Shown here in pieces: positions 1-64,000 of a stretch of 64,000 nt of DNA (positions within the stretch are counted from its first letter, which is position 1; each line of letters starts with the position of its first letter). The position numbers and the translations under genes were made by a program. Location: NCBI GenBank assembly GCA_026417975.1, contig JAOACD010000009.1, positions 310,001-374,000 on the forward strand. Reading direction: 5' to 3'. This stretch comes from Melioribacter sp. Lineage in GTDB: Bacteria; Bacteroidota; Ignavibacteria; Ignavibacteriales; Melioribacteraceae. The notes beneath the pieces are model-generated. The model was given only the letters and a program-made list of their open reading frames with translations, did no database searches and was not told the origin of the DNA.

Positions 1-759
1 TATTTATTACCGATTCGTAAAAAAACTGTTCTGCAAAATTTACGCACAGCTTTCCCTGAAAAAGATGAAAAAGAAATTAAAAAAATTGCTAAAAAAAATT
101 ATCAGAATATCTCGATAACATTTTGTGAGTTATTATTGATTCCGCATTTAAAGTTAAGTGAAGTTAAAGAGCAAGTTAGTTTTGAAAATTTAGAGTTAGT
201 AAAAAAAAATATTGAGAAAAAAGAAGGGTTAATTATATTAACAGGGCATTTTGGTAACTGGGAAATTTTAATATCTTCTATAGTTGCATACATTAATGCC
301 AAATATCATGTTCTTGTAAAGCCTCAGCGAAATCAATATATAACTCAATGGCTAAAAGAAACAAGAAGTGTTGGAAATACAAATGTTATTGCATCAGGAA
401 TATCAGTAAAAGAAATTATAAAAGCACTAAGATCGGGCGAAGTTGTATTAATTGCTGGTGATCAAAGAGGACCTTTTGAAGGTCATAGATTTCAGTTTTT
501 TAATCATCCTACATCTCTGTATACTGGTACTGCTTCGATTGCACTGAAAACTAAAAGTAATGTTCTACTTGCAGCAGTTGAAAGACAAAAAGATTATAAG
601 TATAAAGTTTTCATTGAAGAACTAGATTTTAATAATCTTCCAGAAAATGATGAAGAAAAATCTCTTGAATTAACACAACGTTATATTTCCTTTCTCGAAA
701 GATATATCAGAAAAAGTCCCGAACAATATTTCTGGATGCATAAATTATGGAAATATTAA
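1..759 (+). CDS. LpxL/HtrB-family lipid A acyltransferase, 5' truncated by window edge
   Basis: Frame 1 is open from base 1 (YLLPIRKKTVLQNLRTAFPEKDEKEIKKIAKKNY...), typical of the family; TGHFGNWE and GDQRGP motifs. Confidence 0.8.
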   Translation, partial: YLLPIRKKTVLQNLRTAFPEKDEKEIKKIAKKNYQNISITFCELLLIPHLKLSEVKEQVSFENLELVKKNIEKKEGLIILTGHFGNWEILISSIVAYINAKYHVLVKPQRNQYITQWLKETRSVGNTNVIASGISVKEIIKALRSGEVVLIAGDQRGPFEGHRFQFFNHPTSLYTGTASIALKTKSNVLLAAVERQKDYKYKVFIEELDFNNLPENDEEKSLELTQRYISFLERYIRKSPEQYFWMHKLWKY

Positions 760-1778
760 ATACGGGTAAGAAGATTCTTGTTATTCAAACTGCATTTTTG
801 GGAGATGCAATTTTAACATTACCAATGATTCAAAAACTAAAAGAAAAGTATAATGATTCTATGATAGATGTTCTTTGTATTCCTGCAACTTCTGAAATAT
901 TTTATCATTCACCTTATGTTAATGAAGTTATTGTCTATGACAAAAAAGGCAAACAAAAATCTTTAATTCATTTAATAAAGCTTGTAAGAAAAATAAGAAA
1001 TGCAAAGTATACAAAAATATATTCACCACATCGCTCATTTAGAACAGCAATTATAATATTATTTTCAAAAGTAAAAGAAACCTATGGATTTGATAATTCG
1101 TCTTTAAGTTTTGTTTATAAGTACAAAGTTCATTACAATAAAAAAAAACATGAAGTCGAAAGAAATCTAAATTTAATTGGGTATGATACTGAAAAAAATA
1201 GTTGGCGAATCTTTCCAGAATTAATTTTTAAAAATGAAATTTCACAAAAGTTTAACAATATAATAAGTGATAAAAAGTTAGCAGCTGTAGCACCTGGCTC
1301 TGTATGGAAAACAAAAATTTATCCTAAGGAATATTACAAGGTTATTATAAAGTTTCTAATAGACACAGGCTATTTTGTTTTGCTAATCGGAGGAGAGCAG
1401 GATAAAGACTTATGCCAAGAATTTTATATGGAATTTAAGAACTCTTCTTATTCATTTGCTGGAATGTTATCTCCAGTTGAAACAATTTCACTATTAAAGA
1501 AAACTTCTTTGTTAATTTGTAACGATAGTGCTCCAACCCATATGGGAATGGCAGCTCGAATTCCTACTTTAACAATTTTTTGTTCAACCGTCCCTGAATT
1601 TGGATTTTATCCATATAATCCTATGAGTGATTTTATATCGTATGATAACTTAAAATGTAAACCTTGTGGTATACATGGCTATAAAAATTGTCCTATTAGA
1701 ACATTTGACTGCGGATATTTATTAAAGCCAGAATACATAATAGAAAAACTTAGAGTAATGATTAATAGAAGAAAATAA
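747..1778 (+). CDS. Glycosyltransferase family 9 (ADP-heptose:LPS heptosyltransferase-like)
   Basis: ILVIQTAFLGDAILTLPMI N-terminus; CNDSAPTHMGMAARIPTLTIF GT9 motif. Confidence 0.85.
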   Translation: MEILNTGKKILVIQTAFLGDAILTLPMIQKLKEKYNDSMIDVLCIPATSEIFYHSPYVNEVIVYDKKGKQKSLIHLIKLVRKIRNAKYTKIYSPHRSFRTAIIILFSKVKETYGFDNSSLSFVYKYKVHYNKKKHEVERNLNLIGYDTEKNSWRIFPELIFKNEISQKFNNIISDKKLAAVAPGSVWKTKIYPKEYYKVIIKFLIDTGYFVLLIGGEQDKDLCQEFYMEFKNSSYSFAGMLSPVETISLLKKTSLLICNDSAPTHMGMAARIPTLTIFCSTVPEFGFYPYNPMSDFISYDNLKCKPCGIHGYKNCPIRTFDCGYLLKPEYIIEKLRVMINRRK

Positions 1779-1820
1779 GTTTGTAAATTTTTATATTTGG
1801 AGTGTATACAAGGGAGTGAG

Positions 1821-2660
1821 ATGAAATTTTTTAATTTGGATACATTAAAAAAAATTTTTGTAATTATAGCACCAAACATTCCAGACTCGAGCACTAAAAC
1901 CTATAAATTTAGCTTCTTAAGAACTACAGCTTATATTTTAATTTACACCTTTATTTCTTGGCTTGTGTTGATTTTTATTTTATCAATCACGCCTTTGAAA
2001 GATTTTTTATTTGTAGTTGACAATCAAGAACTAATAGCCCAAAGAAAGAAAATAAATGAACTTCAGGAAAAAGTTAAAATCCTTACAAAAGAATTAGAAG
2101 ATATTTCTACTGTAAATGAGAAAATTAAATATTCATTGCAGCTTGCTAAAAAAGATACAGCAGATACTTCCAAAGCACTTTATGAAAAATTGAAAAAGAA
2201 GATAACAAAAAAAGTAAATATTGAAGGGAATGTATTTTTAACTATAAAGGAATTCTTGTTGAAATTTTTTAATAATAGTGAATCAAGTGATTCCTTAGTG
2301 TTTATTGCTCCATCAAGTGGATATTTAACTAAAGAGTTTTCCCCAAAGACAGGTCATTTAGGTGCTGATTATGGAGTTAGAATTGGGTCACCTGTTTATG
2401 CTGCTGCGGGTGGATTAGTGATTTTTGCAGATTACACAATTGACTATGGGTATACAATCATTATTCAGCATGATTATGGTTACATTACAATCTATAAACA
2501 TTGTTCATCTTTACTCAAAAAGACTCAAGACTATGTTAGACAGGGCGAGCTAATAGCTCTAAGTGGAAATTCAGGTAAAAAAAGTACAGGACCACATCTT
2601 CATTTTGAAATTTGGCATTATGGTAAACCAATTAATCCGGAAACTTTATTAATTAAATAA
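1821..2660 (+). CDS. M23-family metallopeptidase with N-terminal TM and coiled coil
   Basis: HLGADYGVRIGSPVYAAAGG and GPHLHFEIW motifs; ATG at 1821 after GGGAGTGAG. Confidence 0.85.
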   Translation: MKFFNLDTLKKIFVIIAPNIPDSSTKTYKFSFLRTTAYILIYTFISWLVLIFILSITPLKDFLFVVDNQELIAQRKKINELQEKVKILTKELEDISTVNEKIKYSLQLAKKDTADTSKALYEKLKKKITKKVNIEGNVFLTIKEFLLKFFNNSESSDSLVFIAPSSGYLTKEFSPKTGHLGADYGVRIGSPVYAAAGGLVIFADYTIDYGYTIIIQHDYGYITIYKHCSSLLKKTQDYVRQGELIALSGNSGKKSTGPHLHFEIWHYGKPINPETLLIK

Positions 2661-2670
2661 GGAGGGAGCT

Positions 2671-3042
2671 ATGGCTTCTAAAAAAGATTCTCATGAAGAT
2701 GAAGTAAGTATAATTAGTAGCGGTGTCAAAATTGAAGGAAATTTAAGTAGTGAAGGAAACGTTAGGATTGATGGAATTGTTATAGGGAATTTATTGATCA
2801 ATGGGAATCTTACAATTGGAGATTCATCAGAAATAAAAGGAGAAATAAGAGCAAAAAATGTAACAACAAATGGTAAAGTTGAAGGTAAAATTTATGCTTC
2901 AGAAAAATTAAAATTGGAATCAAAATCAATTATAAAAGGTGATTTGGTTACCAAAACATTAATAATTGAAGAGGGAGCTATTTTTGATGGCCATAGCACA
3001 ATGAATGGTTATTCATCCGATATTAAAAAAGATGATAAATAA
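2671..3042 (+). CDS. Bactofilin (polymer-forming cytoskeletal protein)
   Basis: SSGVKIEGNLSSEGNVRIDGIVIGNL... beta-helical bactofilin pattern. Confidence 0.9.
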   Translation: MASKKDSHEDEVSIISSGVKIEGNLSSEGNVRIDGIVIGNLLINGNLTIGDSSEIKGEIRAKNVTTNGKVEGKIYASEKLKLESKSIIKGDLVTKTLIIEEGAIFDGHSTMNGYSSDIKKDDK

Positions 3043-3295
3043 TTTTAATAATCACTCAAAAAAGATTGCATACATATATCGTAACATTGGTCCATATTTA
3101 GGATTAGGGACTCAACTTGCTTTGACAATTATATTAATGTTCTTTCTAGGTAAATGGCTTGATGATTTTTTTAATACTAGCCCAATTTTAATGCTAATTT
3201 TTTCTTTTTTAGGTTGTTTTGCCGCAGTTTTTAATTTTGTTAAGACAGTGATCAATCTTAATAAAAAAAATAAATATAATGGCAAAACAAATTAG
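3032..3295 (+). CDS. AtpZ/AtpI-family membrane protein
   Basis: GPYLGLGTQLALTIILMFFLGKWLDDFF; precedes the atp operon; likely start 3032. Confidence 0.75.
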   Translation: MINNFNNHSKKIAYIYRNIGPYLGLGTQLALTIILMFFLGKWLDDFFNTSPILMLIFSFLGCFAAVFNFVKTVINLNKKNKYNGKTN

Positions 3296-3683
3296 AGCTT
3301 CCTTTTTATTCTTACTTTTTATTGCCGTAATAATAATATACCTTTATTTTTCTGAAATTATTACAGATTCCCATTTTAAGTCTATCATATTCGCAAAAAT
3401 AATAGCAGTGTTAAATTATATTTTGTTTCTTATTTTATTTAAAATTTCTATTGATAAAAGTATATCTAAATTCGTATTAATTAATATAGGAGGTATGGTT
3501 TTAAGAATTTTATTAATACTTGCTTTAGTTTTTATTATATTCAAATTCTTGAAAGTTGATGAATATAGGTTTATATTTGCATTCTTTATAATGTATTTTT
3601 TGTTATTGGTTTTTGAATTATTTATTGTACTAAAGTCAATTTCAAGGAAATCTTGCGGTAATTTAAGAGATGTTATTAAATAA
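3279..3683 (+). CDS. Multi-TM protein in ATP synthase operon (AtpI-like position)
   Basis: Hydrophobic 134 aa ORF overlapping neighbours, upstream of atpB. Confidence 0.6.
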   Translation: MAKQIRASFLFLLFIAVIIIYLYFSEIITDSHFKSIIFAKIIAVLNYILFLILFKISIDKSISKFVLINIGGMVLRILLILALVFIIFKFLKVDEYRFIFAFFIMYFLLLVFELFIVLKSISRKSCGNLRDVIK

Positions 3684-4506
3684 TATTAACCTTGCAGACA
3701 CACTAAAAAAAGCACAGTCAGGTCAAGATACTGGCTGGATAATGCATCATATTTTAGATTCAAAAGAGTTAGATTTAACTCCGTTTGGTGTTATTCATCT
3801 TCCCGAACTTCATTTATTTGGTCTGGATTTATCTATTACGAAGCATGTGGTTTTTATGTGGATAGCTGCTTTAATATTAATTATTACATTTATAAAAGTA
3901 TCAAAGTCATACAAAAAATCTCTAGTCCCGAAAGGGGTTACAAACCTTATTGAAGTACTGGTCTTATTTGTTAGAGATGAAATAGCAAAGCCTACAATTG
4001 GTCAAGGACATGAAAAATTTCTTCCTTATTTACTAACAGTATTTTTCTTCATATTAACATGTAACTTTTTGGGTTTACTGCCATATGCAGCCACTTCAAC
4101 AAGTAATTTAGCTGTTACAGCAACACTTGCTATTATGTCATTTTTGGTTATTCAAATTGGTGGTATACTAAAAAATGGATTTGTAGGATATTTTAAAGGT
4201 TTATTACCTCATGGAATTCCTTTTTGGTTGGTACCAATTATGTTTGTTGTAGAATTGCTTGGACTTTTTACTAAGCCATTTGCGTTAGCTATCCGTCTTT
4301 TTGCAAATATGACTGCAGGCCATATTGTTATTCTTGCTTTGCTGGGGTTGATATTTATTTTGAGAACTTATTTCGTAGTTCCAGTTTCAATTTCGTTTGC
4401 TTTGTTTATTTATTTGCTGGAAGTTTTAGTAGCAATAATTCAGGCATATATTTTTACAATGTTATCTTCATTATTTATTGGTATGGCATATCATCAAGAA
4501 CATTAA
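3670..4506 (+). CDS. atpB: F0F1 ATP synthase subunit a
   Basis: PFALAIRLFANMTAGHIVI and LEVLVAIIQAYIFTMLSSLFIGMA. Confidence 0.97.
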   Translation: MLLNNINLADTLKKAQSGQDTGWIMHHILDSKELDLTPFGVIHLPELHLFGLDLSITKHVVFMWIAALILIITFIKVSKSYKKSLVPKGVTNLIEVLVLFVRDEIAKPTIGQGHEKFLPYLLTVFFFILTCNFLGLLPYAATSTSNLAVTATLAIMSFLVIQIGGILKNGFVGYFKGLLPHGIPFWLVPIMFVVELLGLFTKPFALAIRLFANMTAGHIVILALLGLIFILRTYFVVPVSISFALFIYLLEVLVAIIQAYIFTMLSSLFIGMAYHQEH

Positions 4507-4525
4507 AATAAAAAAGGAGGAATCA

Positions 4526-4744
4526 ATGGAATTTGTTTATTTAGCAGCTGGATTCGGAGCCGCCCTAACAGTTATAGGCGGTGCATTTGGAATTGGTAAA
4601 TTAGCTAGCTCAGCTATGGAAGCAAGTGGCCGTCAGCCAGAAGCGGCAGGAGAAATTAGAACTTCCATGATTATTGCTGCTGCTTTGATAGAAGGTATTT
4701 CACTTTTCTCTTTAGTTATTTGTATTCTATTGGCATTAAAATAA
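4526..4744 (+). CDS. atpE: F0F1 ATP synthase subunit c
   Basis: 72 aa hairpin, GRQPEAAGEIR loop, ALIEGISLF; SD AGGAGG before ATG 4526. Confidence 0.96.
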   Translation: MEFVYLAAGFGAALTVIGGAFGIGKLASSAMEASGRQPEAAGEIRTSMIIAAALIEGISLFSLVICILLALK

Positions 4745-4777
4745 TTTGCGGTTAATTTTTTAAATGTGGGGTAGATT

Positions 4778-5323
4778 ATGAGTTATAGACTTTTGCTAGT
4801 ATTAGCTTTGGTAAGTGAAGGTGGAGCTTCGGGTAGCCCTTTGGATGTTAATCCTGGATTGATGCTATGGACAATAGTAACAGTTTTTTTGCTTTTTTTA
4901 GTTCTTTCAAAATTGGCTTGGAAGCCTATTCTGAAGTCTCTTAATGAAAGAGAAAATTTTATTAGAGAATCAATTGAAAAAGCAGAAAATGCAAGAAAAG
5001 AAGCGGAAAGAATAATAGCTGAAAATAAAGCAAACCTTCAGAAAGCGGAAGCAGAGGCTCAAAAAATTGTAGAACAGGGAAGAGAATATGCTGAGAAATT
5101 GAAAATGCAAATATTAGAAGAGAGTAAAGCTCAGGCCAAAAAGATGATTGAAGATGCACAAAAAGAGATTGAAAGAAAAAATATTGAAGCTTTTTCGAAG
5201 CTGAAAGAACAAGTTGCTGATATTGCAGTTGCTGCAGCTGAAAAAATTATAAGAGAAAATTTAGACAAAGAAAAACAAATCAAGCTAATAAATAAGTATC
5301 TTGAAGATCTTTCGAAAAATTAA
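4778..5323 (+). CDS. atpF: F0F1 ATP synthase subunit b
   Basis: N-terminal TM, WKPILKSLNERENFI, long charged helix. Confidence 0.95.
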   Translation: MSYRLLLVLALVSEGGASGSPLDVNPGLMLWTIVTVFLLFLVLSKLAWKPILKSLNERENFIRESIEKAENARKEAERIIAENKANLQKAEAEAQKIVEQGREYAEKLKMQILEESKAQAKKMIEDAQKEIERKNIEAFSKLKEQVADIAVAAAEKIIRENLDKEKQIKLINKYLEDLSKN

Positions 5324-5325
5324 AG

Positions 5326-5883
5326 ATGAGTGTATATAGAATATCATATCGTTATGCAAATTCTTTATATCAACTGGCATTGGAAAAGGGTGTATTAGAT
5401 AAAATTGCAGCCGACGTTGAGTTGGTTTTCTTAACGATGGAAAAATCAAGGGAATTAAGAGCATTGCTGAAAAATCCAGTGCTTAAGCAAGATAAGAAAA
5501 AAGAATTGTTACAAAAAATTTTTGAGAGCAAAGTTAGTAAAGATGTGTTAGATTTCATTGATTTCGTAATAGAAAAGAAACGTGAAGATATTTTATACGA
5601 GATTTTTAGAGAATTTATGAATATAAGGGACGAAAAAGAGGGAATTATCAGAGCACAAATTGTAACTGCCTCTGAAATTGATGAATCATTAAAAAAACAA
5701 TTTGAATTTGTAATTGAAAAGAAAGAACAAAAGAAGGTTAAATCACAATTTGTAATTAATCCGGAAATTATTGGTGGTTATGTCATTAAGTATAATGATA
5801 TGGTAATTGATGCTTCCTTGAAACATCAATTAGAAAGATTGAGAAAAAAGTTTTTAGAAGACATAAGTATTACGAACAATTAG
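5326..5883 (+). CDS. atpH: F0F1 ATP synthase subunit delta
   Basis: RYANSLYQLALEKG start and INPEIIGGYVIKYND motif. Confidence 0.95.
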   Translation: MSVYRISYRYANSLYQLALEKGVLDKIAADVELVFLTMEKSRELRALLKNPVLKQDKKKELLQKIFESKVSKDVLDFIDFVIEKKREDILYEIFREFMNIRDEKEGIIRAQIVTASEIDESLKKQFEFVIEKKEQKKVKSQFVINPEIIGGYVIKYNDMVIDASLKHQLERLRKKFLEDISITNN

Positions 5884-5897
5884 GGATGGGATAAAAA

Positions 5898-7445
5898 ATG
5901 ATAGAAATAAGACCTGACGAAGTTTCAGCAATATTAAGGAAACAACTTGCCGGTTTTGATAATGAAGTAGATGTCTATGATGTTGGAACAGTTTTACAGG
6001 TTGGGGATGGTATAGCTCGTGTTTATGGTCTTACGAAAGTTATGGCAAGTGAATTAGTAGAATTTCCTAATGGAGTTATGGGAATGGTTTTGAATCTTGA
6101 AGAAGATAATGTTGGTTGTGTTTTATTTGGTGAAAGCACTTTAATTAAGGAAGGTGATATAGTTAAAAGAACAAAACGCGTTGCTTCATTTCCTGTGGGG
6201 GAAGGCTTGCTTGGAAGAGTAGTTAATCCTCTTGGTGAGCCTCTTGATGGTAAGGGGAACATTCAATTTGAAAAATATTCTCCTATTGAGAGAAAAGCAT
6301 TGGGTGTTATATATCGCCAACCTGTAAAAGAACCATTGCAGACGGGTATTACAGCTATTGATGCAATGATTCCTATAGGTCGTGGTCAAAGAGAATTAAT
6401 AATTGGTGACAGACAAACCGGTAAGACTGCAATTGCTATTGATACTATTATAAATCAAAAGTATACACATACAGAAGAAGCTAAGAAATATGGTATTAAA
6501 CCAGTATACTGCATCTATGTTGCAATTGGGCAAAAGAACTCTACTGTTGCACAGGTAGTTTCAAGACTTGAAGAATTTGGTGCAATGGAATATACTACTG
6601 TTATTTCAGCTCCAGCTTCTTCGCCAGCACCACTACAATATATAGCGCCTTATGCAGGAGCAACTCTAGGAGAGTATTTTAGAGATAACGGAAAACATGC
6701 GCTTGTTGTTTTTGATGATCTTTCAAAACAAGCTGCTGCATACCGTGAGCTTTCTTTATTATTAAGAAGACCTCCTGGTAGAGAAGCATACCCTGGAGAT
6801 GTTTTTTACTTGCACTCTAGATTACTTGAAAGAGCATCGAAATTAAGTGATGAATTAGGTGGCGGAAGCTTAACTGCTCTTCCTATTATTGAGACTCAGC
6901 AGGGTGATGTTTCTGCTTATATCCCAACAAATGTTATTTCAATAACCGATGGTCAAATTTATCTTGAACCAAATTTGTTTAATGCTGGAGTTCGACCGGC
7001 TATAAATGTAGGAATTTCTGTTTCGCGTGTTGGTGGGAATGCTCAAATAAAAGCTATGAAAAAAGTTGCTGGTTCTCTAAAATTAGATTTGGCTCAATAT
7101 CGCGAATTAGAGGCTTTTGCAAAATTTGGCTCAGATTTAGATAAAGCAACGCAGAGAACTCTTGCAAAAGGTGCTCGTCTCGTAGAATTATTAAAGCAAT
7201 CTCAATATTCTCCACTCCCTGTTGAAAAACAAATCGTTAGCGTTTTTATAGGAACTAATGACTACCTTGAAACTATTGATGTTAAAGACGTTAAAAGATT
7301 CGAAAAAGAATTTCATGAATACATTGAATTAAAATACCCCGAAATATATGAGGATATACGTTCAACAAAAGATTTAACAGAAGGTACAACACAACTTCTA
7401 AGAAAAGCAGCTGAAGAATTTTTGGAAAAGTTTAAGAAGGGTTAA
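5898..7445 (+). CDS. atpA: F0F1 ATP synthase subunit alpha
   Basis: [14 protein letters not shown]-loop; [23 protein letters not shown]. Confidence 0.99.
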
Positions 7446-7455
7446 TAGTTTACTA

Positions 7456-8337
7456 ATGGCTACATTAAGAGATATAAAAAGAAGAATAATTGGTGTTAAA
7501 AATACACAGCAAATTACAAAGGCAATGAAAATGGTTGCCGCAGCAAGGTTGCGGCGTGCTCAGGAAAATATTATCAATGCAAGGCCTTATTCAAGAAAAA
7601 TTTATGAAGTTTTATCTCATCTATTAAGTATCGAAAAAGATATTTCTAATCAACTTCTTCAGGAAAGAGAACTTAAAAAAGTTGCTATAGTAGTTGTTAC
7701 TTCTGATAGAGGTCTTTGTGGTAGCTTTAATGTAAATGTTATAAAACAAACTGAAGAATTTATTAAAGAAAAGTTTAATGAATTTAATGAAAATGGTGGA
7801 GTTTTTTTATACTGTGTTGGTAAGAAAGGCTATGAATATTTTGCAAAAAGAAATTATAATATTACTAATTCTTACCCTGGTATCTTCTCCCACTTAAAGT
7901 TTGAGTTCGCTTCAGAGATAGCTAAAGAATTGACACATAAATATCTGAATAATGAAATAGATAAAGTTTATCTAATTTATAATGAATTTAGGTCTATTAT
8001 TCAACAGAAAACTGTAATAGAACAATTTCTGCCAATAAAACCATTTGAAAAGAATGAATATGATACAAAAGTAGCAGAATTTATATATGAGCCAAGTAAA
8101 GTTGATATAATTAATTTTTTGTTGCCCAAGCATTTAAATGCGCAAATGTGGAGAGTATTGCTTGAGTCGTATGCTGCAGAACTCGGAGCAAGAATGACTG
8201 CAATGGATATGGCAACAGAGAATGCTAAAGAATTAATACGCTCTTTACAGTTGACTTATAATAAAGTTCGTCAAGCTACAATTACAAAAGAAATTATTGA
8301 AATAGTCTCTGGAGCGAACGCCCTGAAAGAAAGCTAA
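7456..8337 (+). CDS. atpG: F0F1 ATP synthase subunit gamma
   Basis: IKRRIIGVKNTQQITKAMKMVAAARLRRAQ; C-terminal TYNKVRQATITKEIIEIVSGANAL. Confidence 0.98.
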   Translation: MATLRDIKRRIIGVKNTQQITKAMKMVAAARLRRAQENIINARPYSRKIYEVLSHLLSIEKDISNQLLQERELKKVAIVVVTSDRGLCGSFNVNVIKQTEEFIKEKFNEFNENGGVFLYCVGKKGYEYFAKRNYNITNSYPGIFSHLKFEFASEIAKELTHKYLNNEIDKVYLIYNEFRSIIQQKTVIEQFLPIKPFEKNEYDTKVAEFIYEPSKVDIINFLLPKHLNAQMWRVLLESYAAELGARMTAMDMATENAKELIRSLQLTYNKVRQATITKEIIEIVSGANALKES

Positions 8338-8385
8338 TCATTTTTTGAAATGTATTTCCTTTTTATTATCTTTTAATTGGATTTT

Positions 8386-9720
8386 ATGCTTGAAGAGTTA
8401 ACTGAGAAATTAGAACGCGCATTAAAGAAAATAACAGGACAAGGTAAATTAACCGAAGCTAACATTTCTGATACGCTTCGGGAAATTAGACGTGTTCTTT
8501 TAGATGCTGACGTTAATTATAAAGTTGCAAAGCAATTTATAGAGGACGTAAAAAATAAAGCACTTGGGAAAGAAGTTTTACTTTCAGTAACTCCTGGACA
8601 GTTAATTACAAAGATAATATATGACGAATTAACAAAATTACTTGGTGGAACAGGTGCAGAGCTTAAAATTAATCCTAACGGAGTAACTGTTATAATGTTG
8701 ATAGGTTTGCAAGGCTCGGGAAAAACAACATTTAGTGCTAAATTAGCAAATTATCTTAAAGATAAAAAAAGAAGTGTTCTTTTAGTTGCTGCTGATGTTT
8801 ACCGTCCTGCTGCTGTTGAACAATTGAAAATTCTTGGTTCTAAGATCAATGTGCCAGTTTTTACGATTGAAAACAGCAAAGACCCTGTAAAAATTGCTGA
8901 GGAGTCGCTAAATTTTGCAAAAGAAAATAGAATTAACACGGTCATTATTGATACAGCAGGACGTTTACATGTAGATGATGAAATGATGGAAGAAGCTGCA
9001 GCCATCAAAGCTAAGGTTAATCCTACTGAAACTTTGTTTGTTGTTGATTCAATGACAGGTCAAGATGCAGTAAATTCAGCTAAGGCATTTCATGAAAAGG
9101 TAGACTTTGATGGGATAGTAGTTACAAAATTGGATGGAGATGCAAAAGGTGGCTGTGTTCTTTCAATAAGAGCTGTTGTTGATAGACCAGTAAAATTTGT
9201 TAGTGTGGGCGAAAAACTTGATTCTATTGAAATTTTTTATCCAGATAGATTAGCTTCTAGAATTTTGGGAAAAGGTGATATAATTACTCTTGTTGAAAAA
9301 GCTCAAAAACAAATAGATGAGAAAGAAGCAGAAGAACTTGAAAAGAAACTATTAGCAAATAAGTTCGATTTTGATGATTTTTTAAAACAAATTAAAATGA
9401 TAAAAAAAATGGGTTCTTTGAAATCTTTGCTCTCGATGATTCCTGGAATTGGTTCGACTTTGAAAAATGTAGATATTGATGATAAGCAATTAGTAAGGGT
9501 AGAAGCAATAATTCAATCTATGACAAAGGAGGAAAGAAAAAATCCAAAAATTTTAAATGGTAGTAGAAGAAAAAGAATTGCAAAAGGAAGTGGTAGTACT
9601 ATTCAGGATGTTAATAGGTTAATAAAACAGTTTAACCAAATGCAACAAATGATAAAATTATTAAATGCGAAATCAGGTAAAACTGGGTTCATAAATTTTA
9701 GAAATTTTAAAATGAATTAA
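8386..9720 (+). CDS. ffh: Signal recognition particle protein Ffh
   Basis: [29 protein letters not shown] domain. Confidence 0.98.
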
Positions 9721-9743
9721 TAAAACAAGGAGGAAAAGTCAAA

Positions 9744-10184
9744 TTGGCCGTAAAATTAAGACTGAGAAGAATGGGTAAGAAAAAACAGCCTGTTTATAAA
9801 GTAGTAGCTGCTGATTCCCGCTCTCCAAGAGATGGTAAATTTATTGAAGCAATAGGACTGTATAACCCAAAAACAGAACCAGCTACTATTGAAATTAAAG
9901 AAGATAGAGCATTATATTGGTTAAATGCAGGTGCTCAACCTACGAATACTGTAAGAAGTTTATTATCGCAAACAGGAGTTCTCTTAAAAAGACATTTAAT
10001 GAAACGTGGTTTTACTGAGGAACAAATAACTGAAAAATTAGAAGAATGGAAAAAGCTTAAAGAAGCAAAACTTGCAACTAAACTTAAAAAATTAGAAAAA
10101 ACAAAGACAAAAAAAGAAACGGAATCATCGGAAAATTCTGATAATGTAACGGAAGTAAAGGGTACTGCTTCCGAAGAAGCTTAA
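9744..10184 (+). CDS. rpsP: 30S ribosomal protein S16
   Basis: [39 protein letters not shown] start. Confidence 0.98.
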
Positions 10185-10235
10185 TAGCTTTGGCTTTAAT
10201 TAGGTACCCTTAGTCACTTAATTATAGGTACTCTC

Positions 10236-10469
10236 ATGAAGGATTTTATAGAATTTATCGCCAAACACCTTGTTGACAATCCGGGTAACGTTTCGATTGA
10301 AGAAGCTAGACCCGATGAGAAAACAATTGAGCTTACTTTAAAAGTAGGTGCAGAGGATGTAGGAAAAGTTATTGGTAAGCAAGGTAAGACAGCTCAAGCA
10401 ATGAGAACTTTACTTACAGCAATAGCAGCTAAAGAAGGAAAACGTGCAATACTTAAAATCTTAGACTAA
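10236..10469 (+). CDS. khpA: KH-domain RNA-binding protein (KhpA/YlqC)
   Basis: VIGKQGKTAQAMRTLL KH motif; between rpsP and rimM. Confidence 0.93.
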   Translation: MKDFIEFIAKHLVDNPGNVSIEEARPDEKTIELTLKVGAEDVGKVIGKQGKTAQAMRTLLTAIAAKEGKRAILKILD

Positions 10470-10476
10470 ATTTTAA

Positions 10477-10995
10477 GTGGAAGATTTAATTTTAATTGCT
10501 GTTGTAAAGTCTGTATTGAATAACGAGGGGTTTGTTGCGATAAATTCTTATTCCGATTTTGACGAGAGGTTTTTTGAATTAAAAAAGGTTTTTATTGAGT
10601 TCTTTGGAAACTCGAAAGAGTTTACTGTCGAAAAAATTAAAATAATTGACGGTAAAATTGCACTTAAAATAAAAGGATTCGATAATAGTAAAGATGCAGC
10701 ATTGTTTTTAGGCAAAAGAATTTTTGTTAAACCTAATGATGCTGTTAAATTAGAAAAAGATACATATTTTATACACGACTTAATTGGTAGCAAAGTTTAT
10801 AGAAACCGTAAATTGCTAGGTTACTTGAAGGATGTATATGTTCTTAAATCTAATGATGTTTACGTTATAGAAGACTTAAATGGAAGAAAAGTTTTAATCC
10901 CGGCTATTAAAGATTACATTAGAAAATTTCAACCAAAGAAGAAGAGGTTAGATTTAGTAGAAGATTGCGATTTACTTTATGATGATGAGAATTGA
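10477..10995 (+). CDS. rimM: Ribosome maturation factor RimM
   Basis: Position rpsP-khpA-rimM-trmD-rplS; DLIGSKVYRNRKLLGYLKDV; GTG start. Confidence 0.9.
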   Translation: MEDLILIAVVKSVLNNEGFVAINSYSDFDERFFELKKVFIEFFGNSKEFTVEKIKIIDGKIALKIKGFDNSKDAALFLGKRIFVKPNDAVKLEKDTYFIHDLIGSKVYRNRKLLGYLKDVYVLKSNDVYVIEDLNGRKVLIPAIKDYIRKFQPKKKRLDLVEDCDLLYDDEN

Positions 10996-11665
10996 TGTTA
11001 TTACTGCTGTGCCAGATTTTTTTATTAGCCCATTAAATACTAGCATAATTAAAAGAGCACAGGAGAAAAAAAAAGTTGAAATTCATGTTCATAACTTACG
11101 TGATTATGCATACGATAAACATAAGCAAATTGATGATAAGCCGTTTGGTGGTGGACCTGGAATGCTTTTAAAGCCAGAACCGTTCTTTGAATGTATTGAA
11201 AAACTTTTAAAAGAAAGAAATTATGAACATATTATTTATCTTACACCAGGTGGGAAATTTTACAATCAAGAATTAGCTAAAAAATATTCTCTTGCTCAGA
11301 ATATTATAATTATTGCAGGACATTATAAAGGAATAGATGATCGTGTTAGACAAAAATTTGCAACAGATGAAATTTCAATTGGAAATTATATTTTGACAGG
11401 TGGTGAAATTCCAGCTTTGGCAATTATTGATTCTGTAATTCGATTGATACCTGGTGTTCTTAATGATAGTGAGTCTGCTCTAAATGATTCTTTGATAGAT
11501 GGTAATTATATTGAAGCACCATATTATACTCGTCCAGCAGAATATAAAGGGATGAAAGTCCCAGATGTTTTACTTTCTGGACACGAAAAAAAAATAAAAG
11601 AATGGAAAGAAGAACAATCAAAATTTTTGACAGAAAAATGGAAAAAATTAAATAATTTGGAGTAA
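10982..11665 (+). CDS. trmD: tRNA (guanine-N1)-methyltransferase
   Basis: [37 protein letters not shown]. Confidence 0.98.
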
Positions 11666-11667
11666 CA

Positions 11668-12015
11668 ATGGATAAAATAAAAGAACTAACTGCTGATCAA
11701 ATAAGGACTGACTTACCAGCTTTTAAAGCAGGAGATCATATTCGTGTTCACGTAAGAGTAATAGAAGGCGATAAAGAAAGAATTCAAGCTTTCGAAGGAG
11801 ATGTTATCAACATTAGAGGTACAGGACTTAGTAAGACATTTACTGTTAGAAAAATTTCTAGTGGAGTTGGAGTTGAAAGAATTTTCCCATACAATTCTCC
11901 CAAGATTGCTAAAATAGAAGTGTTACGCGAAGGTAAAGTTCGTCGTGCAAAATTGTTTTACCTGCGTAAACTTACTGGTAAGGCAGCAAAGATTAAAGAC
12001 AAAAATCTTAAGTAA
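11668..12015 (+). CDS. rplS: 50S ribosomal protein L19
   Basis: [42 protein letters not shown]. Confidence 0.98.
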
Positions 12016-12023
12016 CTTTTACG

Positions 12024-12055
12024 AAAAGCCGCTATACATTGGCGGCTTTTTATTT
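12024..12055 (+). terminator. Intrinsic terminator after rplS
   Basis: AAAAGCCGC-tatacattg-GCGGCTTTT perfect 9-bp stem plus T run. Confidence 0.88.
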
Positions 12056-12064
12056 GAGTAAAAA

Positions 12065-12823
12065 ATGAACTTATATCTTCCAAATAATATCTTTGCTTCA
12101 ATTTTTGAAGCAGTTGCTCCCTTAGATTCGAATATTAAAATTATAAAAAAAGACTCTGCACTTCTTGCAAAACAATTACTTAATGATGAGTATTCTATTG
12201 CTTTAATTCCATCCTTAGAATTAATTAATGTAGAGGATTTGTTTATATCTTCCAAAGTAAGTATCTCTTTTGATGGGCTTCTATCGCATTCTTATTTTTA
12301 TTTCACAGAAAATGAACGAGTTATAGACAAGGTTTTTGTTCGTGCAGATGCTACAATAAATGAAATCATTTTAACAAAAATTTTATTTGCAGAAAGATAT
12401 AATATATATCCTGAAATTATACTAGATACTTCTTCTGAAACACAAGGAGGAAGAGACTATTTAGTCTGTGGTAATGAAAACTTTATTAGATGGCATTTTA
12501 GTAAGGGAATAAGCTTTGCAGATGAGATTTCTGATTTAATAGACCTCCCATATGTTAACTTTATTTTTGCTTCTCAAAATAAAGAGTCATTAGAAAATTT
12601 TAATAAACATTTTGAAGATATTGATAGAAAAATTGAAGATAATATTGAAAAAATTCTTTTACCTCTGAGTTATTCTGAAAATGCGAAAAACTTTATTATA
12701 GAGAATCTTGGCTCGGTTTATTATGAATTTACGGATAATGAAATTGAGGCACTCCGTGAATTAATTAAACTTCTTTATTATCATGAAGTTATAGATGATA
12801 TTTTTGATTTGAATTTTGTTTGA
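12065..12823 (+). CDS. Possible MqnA-like / periplasmic-binding-fold protein
   Basis: LLAKQLLNDEYSIALIPSLEL pattern resembles MqnA-type proteins; weak recognition. Confidence 0.4.
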   Translation: MNLYLPNNIFASIFEAVAPLDSNIKIIKKDSALLAKQLLNDEYSIALIPSLELINVEDLFISSKVSISFDGLLSHSYFYFTENERVIDKVFVRADATINEIILTKILFAERYNIYPEIILDTSSETQGGRDYLVCGNENFIRWHFSKGISFADEISDLIDLPYVNFIFASQNKESLENFNKHFEDIDRKIEDNIEKILLPLSYSENAKNFIIENLGSVYYEFTDNEIEALRELIKLLYYHEVIDDIFDLNFV

Positions 12824-12842
12824 TATATATAAACTTTATATG

Positions 12843-13169
12843 CTAGAGACTATTCTTAATATTTATATAATCATAGAAAAAAATTACGTAGTTGGTTTTA
12901 AAGCAATAAGCTACGAAGTAGAGGGAACTGATGAATTAAAAATCAAATTCTTAAAAGAGAATGCTAAAAAAGATTTTGATAAGGCTTACCATTTCAGTGC
13001 CCCAAGGAATTCAAAAGGGGAATTTATGCCTTATAGAAAGTTTTCCAAATTAGAAGCTCAAGGGATGCAGTTTCAGCTTTTTGAAGAAATATTTGAAAGA
13101 TTTAATGTTCCTGAAAATCCATTAATCTGTGTCACTCCAGTTGTAAATGGTAAAATTCTTTCATCCTGA
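12843..13169 (+). CDS. Hypothetical protein
   Basis: ORF coupled to preceding gene; family not recognised; ORF-track start 12816, ATG candidate 12843. Confidence 0.5.
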   Translation, partial: LETILNIYIIIEKNYVVGFKAISYEVEGTDELKIKFLKENAKKDFDKAYHFSAPRNSKGEFMPYRKFSKLEAQGMQFQLFEEIFERFNVPENPLICVTPVVNGKILSS

Positions 13170-13170
13170 A

Positions 13171-13785
13171 TTATAAAAGATATTTGATAATTATAAAACC
13201 ACCAATAAGTAAAATCGTAAAGGCAAAAGCAAGCCAGTTGAAATACTTGTCAATAAAGCTTTTTATTTGTGGGCCAAATTTCCAAATTAATCCCGCAACT
13301 AAATAAAATCTTCCAGCTCTGCCTACAATCGAAGCTATTATGAACCAAAATATATTTATATTAAATGCACCACCTGAAATAGTAAAAACTTTATAAGGTA
13401 TAGGTGTAAATCCTGCTGTAAAAATTATCCAAAAATTCCATTCATCATACAATTTTTTTACATTATAAAAAACATTATGAGAAAATCCTGGAATATTAGC
13501 AAAGAAAAACTCTGCTATAGAAGAAAATTGATTGGGAGAAGACCACCATAAAAAATGTCCTATACTATAACCAAATAAAGCTCCTAATACAGAAGCAATG
13601 GAACACACAAAAGCAAATTTAAAAGCTTTTTTTTGTGAGCCTAAAACTAGAGCAATTAAAAGTGCATCTGGAGGAATAGGGAAGAAAGAAGCTTCTGCAA
13701 AGGATAATAAAAATAAAGCAGGTAAACCATATGGTGTTTCTGCCCAGTGAAGAACCCAATCATATAACCTTCTTAAGAGTTTCAT
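13171..13785 (-). CDS. VTT/DedA (YqaA-like) membrane protein
   Basis: FPIPPDALLIALVLG and AGFTPIPYKVFTISGGAFNINIFWF. Confidence 0.85.
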   Translation of the reverse strand: MKLLRRLYDWVLHWAETPYGLPALFLLSFAEASFFPIPPDALLIALVLGSQKKAFKFAFVCSIASVLGALFGYSIGHFLWWSSPNQFSSIAEFFFANIPGFSHNVFYNVKKLYDEWNFWIIFTAGFTPIPYKVFTISGGAFNINIFWFIIASIVGRAGRFYLVAGLIWKFGPQIKSFIDKYFNWLAFAFTILLIGGFIIIKYLL

Positions 13786-13898
13786 AAATCTAACTTTTTT
13801 AAGAACGAAGTATATAAAATTTATCCTTATTAGAAAATAATTTTAATTGCATTTTAGAGCTCCTAAAATTATTTTGTATAAAAAACTTGGAGAAGAAA

Positions 13899-15722
13899 AT
13901 GCCTATATTAAAAGATTTTAAAACTATACCTCAATTGTTTAACATTGTTACTACAGATTTTGGTAAAGGAAAAGAACGCCCTGCTCTTAAACATAAAATA
14001 GATGACAATTGGATTGGGATTACATATGACCAGTTGTATGAGGAAACAGAAAATTTTGCTTGTGGATTAGCATCATTAGGTGTAAAAAGAGAACATAAGG
14101 TAGCAATCATTTCTGAAAACCGTCCTGAGTGGGTATACTCGGATATGGCAATCTTAGGAATAGGTGCAATTGATGTTCCTATATATCCAATTTCAACTTC
14201 AGAAACAATTGAATATATCTTGAATAATTCTGAATCAATTGGAGTAATTGTTTCTAATAAGTTTCAACTAAATAAGATTCTTAAGATTAGGAACAATTGT
14301 AAGCATTTAAAATTTATTATTATAATGAATAATCATGAAAAAACAAACGATAAGGATGTTTATTCATTTGAAGAAGTCCAGGTTAAAGGAAAAGAATTTA
14401 GGAAAGAAAACCCTAATTATTTCAAAGAACAAAGTGAACTTTGTAGAGAAAATGACTTATGTACTATTATTTATACTTCAGGTACTACTGGCGAGCCAAA
14501 GGGAGTAATGCTTACTCATAGAAATATTGTTTCAAATATTAAAGCTGCTCATGAAGTATTTTATATTGATGAGAATGATGTATTTCTTTCGTTTTTACCG
14601 TTATGTCATATTTTTGAGCGAATGGCAGGTTATTATACAGCTTTTTCTTCTGGAGGTACTATAGCTTATGCAGAATCTATTGAGAAAATCGCAAATAATT
14701 TACTTGAAATAAGACCTACAATAGTTACAGCTGTTCCAAGGCTATTTGAAAGAATGTATTCAAAAATAAAAAGGAATGTTGAAAGCCAATCAGAAAGAAA
14801 GCAGAAAATTTTTAATTGGGCTATAGAAGTAGGGAAGGAATATCAATTAGCAAAAAAATCGAATCAACCAGTTCCACTAACTCTTACTCTAAAACATAAA
14901 ATAGCTGATAAATTGGTTCTTTCAAAATTGCGAGAACGAACCGGAGGTAGAATAAGATTTTTTATTTCAGGAGGAGCCGCATTAGCAAGGGAATTAGGAA
15001 TCTTTTTTGAAGCAGTAGGTATTTTAATAATCGAAGGCTATGGATTGACAGAATCTTCACCGGTTCTTACTGTAAATAGAGTTAATGATTATAAATTTGG
15101 AACAGTAGGAAAACCTCTTCCGGGTGTTGAAATAAAAATTGCTAAAGATGGTGAAATACTTGCCTCGGGACCTAATATTATGGTTGGATATTATAAAAAT
15201 AAAAAAGAAACAGAAGAGGTTTTGAAAGATGGCTGGCTTCATACTGGAGATATTGGAGTTTTTGATGCAGAAGGATTTTTGATTATTACAGATCGTAAAA
15301 AACACTTGTTTAAAACTTCACAAGGGAAATATATTGCACCAACTCCCATTGAAAATATGTTTTTGGCAAGTAAGTATATTGACCAGTTTGTAATAATTGG
15401 TGATCGTAGAATGTTTATAACCGCTTTAATTGTTCCAGATTTTGAAGCATTGAAGGAATATGCAGACGCTAACCGAATTCAATATAACAGCATAGAAGAA
15501 CTTGTTAAAATGAAGCAGATTTATGAACTACTTGATAGAGAACTCGATCAATTTCAAAAGAAGTTAGCAAGTTTTGAGCGCATTAGAAAATTTGCAATAC
15601 TCGATAAACCTTTTTCTATCGAAACAGGAGAATTAACACCATCACTAAAAGTAAGAAGAAAAGTTATAGAAGAAAGATATAAAGATTTGATTGAAGAAAT
15701 GTACAAAAGTCTTGAAGGATGA
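13899..15722 (+). CDS. Long-chain acyl-CoA synthetase (AMP-dependent)
   Basis: TIIYTSGTTGEPKGVMLTHRN; GYGLTESSPVL; DGWLHTGDIG. Confidence 0.95.
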   Translation: MPILKDFKTIPQLFNIVTTDFGKGKERPALKHKIDDNWIGITYDQLYEETENFACGLASLGVKREHKVAIISENRPEWVYSDMAILGIGAIDVPIYPISTSETIEYILNNSESIGVIVSNKFQLNKILKIRNNCKHLKFIIIMNNHEKTNDKDVYSFEEVQVKGKEFRKENPNYFKEQSELCRENDLCTIIYTSGTTGEPKGVMLTHRNIVSNIKAAHEVFYIDENDVFLSFLPLCHIFERMAGYYTAFSSGGTIAYAESIEKIANNLLEIRPTIVTAVPRLFERMYSKIKRNVESQSERKQKIFNWAIEVGKEYQLAKKSNQPVPLTLTLKHKIADKLVLSKLRERTGGRIRFFISGGAALARELGIFFEAVGILIIEGYGLTESSPVLTVNRVNDYKFGTVGKPLPGVEIKIAKDGEILASGPNIMVGYYKNKKETEEVLKDGWLHTGDIGVFDAEGFLIITDRKKHLFKTSQGKYIAPTPIENMFLASKYIDQFVIIGDRRMFITALIVPDFEALKEYADANRIQYNSIEELVKMKQIYELLDRELDQFQKKLASFERIRKFAILDKPFSIETGELTPSLKVRRKVIEERYKDLIEEMYKSLEG

Positions 15723-15835
15723 ATTAGAAATTAAGTTTTATAATAATTTTTTTAGCTCAGAGCTTAAAGATATACTTTTTTATATTATCGCTGAAAGGAA
15801 ATGATTATATTAAGAATAAAATTGATAATAGATTG

Positions 15836-15910
15836 TACCCCCGAGAGGACTCGAACCTCCGACCAAGAGTTTAGGAAACTCCTGCTCTATCCATACTGAG
15901 CTACGGGGGC
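15836..15910 (-). tRNA. tRNA-Arg (CCT)
   Basis: Minus-strand cloverleaf; GGAGT-TTCCTAA-ACTCT anticodon arm; GGTTCGAGTCC T arm. Confidence 0.93.
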
Positions 15911-16078
15911 AATTTAAGAACAAATTTTTTTATTGATTAAAAGGCAATAGATTAATCATAGCAAATATAAAAAAATTGTATTTATACTTCCCAATTTTAT
16001 TATAGTCTGTCAGATAATATCAAAAACTTAGAAATATAATTGATATTACTTCAATCTTTTAGTTATTTTTGTAATTGA

Positions 16079-17404
<1,326 letters not shown>

Positions 17405-17411
17405 ACCTATT

Positions 17412-17460
17412 GGCTGTCTCAATTATGAAATCTTTTCTAATTGAGGCAGCCATCTTTTTA
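17412..17460 (+). terminator. Intrinsic terminator after eno
   Basis: GGCTGTCTCAATTA ... TAATTGAGGCAGCC stem (one T-G wobble) then T-rich tail. Confidence 0.85.
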
Positions 17461-17488
17461 TTATTTATCTAATTTTTAGGAGTTAAAA

Positions 17489-18280
17489 TTGGAACTAAAT
17501 TTATTAGGTAAAAATGTACTAATAACTGCAGCAAGCAAAGGCATAGGGAAAGCAACCGCAGAACGTTTTATTAAAGAGGGTTGTAATGTTGCTATATGTT
17601 CCAGAAACCAAGAAAATTTATCAAAAGCAGCACATGAGATAAAATCACTCTATAATAAAGAACCACTTTGTATTGTTTGTGATATCAATAAGTTGGAAGA
17701 TATTGTAAATACGTTTAAAGTTGTTAATGAAACATTTGGTGCAATTGATATTCTTGTTAATAATTGTGGTGGACCACGAGCTGGTTATTTTGAAGAGTTA
17801 AGTGATGATGATTGGGATTTTGCTTTTAAGCAAATATTGATGAGTGCTGTAAGATTTATACGTCTAGTGTTACCAGCTATGAAAGAAAGAAAGTGGGGGA
17901 GAATAATTAATATTACATCTGTTTCAGTTAAGCAACCAATAGATAATTTAATTTTATCAAATTCAATGAGAAATGCTGTTACTGCGCTTGCAAAAACATT
18001 GAGTAATCAAGTTGGAAAATATAATATTACAATAAATAATGTTGCCCCTGGTTATACATTAACATCAAGGATTTACGAATTATCTGAGATAAAAGCTAAA
18101 CAATTGGGAACTACTCAGGAAGCAGTTCTTTCCTCGATGGCAGAAGAAGTTCCAGTTAAAAGATTAGCTAGTCCACACGAGGTAGCTGCCTTAATTGCTT
18201 TCCTTGCTTCTGATCATGCTGGATATATAACTGGTTCTACAATCGCAATAGATGGGGGTGTAATTAAAGCAACTTACTAA
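17489..18280 (+). CDS. SDR-family oxidoreductase
   Basis: ITAASKGIGKATAERF; ILVNNCGG; ITGSTIAIDGG. Confidence 0.93.
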   Translation: MELNLLGKNVLITAASKGIGKATAERFIKEGCNVAICSRNQENLSKAAHEIKSLYNKEPLCIVCDINKLEDIVNTFKVVNETFGAIDILVNNCGGPRAGYFEELSDDDWDFAFKQILMSAVRFIRLVLPAMKERKWGRIINITSVSVKQPIDNLILSNSMRNAVTALAKTLSNQVGKYNITINNVAPGYTLTSRIYELSEIKAKQLGTTQEAVLSSMAEEVPVKRLASPHEVAALIAFLASDHAGYITGSTIAIDGGVIKATY

Positions 18281-18520
18281 AAAATGTGATTAAATAATAA
18301 TTAGCTAAAATAAAGGTAATTGTAAAATAAATGGCTTAGTAAAGTTCGGTTTTTATAAAAGCGAATGATAATTAAAAAATTTTATACTAGAACAATATAA
18401 TTCCACATAGAAGCAACCATTACTTGTTCCTCTTACTATTTAGAAAAAAAATTTAGTAAAAATTTCCCAATAGTTATTTCTTAGTTATCCGGTTATTTTC
18501 CTCATAAATAGAGGACAAAT

Positions 18521-20080
18521 ATGAAAAAAGAGATTGAATTAACAGTACATCCCGATTATATCTTTAATTATGAATTTATAAAAAGCCAAGCGGCATCTCT
18601 TTTAAAAGTCAGCGCTAATGAATTAACTTTTGTAAGGATCTTAAAACGCTCTATTGATGCAAGAAAAAAAGAACCTGTTTATAAATTAAAGACTATTGTC
18701 TATATCAATGAGCAACCTGAAGAGTTATATAGGAAAATTGATTTTAATGCTGTCGATAGTAGTAAAAAAGTAATAATAGTAGGATTTGGTCCTGCAGGAA
18801 TGTTTGCTGCATTAAGATTGATTGAATTAGGAATTAAACCAATTATAGTAGAGCGTGGTAAAGATGTTCAAAATAGAAGAAGAGATTTAAAAGCTATACA
18901 AAGAGATGGTATAGTAAATCCAAATTCCAATTACTGCTTTGGGGAAGGAGGTGCAGGCACTTATAGTGATGGAAAACTTTATACACGATCAACAAAAAGG
19001 GGGGACGTGTATAGAATTCTTTCATTGTTTGTTCAACATGGAGCCCCAGAGGAGATCTTAATTGATTCCCATCCTCATATCGGGTCTAATAAATTGCCTA
19101 AGATAGTACAAAATATTAGGCAAACAATTCTCAATTGTAATGGCGAAATACATTTTAATTCTAGAGTAACCGATTTCATTATAAAAGACAAAACGGTTAT
19201 TGGTGTAATAATTAATAATGAAAAAGAAATTATTGCTGATGCTGTAATTCTTGCAGCAGGACATTCAGCTAGAGACATATATTATTTATTAGATAAAAAA
19301 GGTATAAAGTTAGAACCCAAACCTTTTGCAGTAGGAGTAAGAATTGAACATCCACAAAGTTTAATAGACGAAATTCAGTATCATTCTAAAGTTAGGCATC
19401 ATAATTTACCAGCAGCAAGTTATAGCCTAACATGCCAAATAGACGAACATGGTGTTTATTCTTTTTGTATGTGTCCAGGTGGAATAATCATCCCTGCTTC
19501 TACTGCACAAGATGAGCTTGTGTTAAACGGTATGAGTGTATCAAGGAGAAACTCTCCATATGCAAATTCAGGACTTGTGGTTTCAGTTGGAGAGAGAGAT
19601 TGGGAAAAGTTTAAGAACTTTGGAGTTTTTGCTGGTTTGGAATACCAAAAGCAAATTGAAAGAAAAGCATATGAAGCTGGTGGTGGAAATCAGCAAGCTC
19701 CTGCACAAAGAGTTACAGATTTTTTGAGTAAGAAATTATCGAATTCCTTACCAAAAACCTCGTATATACCTGGTACTAAAAGTGCAAATTTGCATGAGGT
19801 TTTACCCAAAAATATTGTAAAGAGTTTAATAGGTGCTATGAAAATTTTTAATAAAAAAATGAAAGGTTTTATAACTGAAGAAGCCCAATTGCTTGCACCG
19901 GAAACTCGAACAAGTTCACCTATAAGAATTCCAAGAAACAGTGTAACTTTGATGCATATTGAAATTGAAGGTCTTTTTCCTTGTGGAGAAGGTGCTGGTT
20001 ATGCAGGAGGAATTGTGTCTTCTGCAATTGATGGCGAAAAGGTTGCAGAATCAGTAACAGTTTATCTTAATAGAAAATAA
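18521..20080 (+). CDS. FAD-dependent oxidoreductase (COG2509-like)
   Basis: VIIVGFGPAGMFAALRLIELG Rossmann motif; GEGAGYAGGIVSSAIDG C-terminus. Confidence 0.88.
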   Translation: MKKEIELTVHPDYIFNYEFIKSQAASLLKVSANELTFVRILKRSIDARKKEPVYKLKTIVYINEQPEELYRKIDFNAVDSSKKVIIVGFGPAGMFAALRLIELGIKPIIVERGKDVQNRRRDLKAIQRDGIVNPNSNYCFGEGGAGTYSDGKLYTRSTKRGDVYRILSLFVQHGAPEEILIDSHPHIGSNKLPKIVQNIRQTILNCNGEIHFNSRVTDFIIKDKTVIGVIINNEKEIIADAVILAAGHSARDIYYLLDKKGIKLEPKPFAVGVRIEHPQSLIDEIQYHSKVRHHNLPAASYSLTCQIDEHGVYSFCMCPGGIIIPASTAQDELVLNGMSVSRRNSPYANSGLVVSVGERDWEKFKNFGVFAGLEYQKQIERKAYEAGGGNQQAPAQRVTDFLSKKLSNSLPKTSYIPGTKSANLHEVLPKNIVKSLIGAMKIFNKKMKGFITEEAQLLAPETRTSSPIRIPRNSVTLMHIEIEGLFPCGEGAGYAGGIVSSAIDGEKVAESVTVYLNRK

Positions 20081-20364
20081 TTATTTTTGAAGATAAATAT
20101 TAATTTGTGAAAAACTTTACTTACTAAATAGGAACCTACTAGAACCTCTTTTTTGAAATTTTAATTTGGTACAGTAATGTAAAAAGATTGCTTTAACTAA
20201 AGCTGTTTTACCTGTGATTATATAGATATTTTGTGCTTTGTATATATTTTTTAGTTCGATAATAACTAGATATTTTTAATAATTAGGTACATAATTTTAT
20301 AAATTTTTTTATGCATAAAACTTCGAGCAATATACTTTTTACAATGTTGCAAAATTGTAATTAT

Positions 20365-22527
20365 TTACTTTAAAAGTAACATTTTCTTTGTATCTATATT
20401 TAAGCCATCAATTTCTAAACGATAAAAATATACTCCACTTGATAAATCACTAGCATTAAATTTTAGAGAATAATTTCCTGCATCAAGTTCATTGTTTATA
20501 AGTATACTAACTAATTTACCGAAAATATCGTAGACTGAAAGTTTTACATTGCATCTTTTTGATAAATCAAACCTAATTGTTGTTGTTGGATTAAATGGAT
20601 TTGGATAATTTTGGTAAAGTGTAAATTTCTGAGGAATAGCTTTAGTGTTATTTTCAATACTAAGAGTTACACCGCTTTCACGATATACGGCAAGTCCTCT
20701 TTGCGTTCCTATCCATATGTTATCTCTTGAGTCGACTTTTATTGTATTTATAACGTTATGAGGTAAAGGAGAATTTGAAGAATTAAATGTTGTCCATTTT
20801 GACCCGTTAAACTTTACTAGCCCATCAGTTCCAATCCAAATATTTCCTTTATTATCAACTGTTAGTGCAGTTATAGAATTATTTGTTAAATCGGAATTCG
20901 TAGTGTTATAGATAGTCCAATTGCTTCCATCAAATTTTCCAAGGCCGTAGTTAGTTCCAACCCATATGTTTCCTTGATAATCGGCAGCTAAAGAAAGAAC
21001 CATCATACCCAATCCAATATTGAATGTATTGAAATTAGTCCAATTTAAACCGTCAAACTTAGCAAGACCTAAGTCAGTTCCAATCCATTTATTGTTTTTA
21101 TTATCAATTGCTATAGCATTTACACGATTGGAGGGAATATATGAGTTATGATTATTGTAAATAGTCCAATTTGAACCGTCAAATTTTACAAGGCCGCCCC
21201 AATCTGTACCAACCCATACGTTTCCTTGATAATCGTATTCTATTGCGTTAATTGAATTATCTGGTAAACTAGAGTTAGATGTATTATAGATTATCCAAGT
21301 TTTTCCATCAAATTTAACCAAACCACTTGTTTCAGTCCCAATCCATATGTTTTTTTGAGGATCAATTTTTATTGATTTAATGTTATTGTCTGGTAAGCCT
21401 GAATTTCCAGTAGTGAATTTAACCCAATTTGATCCATCAAATTTAAAAAGCCCCTGAAAAATTGCAGCAATCCATTTATTATTTTTATCATCAATTTCTA
21501 TTGATCTAATCTCTTTCTCTTGTATGCCAGGGTTATATGAGTTGTAAATAGTCCATTTATTTCCATCAAACTTAGCAAGTCCTCCTTTTTGTGTCCCAAT
21601 CCATTTATTACCATTTGAATCAATTGTTAAAGAATTTACTATATTATGCGGCAGACCTGAATTAAAATAGTTGTAAATTGTCCAAATTGTACCATCGAAA
21701 CTTGCAAGTCCGTCTTCTGTTGCAATCCATATATTGCCTTGCTCATCTGCTAAAATAAACTTAACAAAATTAATTGGTTGCCCAGAATTTGATTGATTAT
21801 ACAGTATCCAATTAGAGCCATCAAACTTTACAATTCCTTTACCATATAAGCCAAACCATTTGTTACCATGTTTATCAATAGCTATTGTGTTTACTTTTTC
21901 AAGTATTAAATTTGAATATAATGTATCATAAAAATACCAACTTCTACCATCGAACCTTGCAATCCCTCCGTATGTACCAATCCATTTAGTTCCTTGGGCA
22001 TCAATAACTATAGAAAGAATTGCTTCGTTCAGTAACCCAGAATTTTTACTATTATAAACAGTCCAATTTGTTCCATCAAACTTGGCTAGGCCATGCGATG
22101 TTCCAATCCACATGTTACCTTGATTGTCTATAGTCATACATGTAACTAAATTGCTTGGTAATCCAGAATTTGATGTATTATATATTGTAAAACTTAAGCC
22201 ATTAAATTTAATCAAACCTTCATTGTAAGGATTAGACCATAAGTTTCCTTCTTTATCTATGGCTAATGTGCCTAGCCAGTTATTAGGTATTCTTGAATTT
22301 GATGAATTGTAAACACTCCATATGGAACCATCAAATTTAGCAAGACCACCGCCCCAAGTGGCAATCCATTTATTTCCTTGTTTATCAATAACAATTGCGG
22401 AAACATTATTATCTGGAATTTGAATATTAAAACTGACCCAATCTGGATATTGAGAAAGAGTTAGATCTACTAAAGAACTTAGAATTAAAATTGTATTTAT
22501 AAAAAATTTTATACCTTTCATATGCAT
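20365..22527 (-). CDS. Secreted beta-propeller repeat protein with T9SS type A sorting domain
   Basis: Signal peptide; about 14 repeats 'GNKWIGT..GLAKFDGSNWTIYNTSNSGLP.N.V..I.ID'; C-terminal YQNYPNPFNPTTTIRFDLS...GVYFYRLEIDG...KKMLLLK. Confidence 0.93.
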   Translation of the reverse strand: MHMKGIKFFINTILILSSLVDLTLSQYPDWVSFNIQIPDNNVSAIVIDKQGNKWIATWGGGLAKFDGSIWSVYNSSNSRIPNNWLGTLAIDKEGNLWSNPYNEGLIKFNGLSFTIYNTSNSGLPSNLVTCMTIDNQGNMWIGTSHGLAKFDGTNWTVYNSKNSGLLNEAILSIVIDAQGTKWIGTYGGIARFDGRSWYFYDTLYSNLILEKVNTIAIDKHGNKWFGLYGKGIVKFDGSNWILYNQSNSGQPINFVKFILADEQGNIWIATEDGLASFDGTIWTIYNYFNSGLPHNIVNSLTIDSNGNKWIGTQKGGLAKFDGNKWTIYNSYNPGIQEKEIRSIEIDDKNNKWIAAIFQGLFKFDGSNWVKFTTGNSGLPDNNIKSIKIDPQKNIWIGTETSGLVKFDGKTWIIYNTSNSSLPDNSINAIEYDYQGNVWVGTDWGGLVKFDGSNWTIYNNHNSYIPSNRVNAIAIDNKNNKWIGTDLGLAKFDGLNWTNFNTFNIGLGMMVLSLAADYQGNIWVGTNYGLGKFDGSNWTIYNTTNSDLTNNSITALTVDNKGNIWIGTDGLVKFNGSKWTTFNSSNSPLPHNVINTIKVDSRDNIWIGTQRGLAVYRESGVTLSIENNTKAIPQKFTLYQNYPNPFNPTTTIRFDLSKRCNVKLSVYDIFGKLVSILINNELDAGNYSLKFNASDLSSGVYFYRLEIDGLNIDTKKMLLLK

Positions 22528-22914
22528 CTAAAATATTGTTTATTAAAAAAAGTAAAGCTTATCTAAATAAAAATCAAAAAATCAATGGAAGTTGCTTTGC
22601 TTTTTTTAACAGCAAATTCATAACGCTGTTTATAATAACATAGATACTTGAGTTTAAAGTTTAATTTTGTATTTAGAATATTCATTTTTAGCGGTATTCT
22701 TTTAATTAAAAACCATACTTCATTATAAAATGCTTTTCTTGAGATGTAATTTAGTTACATATTGATAGCTTAATTTTTTGAGGGGTAGATAGTACGATTT
22801 AATGTAAAAAATATTATAAGAATTAAATTAAACAAATAAAGAAAGGATTATTTAATTTATAAATTTCCCCGGCTTTTGAAGCTAATTTTTAGTTAATTTG
22901 TTAAGTTTAACTAA

Positions 22915-23160
22915 TTAACAGGTATTATTTATTGGTATTATTGGAGAGAATCTTTGATAATTAAGTGTTTTAATATTAGCAATTTTTTCGTATTCGAAAC
23001 ATTTGATTTCATTTGTGCCAATTATTTTTCCGTAAAGTACTTTTTTCCCTTTTCCGTTTTTTGTGATGTAAAGAGGCTCAATAATTATTTCTTTTAATCC
23101 ATATAAAAATTTAATTCTGTTTCTGTTATTAATAGCAGACTTAAAAATTTTCGATTTCAT
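22915..23160 (-). CDS. Small WYL-like single-domain protein
   Basis: AINNRNRIKFLYGLKEIIIEPLYITKNGKGKKVLYGKI resembles WYL domain core; 15 bp downstream of lexA. Confidence 0.55.
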   Translation of the reverse strand: MKSKIFKSAINNRNRIKFLYGLKEIIIEPLYITKNGKGKKVLYGKIIGTNEIKCFEYEKIANIKTLNYQRFSPIIPINNTC

Positions 23161-23175
23161 TTCTAATCCCTTGTT

Positions 23176-23805
23176 TTATGTGTAGCTTCTGAAAACCCCA
23201 ACTACCTTGCCTATTATCGTAAAGTCTTCTGGATTTTCAATGACTATTGGCTCATATTTTTCGTTTTCTGGTACAAGAAAAATTTTCCCATTCTTAATTG
23301 TAAACCTTTTCATTGTTGCCTCATCACCTACAAGTGCAATTACAATATCCCCATTTTTTGCTTCTCTTTGTGGTTGGACTATAACAAGGTCACCATCAAG
23401 AATTCCGGCATTTATCATACTATCTCCTTTAACCTTAAGTCCAAAGCATTCTGTTCTATTGCCAATTAAATTTTTGTCGATAGTTAAATTTCCTTCAATG
23501 TTTTCTTCAGCAAATAATGGCACACCGGCAGCAACTCTTCCAACTATTGGGATGTCAATAATGTCTTTATTTTTTGTTTGTGAATTGGTTATTACTAAAG
23601 ATAATGTTCTGCTTGTTCTTGACTCATTTGTTAAATAACCTTTTTTTATTAATGCGTCGATATGACGTTTCACCCCAAAAGTGCTTGAAATATTGAATTT
23701 TTTTCCTATCTCTCGATATGTTGGGGGATAACCGTTAAAATCGATGTATTCTTTAATAAAATCTAAAATTTCCTTTTGTCGTTCTGTTATAATTTCTTTT
23801 TGCAT
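23176..23805 (-). CDS. lexA: LexA repressor
   Basis: N-terminal wHTH; RVAAGVPLFAEENIEG cleavage site; GDSMINAGILDGD and ATMKRF Ser/Lys dyad. Confidence 0.97.
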   Translation of the reverse strand: MQKEIITERQKEILDFIKEYIDFNGYPPTYREIGKKFNISSTFGVKRHIDALIKKGYLTNESRTSRTLSLVITNSQTKNKDIIDIPIVGRVAAGVPLFAEENIEGNLTIDKNLIGNRTECFGLKVKGDSMINAGILDGDLVIVQPQREAKNGDIVIALVGDEATMKRFTIKNGKIFLVPENEKYEPIVIENPEDFTIIGKVVGVFRSYT

Positions 23806-23830
23806 ATGAAGTGTTCATTTGTTCACTACT

Positions 23831-23859
23831 AATATAGTGAACAAATGTTCACTTGTCAA
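23831..23859 (-). promoter_or_regulatory. lexA promoter with embedded SOS box
   Basis: Minus strand TTGACA-[AGTGAACATTTGTTCAC, 17 nt]-TATATT; spacer contains GAAC-ATTT-GTTC. Confidence 0.85.
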
Positions 23860-24064
23860 GTATTAGATAACACTTTATTTGGGTGATTAAATAATTAGGA
23901 GTATTAGACTTAATAAAATTTGGTTTGGTAATTCGAAGGATCTTTAAGTAAGATGAAAATTTCAAATCAAATCAACCAACAATTTTTGAAAATGAATATG
24001 CTGTAATTAAATTTGTTGCAATAATAGTATTTTGAGAAAAAATTTTAGTACGGAAAAATTCTGA

Positions 24065-25135
24065 TTATTCTACATAAGTTATCCAGCCATATCGATCTTC
24101 TATTTTACCATATTGGATACCGGTAAGCTCATCATAAAGTTTTAGTGCTAATTCACCAGGGGTAGTATCACTAAAGTGTAAGACTTTTTCATTGTATTTT
24201 AATTTACTAATTGCTGATATTACAGCAGCAGTGCCTGTTCCAAATATTTCTATCAGTTCACCTTTTTCATATGCTTCAATAACTTCTTGAATAGATATTG
24301 GCCTTTCCGAAACATTGTATCCCCAATCTTTAAGTAATTGAATTACAGACATACGTGTAATGCCGGGCAAAATTGAACCAGTAAGTGCTGGAGTAGCAAC
24401 TTCGTCTTTAAATCGAACAAAAATATTCATTGCCCCAACTTCTTCAATATATTTTTGTTCAACAGCATCAAGCCAAAGAACTTGTGAATAGCCTTCTTTT
24501 TTTGCTTCAACTTGAGCTATTAATCCCGCGGCATAATTTCCTGCAGCTTTACAGTCGCCTGTACCTTTTCTAATAGCACGTACATACTTATCTGTTACCA
24601 TTATTGGTACTGGCAAAAATCCTTCTGGGTAGTAAGGACCAACAGGACTTAGAATTATTATAAATTTATAACTTTCAGATGGACGAACACCGAAGCATGG
24701 TTCTGTTGCAATTATAAAAGGGCGAATATAAAGTGAGTATCCAGGTTTTGATGGAATCCACTCTTTATCAATTTTTACAAGTTCAATAATTGCTTTTAAT
24801 GCAAGTTGAGAGTCAACTTCTGGGATACACAATCTTTTGGCAGAACGATTAAGTCTTTTGACGTTCTCTTCTGGTCTAAATAAAGCAATTCTCCCGTTGA
24901 CTTGTTTATATGCTTTTAATCCTTCAAATATAGCTTGCCCATAATGAAATACCATTGCTGCTGGACTTATACTCAAGTTTTCAAATTTTTTAATTGTGGG
25001 CTTTTGCCATCCGTCTTTCGAAGCTTCATATTCCATTTCAAATATATGATCGGTGAAAATCTTACCAAATACAATATTTTCTGGTAGCTCGACTTTTGAT
25101 TTTCGTTCTACTTTTTCAATTAAAAAATCTTCCAT
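24065..25135 (-). CDS. ilvE: Branched-chain amino acid aminotransferase
   Basis: GQAIFEGLKAYK; YIEEVGAMNIFVRF; EIFGTGTAAVISAI. Confidence 0.95.
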   Translation of the reverse strand: MEDFLIEKVERKSKVELPENIVFGKIFTDHIFEMEYEASKDGWQKPTIKKFENLSISPAAMVFHYGQAIFEGLKAYKQVNGRIALFRPEENVKRLNRSAKRLCIPEVDSQLALKAIIELVKIDKEWIPSKPGYSLYIRPFIIATEPCFGVRPSESYKFIIILSPVGPYYPEGFLPVPIMVTDKYVRAIRKGTGDCKAAGNYAAGLIAQVEAKKEGYSQVLWLDAVEQKYIEEVGAMNIFVRFKDEVATPALTGSILPGITRMSVIQLLKDWGYNVSERPISIQEVIEAYEKGELIEIFGTGTAAVISAISKLKYNEKVLHFSDTTPGELALKLYDELTGIQYGKIEDRYGWITYVE

Positions 25136-25403
25136 TTTCTTACCGATTTTGTTAGAGTTTTATTATAATAATTTTTCTTTTTCCTATTTAATCATTTCTT
25201 TTTATACAATATATATGAAATTAATTTCTAATTGGCAATGATGAAAAGCTTTTGATTTTTGCAAAAAAGAGGGAAGGTTAAGTTTTTTATCCGATTAGAA
25301 ATTTAGTTTTGTATGATTTATTAGGCAACTTAATTATATATTTAGAATTAATTTCGAAAATCAAACAACTTTATTAGTTTTGAAAGAAAAATAATTTTTG
25401 TGT

Positions 25404-26177
25404 ATGATATTAAATTTATTTGAAAAGCTTGGGAAAAAAACTTTAGATTTTTTTCAGGAAAGTGGACAGGTTTTTAAGTTACTAGGAGAAATTTTTTTCT
25501 ATACACCTTATTTAGTGAAAGGCAGAAGAAATTTTCTTTATCAGATGGAACACATTGGTGTAAACTCACTGCCTCTTGTTTTTATAATTGCAATTTTTAC
25601 TGGAGCTGTTTCTGCCTGGCAAGCTGCCTATCAGTTAAAGGGACTTGCACCATTGTCTTTTTTAGGAGCTGCTACAAGTAGAGCTATTATTACTGAGTTA
25701 GGCCCTGTTTTGACAGCTATTGTCATTGCAGGAAGAGTAGGTGCATCTATTGCTGCTGAACTTGGTTCAATGAAGGTTACTGAACAGATTGATGCTCTTG
25801 AGACAATGGGAATTAGCCCTGTTAGGTTTTTAGCAACTCCTCGTTTTTTTGCATCCGTAATTATGATGCCAATACTTGTGATTTTTGCAAATGTTATTGC
25901 TACTATAGGAGCTTACTTTATTTCTAACTTTTTTCTTGGTATTTCTTTTAATGTTTTTTTTGAATCTGTGAGAAGATATTTTCTTTTCGGCGATTTTATT
26001 TTTGGTCTGGTAAAAGGGATGGTGTTTGGGGGTGTAACTTCTCTGCTTGGTTGTCATATTGGCTTCAAAACAGAAGGAGGAGCAGAAGGAGTAGGGTTTT
26101 CAACAATACGTTCATTTGTATTAAGTTCTGCTTTTATTCTTATTTTAGATTATTTACTTTGGACATTGGTTTTTTGA
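25404..26177 (+). CDS. MlaE/YrbE-type ABC transporter permease
   Basis: TELGPVLTAIVIAGRVGASIAAELGSMKVTEQIDALETMGISPVRFLATPR. Confidence 0.93.
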   Translation: MILNLFEKLGKKTLDFFQESGQVFKLLGEIFFYTPYLVKGRRNFLYQMEHIGVNSLPLVFIIAIFTGAVSAWQAAYQLKGLAPLSFLGAATSRAIITELGPVLTAIVIAGRVGASIAAELGSMKVTEQIDALETMGISPVRFLATPRFFASVIMMPILVIFANVIATIGAYFISNFFLGISFNVFFESVRRYFLFGDFIFGLVKGMVFGGVTSLLGCHIGFKTEGGAEGVGFSTIRSFVLSSAFILILDYLLWTLVF

Positions 26178-26210
26178 TTCTCATTAACTTATAACTTAAC
26201 TGGGACTCTA

Positions 26211-27419
26211 ATGAAAAATTATATTAAACCTTCAAGAAGAACAGAAAATGTTACATATGCTGTTAGAGATATTGTAGTTTTAGCAAATGAAATTGCTAAA
26301 ACAGGAAAAGAAATGTTATATCTGAATATTGGTGATCCCAATCTTTTTGATTTTGAACCTCCTAGACATTTGATAGAAGAAACTTACAAAGCAATGTTGA
26401 ATAATTATAACGGATATGCTCCATCGTCTGGAATTAAGTCCGCTCTTGAAGCAATTGAGAAAGATGCTGAAAAAAAAGGCATAAAAAATATTCAAGATAT
26501 TTTTGTTACATCTGGAGCAAGTGAAGCTATCGATATATGTTTAACAGCTCTATTAAATGATGGCGAAAATATTTTAACTCCAACTCCAGGATATCCACTT
26601 TATACAGCAATACAGAGCAAGTTACAGTTATTCGAAAATCCTTATTATCTTGATGAAAATAATGGTTGGCAACCTAATATAGAAGATATAAAAAGTAAAA
26701 TAAACGATAAAACTAGAGCAATCATTATTATTAATCCAAATAATCCAACAGGTTCAAACCTTTCTGCTGAAACATTAAAACAAATTATTGAAATAGCACT
26801 TGAACATAATCTTGTTATTTTTTCAGATGAAATTTATGATAAGTTATTAATGGATGGTGAAACACACATTTCAATAGCTTCTCTTAATCAAGATGTGCCT
26901 GTGGTTACTTTTGGTGGTTTGTCTAAAAATTATATGGTGCCTGGTTTTAGAATTGGTTGGGGTATAGTAAGTGGAAATAAAGAAGCTCTGAAAGATTATA
27001 TTGATGCTATTAATAAGTTGCTAAGAGCAAGGCTGTGTGCAAATCATCCTGAACAATATGGTATTGCGCCATCTTTACTTGGTGACCAAACTCATCTTGA
27101 AATTGCAATAAAAAAATTAACAAAAAGAAGAGACTTGACGTTTGAAATGCTAAATTCAATTTCTGGAATTTCTTGTGTATCCCCCAAAGGAGCATTTTAT
27201 GCATTTCCAAGAATTCATAATATTAAGGATGATGCTCATTGGACATTGGAATTAATTAAAGAAACAGGTGTGGTGGTAGTTCCTGGAAGTGGTTTTGGAC
27301 AATTACCTGGTACGAATCATTTTAGGGTTGTCTTTCTTCCCCCTGAGGAAATTCTTGAAAAAGCTTTTAAAGCTATTTCGAAGTTCCATGAAAAATATGT
27401 TGATACATTTATAAAATAA
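26211..27419 (+). CDS. Class I/II aminotransferase (alanine aminotransferase-like)
   Basis: NIGDPNLFDFEPP; INPNNPTGSNLS; TFGGLSKNYMVPGFRIGW. Confidence 0.9.
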   Translation: MKNYIKPSRRTENVTYAVRDIVVLANEIAKTGKEMLYLNIGDPNLFDFEPPRHLIEETYKAMLNNYNGYAPSSGIKSALEAIEKDAEKKGIKNIQDIFVTSGASEAIDICLTALLNDGENILTPTPGYPLYTAIQSKLQLFENPYYLDENNGWQPNIEDIKSKINDKTRAIIIINPNNPTGSNLSAETLKQIIEIALEHNLVIFSDEIYDKLLMDGETHISIASLNQDVPVVTFGGLSKNYMVPGFRIGWGIVSGNKEALKDYIDAINKLLRARLCANHPEQYGIAPSLLGDQTHLEIAIKKLTKRRDLTFEMLNSISGISCVSPKGAFYAFPRIHNIKDDAHWTLELIKETGVVVVPGSGFGQLPGTNHFRVVFLPPEEILEKAFKAISKFHEKYVDTFIK

Positions 27420-27420
27420 A

Positions 27421-27453
27421 AAAGGCTTTAGAGAATTTTTCTCTAAAGCCTTT
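27421..27453. terminator. Bidirectional terminator between convergent genes
   Basis: AAAGGCTTTAGAGAA-ttt-TTCTCTAAAGCCTTT perfect 15-bp stem. Confidence 0.88.
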
Positions 27454-27473
27454 AGTGTTTGTTGAAATTAATT

Positions 27474-28802
27474 TTAGATATACATATTAATCATTTGTTC
27501 TAATAATTCCTGCTTTCCACTAATTAATTTTGGTTCACCATACTTGATAGCTAAATCTCTTAAATCTTCGAGTTTAAGTTCACCTCTTTCGAATCTTGCA
27601 CCATCACCGCTATCAAAAGAAGCGTATCTTTCCTTTCGAATCTTTTTGTAATCCGATTCATTAAGAATTTTTTCTGCTACAAGTAATGCTCTTGCAAATG
27701 CATCCATTCCAGCTATATGAGCAATGAATAAATCTTCGGGATCTGTAGAATTTCTTCTAACTTTTGCATCGAAATTCACTCCCCCAGTTCCAAAACCTCC
27801 AGCTTCTGCAATTACAAGCATTGCTTCCACTAATTCATAAATGTTAATTGGGAATTGATCTGTATCCCATCCATTTTGATAATCACCCCGATTTGCATCA
27901 ATGCTTCCAAATAAGCCTGCATCAACAGCACATTGAAGTTCATGCTGGAATGTATGACCAGCTAATGTGGCGTGATTTACTTCGATGTTCAGCTTAAAAT
28001 CTTTGTCAAGTCCATAGTATCTCAAGAATCCAATTACAGTTTCAACATCGTAATCATATTGATGTTTTGATGGTTCCATTGGTTTTGGTTCTATCAAAAA
28101 TGTTCCTTTGAAACCATTTCTTCTTCCATAGTCTTTTGCTAATTCTAAAAATCTTGCCATATGTTCTTTTTCTCTTTTCATATTGGTGTTTAAGAGTGAT
28201 AAATATCCTTCTCGTCCGCCCCAGAATACATAATTTTCACCACCCAATTCAATTGTAGCATCTATAGCTCTTTTAACTTGAGTGGCAGCATAAGTTACAA
28301 CGTGAAAGTCTGGATTTGTTGCAGCTCCATTCATGTAGCGAGGATGAGAAAATAGATTTGCTGTGCCCCATAATAATTTTACTCCAGAAGCTCTTTGTTT
28401 TTCTTTTGCGTAATCTATCATTATTTGGAGTCTTCTATCAGATTCTTCGATTGTATCTCCTTCTTCTACTAAATCAAAGTCGTGAAAACAATAAAATGGT
28501 AAACCTAATTTTGTAATGAATTCAAATGCGGCGTCCATTTTAGCTTTACCGCGTGATATTGGATCTTTTTCTTGATTCCATGGAAGATTTTTTGTTCCTC
28601 TACCAAATGGATCAGATAATTCAGAACAGAAGCTATGCCAGTAAGCAGCAGAAAATCTAAAATATTCTTTCATCGTCTTCCCAAAGACGACATGATTTTC
28701 GTCATACCATTTGAATGCTAATGGATTTTTGGAATCTTTCCCTTCATATTGAATTTTTCCGATGCCTTTGAAATATTCTTTGTTACCAATTAGTACGTCC
28801 AT
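27474..28802 (-). CDS. xylA: Xylose isomerase
   Basis: [35 protein letters not shown]. Confidence 0.98.
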
Positions 28803-28829
28803 ATTTTTTATCCTTTCTTTGTTTGTGAT

Positions 28830-30323
28830 TTATAAAAATTTTTTTAAGTGTTCAAGCCAATTATTATATGCATCTAGAGTTTTCTCAACTAATTCTGGTT
28901 TATGATTTATTATTTTAATTTTTTCTAAGTTTTTGAAAGCTTCATCGAAAGATTTATAAAGACCAGAGCCATAAGCAGCACCTCGCGCTGCGCCTTGTGC
29001 TCCATCGGTATCGTAAAGTTCAATTGTTGCTTCTGTTAAATTTGCAAGTGTTTCTCTAAAGATTGGGCTTAAAAATAAATTTGAATTTCCTGCTCGAATA
29101 ACGTTTATTTTTAATCCCATTTCATTTATAATTTCAATCCCATATTTAAATGAAAATGCAATTCCTTCTTGAACTGCTCTAAAGAAATGAGCTTTAGTAT
29201 GGCGATTAAAATCTATATTTAAGAAGTGACTACCAATGTTTTTATTTTCGAATACTCTTTCAGCTCCGTTACCGAATGGTAAAATTGTTAAGCCATCACA
29301 TCCAATTTCAATTTTTTCTGCAAGTTCATTCATTTGGTTGTAAGATAAATCTGTTGCCATGTTTTTCCTAACAAATGAATTCAAAATTCCAGTACCATTA
29401 ATACACAATAAAACACCTATTCGTGGATTTTCAAATACATGGTTAACATGAGCAAATTGATTTACCCGTGACTTTTTATCATAATTTAATTTATCAATCA
29501 CAGCATAAACAACTCCAGAAGTACCAGCAGTTGCAGCAACTTCTCCCGGATTTAATACATTTAATGAAAAAGCGTTATTAGGTTGGTCGCCTGCTCTATA
29601 TGAAACAACTACGTTTTCAGTTAAACCTAGTTCTTCTGCAGCAGATTTTGTTAATTTACCTTGAATAGAGAATGTTGGAACAATATCTGCAAGCAAAGAT
29701 TCATCTATTTCATAGTATTCAAGTATCTTTTTAGAAACTGAATTGTTTTTAAAATCCCAGAAGATACCTTCTGATAATCCAGAAACAGTAGTATTTATTT
29801 CTCCAGTTAATTTCATTGCTATAAAATCGCCAGGAAGCAAAATTTTATAAATTTGCTTGTAAATTTCTGGTTCATTCTCTTTTATCCATCTTAATTTTGA
29901 AGCCGTAAAATTTCCGGGTGAATTAAGTAAATTGTTTAAGCAGTATTCATTTCCAATGTTTTGAAAAGCTTTATTACCAATTTCAACTGCTCTGCTATCG
30001 CACCATATTATTGAGGGCCTAAGCACTTTTTTATTTTTATCTACAACTACTAGTCCATGCATTTGATAAGAAATCCCAATTGATTTAATCTGAATTACAT
30101 CAATACTTGATTTTTCAATTAACATTCTCGTTAGTATTTTCACATATTCCCACCATGTTTCAGGATCTTGCTCTGCCCAACCTGGTTTGGGCGACTTAAT
30201 TTCCATTTCCTCTTGTGGATAATAACCTTGAATTACAGGTTTTCCTTTTTCGATATCGAGAATGGAACATTTAATTGATGAACTACCTATGTCGTATCCA
30301 ATAGAATACAATTTAACCTCCAA
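28830..30323 (-). CDS. xylB: Xylulokinase
   Basis: GYDIGSSSIKC; GWAEQDPETWW; downstream xylA. TTG at 30311 preceded by GGAGG is a plausible alternative start. Confidence 0.95.
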   Translation of the reverse strand: MEVKLYSIGYDIGSSSIKCSILDIEKGKPVIQGYYPQEEMEIKSPKPGWAEQDPETWWEYVKILTRMLIEKSSIDVIQIKSIGISYQMHGLVVVDKNKKVLRPSIIWCDSRAVEIGNKAFQNIGNEYCLNNLLNSPGNFTASKLRWIKENEPEIYKQIYKILLPGDFIAMKLTGEINTTVSGLSEGIFWDFKNNSVSKKILEYYEIDESLLADIVPTFSIQGKLTKSAAEELGLTENVVVSYRAGDQPNNAFSLNVLNPGEVAATAGTSGVVYAVIDKLNYDKKSRVNQFAHVNHVFENPRIGVLLCINGTGILNSFVRKNMATDLSYNQMNELAEKIEIGCDGLTILPFGNGAERVFENKNIGSHFLNIDFNRHTKAHFFRAVQEGIAFSFKYGIEIINEMGLKINVIRAGNSNLFLSPIFRETLANLTEATIELYDTDGAQGAARGAAYGSGLYKSFDEAFKNLEKIKIINHKPELVEKTLDAYNNWLEHLKKFL

Positions 30324-30339
30324 TGATTCTGAAAGTTAT

Positions 30340-30354
30340 GTGTATAAAATACAC
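30340..30354. promoter_or_regulatory. Perfect palindrome, candidate operator of divergent Nudix regulator/xylBA
   Basis: GTGTAT-aaa-ATACAC in the xylB/regulator intergenic region, flanked by AAGTT...AACTT. Confidence 0.65.
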
Positions 30355-30450
30355 TTAAAGAACTTAAAAATCACCAAAAATTTTTTAATGTAATCAAAAA
30401 ATTATTTTTAAATTAGTTCACAAAAAGATTTCTTATTCAGGAATAAAATA

Positions 30451-31140
30451 ATGTCTCATGTATTAAAAGATGTTATTAAAAACATTTCTATTGATTGTGT
30501 AATATTTGGATTTGATAATTCTACACTTGAAGTATTATTAATAAAGCGAGCAATAAGACCTGAAAGGGGAAGATGGGCATTACCTGGTGGTTTTATCAAA
30601 AAAAATGAATTAGTTAAGGAAGCAGCACAGAGAATTCTAGAAGAAACAACAGGGATAAAGAATATTTATCTCGAAGAATTTGCAATTTTTGATGCAATAG
30701 ATAGATATCCATTAAGAAGGGTATTTACAATAGGTCATTTTGCACTAGTTAAACCAGAACATTATAAATTATCTACTGGGGTGGATACCACAGAAGTAAA
30801 ATGGTTTAAACTATCAGAAATTCCAAAACTACCCTTTGACCATAATCAAATAATAAAAGTAGCTTTGGATAAATTAAGAACTAGAATTAGATATCGACCA
30901 ATAGGGTTTGAATTACTTCCGGAAAAATTTACTTTACCTCAACTACAAACTCTTTATGAAGTTATTCTTGATAAAAAACTCGATAAAAGAAATTTTAGGA
31001 AAAAGCTGATGAAAATGAATCTTCTAAAAAAATTAAAAAGTATAAGTAAAAATGGTAAAAGAAGACCAGCATTTCTTTATAAATTCGATAAAAATAATTA
31101 TGAAAAATTAAGAGAGAAAGGTTTTATATTTGAATTATAA
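30451..31140 (+). CDS. NrtR-like Nudix-domain transcriptional regulator
   Basis: N-terminal Nudix fold (GRWALPGGFIKKNE), C-terminal winged-helix region (FTLPQLQTLYEVIL...RNFRKKLMKMNLL), divergent from xylBA. Confidence 0.85.
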   Translation: MSHVLKDVIKNISIDCVIFGFDNSTLEVLLIKRAIRPERGRWALPGGFIKKNELVKEAAQRILEETTGIKNIYLEEFAIFDAIDRYPLRRVFTIGHFALVKPEHYKLSTGVDTTEVKWFKLSEIPKLPFDHNQIIKVALDKLRTRIRYRPIGFELLPEKFTLPQLQTLYEVILDKKLDKRNFRKKLMKMNLLKKLKSISKNGKRRPAFLYKFDKNNYEKLREKGFIFEL

Positions 31141-31204
31141 TTCCATTATTTTGAAAAGGTATGGAGCTTTATCTATATTTGTTCAATAACTTTTAAGATA
31201 ATTA

Positions 31205-32464
31205 GTGGTTAAATCTTCTTTGAAGAATATAACAAGATTACAAAACGGTATAACAATTGTTTCTGAGAAAATAAATTACGTCAAATCGTTTTCACTTGGT
31301 TTTTGGTTTAATGTAGGTTCAAGAGATGAAATACCAGAAAACAATGGTATTAGTCATTTCCTTGAACATATGTTCTTTAAAGGCACAAAAAAAAGGTCTG
31401 CAAAAAAAATAGCAGAGGATATTGAATCCTTAGGTGGTTATTTAAATGCTTTTACTTCTAAAGAACATACATGTTTTTATGGTAGAGGATTATCAGAACA
31501 TTTAGAGCCCACCTTTGAAGTTTTAGCCGATATGTTACAGAACTCTGTTTTTGACCCAAAAGAAATTTCAAAAGAGTCTAAAGTAGTTATTGATGAACTT
31601 TATGATATTGAAGATTCTCCTGAAGAGCTAATTTTTGATAAGTTTGAGTCTGTTGTATTTCAAGGGAATTCTCTTGGTATGCCAATTATTGGGACTGAAA
31701 AAAACTTGCGTTCATTTAAGCAAAAGGATTTGCTTGACTATGTAAAGGAAAATTATACATTCGATAGGTTTTTTATAGTTGCATCGGGTAATGTAAATCA
31801 TAATCATTTGGTTAAACTGACTGAAAAATACATTACGAAAAATTTCAAAAGCACAAACAGCAAGGAAAGGCTATTAACTCTACAACCAGCACATGATTTG
31901 TTTGTAGAAAAAGATATTCAGCAAGTTCATTACATTATAGGAAAACCTACATATGGTTTTAAAGATGAAAAAAGGATTGTTGTTGCAGTATTGTCCCAAA
32001 TTTTAGGAGAAGGAAGTAGTTCACGTTTATTTCAAAAGTTACGAGAAGAAAATGGAATTGCTTATCAAATAAATACATTCTTAAATTCGTTTTACGATGT
32101 ATCAACTTTTGGCATATACCTTTCAACTAATGAAAAGTCTATACATAAGGCGCAAAGCTTAATTTTTAATGAATTAAAAAAATTAAAGCATAAGAAGGTG
32201 ACTGAAAAGGAACTTGATAGAGCAAAAGAATATTTAATAGGAAATATTTTGATGAGTCTTGAAAGTACAACAAACAGAATGCAAAGAATTGCCCAATCTG
32301 TTATATACTTTGGTAAGATTAAGTCTGTAGAAGAGACTATAAAAAAAATAAGGACTGTTACTGTTAATGATATTTTAAATTTATCAAATGAACTATTCGA
32401 CGAAAATACTTTAACAAGAGTTGTCTTGAGTTCAAAAAATTTATTACTTGAAAAAGCAGCGTAG
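31205..32464 (+). CDS. M16-family zinc peptidase
   Basis: GISHFLEHMFFKGT (HxxEH); C-terminal M16 pattern. Confidence 0.95.
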   Translation: MVKSSLKNITRLQNGITIVSEKINYVKSFSLGFWFNVGSRDEIPENNGISHFLEHMFFKGTKKRSAKKIAEDIESLGGYLNAFTSKEHTCFYGRGLSEHLEPTFEVLADMLQNSVFDPKEISKESKVVIDELYDIEDSPEELIFDKFESVVFQGNSLGMPIIGTEKNLRSFKQKDLLDYVKENYTFDRFFIVASGNVNHNHLVKLTEKYITKNFKSTNSKERLLTLQPAHDLFVEKDIQQVHYIIGKPTYGFKDEKRIVVAVLSQILGEGSSSRLFQKLREENGIAYQINTFLNSFYDVSTFGIYLSTNEKSIHKAQSLIFNELKKLKHKKVTEKELDRAKEYLIGNILMSLESTTNRMQRIAQSVIYFGKIKSVEETIKKIRTVTVNDILNLSNELFDENTLTRVVLSSKNLLLEKAA

Positions 32465-32475
32465 AGGTATAACAT

Positions 32476-34149
32476 ATGCCAAAAATAATTTTAGATGGTA
32501 AAGAAATAGAATTTAAACCTGGACAAACAATTATAGAAGCAGCAAGAGATGCAGGTATAGATATTCCACATTTTTGCTGGCATCCTAAGTTATCTGTATC
32601 AGGAAATTGCAGAATGTGTCTTGTTGAAGTTGAACAAATGCCTAAATTAGTAATATCATGTGCAACCCTAGCATCAGAAGGTATGGTTGTTCATACAAGT
32701 TCACCAAAAGCAGTAGAAGCAAGAAATGCTGTAATGGAGTTTTTGTTAATTAATCATCCACTTGACTGTCCAATTTGTGACGAAGCTGGGGAATGCAAAC
32801 TTCAGGAGTATGCTTATGCACATGGAAGAGGCGAAAGTCGTTTTGAAGAAATGAAAGTAAGAAAGGAAAAAAGAATTCAATTAGGACCATATATTAAATT
32901 CGATGCTGAAAGATGTATTTTATGCTCTAGGTGTATTAGATTTACTGATGAAATTGCAAAATCTCATCAGCTTACTTTTATTAAACGTGGTGATAAAGTA
33001 ACTATTACTACATTTCCTGGAGAATCTTTCGATAATCCCTATACTTTAAATACAACTGATATTTGCCCTGTTGGTGCGTTAACTAATCAAGATTTTAGAT
33101 TTAAGGCAAGAGTTTGGGAAATGTCAAAAACTAACTCTATTTGTATAGGTTGTGCAAGAGGATGTAATATTGAAATTTGGGTTCGTAACAATCAAATATT
33201 AAGACTAACACCTCGATATAATGAAGATGTTAATAGTTATTGGATGTGTGATAATGGTAGGTTAAATACATTTAAATTTGTTAATTCAGATTCAAGAATA
33301 GATGGTCCTTTTGTAAGGAGAAATGGATTGTTGGAAAAAGTTTCGTGGGAAGAAGCTTTAAGCGAAGCTTCTAATAAACTAAAAAAATACAAAGGTAACG
33401 AAATTGCATTCATAGGTTCTGCATATGCAACAAACGAAGATAATTTTATGTTTATTAAATTAGCTAAGTTGCTTGATGTAAAAAAAGTTATGTTTGCTAG
33501 ACATATTAAAGAAGGTGATCAAGATGATATTCTAATTCGTGAAGATAAAACTCCTAATTCCTTAGGTGCAGAGTTGATAGGTCTAATGCCAATTAATGAA
33601 AACTTATTAAACGAACTATTCGAGGAAATTAGTACTGGAAAAATTAAAGTACTTTATATTATAGAGGATGATATATTTGGTAAATATGAAAATTTGAAAG
33701 AACTAGCTAAAAAATTAGAACTTATAATTGTTCACGCAACTAATAAAAATATCACTACAGAATTTGCTGATATTTTATTTCCCGCTTCAACTTATGCAGA
33801 AAAACATGGTACATTTGTTAATTTTCAAGGTAGAGTACAGAGAATTAGACCAGCAGTTGCAACAGTTGAATTAGATAGGGCACTTGATGGAATGAGTATG
33901 AGTAGATGGGATAAATTTGGAACTCCTTTCGATAGGTGGATGCAAGGTAAAAAATATGACGCTAAACCAAGCTGGAAAATTTTAACCTCTATATCTACAA
34001 AGTTAGGCCTAAAAATAAAATATGAAATGGCAGAAGATGTTTTTGAAGATATTGCAAATACAATTGATGAATTTAAGGGGTTGGATTACGATTTGATTAG
34101 TAATAATGGAATTAAAATTAAAAATAAAGCTTATGAATACATAAAGTAA
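32476..34149 (+). CDS. nuoG: NADH-quinone oxidoreductase subunit G, short form
   Basis: 2Fe-2S Cys motif, HPLDCPICDEAGECKLQ, CILCSRCIRF, CIGCARGCNIEIW. Confidence 0.93.
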   Translation: MPKIILDGKEIEFKPGQTIIEAARDAGIDIPHFCWHPKLSVSGNCRMCLVEVEQMPKLVISCATLASEGMVVHTSSPKAVEARNAVMEFLLINHPLDCPICDEAGECKLQEYAYAHGRGESRFEEMKVRKEKRIQLGPYIKFDAERCILCSRCIRFTDEIAKSHQLTFIKRGDKVTITTFPGESFDNPYTLNTTDICPVGALTNQDFRFKARVWEMSKTNSICIGCARGCNIEIWVRNNQILRLTPRYNEDVNSYWMCDNGRLNTFKFVNSDSRIDGPFVRRNGLLEKVSWEEALSEASNKLKKYKGNEIAFIGSAYATNEDNFMFIKLAKLLDVKKVMFARHIKEGDQDDILIREDKTPNSLGAELIGLMPINENLLNELFEEISTGKIKVLYIIEDDIFGKYENLKELAKKLELIIVHATNKNITTEFADILFPASTYAEKHGTFVNFQGRVQRIRPAVATVELDRALDGMSMSRWDKFGTPFDRWMQGKKYDAKPSWKILTSISTKLGLKIKYEMAEDVFEDIANTIDEFKGLDYDLISNNGIKIKNKAYEYIK

Positions 34150-34262
34150 TTGATATGGAAACTTAATAATAAATTTTTTGAAAACTTTATTCATAAAATT
34201 GTAATGGTAGTGTAGATAAATTAAAAAACGATTTAACTATAAAAATATTTTGGAGCTAATTA

Positions 34263-35294
34263 ATGAATATTTGGGAATTAGTAATAATAACAATTGTTAA
34301 AATATTAATTGCAATTACAACACTACTTTTATCTGTTGCATATATGGTTTATTTTGAAAGGAAAATTAGTGCATGGGCTCAAAATAGATTAGGACCAAAT
34401 AGAGTGGGATATAAAGGTCTACTACAACCATTTGCTGATGTTTTTAAATTATTGTTAAAAGAAGATATAGTTCCTCAGGCTGCAAATAAGACATTACATA
34501 CATTGGCTCCTTTCATCTCATTGTTTGTTGCTTTTGCAACTTATGCTGTTGTTCCTATTGGTCCCTCAATTAATATATTTGGAAAAGAAATTAAATTAGT
34601 TGCAGCAGATGTTAATATCGGAATCCTTTACGTACTTGCTCTAACTTCTTTAGGTGTTTACGGAGTTACATTTGCGGGTTGGTCTTCAGGGAGTAAATAT
34701 TCTTTACTTGGTGGAATAAGGTCTTCTGCACAAATGATTTCTTACGAAGTATCCATGGGATTTTCAATTGCCGGAGTTTTGTTATTATCAGAATCGCTTA
34801 GACCCATTGATATTGTCAATGCTCAATATGGTTGGATGTGGAATGCAATTCTTCAACCAATTGGATTTATTACATTTGTTGTTTCAGCATTTGCAGAAAC
34901 AAATCGATTGCCTTTTGATTTACCAGAAGCAGAACCAGAATTAGTTGGGGGTTATCATACAGAATATAGTTCTTTTAAGTTTGCCGGATTCTTTTTAGCT
35001 GAATATGCAAATATGATTATTGCTAGTTGCTTAATTGTAACTTTGTATCTTGGCGGTTGGCAAATTCCTTATATCGATAAATTAGGATTAAACGCAACTG
35101 TAACAACGATTTTACAAGTTGGTGCTTTCTTATTTAAAACTGCTTTTATGCTTTTTGTATTTATATGGGTAAGATGGAGTATCCCAAGATTTAGGTATGA
35201 TCAATTAATGAATATTGGATGGAAAGTTATGTTTCCGTTATCTTTGGTCAATATAATTTGGGTTGCACTCTTAATAATGATTTTTAAGATTTAG
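34263..35294 (+). CDS. nuoH: NADH-quinone oxidoreductase subunit H
   Basis: ERKISAWAQNRLGPNRVGYKGLLQPFADVFKLLLKED; AETNRLPFDLPEAEPELVGGYHTEYSS. Confidence 0.98.
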   Translation: MNIWELVIITIVKILIAITTLLLSVAYMVYFERKISAWAQNRLGPNRVGYKGLLQPFADVFKLLLKEDIVPQAANKTLHTLAPFISLFVAFATYAVVPIGPSINIFGKEIKLVAADVNIGILYVLALTSLGVYGVTFAGWSSGSKYSLLGGIRSSAQMISYEVSMGFSIAGVLLLSESLRPIDIVNAQYGWMWNAILQPIGFITFVVSAFAETNRLPFDLPEAEPELVGGYHTEYSSFKFAGFFLAEYANMIIASCLIVTLYLGGWQIPYIDKLGLNATVTTILQVGAFLFKTAFMLFVFIWVRWSIPRFRYDQLMNIGWKVMFPLSLVNIIWVALLIMIFKI

Positions 35295-35309
35295 TTTGAA
35301 AGGAATAAT

Positions 35310-35804
35310 ATGGTAGCTAAGAAAAGAAAAAAGAACTTAAATTTTTTTGAGCGAATATATATTGTAGAAATTATAAAAGGGATGATTCTGACCTTAAAAA
35401 ATATGTTTCGTCCAAAGTTTACAATGGAATATCCGGAAGTTAAATTTGAACCACCAGCATCTTACCGTGGAAGACCAGTATTAGTTTTAGATGAAAATGG
35501 AGTAGAAAGGTGTGTGGCATGTGGCTTATGTTCAAGAGTTTGTCCTGCTCTTGCAATAGAAGTTCAAGCAGCAGAAACAGAATATGAAAAAGAAAGATAT
35601 CCAGAAAAGTTTGAAATTAATATGCTTCGCTGTATTTTTTGTGGCTTTTGCGAAGAAGTTTGTCCAGAAGAAGCTATTGTAATGAGCAAAGATTACGAAT
35701 TAGTGTATACTAACCGTGAAGATGCAATTTATGGAAAAGATAAATTATTAGTTCCAATCGAACAATTAAGAGACAGAATTGAATTTTTAAGAAAATTTAA
35801 ATAA
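35310..35804 (+). CDS. nuoI: NADH-quinone oxidoreductase subunit I
   Basis: Two 4Fe-4S motifs [16 protein letters not shown] and [16 protein letters not shown]. Confidence 0.97.
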
Positions 35805-35910
35805 TGTGTTTGACTTAGCATTATTTGGTCATTTGAGGGACTAAGACTAATAATATTTTTTCATTAATTATTTTTTATTAGTTTGAAAGAGAAATATCTA
35901 AAGTTTAATA

Positions 35911-37449
35911 ATGTTTTCAAAAGTACTCTCTGCAGCTACTTTTGGAATTGACGCCTACAAAGTTGAGGTCGAAACCCACAGCGAAAAACAGCTTCCCTCA
36001 ATTACAATTGTTGGTTTACCAGACAATGCTGTTAAAGAAAGTAAAGAGCGCATTGTTGCAGCACTATCTAATTCAGGAATAGAACTTCATTATAAAAAAA
36101 TAACTGTAAATTTAGCACCTGCAGACATAAAAAAAGAAGGAAGTGCTTTTGATTTACCAATAGCAATAGGTATTCTTGCAGCAAATGAAATTGTAAGCCA
36201 ATCTTTATTAGAAAAGTCTTTATTGCTTGGTGAACTTTCTCTTGATGGTTCATTACGCAGAATAAAAGGTAGTTTACCAATTGCAGTAGAAGCAAGAAGA
36301 TTAGGTATAAAAAATTTAATTCTCCCAAAAGATTCAGTTAAAGAGGCTTCGATAGTTGATGGAATTGACGTTTATGGCTTTGAAAATTTAACTGAGGTAA
36401 TCCAATTTCTTAATTCAGAAAATAGTTTTGAACCTATTCGCACAGATAAAAATGAAGTATTCGCAGAAGTTAACAATTATCATCTTGACTTTTCTGATGT
36501 TAAAGGCCAAGAAAATGCTAAACGAGCACTTGAAATAGCTGCTGCTGGTGGACATAATATTATTATGATTGGTCCCCCTGGTTCGGGTAAAACAATGCTT
36601 GCCAAGAGATTGCCAACAATACTTCCACCACTTACTTTTGAAGAGGCTCTAGAGACAACAAAAATTCACTCGGTTGCTGGAATTCTTCCTAAGGATAAAG
36701 CATTAATAACTGAAAGACCTTTCAGAAATCCACATCATACTGTTAGCGATGCAGCGCTAATTGGTGGTGGTAGCATACCTCGACCTGGAGAAGTTTCGTT
36801 TGCACATCATGGCGTTTTGTTTTTAGATGAATTACCAGAGTTTAAAAAAAATGTATTGGAAGTTTTACGTCAGCCACTTGAAGATTCTAAGGTTACTATT
36901 AGCCGCTCTAAAATGTCCTTAGAATTTCCAGCAAACTTTATGCTAGCTGCGGCAATGAACCCATGTCCTTGTGGTTATTTTACTGACCCATCTAAAGAAT
37001 GCACTTGTACAACAGCTCAAATTCAAAAATATATGGCAAAAATTTCTGGCCCACTTCTCGATAGAATTGACATTCATATTGAAGTTCCACCAGTAAAATT
37101 TAAAGAACTTTCGTCATCTGACTCTGGCGAAAGGTCTGAGGTGATTAGAAAAAGAGTAGTTGCTGCCAGAGAAATACAACTAAAAAGATTTGCAGGCTTG
37201 AAAAATATTTACTGTAATGCTCATATGACATCAAAAGAAATCCGAAAGTTTTGTAAACTTGATAGTCGATGTGAAGAGCTTCTTAAAATGGCTATGACCC
37301 GCTTAGGATTATCTGCACGCGCTTATGATAGAATTATTAAAGTTAGTAGAACAATAGCAGATTTAGATAATTCAGAAAATATTTTGCCACAACATATAAG
37401 TGAAGCAATTCAGTATAGAGCACTTGATAGAGAATTATGGGGACATTAA
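35911..37449 (+). CDS. ComM/YifB-family Mg-chelatase-like AAA+ ATPase
   Basis: [33 protein letters not shown]; full-length family pattern. Confidence 0.96.
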
Positions 37450-37573
37450 TGATATTTGAAAGTGAATATCAACTGTTATTACAATCCAGTATTAAAACTA
37501 TTTGACAAATTTCATATTAATTACTTTCTTCATTATATAATTTTGAAATTTTGCAAAAAATAAGAGGAACAAC

Positions 37574-39436
37574 ATGAGAACTAAATGTATGTTAGATAAC
37601 TTAAATATTTCTCGTTTTCTTGTTGTAATTTTATTTTGTTTTTTAACCTTCCGGTTTTATGCTCAGCCATCTGGTGGTCCTTATGGTCCTATTTACCAAG
37701 TTTATGAATTACCTAAAGTTTCTGGTAAAATTTACTTTGTTTCTCCAGATGGAAAAAAGGAAAATTCAGGTGAATCACTTTCTGCTCCAACTACAATTGA
37801 ATCTGCTATCGAAAAAGCAAAAACAGGCGATGCAATAATTCTAAGAGGTGGAATTTATAGAACAGGAAATTTAGTTTTTAATCAAGGAATAATTATCCAA
37901 CCTTATAAAGATGAACAACCAATTTTTAAAGGTACATATATAGCAAAAGAATGGAAAAGTTTGGGAAATGGTTTGTGGATAACAAAATGGGATAGATTAT
38001 TTCCATCAAAACCTGCTGATTGGTGGATGCGCGAAAGAGAAGGCAAAAAAACACCTCTTCATAAATTTAACAATGACATGGTTTTTATTAATGGTAAATT
38101 TTTGCAGTCTGCTGGATGGGAAGGTGAAGTTGATGAAAACTCTTTTTACATCGACTATGATAGAGGAATAGTATATATAGGGACAGATCCAACTAATAAA
38201 CTTGTTGAAATAACAGCCTTTGATGCTGCATTTATTCGTACTACTAAAGAAGTTCATGGTAAAGTTTCTGATAAAAAGGGACCAAAGATTAGGGGGATAA
38301 AATTTACTCAGTATGCCTATAGAGCAATTGAAATTGAAGGAACAGAGCCAGAAGGACCAGCAGATGAAAAAACTTTTGGAAAAGATGTGGTTGGAACTTT
38401 AATAGAAAATTGTGAAATATCATTTTGTTCAAGGGTGGCTGGTTATTTAAGAGGAGATAGTTTAGTAATCCGACACTGTAAAATAAGTGATACAAGCACA
38501 GAAGGAATTTATATTATTAGTTCAAATGATGTTTTATTAGAAAAAAATATCTTTACTAGAAATAACATTGAGAAAATTACTGGATATTACCCAGCTGCGG
38601 TTAAAATTTTTAATCAATGTCATCGTGTGACTTGTAATGATAATTTGGTTATTGATTTACCCTATTCTAATGGCATTTGGTATGACGTAGGAAATGTTGA
38701 TGGAGTTTTTATTAACAACTGGGTAGAAAATGTAGGAAATAATAGAACCCAATTAAATGTTAACCAACCTTGGCCAAGTGATAATGGGTTTTTCTTCGAA
38801 ATTTCTAAAGGAGTAGTATGTGCAGGGAATGTTTTTGTTAACTGTGATCATGGTATTTGGATATTGAATAGTTCTGATGCAAAAATTTTTAACAACACTT
38901 TTATTAATAGTACTGCTTGTATTTCTCGAAACGCAAGAGTTGCAGCAGGTGACCACTTTGGTTGGCATGCAAGTACTGGACCAGATGTTGATAAAAGAGA
39001 AGGACATATTTTTGTTAATAACTTAATGTATGGAGATGAAAATTTTAATAGACCACTCCTTTATGTGTGGCAGCCTGCAATCTTGTGCGAAAAATTAAAG
39101 AAACCTCAGCTTAAAATGCTCGATTATAATATTTATATTCGTCAATCTAATCTGAATAATGACATACTGATCCTATGGAGCCCGGTAAATAATGAAAAAT
39201 GCCTAGCAGAATTAAAGTCTTTAGAAGAGCTAAGAAACCTACTTCCTGAATTTTCTGGTAATTGCAAATATTATTCTGATTATAATTTCCCGATATTTAA
39301 ATCTATTGAACTAAAAGACTTTCATCTACTTAAAGTAATAACTAACTTAGAGAAAGGAATGGCCTTGCCTAAAGAGCTAAAAAAATTTATTCGCAGTAAT
39401 AAAACTTATATAGGTGCTTATCCATTACTAAATTAA
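37574..39436 (+). CDS. Secreted right-handed parallel beta-helix protein
   Basis: N-terminal signal peptide; YFVSPDGKKENSGESLSAPTTIESAIEKAKTGDAIILRGGIYR; repeated N/D-rich helix turns. Confidence 0.85.
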   Translation: MRTKCMLDNLNISRFLVVILFCFLTFRFYAQPSGGPYGPIYQVYELPKVSGKIYFVSPDGKKENSGESLSAPTTIESAIEKAKTGDAIILRGGIYRTGNLVFNQGIIIQPYKDEQPIFKGTYIAKEWKSLGNGLWITKWDRLFPSKPADWWMREREGKKTPLHKFNNDMVFINGKFLQSAGWEGEVDENSFYIDYDRGIVYIGTDPTNKLVEITAFDAAFIRTTKEVHGKVSDKKGPKIRGIKFTQYAYRAIEIEGTEPEGPADEKTFGKDVVGTLIENCEISFCSRVAGYLRGDSLVIRHCKISDTSTEGIYIISSNDVLLEKNIFTRNNIEKITGYYPAAVKIFNQCHRVTCNDNLVIDLPYSNGIWYDVGNVDGVFINNWVENVGNNRTQLNVNQPWPSDNGFFFEISKGVVCAGNVFVNCDHGIWILNSSDAKIFNNTFINSTACISRNARVAAGDHFGWHASTGPDVDKREGHIFVNNLMYGDENFNRPLLYVWQPAILCEKLKKPQLKMLDYNIYIRQSNLNNDILILWSPVNNEKCLAELKSLEELRNLLPEFSGNCKYYSDYNFPIFKSIELKDFHLLKVITNLEKGMALPKELKKFIRSNKTYIGAYPLLN

Positions 39437-39522
39437 AATTTAGCTTTAATTTTTTTATAAAGTTAAATTTAACTTTTTATGCATTGTTATTTATAATTAT
39501 GCAAAAAATTTTTAAATAATAC

Positions 39523-39551
39523 TTGACATAATATTTTTTATCTATTATAAT
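39523..39551 (+). promoter_or_regulatory. Consensus sigma70-type promoter of ilv-leu operon
   Basis: TTGACA (39523-39528), 17-nt spacer, TATAAT (39546-39551). Confidence 0.9.
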
Positions 39552-39563
39552 TGTACAAGAGTT

Positions 39564-39725
39564 ATGAAAGACAATAACAAACATATTGCATTGTTAAAAG
39601 GTCTCGAAGAGCAACATAGGCTCTCAGGTCTAAACTATACAAGAAAGAAAATAGGCACATCTTTAGATATACTTCCTCTAGGGATTACAATCCTAATTAT
39701 CAATCTAATTATAATTCTAGGCTAA
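39564..39725 (+). CDS. Putative Ile/Leu-rich leader peptide of ilv-leu operon (53 aa)
   Basis: ATG...TAA: MKDNNKHIALLKGLEEQHRLSGLNYTRKKIGTSLDILPLGITILIINLIIILG; 13 Ile/Leu in the last 19 residues; just after promoter, upstream of ilvD; too short for the ORF track. Confidence 0.85.
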   Translation: MKDNNKHIALLKGLEEQHRLSGLNYTRKKIGTSLDILPLGITILIINLIIILG

Positions 39726-39809
39726 TATTTATTAGTCAATCCCTAAAATTTTTTTATGAGTTTCAAAATTTAGGGATTGACTAAGTCCCTAAAGTATATC
39801 TAAAGATGT
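39657..39809 (+). promoter_or_regulatory. Attenuator-like region with nested and alternative inverted repeats
   Basis: ACATCTTTAGATATACTT (39657-39674) pairs perfectly with AAGTATATCTAAAGATGT (39792-39809); TTAGTCAATCCCTAAA (39732-39747) pairs perfectly with TTTAGGGATTGACTAA (39769-39784); alternative pairings TAGGGATT/AATCCCTA and TTTAGGGA/TCCCTAAA. Confidence 0.82.
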
Positions 39810-39834
39810 TTAAAATAAAAACGAGAGGTTTAAG

Positions 39835-41517
39835 ATGAGATCGGATTTAATAAAAAAAGGTTTTGATAAAGCTCCTCACAGAAGCCTTCTTAAGGCTACA
39901 GGAGTAATAAAATCTGATGATGATTTTAATAAACCATTCATCGGGATTTGCAATTCTTATATAGATTTAATACCAGGTCATGTACACCTCCAGGAATTCG
40001 GAAAAATAATAAAAGAAGAAGTGCGTAAAGCTGGTGGAGTTCCATTTGAATTTAATACCATTGGTGTAGATGATGGTATAGCAATGGGACATATAGGAAT
40101 GCGATTTTCTTTAGCAAGTAGAGAATTAATTGCTGATAGTTTAGAAACTGTTGTAGAAGCTCATAGACTTGATGGCTTGATATGTATTCCAAACTGCGAT
40201 AAAATTGTGCCTGGTATGCTCATGGGAGCTGCAAGAGTTAATATTCCTACTGTTTTTGTTTCTGGTGGACCGATGAAAGCAGGTTATACCCCTTCAGGCG
40301 AAGTTGTAGATTTAATTTCGGTATTTGAAGGAGTTGGCCAATTTTCAGCAGGAAAAATAGATGAAAAGAAATTAAAAGAGTTGGAAGATTATAGTTGTCC
40401 TACTTGTGGTTCTTGCTCTGGAATGTTTACTGCAAATTCAATGAACTGCTTAATGGAAGCATTAGGAATGGCTTTGCCTGGTAACGGAACAATACTTGCA
40501 GTTGATCCTAAAAGACATGAACTTGCTCGCCAAGCAGCACATAAAATTATGGAATTAATTAAACTTGATTTAAAGCCAAGAGATATTATTACTCGTGAGT
40601 CTATATTAAATGCTTTTGCTTTAGATATGGCAATGGGAGGAAGTACAAATACAATTCTTCATACCATTGCAATTGCAAACGAAGCAGGTATAGAATTTAA
40701 ACTTGAGGAGATTAATAAATTATCAGAGAAGGTACCTTATTTATGTAAGGTTTCGCCTGCTACAAAGTTTGTTCATATAGAAGATGTAGATAGAGCAGGT
40801 GGTGTTTCAGCAATATTAAAAGAACTTTCCAAGCTCGATGGTGTTCTTAATCTTTCTTGTCCAACTGTAACAGGAAAAACTTTGGGAGAAAACATAAAAG
40901 ATGCTGAGATTAAAGATAGGAATGTAATAAGAACAATAGATAATCCATTTCGAAAAACTGGTGGTTTGGCTGTCTTATTTGGTAACTTGGCTCCCAAAGG
41001 TTCAATAGTGAAAACTGGAGCGGTTGAAGAAAATATGTTAGTGTTTAAGGGACCAGCAATTGTATTTAATTCCCAAGATGAAGCAATAGAAGGAATCAGA
41101 AGTGGTAAGGTAAAACCTGGTCATGTTGTTGTTATTCGTTATGAAGGACCAAAAGGCGGTCCAGGAATGCCTGAGATGTTAGCTCCAACTAGTGAAATTA
41201 TGGGAATGGGTTTAGGTGATAAAGTGGCATTAATTACAGATGGAAGATTTTCTGGAGGAACGAGAGGTGCATGTATTGGGCATATATCTCCTGAGGCAGC
41301 AGAGCGAGGCCCTATTGCAGCTCTAAGAGATGGTGATATTATTTCGATTGATATTCCTAATTATTCATTAAATGTAGAGTTAAGTGACGAAGAAATCCAG
41401 AAAAGACTAAGTGAACTTCCTAAGTTTAAACCAAAAATCAATAATGGGTATTTAGGACGTTACTCTAGAATGGTTACATCTGCTCATACAGGAGCAATTT
41501 TAAGTTTGCCAGAATAA
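39835..41517 (+). CDS. ilvD: Dihydroxy-acid dehydratase
   Basis: [45 protein letters not shown]. Confidence 0.98.
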
Positions 41518-41539
41518 AAACAAAAGAGAGGATTTATAT

Positions 41540-43258
41540 ATGAATTCAAGAAAAAAAAGTATGACCGGAGCCGATATATTTTTTGAGTGTCTTAGGCGTG
41601 AGGGTGTCGAATATATTTTCGGTTACCCAGGTGGTGCTGTCTTAAAGATTTATGAAAAACTTTACGATATTGATTTTCTCAAACATATACTTGTTCGTCA
41701 CGAACAAGGGGCAACCCATATGGCAGAGGGTTATGCTAAGGCCACAGGAAAAGTAGGAGTCGTTTTAGTAACATCGGGACCAGGAGCAACTAATACAGTT
41801 ACAGGAATAGCAGATGCCTATATGGATTCTGTGCCTATTGTTGTTTTTACAGGTCAGGTACCAACTCATCTAATTGGAAATGATGCTTTTCAGGAAGCTG
41901 ATATTTGTGGAATTACAAGACCTATTACTAAACATAATTTCTTAGTAAGAGATGTTTCTGAACTTGCAACTACAATTAAACAAGCGTTTTATATTGCTTC
42001 TACTGGGAGACCTGGACCTGTAGTTGTTGATTTGCCAAAAAATGTTATTAATAGTATAACTGAATTTGACTATCCTGATAAAATTGAATTAAGAGGATAT
42101 AAACCAAGAGTTCATGGGAACCAAAATCAAATTAAAAAAGCTGCTATGATGATTCAAAAGTCGAAGAGACCTTTGCTTTATGTAGGTGGTGGTGTTATAA
42201 TGTCAGGAGGACATCGTGAATTATATCTTCTTGCAAAAGAAAATAATCTTCCTGTTACAATGACTCTTCAAGGTTTGGGAGCTTTTCCAGGTTCAGACCC
42301 TCAGTCTCTTGGAATGTTAGGAATGCACGGAACTTATTGGGCTAACCAGGCAGTTAATAATTGTGACTTATTGATTTCTCTTGGAGCTAGATTCGATGAT
42401 AGAGTGACAGGTAAAATTGAAACTTTTGCAACAAAAGCCTACAAAATTCATGTCGACATAGATCCAACATGTATTGATAAAAATGTTATAGTTGATTTAC
42501 CAATAGTTGGAGATGTTAAACATGTTATGGCAGAATTAGCAGCAGAAATTTCTGAAAAACCAGATGTTACAGAATGGTGGGAACAAATTCATGCCTGGAA
42601 AGAGGAATGTCCACTTGAGTATGATATGTCTGATGGAAGATTAAGAGCACAATACATCATCGAAAAATTATCTGATCTTACTAAAGGTGATGCTATTGTA
42701 GTTACAGATGTAGGACAGCATCAAATGTGGGTTGCTCAGTACTATAAGTTTAATTATCCTAGAACTCATATTACTAGCGGTGGCTTAGGCACAATGGGTT
42801 TTGCACTTCCTGCATCTATTGGAGTAGCTTTTGCTGTAAAAGATAAGCCGATTTTGTGTATAACTGGCGATGGTGGCTTCCAAATGAATATGCAAGAACT
42901 TGCAACTGCAGCGTATCATAAACTCCCAATAAAAATTTTTATTATAAATAATTCTTTCCTTGGAATGGTTCGTCAATGGCAAGAATTATTTCATGCAGAA
43001 AAATATAGCTTTACCGACTTATCTGATAGCAATCCAGATTTCGTTAAACTAGCAGAAGCATTTGATATTAAAGCTTATTCTGTAAGTAACATTAGCGATG
43101 TAGAACCTGTGCTTAAAGAAGCTTTGTCTTATAACGAAGGACCAATACTCGTTGATTTTAGAGTAGTTAAAGAAGATATGGTCTTTCCAATTGTCCCAGC
43201 CGGGGCTTCAATAAGTGATATGATTATTCGCAGATTAGATCCAAAGGAGATGATGTAA
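41540..43258 (+). CDS. ilvB: Acetolactate synthase large subunit
   Basis: GYPGGAVLKIYEKL; HMAEGYAKATGKVGVVLVTSGPGATN; GDGGFQMNMQEL. Confidence 0.97.
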   Translation: MNSRKKSMTGADIFFECLRREGVEYIFGYPGGAVLKIYEKLYDIDFLKHILVRHEQGATHMAEGYAKATGKVGVVLVTSGPGATNTVTGIADAYMDSVPIVVFTGQVPTHLIGNDAFQEADICGITRPITKHNFLVRDVSELATTIKQAFYIASTGRPGPVVVDLPKNVINSITEFDYPDKIELRGYKPRVHGNQNQIKKAAMMIQKSKRPLLYVGGGVIMSGGHRELYLLAKENNLPVTMTLQGLGAFPGSDPQSLGMLGMHGTYWANQAVNNCDLLISLGARFDDRVTGKIETFATKAYKIHVDIDPTCIDKNVIVDLPIVGDVKHVMAELAAEISEKPDVTEWWEQIHAWKEECPLEYDMSDGRLRAQYIIEKLSDLTKGDAIVVTDVGQHQMWVAQYYKFNYPRTHITSGGLGTMGFALPASIGVAFAVKDKPILCITGDGGFQMNMQELATAAYHKLPIKIFIINNSFLGMVRQWQELFHAEKYSFTDLSDSNPDFVKLAEAFDIKAYSVSNISDVEPVLKEALSYNEGPILVDFRVVKEDMVFPIVPAGASISDMIIRRLDPKEMM

Positions 43259-43259
43259 T

Positions 43260-43790
43260 ATGTTACACGTAATCTCAGCATTAGTAGAAAATAAATTTGG
43301 CGCATTCAACCGTGTTGTTACAATGTTTAGCGCCAAAGGATATAATATTCATTCTATTTCTATTGGAGAGACTGAAGATCCAACAATTTCAAGAATGACC
43401 ATTGTAACTGAAGGTGAAGATAAGGTTATTGAGCAAATTGTAAAACAATTAAACAGATTGATTGATACAATTAAAATTGTTGATCTAACCTATCAGCCTA
43501 AAGTTCAAAGAGAATTACTTTTAATTTCTGTAGGATATCAAAAGGGAACGAGATCTGAAATTATTGACATATGTGAAATTTTTAGAGGAAATGTTGTTGA
43601 TATTAATAACAAAACATTAATGCTTGAAATAACTGGACCCCCAGAAAAAATTGATGCAGCAATTAATGTGCTTGAACCTTATGGAATAAAAGAAATTGCG
43701 AGGTCTGGACTTGTAGCATTAAGAAGAGGCGAGCAAATAAGAAAAAACAAAGGAGAAACAGAAACCAATAAACCAGGAGAATTAAAATGA
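43260..43790 (+). CDS. ilvN: Acetolactate synthase small subunit
   Basis: ACT domain, [29 protein letters not shown]. Confidence 0.95.
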
Positions 43791-44779
43791 AAATTTATTA
43801 TGATTCAGACGCAAACCTTGATATACTTAAAGGTAAAAACTTAGCAGTAATTGGATATGGAAGTCAAGGCCATGCACATGCCCTTAATTTGAAAGATAGT
43901 GGAATGGAAGTAGGTGTTGGTTTAAGAAAAACAAGTGCAAGATGGAAAGAAGCTGAAGATGCTGGATTGAAAGTTTTTACGGTAGAAGAAGCTGCAAAAT
44001 GGGGTGATGTAATAATGATTTTACTCCCCGACCAAAATCATAAAGAAGTTTATGAAAATGAAATTAAACAGCATTTAACCGAAGGGAAAGCTCTTGCTTT
44101 TGCTCATGGATTTAATATTTTTTATAAACAAGTTATTCCTCCAGAAAATGTTGATGTAATTATGATTGCTCCTAAAGGACCTGGGCATCTTGTTCGTCGA
44201 ACTTATCAGCAAGGCAGCGGTACTCCATGTCTAATTGCTATACATCAAGATTATACAGGAAAAGCAAAAGATATTGCTCTTGCATGGGCTAAAGGAATAG
44301 GAGGTACACGTGCTGGAGTAATAGAAACCACGTTTAAAGATGAAACAGAAACAGATTTGTTTGGTGAACAAGCTGTTCTTTGTGGAGGCTCTGCTGAATT
44401 AGTAAAAGCAGGCTTCGAAACATTGGTAGAGGCTGGTTATCCACCAGAGCTTGCTTACTTTGAATGTATGCACGAATTAAAATTAATTGTTGACCTATAT
44501 TATGAAGGCGGACTAACAAGAATGAATTATTCCGTTAGTGATACTGCAGAATATGGAGGAATGACTAGAGGCCCAAAAGTTATTAATGCAGAAACCAAAA
44601 AAATTATGAAACAAATTTTGGAAGATATTCAATCAGGCAGATTTGCAGAAGAATGGATTAATGAAAATAAAAATGGTCAGCCGGTTCTTAAAAAACTAAG
44701 GGAAGAAAATAAAAATCATCTTATTGAAAAAGTTGGAGCTCAGCTCAGAAGTATGATGAGCTGGTTAAGTAATAAATAA
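43787..44779 (+). CDS. ilvC: Ketol-acid reductoisomerase
   Basis: [42 protein letters not shown]. Confidence 0.98.
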
Positions 44780-44802
44780 GTTAAGAAATTTAGGAGTTTG
44801 TA

Positions 44803-45897
44803 ATGTTTAGTATAACTCTTCTTCCTGGTGATGGAATTGGTCCAGAAGTAACATCTGCAGCTGTCAAAGTCTTAAAAACAGTTGCAGAAAAATTTAATAT
44901 AGAATTTAATTTTAAAACAGAATTAATAGGTGGAGCTTCTTACGATAAATATTCAACACCATTGACTGATGAAGTCTTAAGTCAGTGTTATAGTTCTGAT
45001 GTAGTATTTCTTGGAGCTGTGGGAGGTCCTAAATGGGAAAATTTGCCACATCATCTTAAGCCTGAGGCTGCACTCTTAAAATTACGTAAAGCCTTGGGAC
45101 TTTATGCAAACCTTCGTCCTGCTAAAATTTATAACTCAATGCTTTCATATTCCTCTTTAAAAGAAGAGGTACTTAAAGGAACTGATGTCTTAATTGTAAG
45201 AGAATTAACCGGTGATGCATATTTTGGTGAACCTAGAGGATATGACGAGCAGAAAGGCTTTAATACAATGATTTATACTAAAGAAGAAGTAGAAAGAATT
45301 GCTCGAAAAGCATTTGAACTTGCAAGATTTAGAAATAAAAAAGTTACTTCAGTAGATAAGGCAAATGTTCTTGAAGTCTCTCAATTTTGGAGAAAAGTAG
45401 TTATTGATGTTCATAAAGATTATCAAGATGTAGAATTAAATCATATGTATGTTGATAATGCAGCAATGCAAATTGTACGCTACCCAAAACAGTTTGATGT
45501 AATATTAACTTCAAATTTGTTTGGGGATATTTTAAGCGATATTGCTGCAATGATAACTGGGAGTTTGGGCATGCTTCCTTCTGCAAGTTTAGGCTCTAAA
45601 TATGCATTGTATGAACCTGTTCACGGAAGTGCACCAGATATTGCCGGCAAAGGTATTGCAAATCCGATTGCTGCAATTTCTTCTGTAGCTATGATGCTTA
45701 AATATTCTTTTCAAATGGATAAAGCAGCAGAATTAATTGAAAATTCAATTGAAAATACACTTACTAAAGGTTATAGAACTAAGGATATTTATAAGGAAGG
45801 AGATAAGCTTGTTTCAACTGATGAGATGACAGATAAAATTATCGAGGAGTTTGATAAACTATTTGCAAAAGAGGCTATTAATGTTTTTACGCTTTAA
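44803..45897 (+). CDS. leuB: 3-isopropylmalate dehydrogenase
   Basis: LLPGDGIGPEVT; TSNLFGDILSDIAAMITGSLGMLPSASLG. Confidence 0.97.
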   Translation: MFSITLLPGDGIGPEVTSAAVKVLKTVAEKFNIEFNFKTELIGGASYDKYSTPLTDEVLSQCYSSDVVFLGAVGGPKWENLPHHLKPEAALLKLRKALGLYANLRPAKIYNSMLSYSSLKEEVLKGTDVLIVRELTGDAYFGEPRGYDEQKGFNTMIYTKEEVERIARKAFELARFRNKKVTSVDKANVLEVSQFWRKVVIDVHKDYQDVELNHMYVDNAAMQIVRYPKQFDVILTSNLFGDILSDIAAMITGSLGMLPSASLGSKYALYEPVHGSAPDIAGKGIANPIAAISSVAMMLKYSFQMDKAAELIENSIENTLTKGYRTKDIYKEGDKLVSTDEMTDKIIEEFDKLFAKEAINVFTL

Positions 45898-45985
45898 TTT
45901 TTTTACAATACATAGCTAAGTAAAATTAATTGGGAGTAAGAAAAGTAAATAAACATTCTAAGAAAGAGAAAAATAAGAGGTAATT

Positions 45986-47563
45986 ATGGAGCCGACTAGA
46001 ATATTGATATTTGATACAACATTAAGGGATGGCGAACAATCTCCTGGTGCATCATTAAATGTTCACGAAAAATTAGAGATAGCACATCAGCTTGCAAAGC
46101 TGAATGTAGATGTAATTGAAGCAGGTTTCCCAATTTCTTCACCAGCTCAGTTTGAAGCAGTTAAAAGAATTGCCGAAGAAGTAGACTGTGTTATAGCAGC
46201 TTTAGCTAGAGCAAACGAGAAGGATATTAAAGCAGCTGCTGATGCGCTTTCTCCAGCTCGAAGAAAAAGAATACATACATTTGCAAGCACTTCCGATTAT
46301 CATATATTAGGGAAATTTTCTCATGAAAAATATGGTCGGAATCTTGAGGAAAAAAGAAAAACTATTTTGAAAATGTCTTATGATTCGGTTGCTTATGCAA
46401 AGACTTTTACTGATGATGTAGAATTCTCAGCTGAAGATGCAGGCAGAACAGATATAGGTTATCTTGCAGAAGTTGTAGAAGCAGCAATTGAGGCTGGGGC
46501 TACTACAATCAATATTCCTGATACAACTGGTTATACATTGCCATTTGAATTTGGCAACAAAATTGCAGAATTAAGAAAAAGGGTTAAAAATATAGATAAA
46601 GTTGTTATTAGTGTCCATTGTCATAATGATTTAGGGTTAGCTGTTGCAAATTCTTTGGCTGCAATTCAAAATGGAGCTCGTCAAGTAGAATGCACAATAA
46701 ATGGTATAGGTGAAAGAGCAGGTAATGCTTCTCTTGAAGAAATAGTTATGATTCTAAATGTTAGAAAAGACTTGTTAAATTATTACACAAATATTAACAC
46801 AAGAGAAATTTATAATACAAGTAAAATGGTCTCTGCTTTTACTGGATTACTGGTACAACGCAATAAAGCTATCGTAGGAGAAAATGCCTTTTCGCACGAA
46901 TCTGGGATTCATCAAGATGGAGTACTTAAGAGCCGAGAAACTTATGAAATAATGACACCAGAAAGTGTTGGTATTCCAACAAGTAAAATTGTATTGGGAC
47001 GTCACTCTGGTAGACATGGATTGAAAGTTAGATTGCAGCAATTAGGTTATACAGTTACAGATGAAGAGCTTCAAAAAATTTATGATGCTTTTATAGAATT
47101 AGCAGATAAAAAGAAAGAAGTTTTTGATGATGACCTGAGGATGCTAATGGGCGATGAAATTCAAAAGAAAGATGAAATATATGAATTAGAATACTTGCAT
47201 GTAAATGCTGGAACTAATCTTATTCCAAATGCTGTTGTTAAAATTAAAGTGGGAGATAAAATTCTTGAAGAATCTGCTACAGGAGATGGCCCTGTAGATG
47301 CAGTATTTAATGCTATTGAAAGAGCTCTTTCAATTAAATCCGAACTTGAATCATATCAAGTTAGATCGGTAACAGCAGGAAGAGAAGCAATGGGAGAGGT
47401 GATAGTTCGAATAAGGAGTGGAAGTAAGTCTTTTATGGGACGTGGAATTTCAACTGATATTATTGAGGCTAGTGCAAAAGCATACTTAAATGCTCTAAAT
47501 CAAAAAGAGCAATTTGTTAAACAAGAAGAAGCTAAAGTAGAAAAAATTTCAGAAGTAATATAA
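45986..47563 (+). CDS. leuA: 2-isopropylmalate synthase
   Basis: FDTTLRDGEQSPGASLNVHEKLEIA; HCHNDLGLAVANSLAAIQNGARQVECTINGIGERAGN. Confidence 0.97.
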   Translation: MEPTRILIFDTTLRDGEQSPGASLNVHEKLEIAHQLAKLNVDVIEAGFPISSPAQFEAVKRIAEEVDCVIAALARANEKDIKAAADALSPARRKRIHTFASTSDYHILGKFSHEKYGRNLEEKRKTILKMSYDSVAYAKTFTDDVEFSAEDAGRTDIGYLAEVVEAAIEAGATTINIPDTTGYTLPFEFGNKIAELRKRVKNIDKVVISVHCHNDLGLAVANSLAAIQNGARQVECTINGIGERAGNASLEEIVMILNVRKDLLNYYTNINTREIYNTSKMVSAFTGLLVQRNKAIVGENAFSHESGIHQDGVLKSRETYEIMTPESVGIPTSKIVLGRHSGRHGLKVRLQQLGYTVTDEELQKIYDAFIELADKKKEVFDDDLRMLMGDEIQKKDEIYELEYLHVNAGTNLIPNAVVKIKVGDKILEESATGDGPVDAVFNAIERALSIKSELESYQVRSVTAGREAMGEVIVRIRSGSKSFMGRGISTDIIEASAKAYLNALNQKEQFVKQEEAKVEKISEVI

Positions 47564-47575
47564 AGGGTGTTATAA

Positions 47576-48871
47576 ATGGGAATGACTATAACAGAAAAAA
47601 TACTTGCAAAGGCATCTGGTAGAAAAAGAGTAGAACCAGGTGAAAATATATGGTTAAATGTTGATGTGTTAATGACTCATGATGTTTGTGGTCCACCAAC
47701 TATAGAGATATGGAAAAGAGAATTTGGAGATAAAGCAAAAATATGGGATAAGAAAAAACTTGTAATTTTCCCTGACCATTATATATTTACTAAAAATCCA
47801 CAAGCAAATAGGAATGTAAATATTCTTAGAGAATTTGCTAAAGAGTATGATTTACCAAATTACTATGATGTTGGTACCGAAAGGTATAAAGGCGTATGTC
47901 ATATTGCATTAGCAGAAGAAGGATATAATTTACCAGGAAAAGTTTTATTTGGCACAGATTCTCATACTTGTACTTCTGGAGCTTTTGGAATGTTTTCTAC
48001 TGGTGTTGGAAATACAGATGCTGCTTTTATACTGGGGACTGGAAAAATTTGGGAAAAAGTACCCGAATCCTTAAAGTTCATTTTTGAAGGCGAACTACCG
48101 CATTACTTAACAGCAAAAGATCTAATCCTTCAGGTGCTTGGCGATATAACTACCGAAGGTGGTACTTATAGAGCATTAGAGTTTGATGGAGAAGCAATAT
48201 ATTCTATGCAAATGGATGAAAGAATGACCTTAACCAATATGGCTATTGAAGCAGGTGCGATGAATGGAATTATCAAAGCTGACGAAATAACAGAAAAGTA
48301 TGTAAGGGAACGAACAAATGAGCCATACGAAATTTTTGAAAGCGATCCAGATGCAAAATACAGGGCAATCTATAAATACAATGTAGAAGAAATTGAACCT
48401 CTTGTTGCTAAACCACATAGCCCTGATAATAGAGATACAGTTAGAAATGTTCAGGGGACAAAACTTACTAAATGCTATATTGGCTCTTGTACAGGTGGTA
48501 AGTTAACAGATTTTGTCAATGCTGCTAAAATTATTTTTGGTAATAAAGTTAAAGTACCAACATTTATCGTTCCTGCAAGCACTTATGTTTATAATCAACT
48601 AGAAGTAGAAACAATAAATGGAGTATCTTTAAAACAAATATTTGAGGATGCAGGATGCGTAATAGCTCCATCTTCATGTGCAGCATGTCTAGGAGGTCCT
48701 GCAGATACTGTAGGAAGAGCTCAAGATGGTGAGGTAGTAATCTCTACAACAAATAGAAATTTCCCTGGAAGAATGGGAAGCAAGAAATCTGAAGTTTATC
48801 TTGCATCACCTTTTACTGTTGCTGCTTCTGCAGTTACTGGCGTAATCACAGATCCTAGAGAATTTTTATAA
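47576..48871 (+). CDS. leuC: 3-isopropylmalate dehydratase large subunit (homoaconitase/archaeal-type family)
   Basis: FGTDSHTCTSGAFGMFSTGVGNTDAA; YIGSCTGGKLTDF; 431 aa short form. Confidence 0.95.
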   Translation: MGMTITEKILAKASGRKRVEPGENIWLNVDVLMTHDVCGPPTIEIWKREFGDKAKIWDKKKLVIFPDHYIFTKNPQANRNVNILREFAKEYDLPNYYDVGTERYKGVCHIALAEEGYNLPGKVLFGTDSHTCTSGAFGMFSTGVGNTDAAFILGTGKIWEKVPESLKFIFEGELPHYLTAKDLILQVLGDITTEGGTYRALEFDGEAIYSMQMDERMTLTNMAIEAGAMNGIIKADEITEKYVRERTNEPYEIFESDPDAKYRAIYKYNVEEIEPLVAKPHSPDNRDTVRNVQGTKLTKCYIGSCTGGKLTDFVNAAKIIFGNKVKVPTFIVPASTYVYNQLEVETINGVSLKQIFEDAGCVIAPSSCAACLGGPADTVGRAQDGEVVISTTNRNFPGRMGSKKSEVYLASPFTVAASAVTGVITDPREFL

Positions 48872-48888
48872 AAAAATGGGAATTAATC

Positions 48889-49446
48889 ATGGAAAAAATT
48901 GTAAAAGGAAAAGCATTTGTATTAGGTGATAATATTGACACCGATCAAATAATTCCGGCTGAACATTTAGTATATAGCTTAAGTGATCCTGAAGAATCAA
49001 AAAAGTATGGTCATTTTGCACTCTCTGGTGTACCCCTTAAAAATTCAGGATTGCCAGATGGAGGAATTCCATTTATTGATGGTGATAACTATCAATCGAA
49101 ATATAACATTATTATTGCTGGTTCTAATTTTGGTTGTGGTTCTTCAAGAGAACATGCCCCCTTTGCTCTTCAAATGGCTGGAGTTAAAGTAATAGTTGCA
49201 GAATCTTATGCAAGAATTTTTTATCGCAATTGTGTTGATGGTGGATTTGCAATACCATATGAAACACCTATCAAATTAAATGACAAAATTAAAACTAATG
49301 ATGAACTTGAAATTGATTTAAATAGTAACACTCTAAAAAATTTAACAACAGGTGAAATATATAAATTAAATCCTCTTGGAGATATTTTACCTATTATTGA
49401 AGCAGGAAATATTTTTGAATATGCAAGAATGAATAACATGATTTGA
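48889..49446 (+). CDS. leuD: 3-isopropylmalate dehydratase small subunit
   Basis: GDNIDTDQIIPAEHL; GSNFGCGSSREHAPFAL. Confidence 0.96.
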   Translation: MEKIVKGKAFVLGDNIDTDQIIPAEHLVYSLSDPEESKKYGHFALSGVPLKNSGLPDGGIPFIDGDNYQSKYNIIIAGSNFGCGSSREHAPFALQMAGVKVIVAESYARIFYRNCVDGGFAIPYETPIKLNDKIKTNDELEIDLNSNTLKNLTTGEIYKLNPLGDILPIIEAGNIFEYARMNNMI

Positions 49447-49481
49447 TAAGTCAAATTTAAAAATTAGCAAAGAGGTAAGAA

Positions 49482-51068
49482 ATGTTTATTGAAATATTTG
49501 ATACTACATTAAGAGATGGGACACAGGCCGAAGGCGTAAGCCTTTCAGTGCAGGATAAATTACTGATTGCGAAAAAACTAGATGAATTTGGTATTGATAT
49601 TATTGAGGGTGGTTGGCCTGGTAGCAATCCGAAAGACGAAGAATTTTTTAAACAGGCAAAGAATTTAAATCTAAGCCATGCTAAATTAACATCATTTGGC
49701 TCAACTGCTAGGTCTTTATCAGATATTGAAGGCGATTATAATCTAAATACACTTTTAAAATCAGAAACACCAATTATTACAATCTTTGGTAAAACTTGGC
49801 AATTACATTCTCAAAAAGCATTAGGACTTTCGGATGAAGAAAATGCAGAACTTATTTTCAAGTCTGTAAAATTTCTTAGATCTCATGTTGATAGAGTTAT
49901 ATTTGACGCTGAACATTTTTTTGATGGATATAAGGATAACCCAGAATTTGCAATGAAAATGCTTAAAGCTGCAGTAGAAGGTGGTGCTGATACTTTAGTT
50001 TTATGTGATACAAATGGTGGTTCACTACCAGAAGAAGTTTATAAAATAGTTTCTGAAGTTAAAAAGAATTTTAATTTAACAATTGGAATTCATGCTCATA
50101 ACGATGCTGAACTTGCGGTTGCAAATTCTCTTGCAGCAGTTAATGCTGGTGCTACTCATGTTCATGGAACTATAAATGGAGTGGGAGAACGATGTGGTAA
50201 TGCAAATTTATGCAGTATTATTCCAAATCTTCTTCTAAAATTAAATTATGAAACAAATCAGAAAAAAAATTTACAACAGTTAACATCATTATCAAATTAT
50301 GTATACGAATTAATGAATATTCATCCAAATACAAGAAGTGCTTACACAGGGAAATCAGCATTTGCTCATAAAGGCGGTGTTCATGTTAGTGCTGTAATGA
50401 AAGATAGTAGAATGTATGAACATATCCAACCAGAATTAGTAGGAAATAAGCAAAGAGTTTTAATTTCAGATTTATCTGGTCAAAGTAATATTAAGTATAA
50501 GGCTAAAGAAGTAGGAATTGATATTTCTGACGATAAAGAGTTAAGTAAGAGATTAGTTAATTATATAAAATCACTTGAATATGATGGCTATCAATTTGAC
50601 GGAGCTGAGGCTTCTTTTGAATTATTGTTTAGAACAGAAACTAATGAGTTTTCTCCATTCTTTAGACTTGTTGATGCAAAGGTGAATGTATTTTATGATG
50701 ATGATGGACACACATCATCCGAGGCTGTTTTAAAAATTGAAGTAAATAATGAAATAGAACATACAGCAGCAGATGGTAATGGACCAGTTAATGCACTAGA
50801 CTCTGCACTAAGGAAAGCATTACTTAGATTTTATCCTGAAATTGCTAATATAAAATTAGTTGATTATAAAGTTCGAGTTCTTGATGAAAAAGAAGGAACA
50901 GCTGCAAAAGTAAGAGTAATGATAGAATCAAGTGATGGAGTTGATACATGGGGAACTGTAGGAGTTTCTACAAATATTATCGAAGCAAGTTTTAAAGCAT
51001 TAAGCGATAGCATAAATTATTGTTTGTTTAAGAAGTATAGAAATAAACAAGAAGTTGCGAAATCATAA
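49482..51068 (+). CDS. cimA: Citramalate synthase
   Basis: IFDTTLRDGTQAEGVSLSVQDKLLIAKKLDEFGIDIIEGGWPGSNPKD, typical of the CimA branch of the IPMS superfamily. Confidence 0.93.
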   Translation: MFIEIFDTTLRDGTQAEGVSLSVQDKLLIAKKLDEFGIDIIEGGWPGSNPKDEEFFKQAKNLNLSHAKLTSFGSTARSLSDIEGDYNLNTLLKSETPIITIFGKTWQLHSQKALGLSDEENAELIFKSVKFLRSHVDRVIFDAEHFFDGYKDNPEFAMKMLKAAVEGGADTLVLCDTNGGSLPEEVYKIVSEVKKNFNLTIGIHAHNDAELAVANSLAAVNAGATHVHGTINGVGERCGNANLCSIIPNLLLKLNYETNQKKNLQQLTSLSNYVYELMNIHPNTRSAYTGKSAFAHKGGVHVSAVMKDSRMYEHIQPELVGNKQRVLISDLSGQSNIKYKAKEVGIDISDDKELSKRLVNYIKSLEYDGYQFDGAEASFELLFRTETNEFSPFFRLVDAKVNVFYDDDGHTSSEAVLKIEVNNEIEHTAADGNGPVNALDSALRKALLRFYPEIANIKLVDYKVRVLDEKEGTAAKVRVMIESSDGVDTWGTVGVSTNIIEASFKALSDSINYCLFKKYRNKQEVAKS

Positions 51069-51074
51069 AAGAAT

Positions 51075-51108
51075 GGGATGATAATTTATTTACTATCATC
51101 CCTCTTTT
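51075..51108. terminator. Convergent terminator between cimA and proC
   Basis: GGGATGATA ... TATCATCCC stem plus TCTTTT; overlaps proC 3' end. Confidence 0.7.
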
Positions 51109-51919
51109 GAAAACCATTTAAACGTGATAATTCTTTTGACCTTTCTTCTGCTCTTAAAATAGCTTTTGAAAATATTTCTGCGAAGTTGTTTTGTTTTAGT
51201 ACTTCAAATGCTGCCTCAGTAGTGCCACCTTTAGATGCAACTTTTTTAATTAATGTATCTAAATCATTATCAGAATTATTTATCACATGAAATGCACCGT
51301 GCATGGTATGTTTAACAAGCAAACTGGCAAGACTTTCATCAAATCCCATTTTTTTAGCTGTTTCTATCATAGTCTTCACAATATAGTAAAAATAAGCTGG
51401 TCCACTTCCACTTAAAGCTGTAACTCCATCCATCAAATTTTCATCTTCAATCATAAAAGTTCTTCCTGTAGTGCTTAATAAATTTTCAACTGTAGAAAGA
51501 TGATGGATATTAACTTTTTCTGAAGGAATATATACAGTTATTCCCATTCCATATTGTGCAGGCATGTTAGGCATTGCTCTTACAACAATAGGATGATTTA
51601 ATTCTTTACAAAGGACTTCTAATTTTATGCCTGCTAAGATTGAGATTAATAAAGTTTCTTTATTTATTTTTCCTGATATTGGAGTAGCAGCGGCTAAAAA
51701 ATCTTGAGGTTTTACAGATAAAATAATTACATCAGAATTTAATACAGCGTCATTTACTCCAATTGTAACAGTTCCTAAATCAAGTTCATTTAATTTTTTA
51801 GCATGTTCATCGTTTTTAGCTACTAGATATAAATCATTTTTATTTGATTTATGGTAATGGATAAAAGAGCGGGCATAAGTTAAGCCCATATTTCCACAGC
51901 CTATTATAGATATTTTCAT
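51086..51919 (-). CDS. proC: Pyrroline-5-carboxylate reductase
   Basis: ISIIGCGNMGLTYARSF; VVRAMPNMPAQYGMGITVY; ALSGSGPAYFYYIVKTMIE. Confidence 0.95.
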   Translation of the reverse strand: MKISIIGCGNMGLTYARSFIHYHKSNKNDLYLVAKNDEHAKKLNELDLGTVTIGVNDAVLNSDVIILSVKPQDFLAAATPISGKINKETLLISILAGIKLEVLCKELNHPIVVRAMPNMPAQYGMGITVYIPSEKVNIHHLSTVENLLSTTGRTFMIEDENLMDGVTALSGSGPAYFYYIVKTMIETAKKMGFDESLASLLVKHTMHGAFHVINNSDNDLDTLIKKVASKGGTTEAAFEVLKQNNFAEIFSKAILRAEERSKELSRLNGFQKRDDSK

Positions 51920-52037
51920 TTAATTGCCAATTAATTAAAATATATAGCAAAAAAATAAGAAATTTTGTTAAAAAAAGACTCGTCGAAAAAGTCTAAAGGC
52001 TGAAAAAAATTGCTTTTTAAAAAAAATTATAGCTTTC

Positions 52038-52066
52038 TTGCTTTTTTTATTATATGCTTCTATATT
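52038..52066 (+). promoter_or_regulatory. Predicted promoter of tRNA-rpmG-secE block
   Basis: TTGCTT-N17-TATATT. Confidence 0.55.
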
Positions 52067-52121
52067 TAATGCTCGTTTTTAAGTTTACTTGGTGAATTTT
52101 GTCTAAAGCAAACTTTTTTAT

Positions 52122-52205
52122 GGGCGGACGCCGGAGTTGGAGAGCCGGGGCGGACTGTAAATCCGTTGGCGAATGCCTTTGGGGGTTCGAATCCCTCGCC
52201 GCCCA
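52122..52205 (+). tRNA. tRNA-Tyr (GTA)
   Basis: Class II tRNA with long variable arm; GCGGACTGTAAATCCGT anticodon arm; GGTTCGAATCC T arm. Confidence 0.93.
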
Positions 52206-52307
52206 CAATTTGATTGATATTTATTAAGTTTTCAAAATTAATTAAATAAGTTCTTTTTTATTGTTCAAATAATTAAAAAAAAGTAATATTTATTAAAATT
52301 TTGTTAA

Positions 52308-52380
<73 letters not shown>

Positions 52381-52393
52381 CATAGGTATAAAA

Positions 52394-52466
52394 GCGGGAG
52401 TAACTCAGTTGGCAGAGTCACAGCCTTCCAAGCTGTTGGTCGCGGGTTCGAGTCCCGTCTCCCGCT
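52394..52466 (+). tRNA. tRNA-Gly (TCC)
   Basis: GCGGGAG/CTCCCGC acceptor; ACAGC-CTTCCAA-GCTGT. Confidence 0.95.
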
Positions 52467-52486
52467 CTAATTAAATAGGAATTCAT

Positions 52487-52654
52487 ATGGCTAAATCAAA
52501 AAATGTTCGTCAAATAATTACCCTAGAAAGTACGGCGGGAACTGGATATCGGTATACAACTACAAAAAATAAAAGAAATCATCCTGGACGTGTTGAATAT
52601 AAAAAATACGATCCAATAGTAAGAAAGCACGTAATCTTTAAAGAAACAAAATAA
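52487..52654 (+). CDS. rpmG: 50S ribosomal protein L33 (55 aa; below ORF-track cutoff)
   Basis: [55 protein letters not shown]; no cysteines. Confidence 0.95.
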
Positions 52655-52655
52655 T

Positions 52656-52728
52656 ACGTCAGTAGCTCAATTGGTAGAGCAGCGGTCTCCAAAACCGCAG
52701 GCTGGGGGTTCAAGTCCCTCCTGACGTG
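52656..52728 (+). tRNA. tRNA-Trp (CCA)
   Basis: ACGTCAG/CTGACGT acceptor; GCGGT-CTCCAAA-ACCGC. Confidence 0.95.
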
Positions 52729-52749
52729 CGATTAATAATTAAAATAAAC

Positions 52750-52932
52750 ATGAAAGAAAAAATTATAAACTTTGTTAATGATGTAGTTAAAGAGATGAAG
52801 AAGGTTACTTGGCCTTCTAAAGAAGAACTAAAAGAATCAACAACGATTGTTATAGTGGTTTGTTTAATTCTTGCACTGTTTACATATATCATTGATATGA
52901 GTGTTAGTCAAATATTTAAGGGAATTTTTTAA
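52750..52932 (+). CDS. secE: Preprotein translocase subunit SecE
   Basis: FVNDVVKEMKKVTWPSKEELKESTTIVIV. Confidence 0.96.
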   Translation: MKEKIINFVNDVVKEMKKVTWPSKEELKESTTIVIVVCLILALFTYIIDMSVSQIFKGIF

Positions 52933-52950
52933 TTGTAGGAAATTTTTTCT

Positions 52951-53499
52951 ATGGCAGATGTTAATAATGGTAAATGGTATGTTGTTCGAACTTTTTCGGG
53001 TCATGAAAACAAAGTTAAAACTTTGATTGAGAATGAACTTAAAGATAATGATGAATTACGAGCAAAAATTTTTGAAGTTTTAGTGCCAACCGAAAAAGTT
53101 CTTGAAATTAAGGATGGGAAAAAGAAAACTAAAAAGAAGAATTTCTTTCCAGGGTATATTTTAATATGCGCTGATTTAGATCTAAAAGTGAAGGATTTTA
53201 TTTTAAATACTCCATCAGTAATGGGCTTTTTAGGAAATCCTAAAAATCCATTACCATTATTGCCAGATGAAGTAAAAAGAATAGTAGGAAGAATTTCTCA
53301 GAGTGATGAAGCAGAGAGAACAGAAACTGTATTTCGAGCTGGTGATTTTGTGAAAATTATTGATGGACCATTTAATAGTTTTACGGGTGTTGTTGAAGAG
53401 GTTAATGAAGAAAAAATGAAAATAAAAGTAATGGTTTCAATTTTTGGAAGAAAGACTCCTGTTGAAATAGATTTTGTACAGGCAGAATTACAGAAATAA
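52951..53499 (+). CDS. nusG: Transcription termination/antitermination factor NusG
   Basis: WYVVRTFSGHENKVK; FFPGYILI; KOW GDFVKIIDGPFNSFTGVVEE. Confidence 0.98.
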   Translation: MADVNNGKWYVVRTFSGHENKVKTLIENELKDNDELRAKIFEVLVPTEKVLEIKDGKKKTKKKNFFPGYILICADLDLKVKDFILNTPSVMGFLGNPKNPLPLLPDEVKRIVGRISQSDEAERTETVFRAGDFVKIIDGPFNSFTGVVEEVNEEKMKIKVMVSIFGRKTPVEIDFVQAELQK

Positions 53500-53516
53500 A
53501 TTATTAGGATAAAAAT

Positions 53517-53942
53517 ATGGCTAAAAAAGTAGAAGCTTATATCAAACTTCAGATACCAGGTGGACAAGCAAATCCTTCGCCCCCAGTTGGTCCTGCTTTG
53601 GGTCAGAAAGGTGTGAATATTATGGAATTTTGTAAGCAATTTAATGCAAGAACGGCTGATAAGCAGGGACTAATTATACCAGTTATAATTACAGTTTATT
53701 CAGATAAATCTTTTACATTTGTAACTAAAACACCACCTGCAGCAGTTCTATTGAAAAAAGCATTGAAAATTGAAAAGGGTTCTCCTGAGCCAAACAAAAC
53801 AAAAGTTGGGAAAATTACAAAAGAACAGCTAAGAGAAATAGCTCAAATAAAAATGCCTGATCTTAATGCTCATGACATTGAGCATGCGATGAGCATGATA
53901 GCAGGAACGGCTCGTAGTATGGGCATTACTGTTGAGGAATAA
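53517..53942 (+). CDS. rplK: 50S ribosomal protein L11
   Basis: [35 protein letters not shown]. Confidence 0.99.
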
Positions 53943-53961
53943 AAATTAATGGGAATTAAAA

Positions 53962-54663
53962 ATGAAATTATCTAAGAGAGTAAAAGAAATAAGAAAAAAT
54001 GTTGATACAAAAAAAGAGTATACTATAGAAGAAGCTATAAAAACGCTAAAAGAAAATTCTAAGGTAAAATTTGTAGAGTCATTGGATTGTGCTGTTCGTC
54101 TTGGCGTTGACCCTCGTCATGCTGATCAAATGGTAAGAGGAACAGTTACATTACCTCATGGTACTGGTAAGCAAGTACGAGTGCTAGTTTTAGCAAAAGG
54201 TTCTTTGGCAGAAGAAGCACTTAAGGCTGGAGCAGAATATGCTGGTTTTGAAGAATATATTGAGAAAATAAAAAATGGCTGGGCAGATGTAGATGTTATT
54301 ATAGCAACTCCAGATACAATGGTCGAAGTTGGTAAATTAGGACGAATATTAGGTCCAAAAGGGTTAATGCCAAATCCAAAAAGTGGAACAGTTACAAATG
54401 ATGTTGCAAAAGCTGTAAAAGAAGTTAAAGCAGGGAAAATAGAATTTCGAGTCGAAAAAGCTGGTATTGTTCATGTATCACTAGGAAAACTTAACTTTTC
54501 GGTTGAGCAATTGGCAGAAAATACACGTGCGTTTTTACAAACAATAGTTAAGTTAAAACCAGCTACTGCAAAGGGACAATACATAAAAAGCATTTATTTG
54601 ACCTCAACAATGGGTCCCGGCTTAAAAATTACTAAAGACGAAGTAGCATTTGCTACAAAATAA
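53962..54663 (+). CDS. rplA: 50S ribosomal protein L1
   Basis: [22 protein letters not shown]. Confidence 0.99.
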
Positions 54664-54676
54664 GTTTACGCACTCT

Positions 54677-54709
54677 ACCTGTCTTGAATTTTTTTAGGCA
54701 GGTTTTTTT
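54677..54709 (+). terminator. Terminator/attenuator hairpin between rplA and rplJ
   Basis: ACCTGTC ... GGCAGGT stem followed by T7. Confidence 0.7.
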
Positions 54710-54758
54710 ATGCTTCTAAGCCCAAACTGAGATGTAAAAAAACTGTAATGGGAGAATA

Positions 54759-55280
54759 ATGAAAAGAGCTCAAAAAGCTGAAATACTTGAACAAATTAAG
54801 GCTCTTGTAAAAGAATCGTCAGCAATGTTTTTAGTTGATTATAAAGGAATAAACGTTGCTGATATTAATAAACTCCGTTCTAATTTTAGGAAAGAAGGAG
54901 TAACATACAAAGTCTTCAAAAACACGCTTTTACGAAAAGCCTTGGAAGAGATTGGTGGTTACGATAAATTTTATGACCATCTTACAGGAATGACGGGTGT
55001 AGCATTTGCTAAGGACAATTTTGTTGCACCTGCTAAAATTATTAAAAAGTATTACGATGAGACAGGTAAATTTGCATTAAAAGGTTGTTACCTTGAATCG
55101 ACATATTATGGTGCGGATCAGTTAGATGCTATAGCTTCGATGCCAACAAAAGAAGAAATTATTGCTGGTATTATTGGAAGTGTGGCATCTCCGGCCTCTG
55201 GAATAGTTGGTGCTATTAATGCTGTAATGAGTAATCTTGTAAGCGTTATAGATGAAATATCCAAGAAAAAAGCTGCATAA
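54759..55280 (+). CDS. rplJ: 50S ribosomal protein L10
   Basis: AMFLVDYKGINVADINKLRSNFRKEGVTYKVFKNTLLRKAL. Confidence 0.98.
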   Translation: MKRAQKAEILEQIKALVKESSAMFLVDYKGINVADINKLRSNFRKEGVTYKVFKNTLLRKALEEIGGYDKFYDHLTGMTGVAFAKDNFVAPAKIIKKYYDETGKFALKGCYLESTYYGADQLDAIASMPTKEEIIAGIIGSVASPASGIVGAINAVMSNLVSVIDEISKKKAA

Positions 55281-55313
55281 TAATTTTTTTAGAAAACAAT
55301 AGGGAGAAATAAA

Positions 55314-55694
55314 ATGTCAGAAAAAGTTGCTGAAATTGTTGAAAAAATTAAAGCACTTACTTTAGTAGAAGCTGCAGAATTAAAAAAAGCTTTAGAAGAT
55401 GAATTTGGTGTTACTGCAGCAGCTCCTGTGGTTATGGCTGGAGCTCCAGCCGCTGCGGCAGCAGCTGCGCCAGCTGAAGAAAAAACAGAATTTGATGTAA
55501 TTCTCGAAAATGCTGGAGCAACAAAAATTAATGTTATTAAAGTTGTTCGGGCACATACTGGATTAGGATTAAAAGAAGCAAAGGATTTAGTAGATAGTGC
55601 GCCAAAACCTGTTAAAGAAGGTGTATCTAAAGAGGAAGCTGAAAAAATTAAAAAAGAACTTGAAGAAGCAGGCGCTACTGTAACAATAAAGTAA
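55314..55694 (+). CDS. rplL: 50S ribosomal protein L7/L12
   Basis: Ala-rich hinge; [57 protein letters not shown]. Confidence 0.99.
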
Positions 55695-55720
55695 TGTAAT
55701 TATAAATATTAGTTTTATTG

Positions 55721-55778
55721 AAGTGGTAAAATGGAGAATATCCGTTTTACCACTTTCTTTCATTTATTAAAATGAAAG
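55721..55778 (+). promoter_or_regulatory. Tandem hairpins in rplL-rpoB spacer (attenuator or RNA-processing candidate)
   Basis: AAGTGGTAAAATGGA-gaata-TCCGTTTTACCACTT, then CTTTCATTT-atta-AAATGAAAG. Confidence 0.75.
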
Positions 55779-55808
55779 AGAATAATTAAAAATATTGGAG
55801 GTAGGGCT

Positions 55809-58800
55809 TTGGAAAAGCAAAAAATTAATAAGAACACTGGACGAATAACGTTTTCGAAGATTACATCGGCGTTGAAGGTCCCAGATTTGTTGAATATTCA
55901 ACTTGAGTCTTTTGAAGAATTTTTACAGGCAAAAGTGCCACCTTCACAGCGTGAAAATAAAGGTTTGCAAGCTGTATTTAATCAGAACTTTCCTATCCTT
56001 GATAATAAAGAATTTTATAGGCTTGATTTTATAGAATATTACGTTGAAAAACCAAGATTCTCTATTTCAGAGTGCGAAGAAAGAGGTTTAACTTATTCTG
56101 TGCCCCTGAAGGCAAAATTACGACTTTCAACTAAAGATGAAGAAACCGGAGAGTATATAAATACAGTTGAACAAGAAGTCTACCTCGGAAATCTTCCTTA
56201 TATGACTGAAAGAGGAACTTTTATAATTAACGGAGCAGAAAGAGTTATAGTTAGTCAACTTCATCGTTCTCCGGGTGTAGCTTTTGCTCAGTCACTTCAT
56301 CCTAATGGTACGCCAATTTATTCTGCTAGAATTATACCCATGAGAGGTTCATGGGTTGAGTTTGCTACTGATATTAATAACGTTTTATATGTTTATATAG
56401 ATCGTAGGAAAAAGTTTCCATCTACAACATTATTAAGAGCATTAGGATATGAGACTGATGAGCAGATAATGAATTTATTTAATTTAATTGAAGAAGTTCC
56501 CGTAAAGAAGTTAAATTATGAAGACCATGTTGGTCGTGTAGCTGCTAATGATGTTGTAGATATGCAAACTGGAGAAATTTATGTTTCTAAAGACGGCCAA
56601 CTAACAGAAGAAATAATAGATAATATTAAAAAATCTTCTATTCAAAAAATACAATTGATTAGTGCTGATACATCGGTTGAGCAAGATTTAATTATAAATA
56701 CTCTTAAAAAAGACACTGCTAAAACCAAAGAAGAAGCATTATATGCAATTTATCGTCAATTGCGCTCAGGTGAAGCTCCAGATATGGAAACTGCAGTTGG
56801 TTTGCTTGAGAAATTATTCTTTAACGATAAAAGGTACGATCTTGGAGAGGTAGGGCGTTTTAGGATGAATGATAGGTTGGATCTTAATGTTGATGAAAAT
56901 ATTCATGTTCTTACAGTCGAAGATATTATTGCTATAATGAAAAATATTATTATGCTTAAAAATGGTAATATGAGTGTTGATGATATAGATCATCTTGGGA
57001 ACAGAAGAGTAAGAACAGTAGGCGAACAATTAATGCAACAATATAATGTAGCTCTTGCTAGAATGGCGCGCACTATAAAAGAACGTATGAATATGCGCGA
57101 TACAGAAAATATGCAACCTCAGGATCTTGTAAATGCAAGAACAATTACTAGTGTAATTAATGCTTTCTTTGGTACAAATCAACTTTCGCAATTTATGGAC
57201 CAAACAAACCCGCTTTCAGAATTAACTCATAAACGAAGAGTCTCTGCATTAGGCCCGGGCGGATTAACTAGAGAAAGAGCGGGATTTGAAGTGCGAGACG
57301 TTCATCATTCGCACTATGGTCGTTTGTGCCCAATTGAAACCCCAGAAGGTCCGAACATTGGTCTTATTTCTTCTCTTACAATATATGCTCGTGTTAACCA
57401 ATATGGTTTTCTTGAAACACCATATAGAAAAGTTAAAGATGGAAAAGTAACTAACCAAATTGAGTATTTAAGTGCAGACCAAGAAGATGAATACATAATT
57501 GCACAGGCTAATGCGCCAGTAGATGAACAGGGTAGATTCCTTGTTGATAGGGTAAAATGCCGTCATAAGGGAGAATTTCCAGTTGTACCACCAACTGAAG
57601 TAAATTACATGGATGTTGCACCTTCTCAAATTGTAAGTGCTGCAGCATCATTAATACCATTCTTAGAGCATGATGATGCTAATCGTGCTCTTATGGGTTC
57701 GAATATGCAACGTCAGGCTGTGCCGCTTCTTGTTACAGAAGCTCCAATAGTAGGGACAGGAATGGAATATAAAATTGCTAGAGATTCTCGGGCACTTATT
57801 TTGGCAGAGGATGATGGAGTTGTAGAGTATGCAGATGCAAGAAAAATAATTGTAAGGTACGATTCTAATCTTGACCCTAACGAAGCTTTAGTAAGTTTTG
57901 ATGATGAAAGAAGAGTAGAGTATGATCTGATTAAATTTGCCGGAACGAATCAAGAAACTTGTTTCAATCAAAAACCAGTTGTTTTTACTGGCCAAAGAGT
58001 AAAAAAAGGTGATGTTCTTGCTGATGGCCCCGCAATAGACAAAGGAGAACTTGCTTTAGGTAAAAATATATCAGTTGCATTTATGCCTTGGCGTGGTTAT
58101 AACTTTGAGGACGCTATTGTAATTAGCGAAAGATTAGTTGCGGAAGATGTTTTTACTTCAATTCATATCGAAGAATTTGAATTGCAAGTACGGGAAACTA
58201 AGCGTGGTGAAGAAGAATTAACAAGAGATATTCCTAACGTTAGTGAGGAAGCTACTAAAGATTTAGATGAAAATGGAATTGTTAGAGAAGGCGCTGAAGT
58301 AAAAGAAGGTGATATTTTAATTGGTAAAATTACTCCAAAGGGAGAATCTGACCCAACACCAGAAGAAAAATTGCTAAAAGCTATTTTTGGTGATAAAGCT
58401 GGGGACGTTAAAGATGCTTCTCTTAAAGCTCCTCCAGGACTAAAGGGTATAGTTATTAAGACAAGATTATTTAGTAGAAAAAGAAAAGATGCAGAGGCTA
58501 AGAAGCTCGAGAAGAAACAGCTCGATGAATTAGAAAATCAATACAAAAAGCAGCAGGAAAAATATTACAAAAAACTTGTTGAAAAACTTACAAAGATTAC
58601 ATTAGGAAAAACTACTACCGGAATTAGAGATTTAGATGGTACTATTATTTTAAGGAGTGGTACACAAATTAAAGAATCGACATTCGAAGATATAGATGTA
58701 ACAAAATTAGATTACTCAAAAGATTGGTTCGAAAAGAAAAATATAAATGAACTTATAAGAAAATTATATTCTAATTACTTCAAAGTAATTGCTGACATTG

Positions 58801-59585
58801 AAGAAAATTATAAAAGAGAAAAGCTTAAAATTCAAACAGGTGATGAATTGCCGCCAGGAATTACTCAATTAGCCAAAGTTTATGTAGCAAAGAAAAGGAA
58901 AATTCAAGTTGGGGATAAGATGGCGGGTCGTCATGGTAACAAAGGTGTTGTTGCTAAAATTGTACCAGTGGAAGATATGCCATATCATGAAGATGGTACT
59001 CCTGTAGATATTGTATTAAATCCATTAGGAGTTCCTTCTCGTATGAATCTTGGTCAGCTTTATGAAACTGCTTTAGGTTGGGTAGGTAAGAAACTTGGTG
59101 TTAAATTTGAAACACCTATTTTTGATGGAGCTAGTGTTAATGATGTAGAAGAATGGCTTAAAAAAGCTGAGCTTGACGAAGGAAGTAAAACATGGTTATA
59201 CGACGGAAGAACTGGAGAAAGATTCCATCAAAAAGTTACTTGCGGTTATATCTATATGATGAAACTCGGTCATATGGTTGAAGATAAAATACATGCTCGT
59301 TCAATTGGACCTTATTCATTAATTACACAACAACCACTTGGTGGTAAAGCTCAGTTTGGTGGTCAAAGGTTTGGTGAAATGGAAGTTTGGGCTCTTGAAG
59401 GTTATGGAGCTGCTCATACTTTGCAAGAAATATTGACTGTTAAAAGTGACGATGTTGCTGGAAGAGCTAAAACTTATGAGGCAATAGTTAAAGGTGAAAA
59501 TATTCCAGAGCCAAATATCCCAGAAGCATTTAATGTAATGATTAAAGAGCTTCAAGGATTAGGACTCGAAATTAAAATTAATTAA
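55809..59585 (+). CDS. rpoB: RNA polymerase subunit beta
   Basis: [46 protein letters not shown] start with upstream GGAGG. Confidence 0.99.
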
Positions 59586-59628
59586 GGATAGCCAAACTGA
59601 AAGTGAAAAGAATTAAGGAGAAATAAAT

Positions 59629-62600
59629 ATGCCATCTAAAACACAAGATATAAAAGCTAAGGCAATCGAAAAGTTAACTATAAGTCTTGCAAGTCCAGAT
59701 GATATTTTGAATAGATCGCATGGTGAGGTAACTAAACCAGAAACAATTAATTACAGGTCTTTTAGACCAGAAAAGGATGGCTTATTCTGCGAGAAAATTT
59801 TTGGACCTGTAAAAGATTGGGAATGTGCGTGTGGTAAATACAAAGGTATTCGTTACAAAGGAATTGTATGTGACCGTTGCGGTGTTGAAATTACTCTTAA
59901 GAGTGTTAGACGTGAAAGAATGGGACATATTGCTCTGGCAGTCCCTGTTGTTCATATCTGGTTCTTTAAGGCTCTTCCATCAAAAATTGGAAATATTGTT
60001 GGAATGACAACAAAAGAACTTGAAAGAGTAATTTATTATGAATCTTACGTTGTTATAAATCCAGGCCCAACTGGTTTGAATAAAAAAGACTTGATTTCCG
60101 AAGACCAATACTATGAAATAGTTCAGTCATTACCTCACGATAATGATGCCCTTGATGATAAAGATCCTAAAAAATTTGTTGCTAAAATAGGTGGCGAAGC
60201 AATTAGAGAATTACTTAAGAATACTGATATAGAACAAACATTTCAAGAACTTAAGGCTCAGCTTGCAAACGAAACTTCTCAACAAAAAAGAAGTGATATT
60301 CTAAAAAGATTACGTGTACTAGAAGCCTTTAGAGAACATGAAGGCAAAGTTCCCAATAAACCAGAATGGATGGTTCTAAGTGTTATTCCTGTTATTCCTC
60401 CAGAATTAAGACCACTAGTTCCACTGGAAGGGGGAAGATTTGCTACTAGTGACTTAAATGATTTATATCGAAGAGTAATAATTAGAAATAATCGATTGAA
60501 GAGGCTAATTGAAATTAAAGCTCCTGAGGTAATTCTTAGGAATGAAAAAAGAATGCTTCAAGAAGCTGTGGACGCATTGTTCGATAATTCACGACGCGCA
60601 AGTGCTGTAAGAAGCGATGGTAATCGACCTCTTAAGTCATTAAGTGACATGTTGAAAGGAAAACAGGGAAGATTCCGTCAAAACTTACTTGGTAAACGTG
60701 TAGATTATTCGGGTCGTTCCGTTATAGTAGTTGGTCCAGAATTAAAATTACATCAATGTGGTTTGCCAAAAGATATGGCTGTTGAATTGTTCAAGCCATT
60801 TATTATCAGGAAATTGTTAGAAAGAGGTCATTATAAAACTGTAAAAAGTGCTCGTAAAGCTGTAGATAGAAAAGACCCTATCATTTGGGAAATTTTAGAG
60901 AAAATAATAGATGGTCATCCAGTATTACTTAACAGAGCTCCTACATTGCATAGACTTGGAATACAGGCATTCCAACCAATATTAATTGATGGAAAAGCAA
61001 TACAATTGCATCCTCTGGTTTGTACAGCATTTAATGCAGATTTTGACGGAGACCAGATGGCAGTGCATGTACCACTATCTTACGAAGCTCAACTCGAAGC
61101 ATCAATATTGATGCTTAGTTCTCATAATATCTTATCACCTCAAAACGGAATGCCTATTGTAATTCCAACGCAAGATATTGTGCTTGGATGTTACTATTTA
61201 ACAAAAGTTAGACCTGGTGCTAAAGGAGAAGGTAAAATATTTAGTAGCATGGATGAAGTAATAATAGCTTATAATTCAAAGGTAGTAGATTTACATGCAA
61301 GAATTAAGGTTAAATATGAAAATAGTTTGATAGAAACTACTGTAGGAAGAGTCATATTCAATCAAATTGTTCCCAAAGAAATGGGATTCATTAATGAACT
61401 TTTAGTAAAGAAGACCTTTAGTGGTCTTATTTATAAAATGTTTATGAAGCTTGGTAATGAAGTTACAGCTAAATTTCTTGATGACGTAAAAGATTTAGGT
61501 TTTAGATATGCTACAGCTGCCGGTATTTCTATTAGTTTTAGTGATATGGTTGTTCCAGATGAGAAACTAAAATTAATAGAAGATGCAAATAGAAAAGTAA
61601 ACGCAATATTAAATGAACACGAACAAGGATTAATTACAGATGCTGAGCGTTATAATAAAATCATAGATGTTTGGACATTTACTACAAATAACGTTGCAAG
61701 AGCCTTAATGGAAAAATTGAAAAATGATCAAGGCGGGTTTAATTCGTTACATATGATGGTTGATTCTGGTGCGCGAGGTTCACAAGAACAGGTACGTCAG
61801 CTTGCGGGTATGCGTGGTCTTATGCAAAAACCACAAAAAAGCTTAACAGGTCAGTCTGGAGAAATAATAGAAAACCCAATTATTGCTAATTTCAAAGAAG
61901 GTCTTTCAGTTCTCGAGTATTTCATTTCTACTCACGGTGCTCGTAAAGGCCTTGCAGATACAGCTCTCAAAACAGCTGATGCTGGATATTTAACCAGAAG
62001 ATTATGTGATGTTGCTCAGGATGTTATTGTAACAGAAGAAGATTGTGGTACTATTCGTGGTGTTTATGTAACAGCTCTCAAAGATGTAGAATTAGAAAGA
62101 GAACCATTAGCTGAAAGAATTACAGGACGTGTTGCTCAGGAAGATGTTTATGACCCAAGAACAGATGAATTAATTGTAGAAGCTGGACAACTAATTACAG
62201 AAGAAATTGCAGAAAGAATTGATGAAGCTAATATAGATCAAGTTTATATCAGAACAGTTTTGACATGCGAAGCAAAGCATGGAGTATGTGCAAAATGTTA
62301 TGGTAGAAATCTTACTACAGGGCAATTAGTTGAGATAGGTGAAGCAGTTGGTATTATAGCAGCACAGTCTATTGGTGAACCAGGTACTCAGCTTACTTTG
62401 CGTACTTTCCACTTTGGTGGAACATCTTCGCGTATTGCAAGCCAATCACAAGTTGAAACAAATGTTGCCGGTACAGTTAGATTCGATAAGATTTTATACG
62501 TAGAAAAAAATGATGCTTTTGGTAAAACAAAAGTTGTTATAGGAAGAAGAGGTTCTATTGGAATTTATGATGAAGACGATAGACAAATTAAAAAGTATGA

Positions 62601-63879
62601 AATACCATATGGTGCAGAGCTTTTAGTTGAAGAAGGTCAAAAAGTTGTAAAAGGGCAACCTCTGTATAATCACGATCCTTATAATTCGGTTATTGTTTCT
62701 GACATAGGTGGTAAGGTTAGTTTTGTCGACTTAATTGATAATGTAACCTATCAACAAATAGCAGATGAGCAAACTGGGCACGTTCAGAAAGTTGTTATAG
62801 AATCTAAAGATAAAAACCTTACTCCTAGTATTCTTGTAAAAGACGAAGATGGTAAAGAAAAATTGTTCAATATCCCTACAAGAGCTTATTTAGCTGTAGA
62901 AGAAGGAGAAGTAATACAACCGGGGACAGTCTTAGCTAAAATATCTAAAGCCACTGCAAAAACTCGGGATATTACAGGAGGTCTACCAAGAGTTACCGAA
63001 CTTTTTGAAGCAAGAAGTCCTCACGACCCAGCAATAGTTTCTGAGATTGAAGGTAGAGTAAAATTTGGAGCTCGTAAGAAAGGTGTTCAAGAAATTATTG
63101 TAGAGTCGTTTGATGGGTCTGTGCAAAAAGTTTATACTGTCCCATATGGTAAACATATTTTGGTTCAGGAAGGAGATGAAATTCCAGCTGGCGAAAAAAT
63201 TACTGATGGACCAATAAATCCGCACGATATTCTTAAAATAAAAGGTCCTAATGCAGTTCAAGAATATCTTGTTAATGAAATTCAGGATGTTTATAGATTA
63301 CAAGGTGTTAAGATTAATGACAAGCATATTGAAGTAATAGTTAGACAAATGTTACAAAAACTAAAAGTAGTTTCTTCTGGTGATACTAATTTTATTGAAG
63401 AAGATTTGGTTGATAGAAATAAGCTTTTAGAAGAAAATGAAAGAATTAAAAATATGGTTTATATCATCGATCCAGGTCAGTCAAAATATAAAGCTGGACA
63501 ATTGATACCCCGTTCAAAATATAGAGAAGTAAATGCAGAATTAATTAGAAAAGGCAAAAAGCCAATGAAAGTAAGAGATGCTGAACCTGCTACTTTTGAT
63601 AACGTTTTACTTGGAATTACACAAGCAGCATTAACAACAGAGAGCTTTATTTCTGCTGCATCATTCCAGGAAACAACTAAAGTTCTTACTAATGCGGCTA
63701 CAGAAGCAAGAACAGATTACTTATTGGGATTGAAAGAAAATGTTGTAATGGGTCATCTAATTCCAGCTGGGACTGGTCTGAAAAAGTATAAGAATATAAT
63801 TTTAACAGTAGAAGAAGAAGCAGCAGTAGCACAACAAATTTCTAAGGAAGGAGTAGAAGAAAAAGAATCGGCTAAATAA
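59629..63879 (+). CDS. rpoC: RNA polymerase subunit beta'
   Basis: [16 protein letters not shown]; zinc motif CACGKYKG...CDRCGVEIT. Confidence 0.99.
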
Positions 63880-63902
63880 TGTAAAAATATGAACTTGCTT
63901 TC

Positions 63903-63931
63903 TTGACAATTGGGACTAGAATCAATAAATT
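63903..63931 (+). promoter_or_regulatory. Predicted promoter of rpsL operon
   Basis: TTGACA-N17-TAAATT about 45 bp upstream of rpsL start. Confidence 0.7.
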
Positions 63932-63975
63932 TCGTGTCTCGATTTTAATAAAAAAGAAACTTTGGAGGAATCTTA

Positions 63976-64000
63976 GTGCCAACAATTAATCAGTTGGTAA
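63976..64000 (+). CDS. rpsL: 30S ribosomal protein S12, N-terminal fragment at window edge
   Basis: GGAGG then GTG start; MPTINQLV matches the S12 N-terminus; follows rpoC. Confidence 0.85.

Follow-up and report, generated by a model that had tools for sequence, protein, structure and literature searches.

The branched-chain amino acid (BCAA) operon in a 64,000-nucleotide stretch of Melioribacter sp. DNA (the window, meaning the whole stretch analyzed) is preceded by a short open reading frame (ORF) with an Ile/Leu-rich tail. Judged from its sequence and that of its relatives, this ORF very probably encodes a leader peptide whose translation controls the ilvD-...-cimA operon by ribosome-mediated attenuation. 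An earlier note had put forward this reading from the window alone; the conserved ORF and frame, the Ile/Leu run, mutually exclusive covarying helices, and the position before the head gene of a BCAA operon all argue for it.

Leader ORF and operon of the window

The leader and the operon comprise the following features.

39523-39551, + strand: promoter TTGACA - 17 nt - TATAAT, 12/12 match to the consensus
39564-39725, + strand: leader peptide ORF, 53 codons and stop, encoding MKDNNKHIALLKGLEEQHRLSGLNYTRKKIGTSLDILPLGITILIINLIIILG, without a clear Shine-Dalgarno (SD) sequence
39823-39828, + strand: SD sequence of ilvD, GAGAGG, kept across relatives in the alignment
39835-41517, + strand: ilvD, first structural gene (TIGR00110 and NF002068)
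41540-51068, + strand: ilvB, ilvN, ilvC, leuB, leuA, leuC, leuD, and cimA, rest of the operon (NCBIfam matches)

The nine genes are arranged in the order ilvD-ilvB-ilvN-ilvC-leuB-leuA-leuC-leuD-cimA, and all had an NCBIfam match, with leuC and leuD recognized through subfamily models. The ORF begins 12 nt after the promoter and ends 109 nt before ilvD; its location between a consensus promoter and ilvD, its boundaries, and the encoded peptide agree exactly with what the earlier note had reported. The same is true of its residue counts, as read directly: 8 Ile and 5 Leu among the last 19 residues (13/19), with Val absent from the whole window peptide. Ile and Leu are among the products of the operon. 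From the promoter, transcription is predicted to start only ~6 nt upstream of the leader ATG. A promoter of the type TTGACA-17-TA..(A/T)T was present upstream of 48 of 52 leaders, with 12-30 nt between the end of the -10 element and the ATG. Named relatives by IlvD were Melioribacter roseus (MAG, 83%) and Ignavibacteriales/Ignavibacteria, which places the host most likely among the Ignavibacteriales.

The leader is preceded by an ORF (37574-39436) that we take, from its translation, to encode a right-handed beta-helix-like protein, and this in turn by an ORF presumably encoding a comM-like ATPase. Three tRNA genes and an rpmG-like ORF (52308-52728) lie between the operon region and secE-nusG-rplK.

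Distribution of the leader among relatives

Relatives were gathered by IlvD search, which yielded 58 distinct leaders of 46-60 codons. An equivalent ORF was found in almost all of these relatives, usually 96-146 nt upstream of ilvD; L033 was the only one among the closest IlvD matches without a leader, and the leader of L014 uses a GTG start. A covariance model of the 3' part of the leader matched 42/42 sampled genomes with this IlvD, a result that is partly by construction because most of these genomes were in the training set; matches outside the training set include G249, G028, G066, G004, G089, and G554. In seven genomes without this IlvD, the covariance-model search found no leader.

Genomes without this IlvD also gave leader matches where the operon starts with another first gene. 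The leader was located before ilvB in genus g54 (L117, L119-L122) and g57 (L118), and several of these loci retain an apparent stub of the ilvD start (GTGAGATCT). A class-wide DNA search (E<=10) gave largely noise, yet it turned up ilvB-headed leaders. G089 has two leaders, each upstream of an ilvB-like gene, one Val-rich (L170) and the other Ile/Leu (L169), and G004 has a leader upstream of leuB (L167). In G554 (L168), a GC-rich genome from another family of the phylum, a leader ending TILVLLISLVIITG precedes an acetolactate-synthase-type gene, with GGTCAATCCC..GGGATTGACC intact. These loci indicate that the leader is retained with the operon whether its head gene is ilvD, ilvB, or leuB. Matches from plasmid BLAST were confined to ilvD coding sequence.

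Further leaders were observed in and around these loci. The Val-rich leader of G089 (SVLGITVVVSVNSLVVILN) is encoded on the minus strand of L170:1-1500 (ORF 1069-1218 of the reverse complement), before the second ilvB-like gene. Two genomes, G060 and G016, have copies of the leader upstream of the glutamate synthase gene gltB (L171:738-893 and L172:1178-1336); their BCAA runs are weakened and partly replaced by Pro/Thr/Lys. In G016, a pseudogenized piece of the ilvD start lies just downstream of the gltB leader, as if the leader and the 5' end of ilvD had been copied there. Leader ORFs with BCAA-rich tails also precede ilvD in Marinimicrobia (L044, L046, L048), KSB1 (L047), and L062. In the KSB1 locus, the CAATCCC/GGGATTG core is kept and the start hairpin is strong; L062 retains the architecture with an unrelated repeat sequence. 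Anaerolineae (Chloroflexota) ilvD loci (L049, L055, L057, L059, L061, L063, L070, and others) carry a different short leader, e.g., MNPSLFSLSLIVVVLAVLIIKDQFSVRMATVRVK, apparently an independent BCAA attenuator; a GC-rich hairpin and a T-run come after it in L049 and L057. In G080, the interval from the conserved leader to ilvB contains another short Ile-rich ORF (MPYTALTKSVVEKQHLTRFSPLVQNINIIIILSIIILSI; L119:1549-1668), a possible case of tandem attenuators. SAM riboswitches (RF00162) occur near the ilvD leader region in two relatives (L133:2739-2842 and L140:1750-1866).

Selection on frame, amino acids, and codons

All 135 gap runs inside the ORF in the leader alignment were multiples of three, compared with 54 of 298 past the stop codon, and the length of the tail differs among relatives by whole codons. 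Within the last 20 codons, the BCAA share was 71% in frame vs 35% and 2% in the other frames. In close pairs, pN/pS was 0.51 for the tail and 1.15 for the N-terminal half (simple counts, small samples), and the latter value suggests that the N-terminal half is without protein constraint. These results indicate that the leader ORF is conserved in frame and is not a chance ORF. The earlier note had proposed aligning the region upstream of ilvD as a check of its reading; the Ile/Leu run and the frame proved conserved in that alignment, and the N-terminal half unconstrained.

The family tails contain on average 7.4 Ile, 5.5 Leu, and 1.3 Val per 20 residues. Val is absent from only 11 tails and present in 47/58. 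The suggestion of the earlier note that Ile and Leu, not Val, are sensed thus fits the codons of the window peptide and does not extend to the family, in which most tails contain Val and one paralogous leader (L170) is Val-rich. Among tail Leu codons, 149/321 (46%) were CTA, the rarest Leu codon, compared with 9% in the ORFs of the window and 4.8% in a second reference set, ilvD from the loci that supplied the leaders. Part of this excess may come from the pairing of TAGGG. The Ile codons of the tails showed no rare-codon bias, and ATT predominates. The use of a rare Leu codon as a control codon has a parallel in enterobacterial leuL.

Competing helices in the leader RNA

The following pairing elements were defined in the leader RNA of the window.

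39657-39686, + strand: segment 1, inside the ORF (codons T-S-L-D-I-L-P-L-G-I); folds, covariation, and arm-swap
39692-39721, + strand: hairpin P3, last Ile/Leu codons and end of the ORF; folds, and in relatives arm-swap and pair counts
39734-39747, + strand: segment 2 (AGTCAATCCCTAAA), with a nearly invariant core GTCAATCCC; leader alignment and pair counts
39769-39782, + strand: segment 3 (TTTAGGGATTGACT), partner of segment 2; 14-bp helix in folds, and covariation
39784-39809, + strand: segment 4 (AGTCCCTAAAGTATATCTAAAGATGT), ~26 bp with segment 1, just upstream of ilvD; folds and covariation

The leader RNA of the window was far more stable than shuffled sequences (z = -6.33; 0/200). In its fold, the helix between segments 1 and 4 (1:4) encloses P3 and helix 2:3. 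The 5' part of segment 1 pairs with segment 4, and its 3' part TAGGGATT pairs with segment 2 or segment 4. In an arm-swap duplex test, each left arm was paired with the right arm of the same sequence and with those of other sequences. Own arms gave -16.2 kcal vs -11.0 kcal for foreign arms in 1:4, -18.7 vs -15.0 in 2:3, -9.6 vs -7.9 in 1:2, and -10.4 vs -7.4 in P3. Own arms were also clearly better for the start-region hairpin P1 and slightly better for a small segment 3 hairpin, and two negative controls were flat. Pairing-preserving double changes exceeded all 500 shuffles for each of 1:4 (63 vs 36.4), 1:2 (11 vs 4.7), and 2:3 with P3 (29 vs 11.6), in statistics that are inflated by the relatedness of the leader sequences. 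When the helix arms were slid, the fraction of paired cells in the named-structure counts dropped sharply. Unconstrained RNAalifold on the full alignment recovered helix 2:3 alone; the evidence on 1:4, 1:2, P3, and the start hairpin comes from arm-swap and, for the first three, also from named-structure counts. An earlier test of 1:4, which used a broad ORF window and shuffled partners, gave a mean z of -1.06 and was replaced by the narrower test; the broad window was blunt because GGGATT repeats also let segment 3 pair.

Because helices 1:2, 2:3, and 1:4 share segments, 1:2 excludes both of the others, as is characteristic of a switch. That GTCAATCCC hardly varies can be attributed to the need for segment 2 to match segment 3 (GGGATTGAC) as well as segment 1 (GGGATT). 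The leader thus has the mutually exclusive helices expected of an attenuator, with segment 1 overlapping the control codons. Rfam searches for T-box and other cis-regulatory RNAs gave no match at the gathering score in the window leader or in the leaders of ten related loci, and for the window leader nothing sensible appeared even at E<=10; T-box or riboswitch identity was rejected on this basis.

Two other accounts of the element were weighed against this evidence. The nearly invariant GGUCAAUCCC..GGGAUUGACC might form the center of a riboswitch-like RNA that binds a ligand or protein, with the ORF secondary. The GTCAATCCC/GGGATTGAC core is indeed kept even in the GC-rich L168 of another family, beyond what simple pairing needs, and the copies before gltB have weakened BCAA runs (L171, L172). 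However, the dual pairing of segment 2 already explains the invariance, the Ile/Leu run, the frame, and the rare codons are conserved, and Rfam contains no match, which leaves a binding RNA very improbable. Least probable of all is a functional small membrane protein that merely happens to be located before ilvD. Its basic N-terminus and hydrophobic C-terminus, the last 20 residues of which are a plausible transmembrane segment, and the conservation of frame and hydrophobicity would suit such a protein. Against it stand the unconstrained N-terminal half, a tail varying by whole codons, a synonymous choice strongly skewed to CTA, the coincidence of these codons with covarying RNA helices, the way the element follows the head gene of the operon, and the lack of a Pfam or NCBIfam match for the window peptide; membrane-protein identity was rejected on pN/pS and codon bias.

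Start-region hairpin in the N-terminal half

The 5' end of the ORF is base-paired in relatives: its first ~15 nt, in many cases with the start codon among them, form a duplex with nt ~61-75. The mean duplex energy was -13.8 kcal, compared with -9.05 kcal (sd 0.40) when the partner's codons were permuted, and at least one nucleotide of the AUG was paired in 41/52 leaders. In the window, this hairpin was weak (z -0.7; local fold z -1.09), and we therefore regard it as a family feature and not as a demonstrated part of the window leader. Such a hairpin could keep the polymerase waiting for the first ribosome, or close the start after that ribosome has passed. The earlier note had remarked that a 53-codon ORF is long and that its N-terminus is unlike a leader. 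The observation itself stands and can be explained for the family, where the N-terminal half is unconstrained as protein and forms an RNA hairpin.

Proposed mechanism and its readout

Under the attenuator reading, a ribosome would start a few nucleotides from the 5' end of the transcript and trail RNA polymerase. As long as charged tRNA-Ile and tRNA-Leu are in good supply, it would clear the Ile/Leu run, leaving segment 1 (codons SLDI..LGI) free for segment 4; helix 1:4 would then form just before ilvD, enclosing P3 and 2:3, and expression would be off. Upon shortage of Ile or Leu, the ribosome would stall at the first Ile/Leu codons, inside segment 1, and mask it. Helix 1:4 could then not form, 2:3 would still be possible, and the polymerase would continue into ilvD. 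Translation of the ORF, the direction of control, and the action of 1:4 mainly as a transcription terminator are what we infer from the sequences.

A ribosome-position scan of ilvD loci, in which a ribosome mask was set at successive positions and pairing was recomputed, is consistent with this scheme, within the crudeness of masks and equilibrium folding. The expected number of 1:4 pairs fell from ~10 to <1 with the A site ~66-54 nt before the stop codon, a position that corresponds to the first Ile/Leu codons of the tail, and recovered on both sides; the helix was strongly reduced over A-site positions ~72-42 nt before the stop. It was present without a ribosome or with a ribosome near the stop. 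Since starvation should remove 1:4 and the operon is biosynthetic, 1:4 would be the off state. In the family, the 8 nt past the segment 4 arm are U-rich (0.49-0.63, then mostly 0.2-0.35), and runs of at least 5 U after segment 4 occurred in 15/51 leaders vs 2.1 expected (maximum 6 in 200 draws). The loop of helix 1:4 is unusually large for an intrinsic terminator. In the window, segment 4 is followed by UUUAAAAU, which is not a good U-tract, and no terminator-like site was found in the window leader; termination there may therefore be weak, Rho-assisted, or replaced by another readout.

The alternative readout is translational: instead of acting on transcription termination, the leader peptide would govern how ribosomes reach ilvD, by altering base pairs between segment 4 and the ilvD ribosome-binding site. 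Segment 4 lies close to ilvD, with a median gap of 20 nt, and in several relatives its 3' part is able to base-pair with the SD region (e.g., CTGAAGATTA..TAATCTTTCAGAGG in L035); the window lacks a detectable intrinsic terminator. On the other hand, the own-vs-foreign preference of segment 4 for the SD was weak (-5.8 vs -4.6), U-tracts follow segment 4 in many relatives, and the predicted change in SD accessibility between states was inconsistent, going one way at 14 loci and the other at 9. In some relatives, segment 4 may pair with the SD region upon a modeled ribosome stall, which would be the wrong direction if translation were the readout; the modeled stall lowered SD access from 0.41 to 0.33, opposite to what control by starvation needs. 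Because the predicted accessibility moves inconsistently or the wrong way, an SD-based readout is disfavored and we consider it unlikely; as a general readout, SD sequestration by segment 4 was rejected on the inconsistent sign and the weak arm-swap signal.

Comparison with known attenuators

The logic of control codons, rare CUA Leu codons in leuL, and competing segments is familiar from the enterobacterial ilvGMEDA and leuABCD leaders, which differ from the Ignavibacteria leader in being 28-32 aa long with a 3:4 intrinsic terminator outside the ORF. The window peptide showed no relation to the enterobacterial leader families in Pfam and had no match in Pfam/NCBIfam; a single weak Apicomplexa match to a relative (E 0.07) was below its cut-off. 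The Staphylococcus aureus ilvD attenuator peptide, for which induction by Leu depletion and by leader mutations is reported (PMC5794164), is likewise an Ile/Leu-rich leader before ilvD of an ilv-leu operon with terminator/antiterminator alternatives. Compared by layout, it has 26 aa, its own ribosome-binding site, and a compact terminator with poly-U 52 nt after the stop, whereas the Ignavibacteria leaders have 46-60 aa, no clear SD, and a long-range helix that takes its 5' arm from the ORF itself. The Listeria Rli60 ilv-leu attenuator (PMC5864092) is also ribosome-mediated, located before ilvD, and built on alternative 2:3 and 3:4 hairpins, but it has a 13-aa peptide and a classical local terminator. 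The Corynebacterium ilvB-II uORF motif (PMC10272879), as far as the available part of that report goes, shares a BCAA-rich uORF, covarying stems, occurrence once per genome, and a position before a BCAA operon; it differs in its 15-17 aa and its local terminator stem P2 with a U-tract, and a start-region hairpin is not described in that part. Compared with all three systems, the Ignavibacteria leader stands apart in its length, the lack of a clear SD, the start-region hairpin, and a terminator-like helix in which ~100 nt separate the 5' arm, located in the ORF, from the downstream 3' arm. In the openly accessible literature searched, no leader-peptide attenuator was found for Ignavibacteria, although an earlier description may exist elsewhere; a flavobacterial transcriptome study mentions, in its available part, "strong clues" to such attenuation.

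Significance

We tentatively suggest that these leaders might constitute a distinct attenuator of Ignavibacteria and neighboring lineages. Its ORF would lie at the 5' end of the transcript, with an N-terminal half that folds onto the start codon of the leader, so that only the pioneer ribosome senses and/or the polymerase pauses. The C-terminal half would supply the 5' arm of a long-range off-helix, with the conserved GGUCAAUCCC as switch, and the module would have been captured by gltB. Apart from this suggestion, the attenuator reading offers a concrete mechanism, open to test, by which Ignavibacteria would control the entire branched-chain pathway. A long, apparently protein-like leader can be explained by it as RNA sculpted at both ends, where the start region and the control codons both base-pair. 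The occurrence of the module before ilvD, ilvB, leuB, and gltB forms an evolutionary series, in which the movement of an attenuator and the change of its codon specificity may be followed.

Follow-up and report, generated by a model that had tools for sequence, protein, structure and literature searches.

Upstream of an operon for branched-chain amino acid biosynthesis, a Melioribacteraceae (Ignavibacteria) genome carries a short open reading frame (ORF) ending in a run of Ile and Leu codons and a set of long RNA pairings nested around its stop codon. The locus, analyzed here within a window of 64 kb (the whole stretch of DNA under study), raises the question of whether these elements constitute a leader that senses amino acid supply and, if so, by which output it acts. 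We consider it probable (roughly 0.68) that they form a ribosome-mediated attenuator of the operon with an unusual nested geometry and, judging from sequence comparisons and folding models, with termination of transcription as its output.

The operon and its leader ORF

The genes follow the order ilvD-ilvB-ilvN-ilvC-leuB-leuA-leuC-leuD-cimA, and the nearest named relatives of the IlvD protein are those of Melioribacter roseus and other Ignavibacteria. The assignments given below come from NCBIfam profile searches, except that of the probable leuD, which had no NCBIfam match at the strict threshold used and is assigned by its position and a reading of its sequence.

39835-41517, + strand: ilvD, dihydroxy-acid dehydratase
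41540-43258, + strand: ilvB, acetolactate synthase large subunit
43260-43790, + strand: ilvN, acetolactate synthase small subunit
43787-44779, + strand: ilvC, ketol-acid reductoisomerase
44803-45897, + strand: leuB, 3-isopropylmalate dehydrogenase
45986-47563, + strand: leuA, 2-isopropylmalate synthase
47576-48871, + strand: leuC-type 3-isopropylmalate dehydratase large subunit (subfamily models above cut-off)
48889-49446, + strand: probable leuD, dehydratase small subunit
49482-51068, + strand: citramalate synthase (cimA type)

The ilvD gene is preceded by a short leader ORF in which codons for the operon's own amino acids abound, with a predicted promoter directly upstream of it.

39523-39551, + strand: predicted sigma-70-type promoter, TTGACA-17-TATAAT, matching 12/12 consensus bases
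39564-39725, + strand: leader ORF of 53 codons, MKDNNKHIALLKGLEEQHRLSGLNYTRKKIGTSLDILPLGITILIINLIIILG, with its TAA stop codon at 39723-39725
39663-39722, + strand: Ile/Leu control-codon run, with Leu mostly as CTA, defined by composition and codon counts

The Ile/Leu run forms the tail of the ORF, LDILPLGITILIINLIIILG. Homologous leader ORFs in relatives have 45 to 59 codons, of which the last 20 comprise 38% Ile, 27% Leu, and 6% Val; these tails include some Val and Gly and are almost devoid of Phe, Ala, Trp, and Met. The codon CTA accounts for 49% of Leu codons in the tails of the relatives versus 9% in the ilv/leu and neighboring genes of the window, a baseline drawn from seven genes. Nearly all of 49 relatives have a promoter of the CTTGACA...TAt type directly upstream of the start of the leader. 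In the window, a second promoter-like match, TTAACT-17-TATAAT (10/12), is found upstream of the consensus promoter at 39469-39497.

Phyletic spread of the leader

Most relatives share the same layout upstream of ilvD, namely, the promoter, the Ile/Leu-tailed ORF, GGTCAATCCC, an A-rich spacer, GGGRTTGACC, TCTGAAGA, and a Shine-Dalgarno sequence, and in the leaders compared the stop codon of the ORF lies 96 to 138 nt before the gene. A covariance model of the leader (R1) matches 71 of the 164 genomes of the order, representing 36 of its 68 genera, with few matches elsewhere in the phylum sample. Among the loci inspected, the gene following the leader is mostly ilvD and, where the arrangement differs, ilvB (genus g50, G292, and G591, the last from another family with an E value of 0.003) or leuB (G004).

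Second copies of the leader in four genomes (G016, G036, G740, and G748), which look duplicated or decayed, were left out of the evidence. Those of G016 (L194) and G036 (L197) lie upstream of glutamate-synthase-like genes; the former still has a truncated IlvD start (MRSDLIN) attached, and the Ile/Leu run of the latter appears degraded. In genus g50 (L038, L039, L040, L042, L201, and L202), where ilvD is absent, the leader is followed by an ORF of 56 to 67 codons and then by ilvB. This ORF begins VRSxxKYxGYxxTSKRS..., resembling the IlvD N terminus, and in L038 it has an Ile-rich tail (NINIIIILSIIILSI) followed by another possible hairpin; it may be a remnant of ilvD reused as a second leader. 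A different leader precedes ilvD in a family from another order of the class (f5; L142 and L144 to L150), with a Leu/Ile tail (e.g., LTLILSLLLVLSLIIVG), a GCCAGAGG/CCTCTGGC hairpin 3' of the stop codon, and, in the ORF, an AGCCTC box for which several of these leaders offer GAGGCT as a possible partner.

Nested and alternative pairings around the leader stop codon

The elements that can pair with each other extend from the first control codons to a point just upstream of the ilvD ribosome site.

39657-39674, + strand: segment 1 (S1), 5' arm of the outer clamp, within the ORF (complementarity and comparative tests)
39679-39686, + strand: box A, TAGGGATT, within the ORF, which can pair with segment 2 (A:B) or with 39784-39791 (A:D), the latter extending the clamp
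39732-39747, + strand: segment 2 (B), with the consensus GGTCAATCCC(T)AA in the alignment
39749-39755, + strand: T7 run 3' of segment 2, essentially private to the window genome
39769-39784, + strand: segment 3 (C), with the consensus TTAGGGRTTGACC in the alignment
39786-39793, + strand: box D, TCCCTAAA, which in masked folding can pair with segment 3 when the ribosome is at the stop codon
39792-39809, + strand: segment 4 (S4), 3' arm of the outer clamp, with the consensus TATCTGAAGA (complementarity and comparative tests)
39822-39828, + strand: Shine-Dalgarno-like CGAGAGG of ilvD (sequence and folding)

All of the complementarities named in the original prediction are present. Segments 1 and 4 are perfect complements over 18 nt, segments 2 and 3 are perfect complements over 16 nt and extendable past a bulge, TAGGGATT is complementary to AATCCCTA at 39738-39745 within segment 2, and TTTAGGGA at 39769-39776 within segment 3 is complementary to TCCCTAAA; the T7 run is likewise where it had been placed. 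With the span limited to 160 nt, no other perfect inverted repeat of the window is as long as either the 18-nt or the 16-nt pair. In 30 first-order Markov sequences of the window's length, there were no inverted repeats of at least 16 nt and a mean of 0.17 of at least 14 nt. The sole further perfect inverted repeat of at least 14 nt in the window (span, 160 nt) is AAAGGCTTTAGAGAA, of 15 nt, at 27421-27453.

The pairings had also been described as mutually exclusive. This is true of 2:3 versus TAGGGATT:segment 2 and of 2:3 versus segment 3:TCCCTAAA but not of 1:4 and 2:3, which are nested and compatible. When the RNA is folded freely, box A pairs with 39784-39791 and lengthens the clamp. A search of Rfam recovered only tRNAs in the window and nothing near the gathering score in 39500-39900, where T-box, riboswitch, and known leader models were unmatched.

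Evolutionary support for the pairings

As expected under the original prediction, comparison of the homologous leaders revealed compensatory changes for 1:4, for 2:3, and, more weakly, for TAGGGATT:segment 2. Duplexes formed within a species are better than those formed across species, with z scores of -8.8 for 1:4, -9.0 for 2:3, and -4.7 for TAGGGATT:segment 2, versus -1.7 to +0.3 for four control pairings. When the 15,753 six-pair helices possible in an alignment of 52 sequences were scanned blindly, 1:4 came out at rank 1 in two-sided covariation, 2:3 at rank 1 in pairing, and TAGGGATT:segment 2 at rank 4 in pairing. Sliding the arms out of register in an alignment of 37 sequences gave a concordant picture: the cells of 1:4 and 2:3 are 74.7% paired in register versus 30 to 48% when slid, two-sided changed cells number 80 versus 24 to 40, and TAGGGATT:segment 2 is 91% paired versus 19 to 59%.

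We also counted two-sided changes from one pair to another on a tree of the IlvD protein, which is independent of the leader sequence. There were 11 such events for 1:4 (0 to 9 in slid registers), 13 for 2:3 (0 to 3), and 5 for TAGGGATT:segment 2 (0 to 2); the margin for 1:4 is modest, with two slid registers reaching 8 and 9 events. Comparative support is weaker for segment 3:TCCCTAAA and for TAGGGATT:39784-39791 in the duplex test, the helix scan, and the alignment. In an R-scape-style per-column test over the whole alignment, with substitutions redistributed on the tree, the best pair, which belongs to 2:3, has an E value of about 1; this reflects short, conserved arms in an alignment made up largely of variable spacers. 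RNAalifold, applied to the alignment, predicted 2:3 and did not predict 1:4.

Predicted effect of ribosome position on the fold

We modeled the ribosome as a mask during folding, with an assumed footprint of about 31 nt and with kinetics and pseudoknots lying outside the model. The original prediction held that a ribosome stalled in the Ile/Leu run masks segment 1. In the window, placing it at 39663, 39669, or 39672 abolishes 1:4, and at 39678 this pairing is nearly gone, with 2:3 retained at about 0.9. The effect is confined to the first Ile/Leu codons (about 39663-39678); for later stalls 1:4 stays, and from 39693 onward its probability is again at least 0.98. The companion claim, that segment 2 is partly masked once the ribosome has reached the stop codon, was borne out in the folding: 2:3 falls to 0.15 and 1:4 stays at 0.96, with TAGGGATT:segment 2 at 0.50 and segment 3:TCCCTAAA at 0.53 inside the intact clamp. 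Across 52 leaders, 2:3 survives the early stall in 45 and the stop-codon position in 9, and 1:4 survives the stop-codon position in 29. The loss of 1:4 upon stalling follows in part from the procedure itself, in which segment 1 is under the mask; what is informative is the location of segment 1 among the first control codons and of 2:3 outside them. The locus combines evolutionarily supported alternative pairings with a predicted dependence of these pairings on ribosome position.

On the basis of these patterns, we propose the following sequence of events. Transcription would begin just upstream of the 53-codon leader ORF, the last ~20 codons of which are Ile and Leu, with CTA, a codon of low local frequency, specifying most of the Leu. 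Segment 1 together with TAGGGATT, as the 5' side of the outer stem, would fall within the first Ile/Leu codons, and segment 4 just before the ilvD ribosome site. We infer the charging of Ile- and Leu-tRNAs to be the signal. When these are abundant, the ribosome would clear segment 1 and stop at the stop codon, where it would open 2:3 and, within the clamp, favor the pairings TAGGGATT:segment 2 and segment 3:TCCCTAAA; the freed segment 1 would form the 1:4 closing stem, which in many relatives is followed by a U-run, and transcription would end before ilvD. When Ile or Leu is scarce, a ribosome stalling on the first Ile/Leu codons would cover segment 1 and then TAGGGATT, preventing 1:4 and leaving the 2:3 hairpin alone, and the polymerase would read into the operon.

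Termination as the probable output

The original prediction saw no strong U-run after segment 4 and left the output open among termination, mRNA stability, and translation control. The former statement holds for the window (TTAAAATAAAAACG), in which the bases 3' of segment 4 are TTAAAATAAAA, and its own clade likewise lacks a run, but it does not hold for many relatives. A run of five to eight T's (T5 to T8) follows segment 4 within 0 to 3 nt in 11/37 relatives (about 30%), versus 0.67 expected, and runs of T5 or longer are rare elsewhere between the leader stop codon and the gene start; about 70% of the relatives with a recognizable segment 4 have no T5 run there. Given this enrichment, 1:4 is most likely the closing stem of an intrinsic terminator between the ORF and the first gene, and termination becomes the leading output. 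Since the clade of the window genome lacks the U-run, termination in that genome is predicted by extension from the relatives. A standard terminator scan of 39400-39900, limited to loops of 3 to 8 nt, found none.

It is also conceivable, although we regard it as improbable, that the leader peptide senses Ile and Leu and the RNA switch sets the translation of ilvD or the stability of the mRNA, with 1:4 serving as a structural cap upstream of the initiation site. Such a role would fit the lack of a U-run after segment 4 in the window and most relatives and the position of the clamp, which ends only 12 nt from the Shine-Dalgarno sequence. Moreover, a CAGAGG-type segment before the start codon can pair with segment 4 in 17/34 relatives (z of -2.4 in the duplex test); this pairing, however, would form under starvation, which is the wrong direction. 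The predicted access of the ilvD ribosome site is also about equal in the free, stalled, and stop-codon states, at 0.64 to 0.70 in the window and at means of 0.28 to 0.33 in the relatives, where it rises in 13 of the 52 leaders and falls in 8. This constancy argues against simple translational masking, and sequestration of the Shine-Dalgarno sequence was rejected for want of a systematic change in access in the window and the 52 leaders. The enrichment of T-runs at segment 4 would also have no explanation if translation or stability were the output.

A less probable arrangement still is one in which the terminator of the window is an early hairpin, TAGGGATT:AATCCCTA followed by the T7 run (39749-39755); the stalled ribosome would mask the 5' arm of this hairpin, and the outer clamp would play a secondary part. 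The region 39675-39756 does fold into a hairpin of -14.9 kcal/mol ending three bases before the T7 run, TAGGGATT:segment 2 has comparative support, and a stalled ribosome would cover 39679-39686. Yet the T7 run is essentially private to the window genome, other leaders having at this site no such run but only a few T5 runs in the spacer, and neither the well-supported 1:4 nor the T-runs that follow segment 4 in relatives would be accounted for; the terminator scan, too, is silent on this hairpin, but it allows only loops of 3 to 8 nt. The T7 run was accordingly rejected as a conserved terminator; in the window genome the early hairpin could terminate by virtue of it, a possibility for which the relatives give no support.

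Finally, a reading of the ORF as the gene of a conserved small membrane protein, with the RNA pairings a by-product of sequence conservation, is highly improbable. A hydrophobic tail of about 20 residues would suit such a protein, but this tail consists of Ile and Leu with some Val and Gly and almost no Phe, Ala, Trp, or Met, prefers uncommon CTA codons, and varies in length, and the ORF has no NCBIfam match, sits 96 to 138 nt before the gene in the relatives compared, and has a coding arm with which the noncoding arms covary.

Relationship to known attenuators

Attenuation by branched-chain leader peptides is documented in Proteobacteria, Actinobacteria, and Firmicutes. Our literature search, which covered few subscription papers, retrieved no report of it for Ignavibacteria. 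The ilv, leu, and trp attenuators of Escherichia coli are four-segment leaders in which a 3:4 hairpin is directly followed by a U-run. The attenuator proposed here resembles them in its promoter-proximal ORF with cognate codons and in competing pairings that the ribosome can select, with TAGGGATT, segment 2, segment 3, and TCCCTAAA corresponding to E. coli segments 1, 2, 3, and 4. As the original prediction had recognized, a 1:4 clamp around 2:3 is not the textbook design: the would-be 3:4 hairpin is weakly supported and is followed by segment 4 rather than directly by a U-run, T is depleted after segment 3, and the best-supported element is an extra one, the outer clamp. The E. coli pyrBI attenuator, which senses UTP through polymerase pausing, offers a parallel in that a ribosome on the leader ORF blocks the terminator by directly covering its 5' side; the Ignavibacteria leader differs from it in having amino acid codons and a nested 2:3 alternative.

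A further likeness in layout is to the ilvD leader of Staphylococcus aureus, where a short Ile/Leu-rich ORF also lies upstream of ilvD in an ilv-leu operon (PMC5794164). That leader encodes a 26-aa peptide, with a terminator hairpin that has a poly-U tail and lies 52 nt past the stop codon of the peptide, and reporter and mutant evidence supports Leu-dependent attenuation, with starvation leading to read-through (PMC5794164). Unlike in S. aureus, the terminator-like stem of the leader described here uses the control codons as its 5' arm and encloses a competing hairpin. The Corynebacterium ilvB-II, ilvB-OMG, and Leptospira ilvB motifs are likewise structured RNAs that contain a branched-chain-rich leader ORF, in their case upstream of ilvB, and attenuation has been proposed or shown for them (PMC10272879). 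They occur in different lineages and mostly before a different first gene.

We tentatively entertain the further possibility, doubtful as it is at present, that these features define a distinct Ignavibacteria attenuator, in which the control codons form one arm of a long-range closing stem (a terminator or a clamp) that encloses a complete smaller switch. The position of the ribosome would then be read twice, with an early stall breaking the outer stem and arrival at the stop codon re-pairing the inner switch; where the U-run is lacking, as in the window, the clamp would work by another route.

Significance

The leader is present in at least 36 genera and is divergent enough for its pairings to be tested by comparison. 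If the nested design is true, having the control codons double as the 5' arm of the terminator would give a stalled ribosome a simpler means of blocking termination. The divergence of the U-run within one family would open a way to study how the output signal of an attenuator is altered or lost, and the design of the leader can be checked in cultivated species such as Melioribacter roseus.
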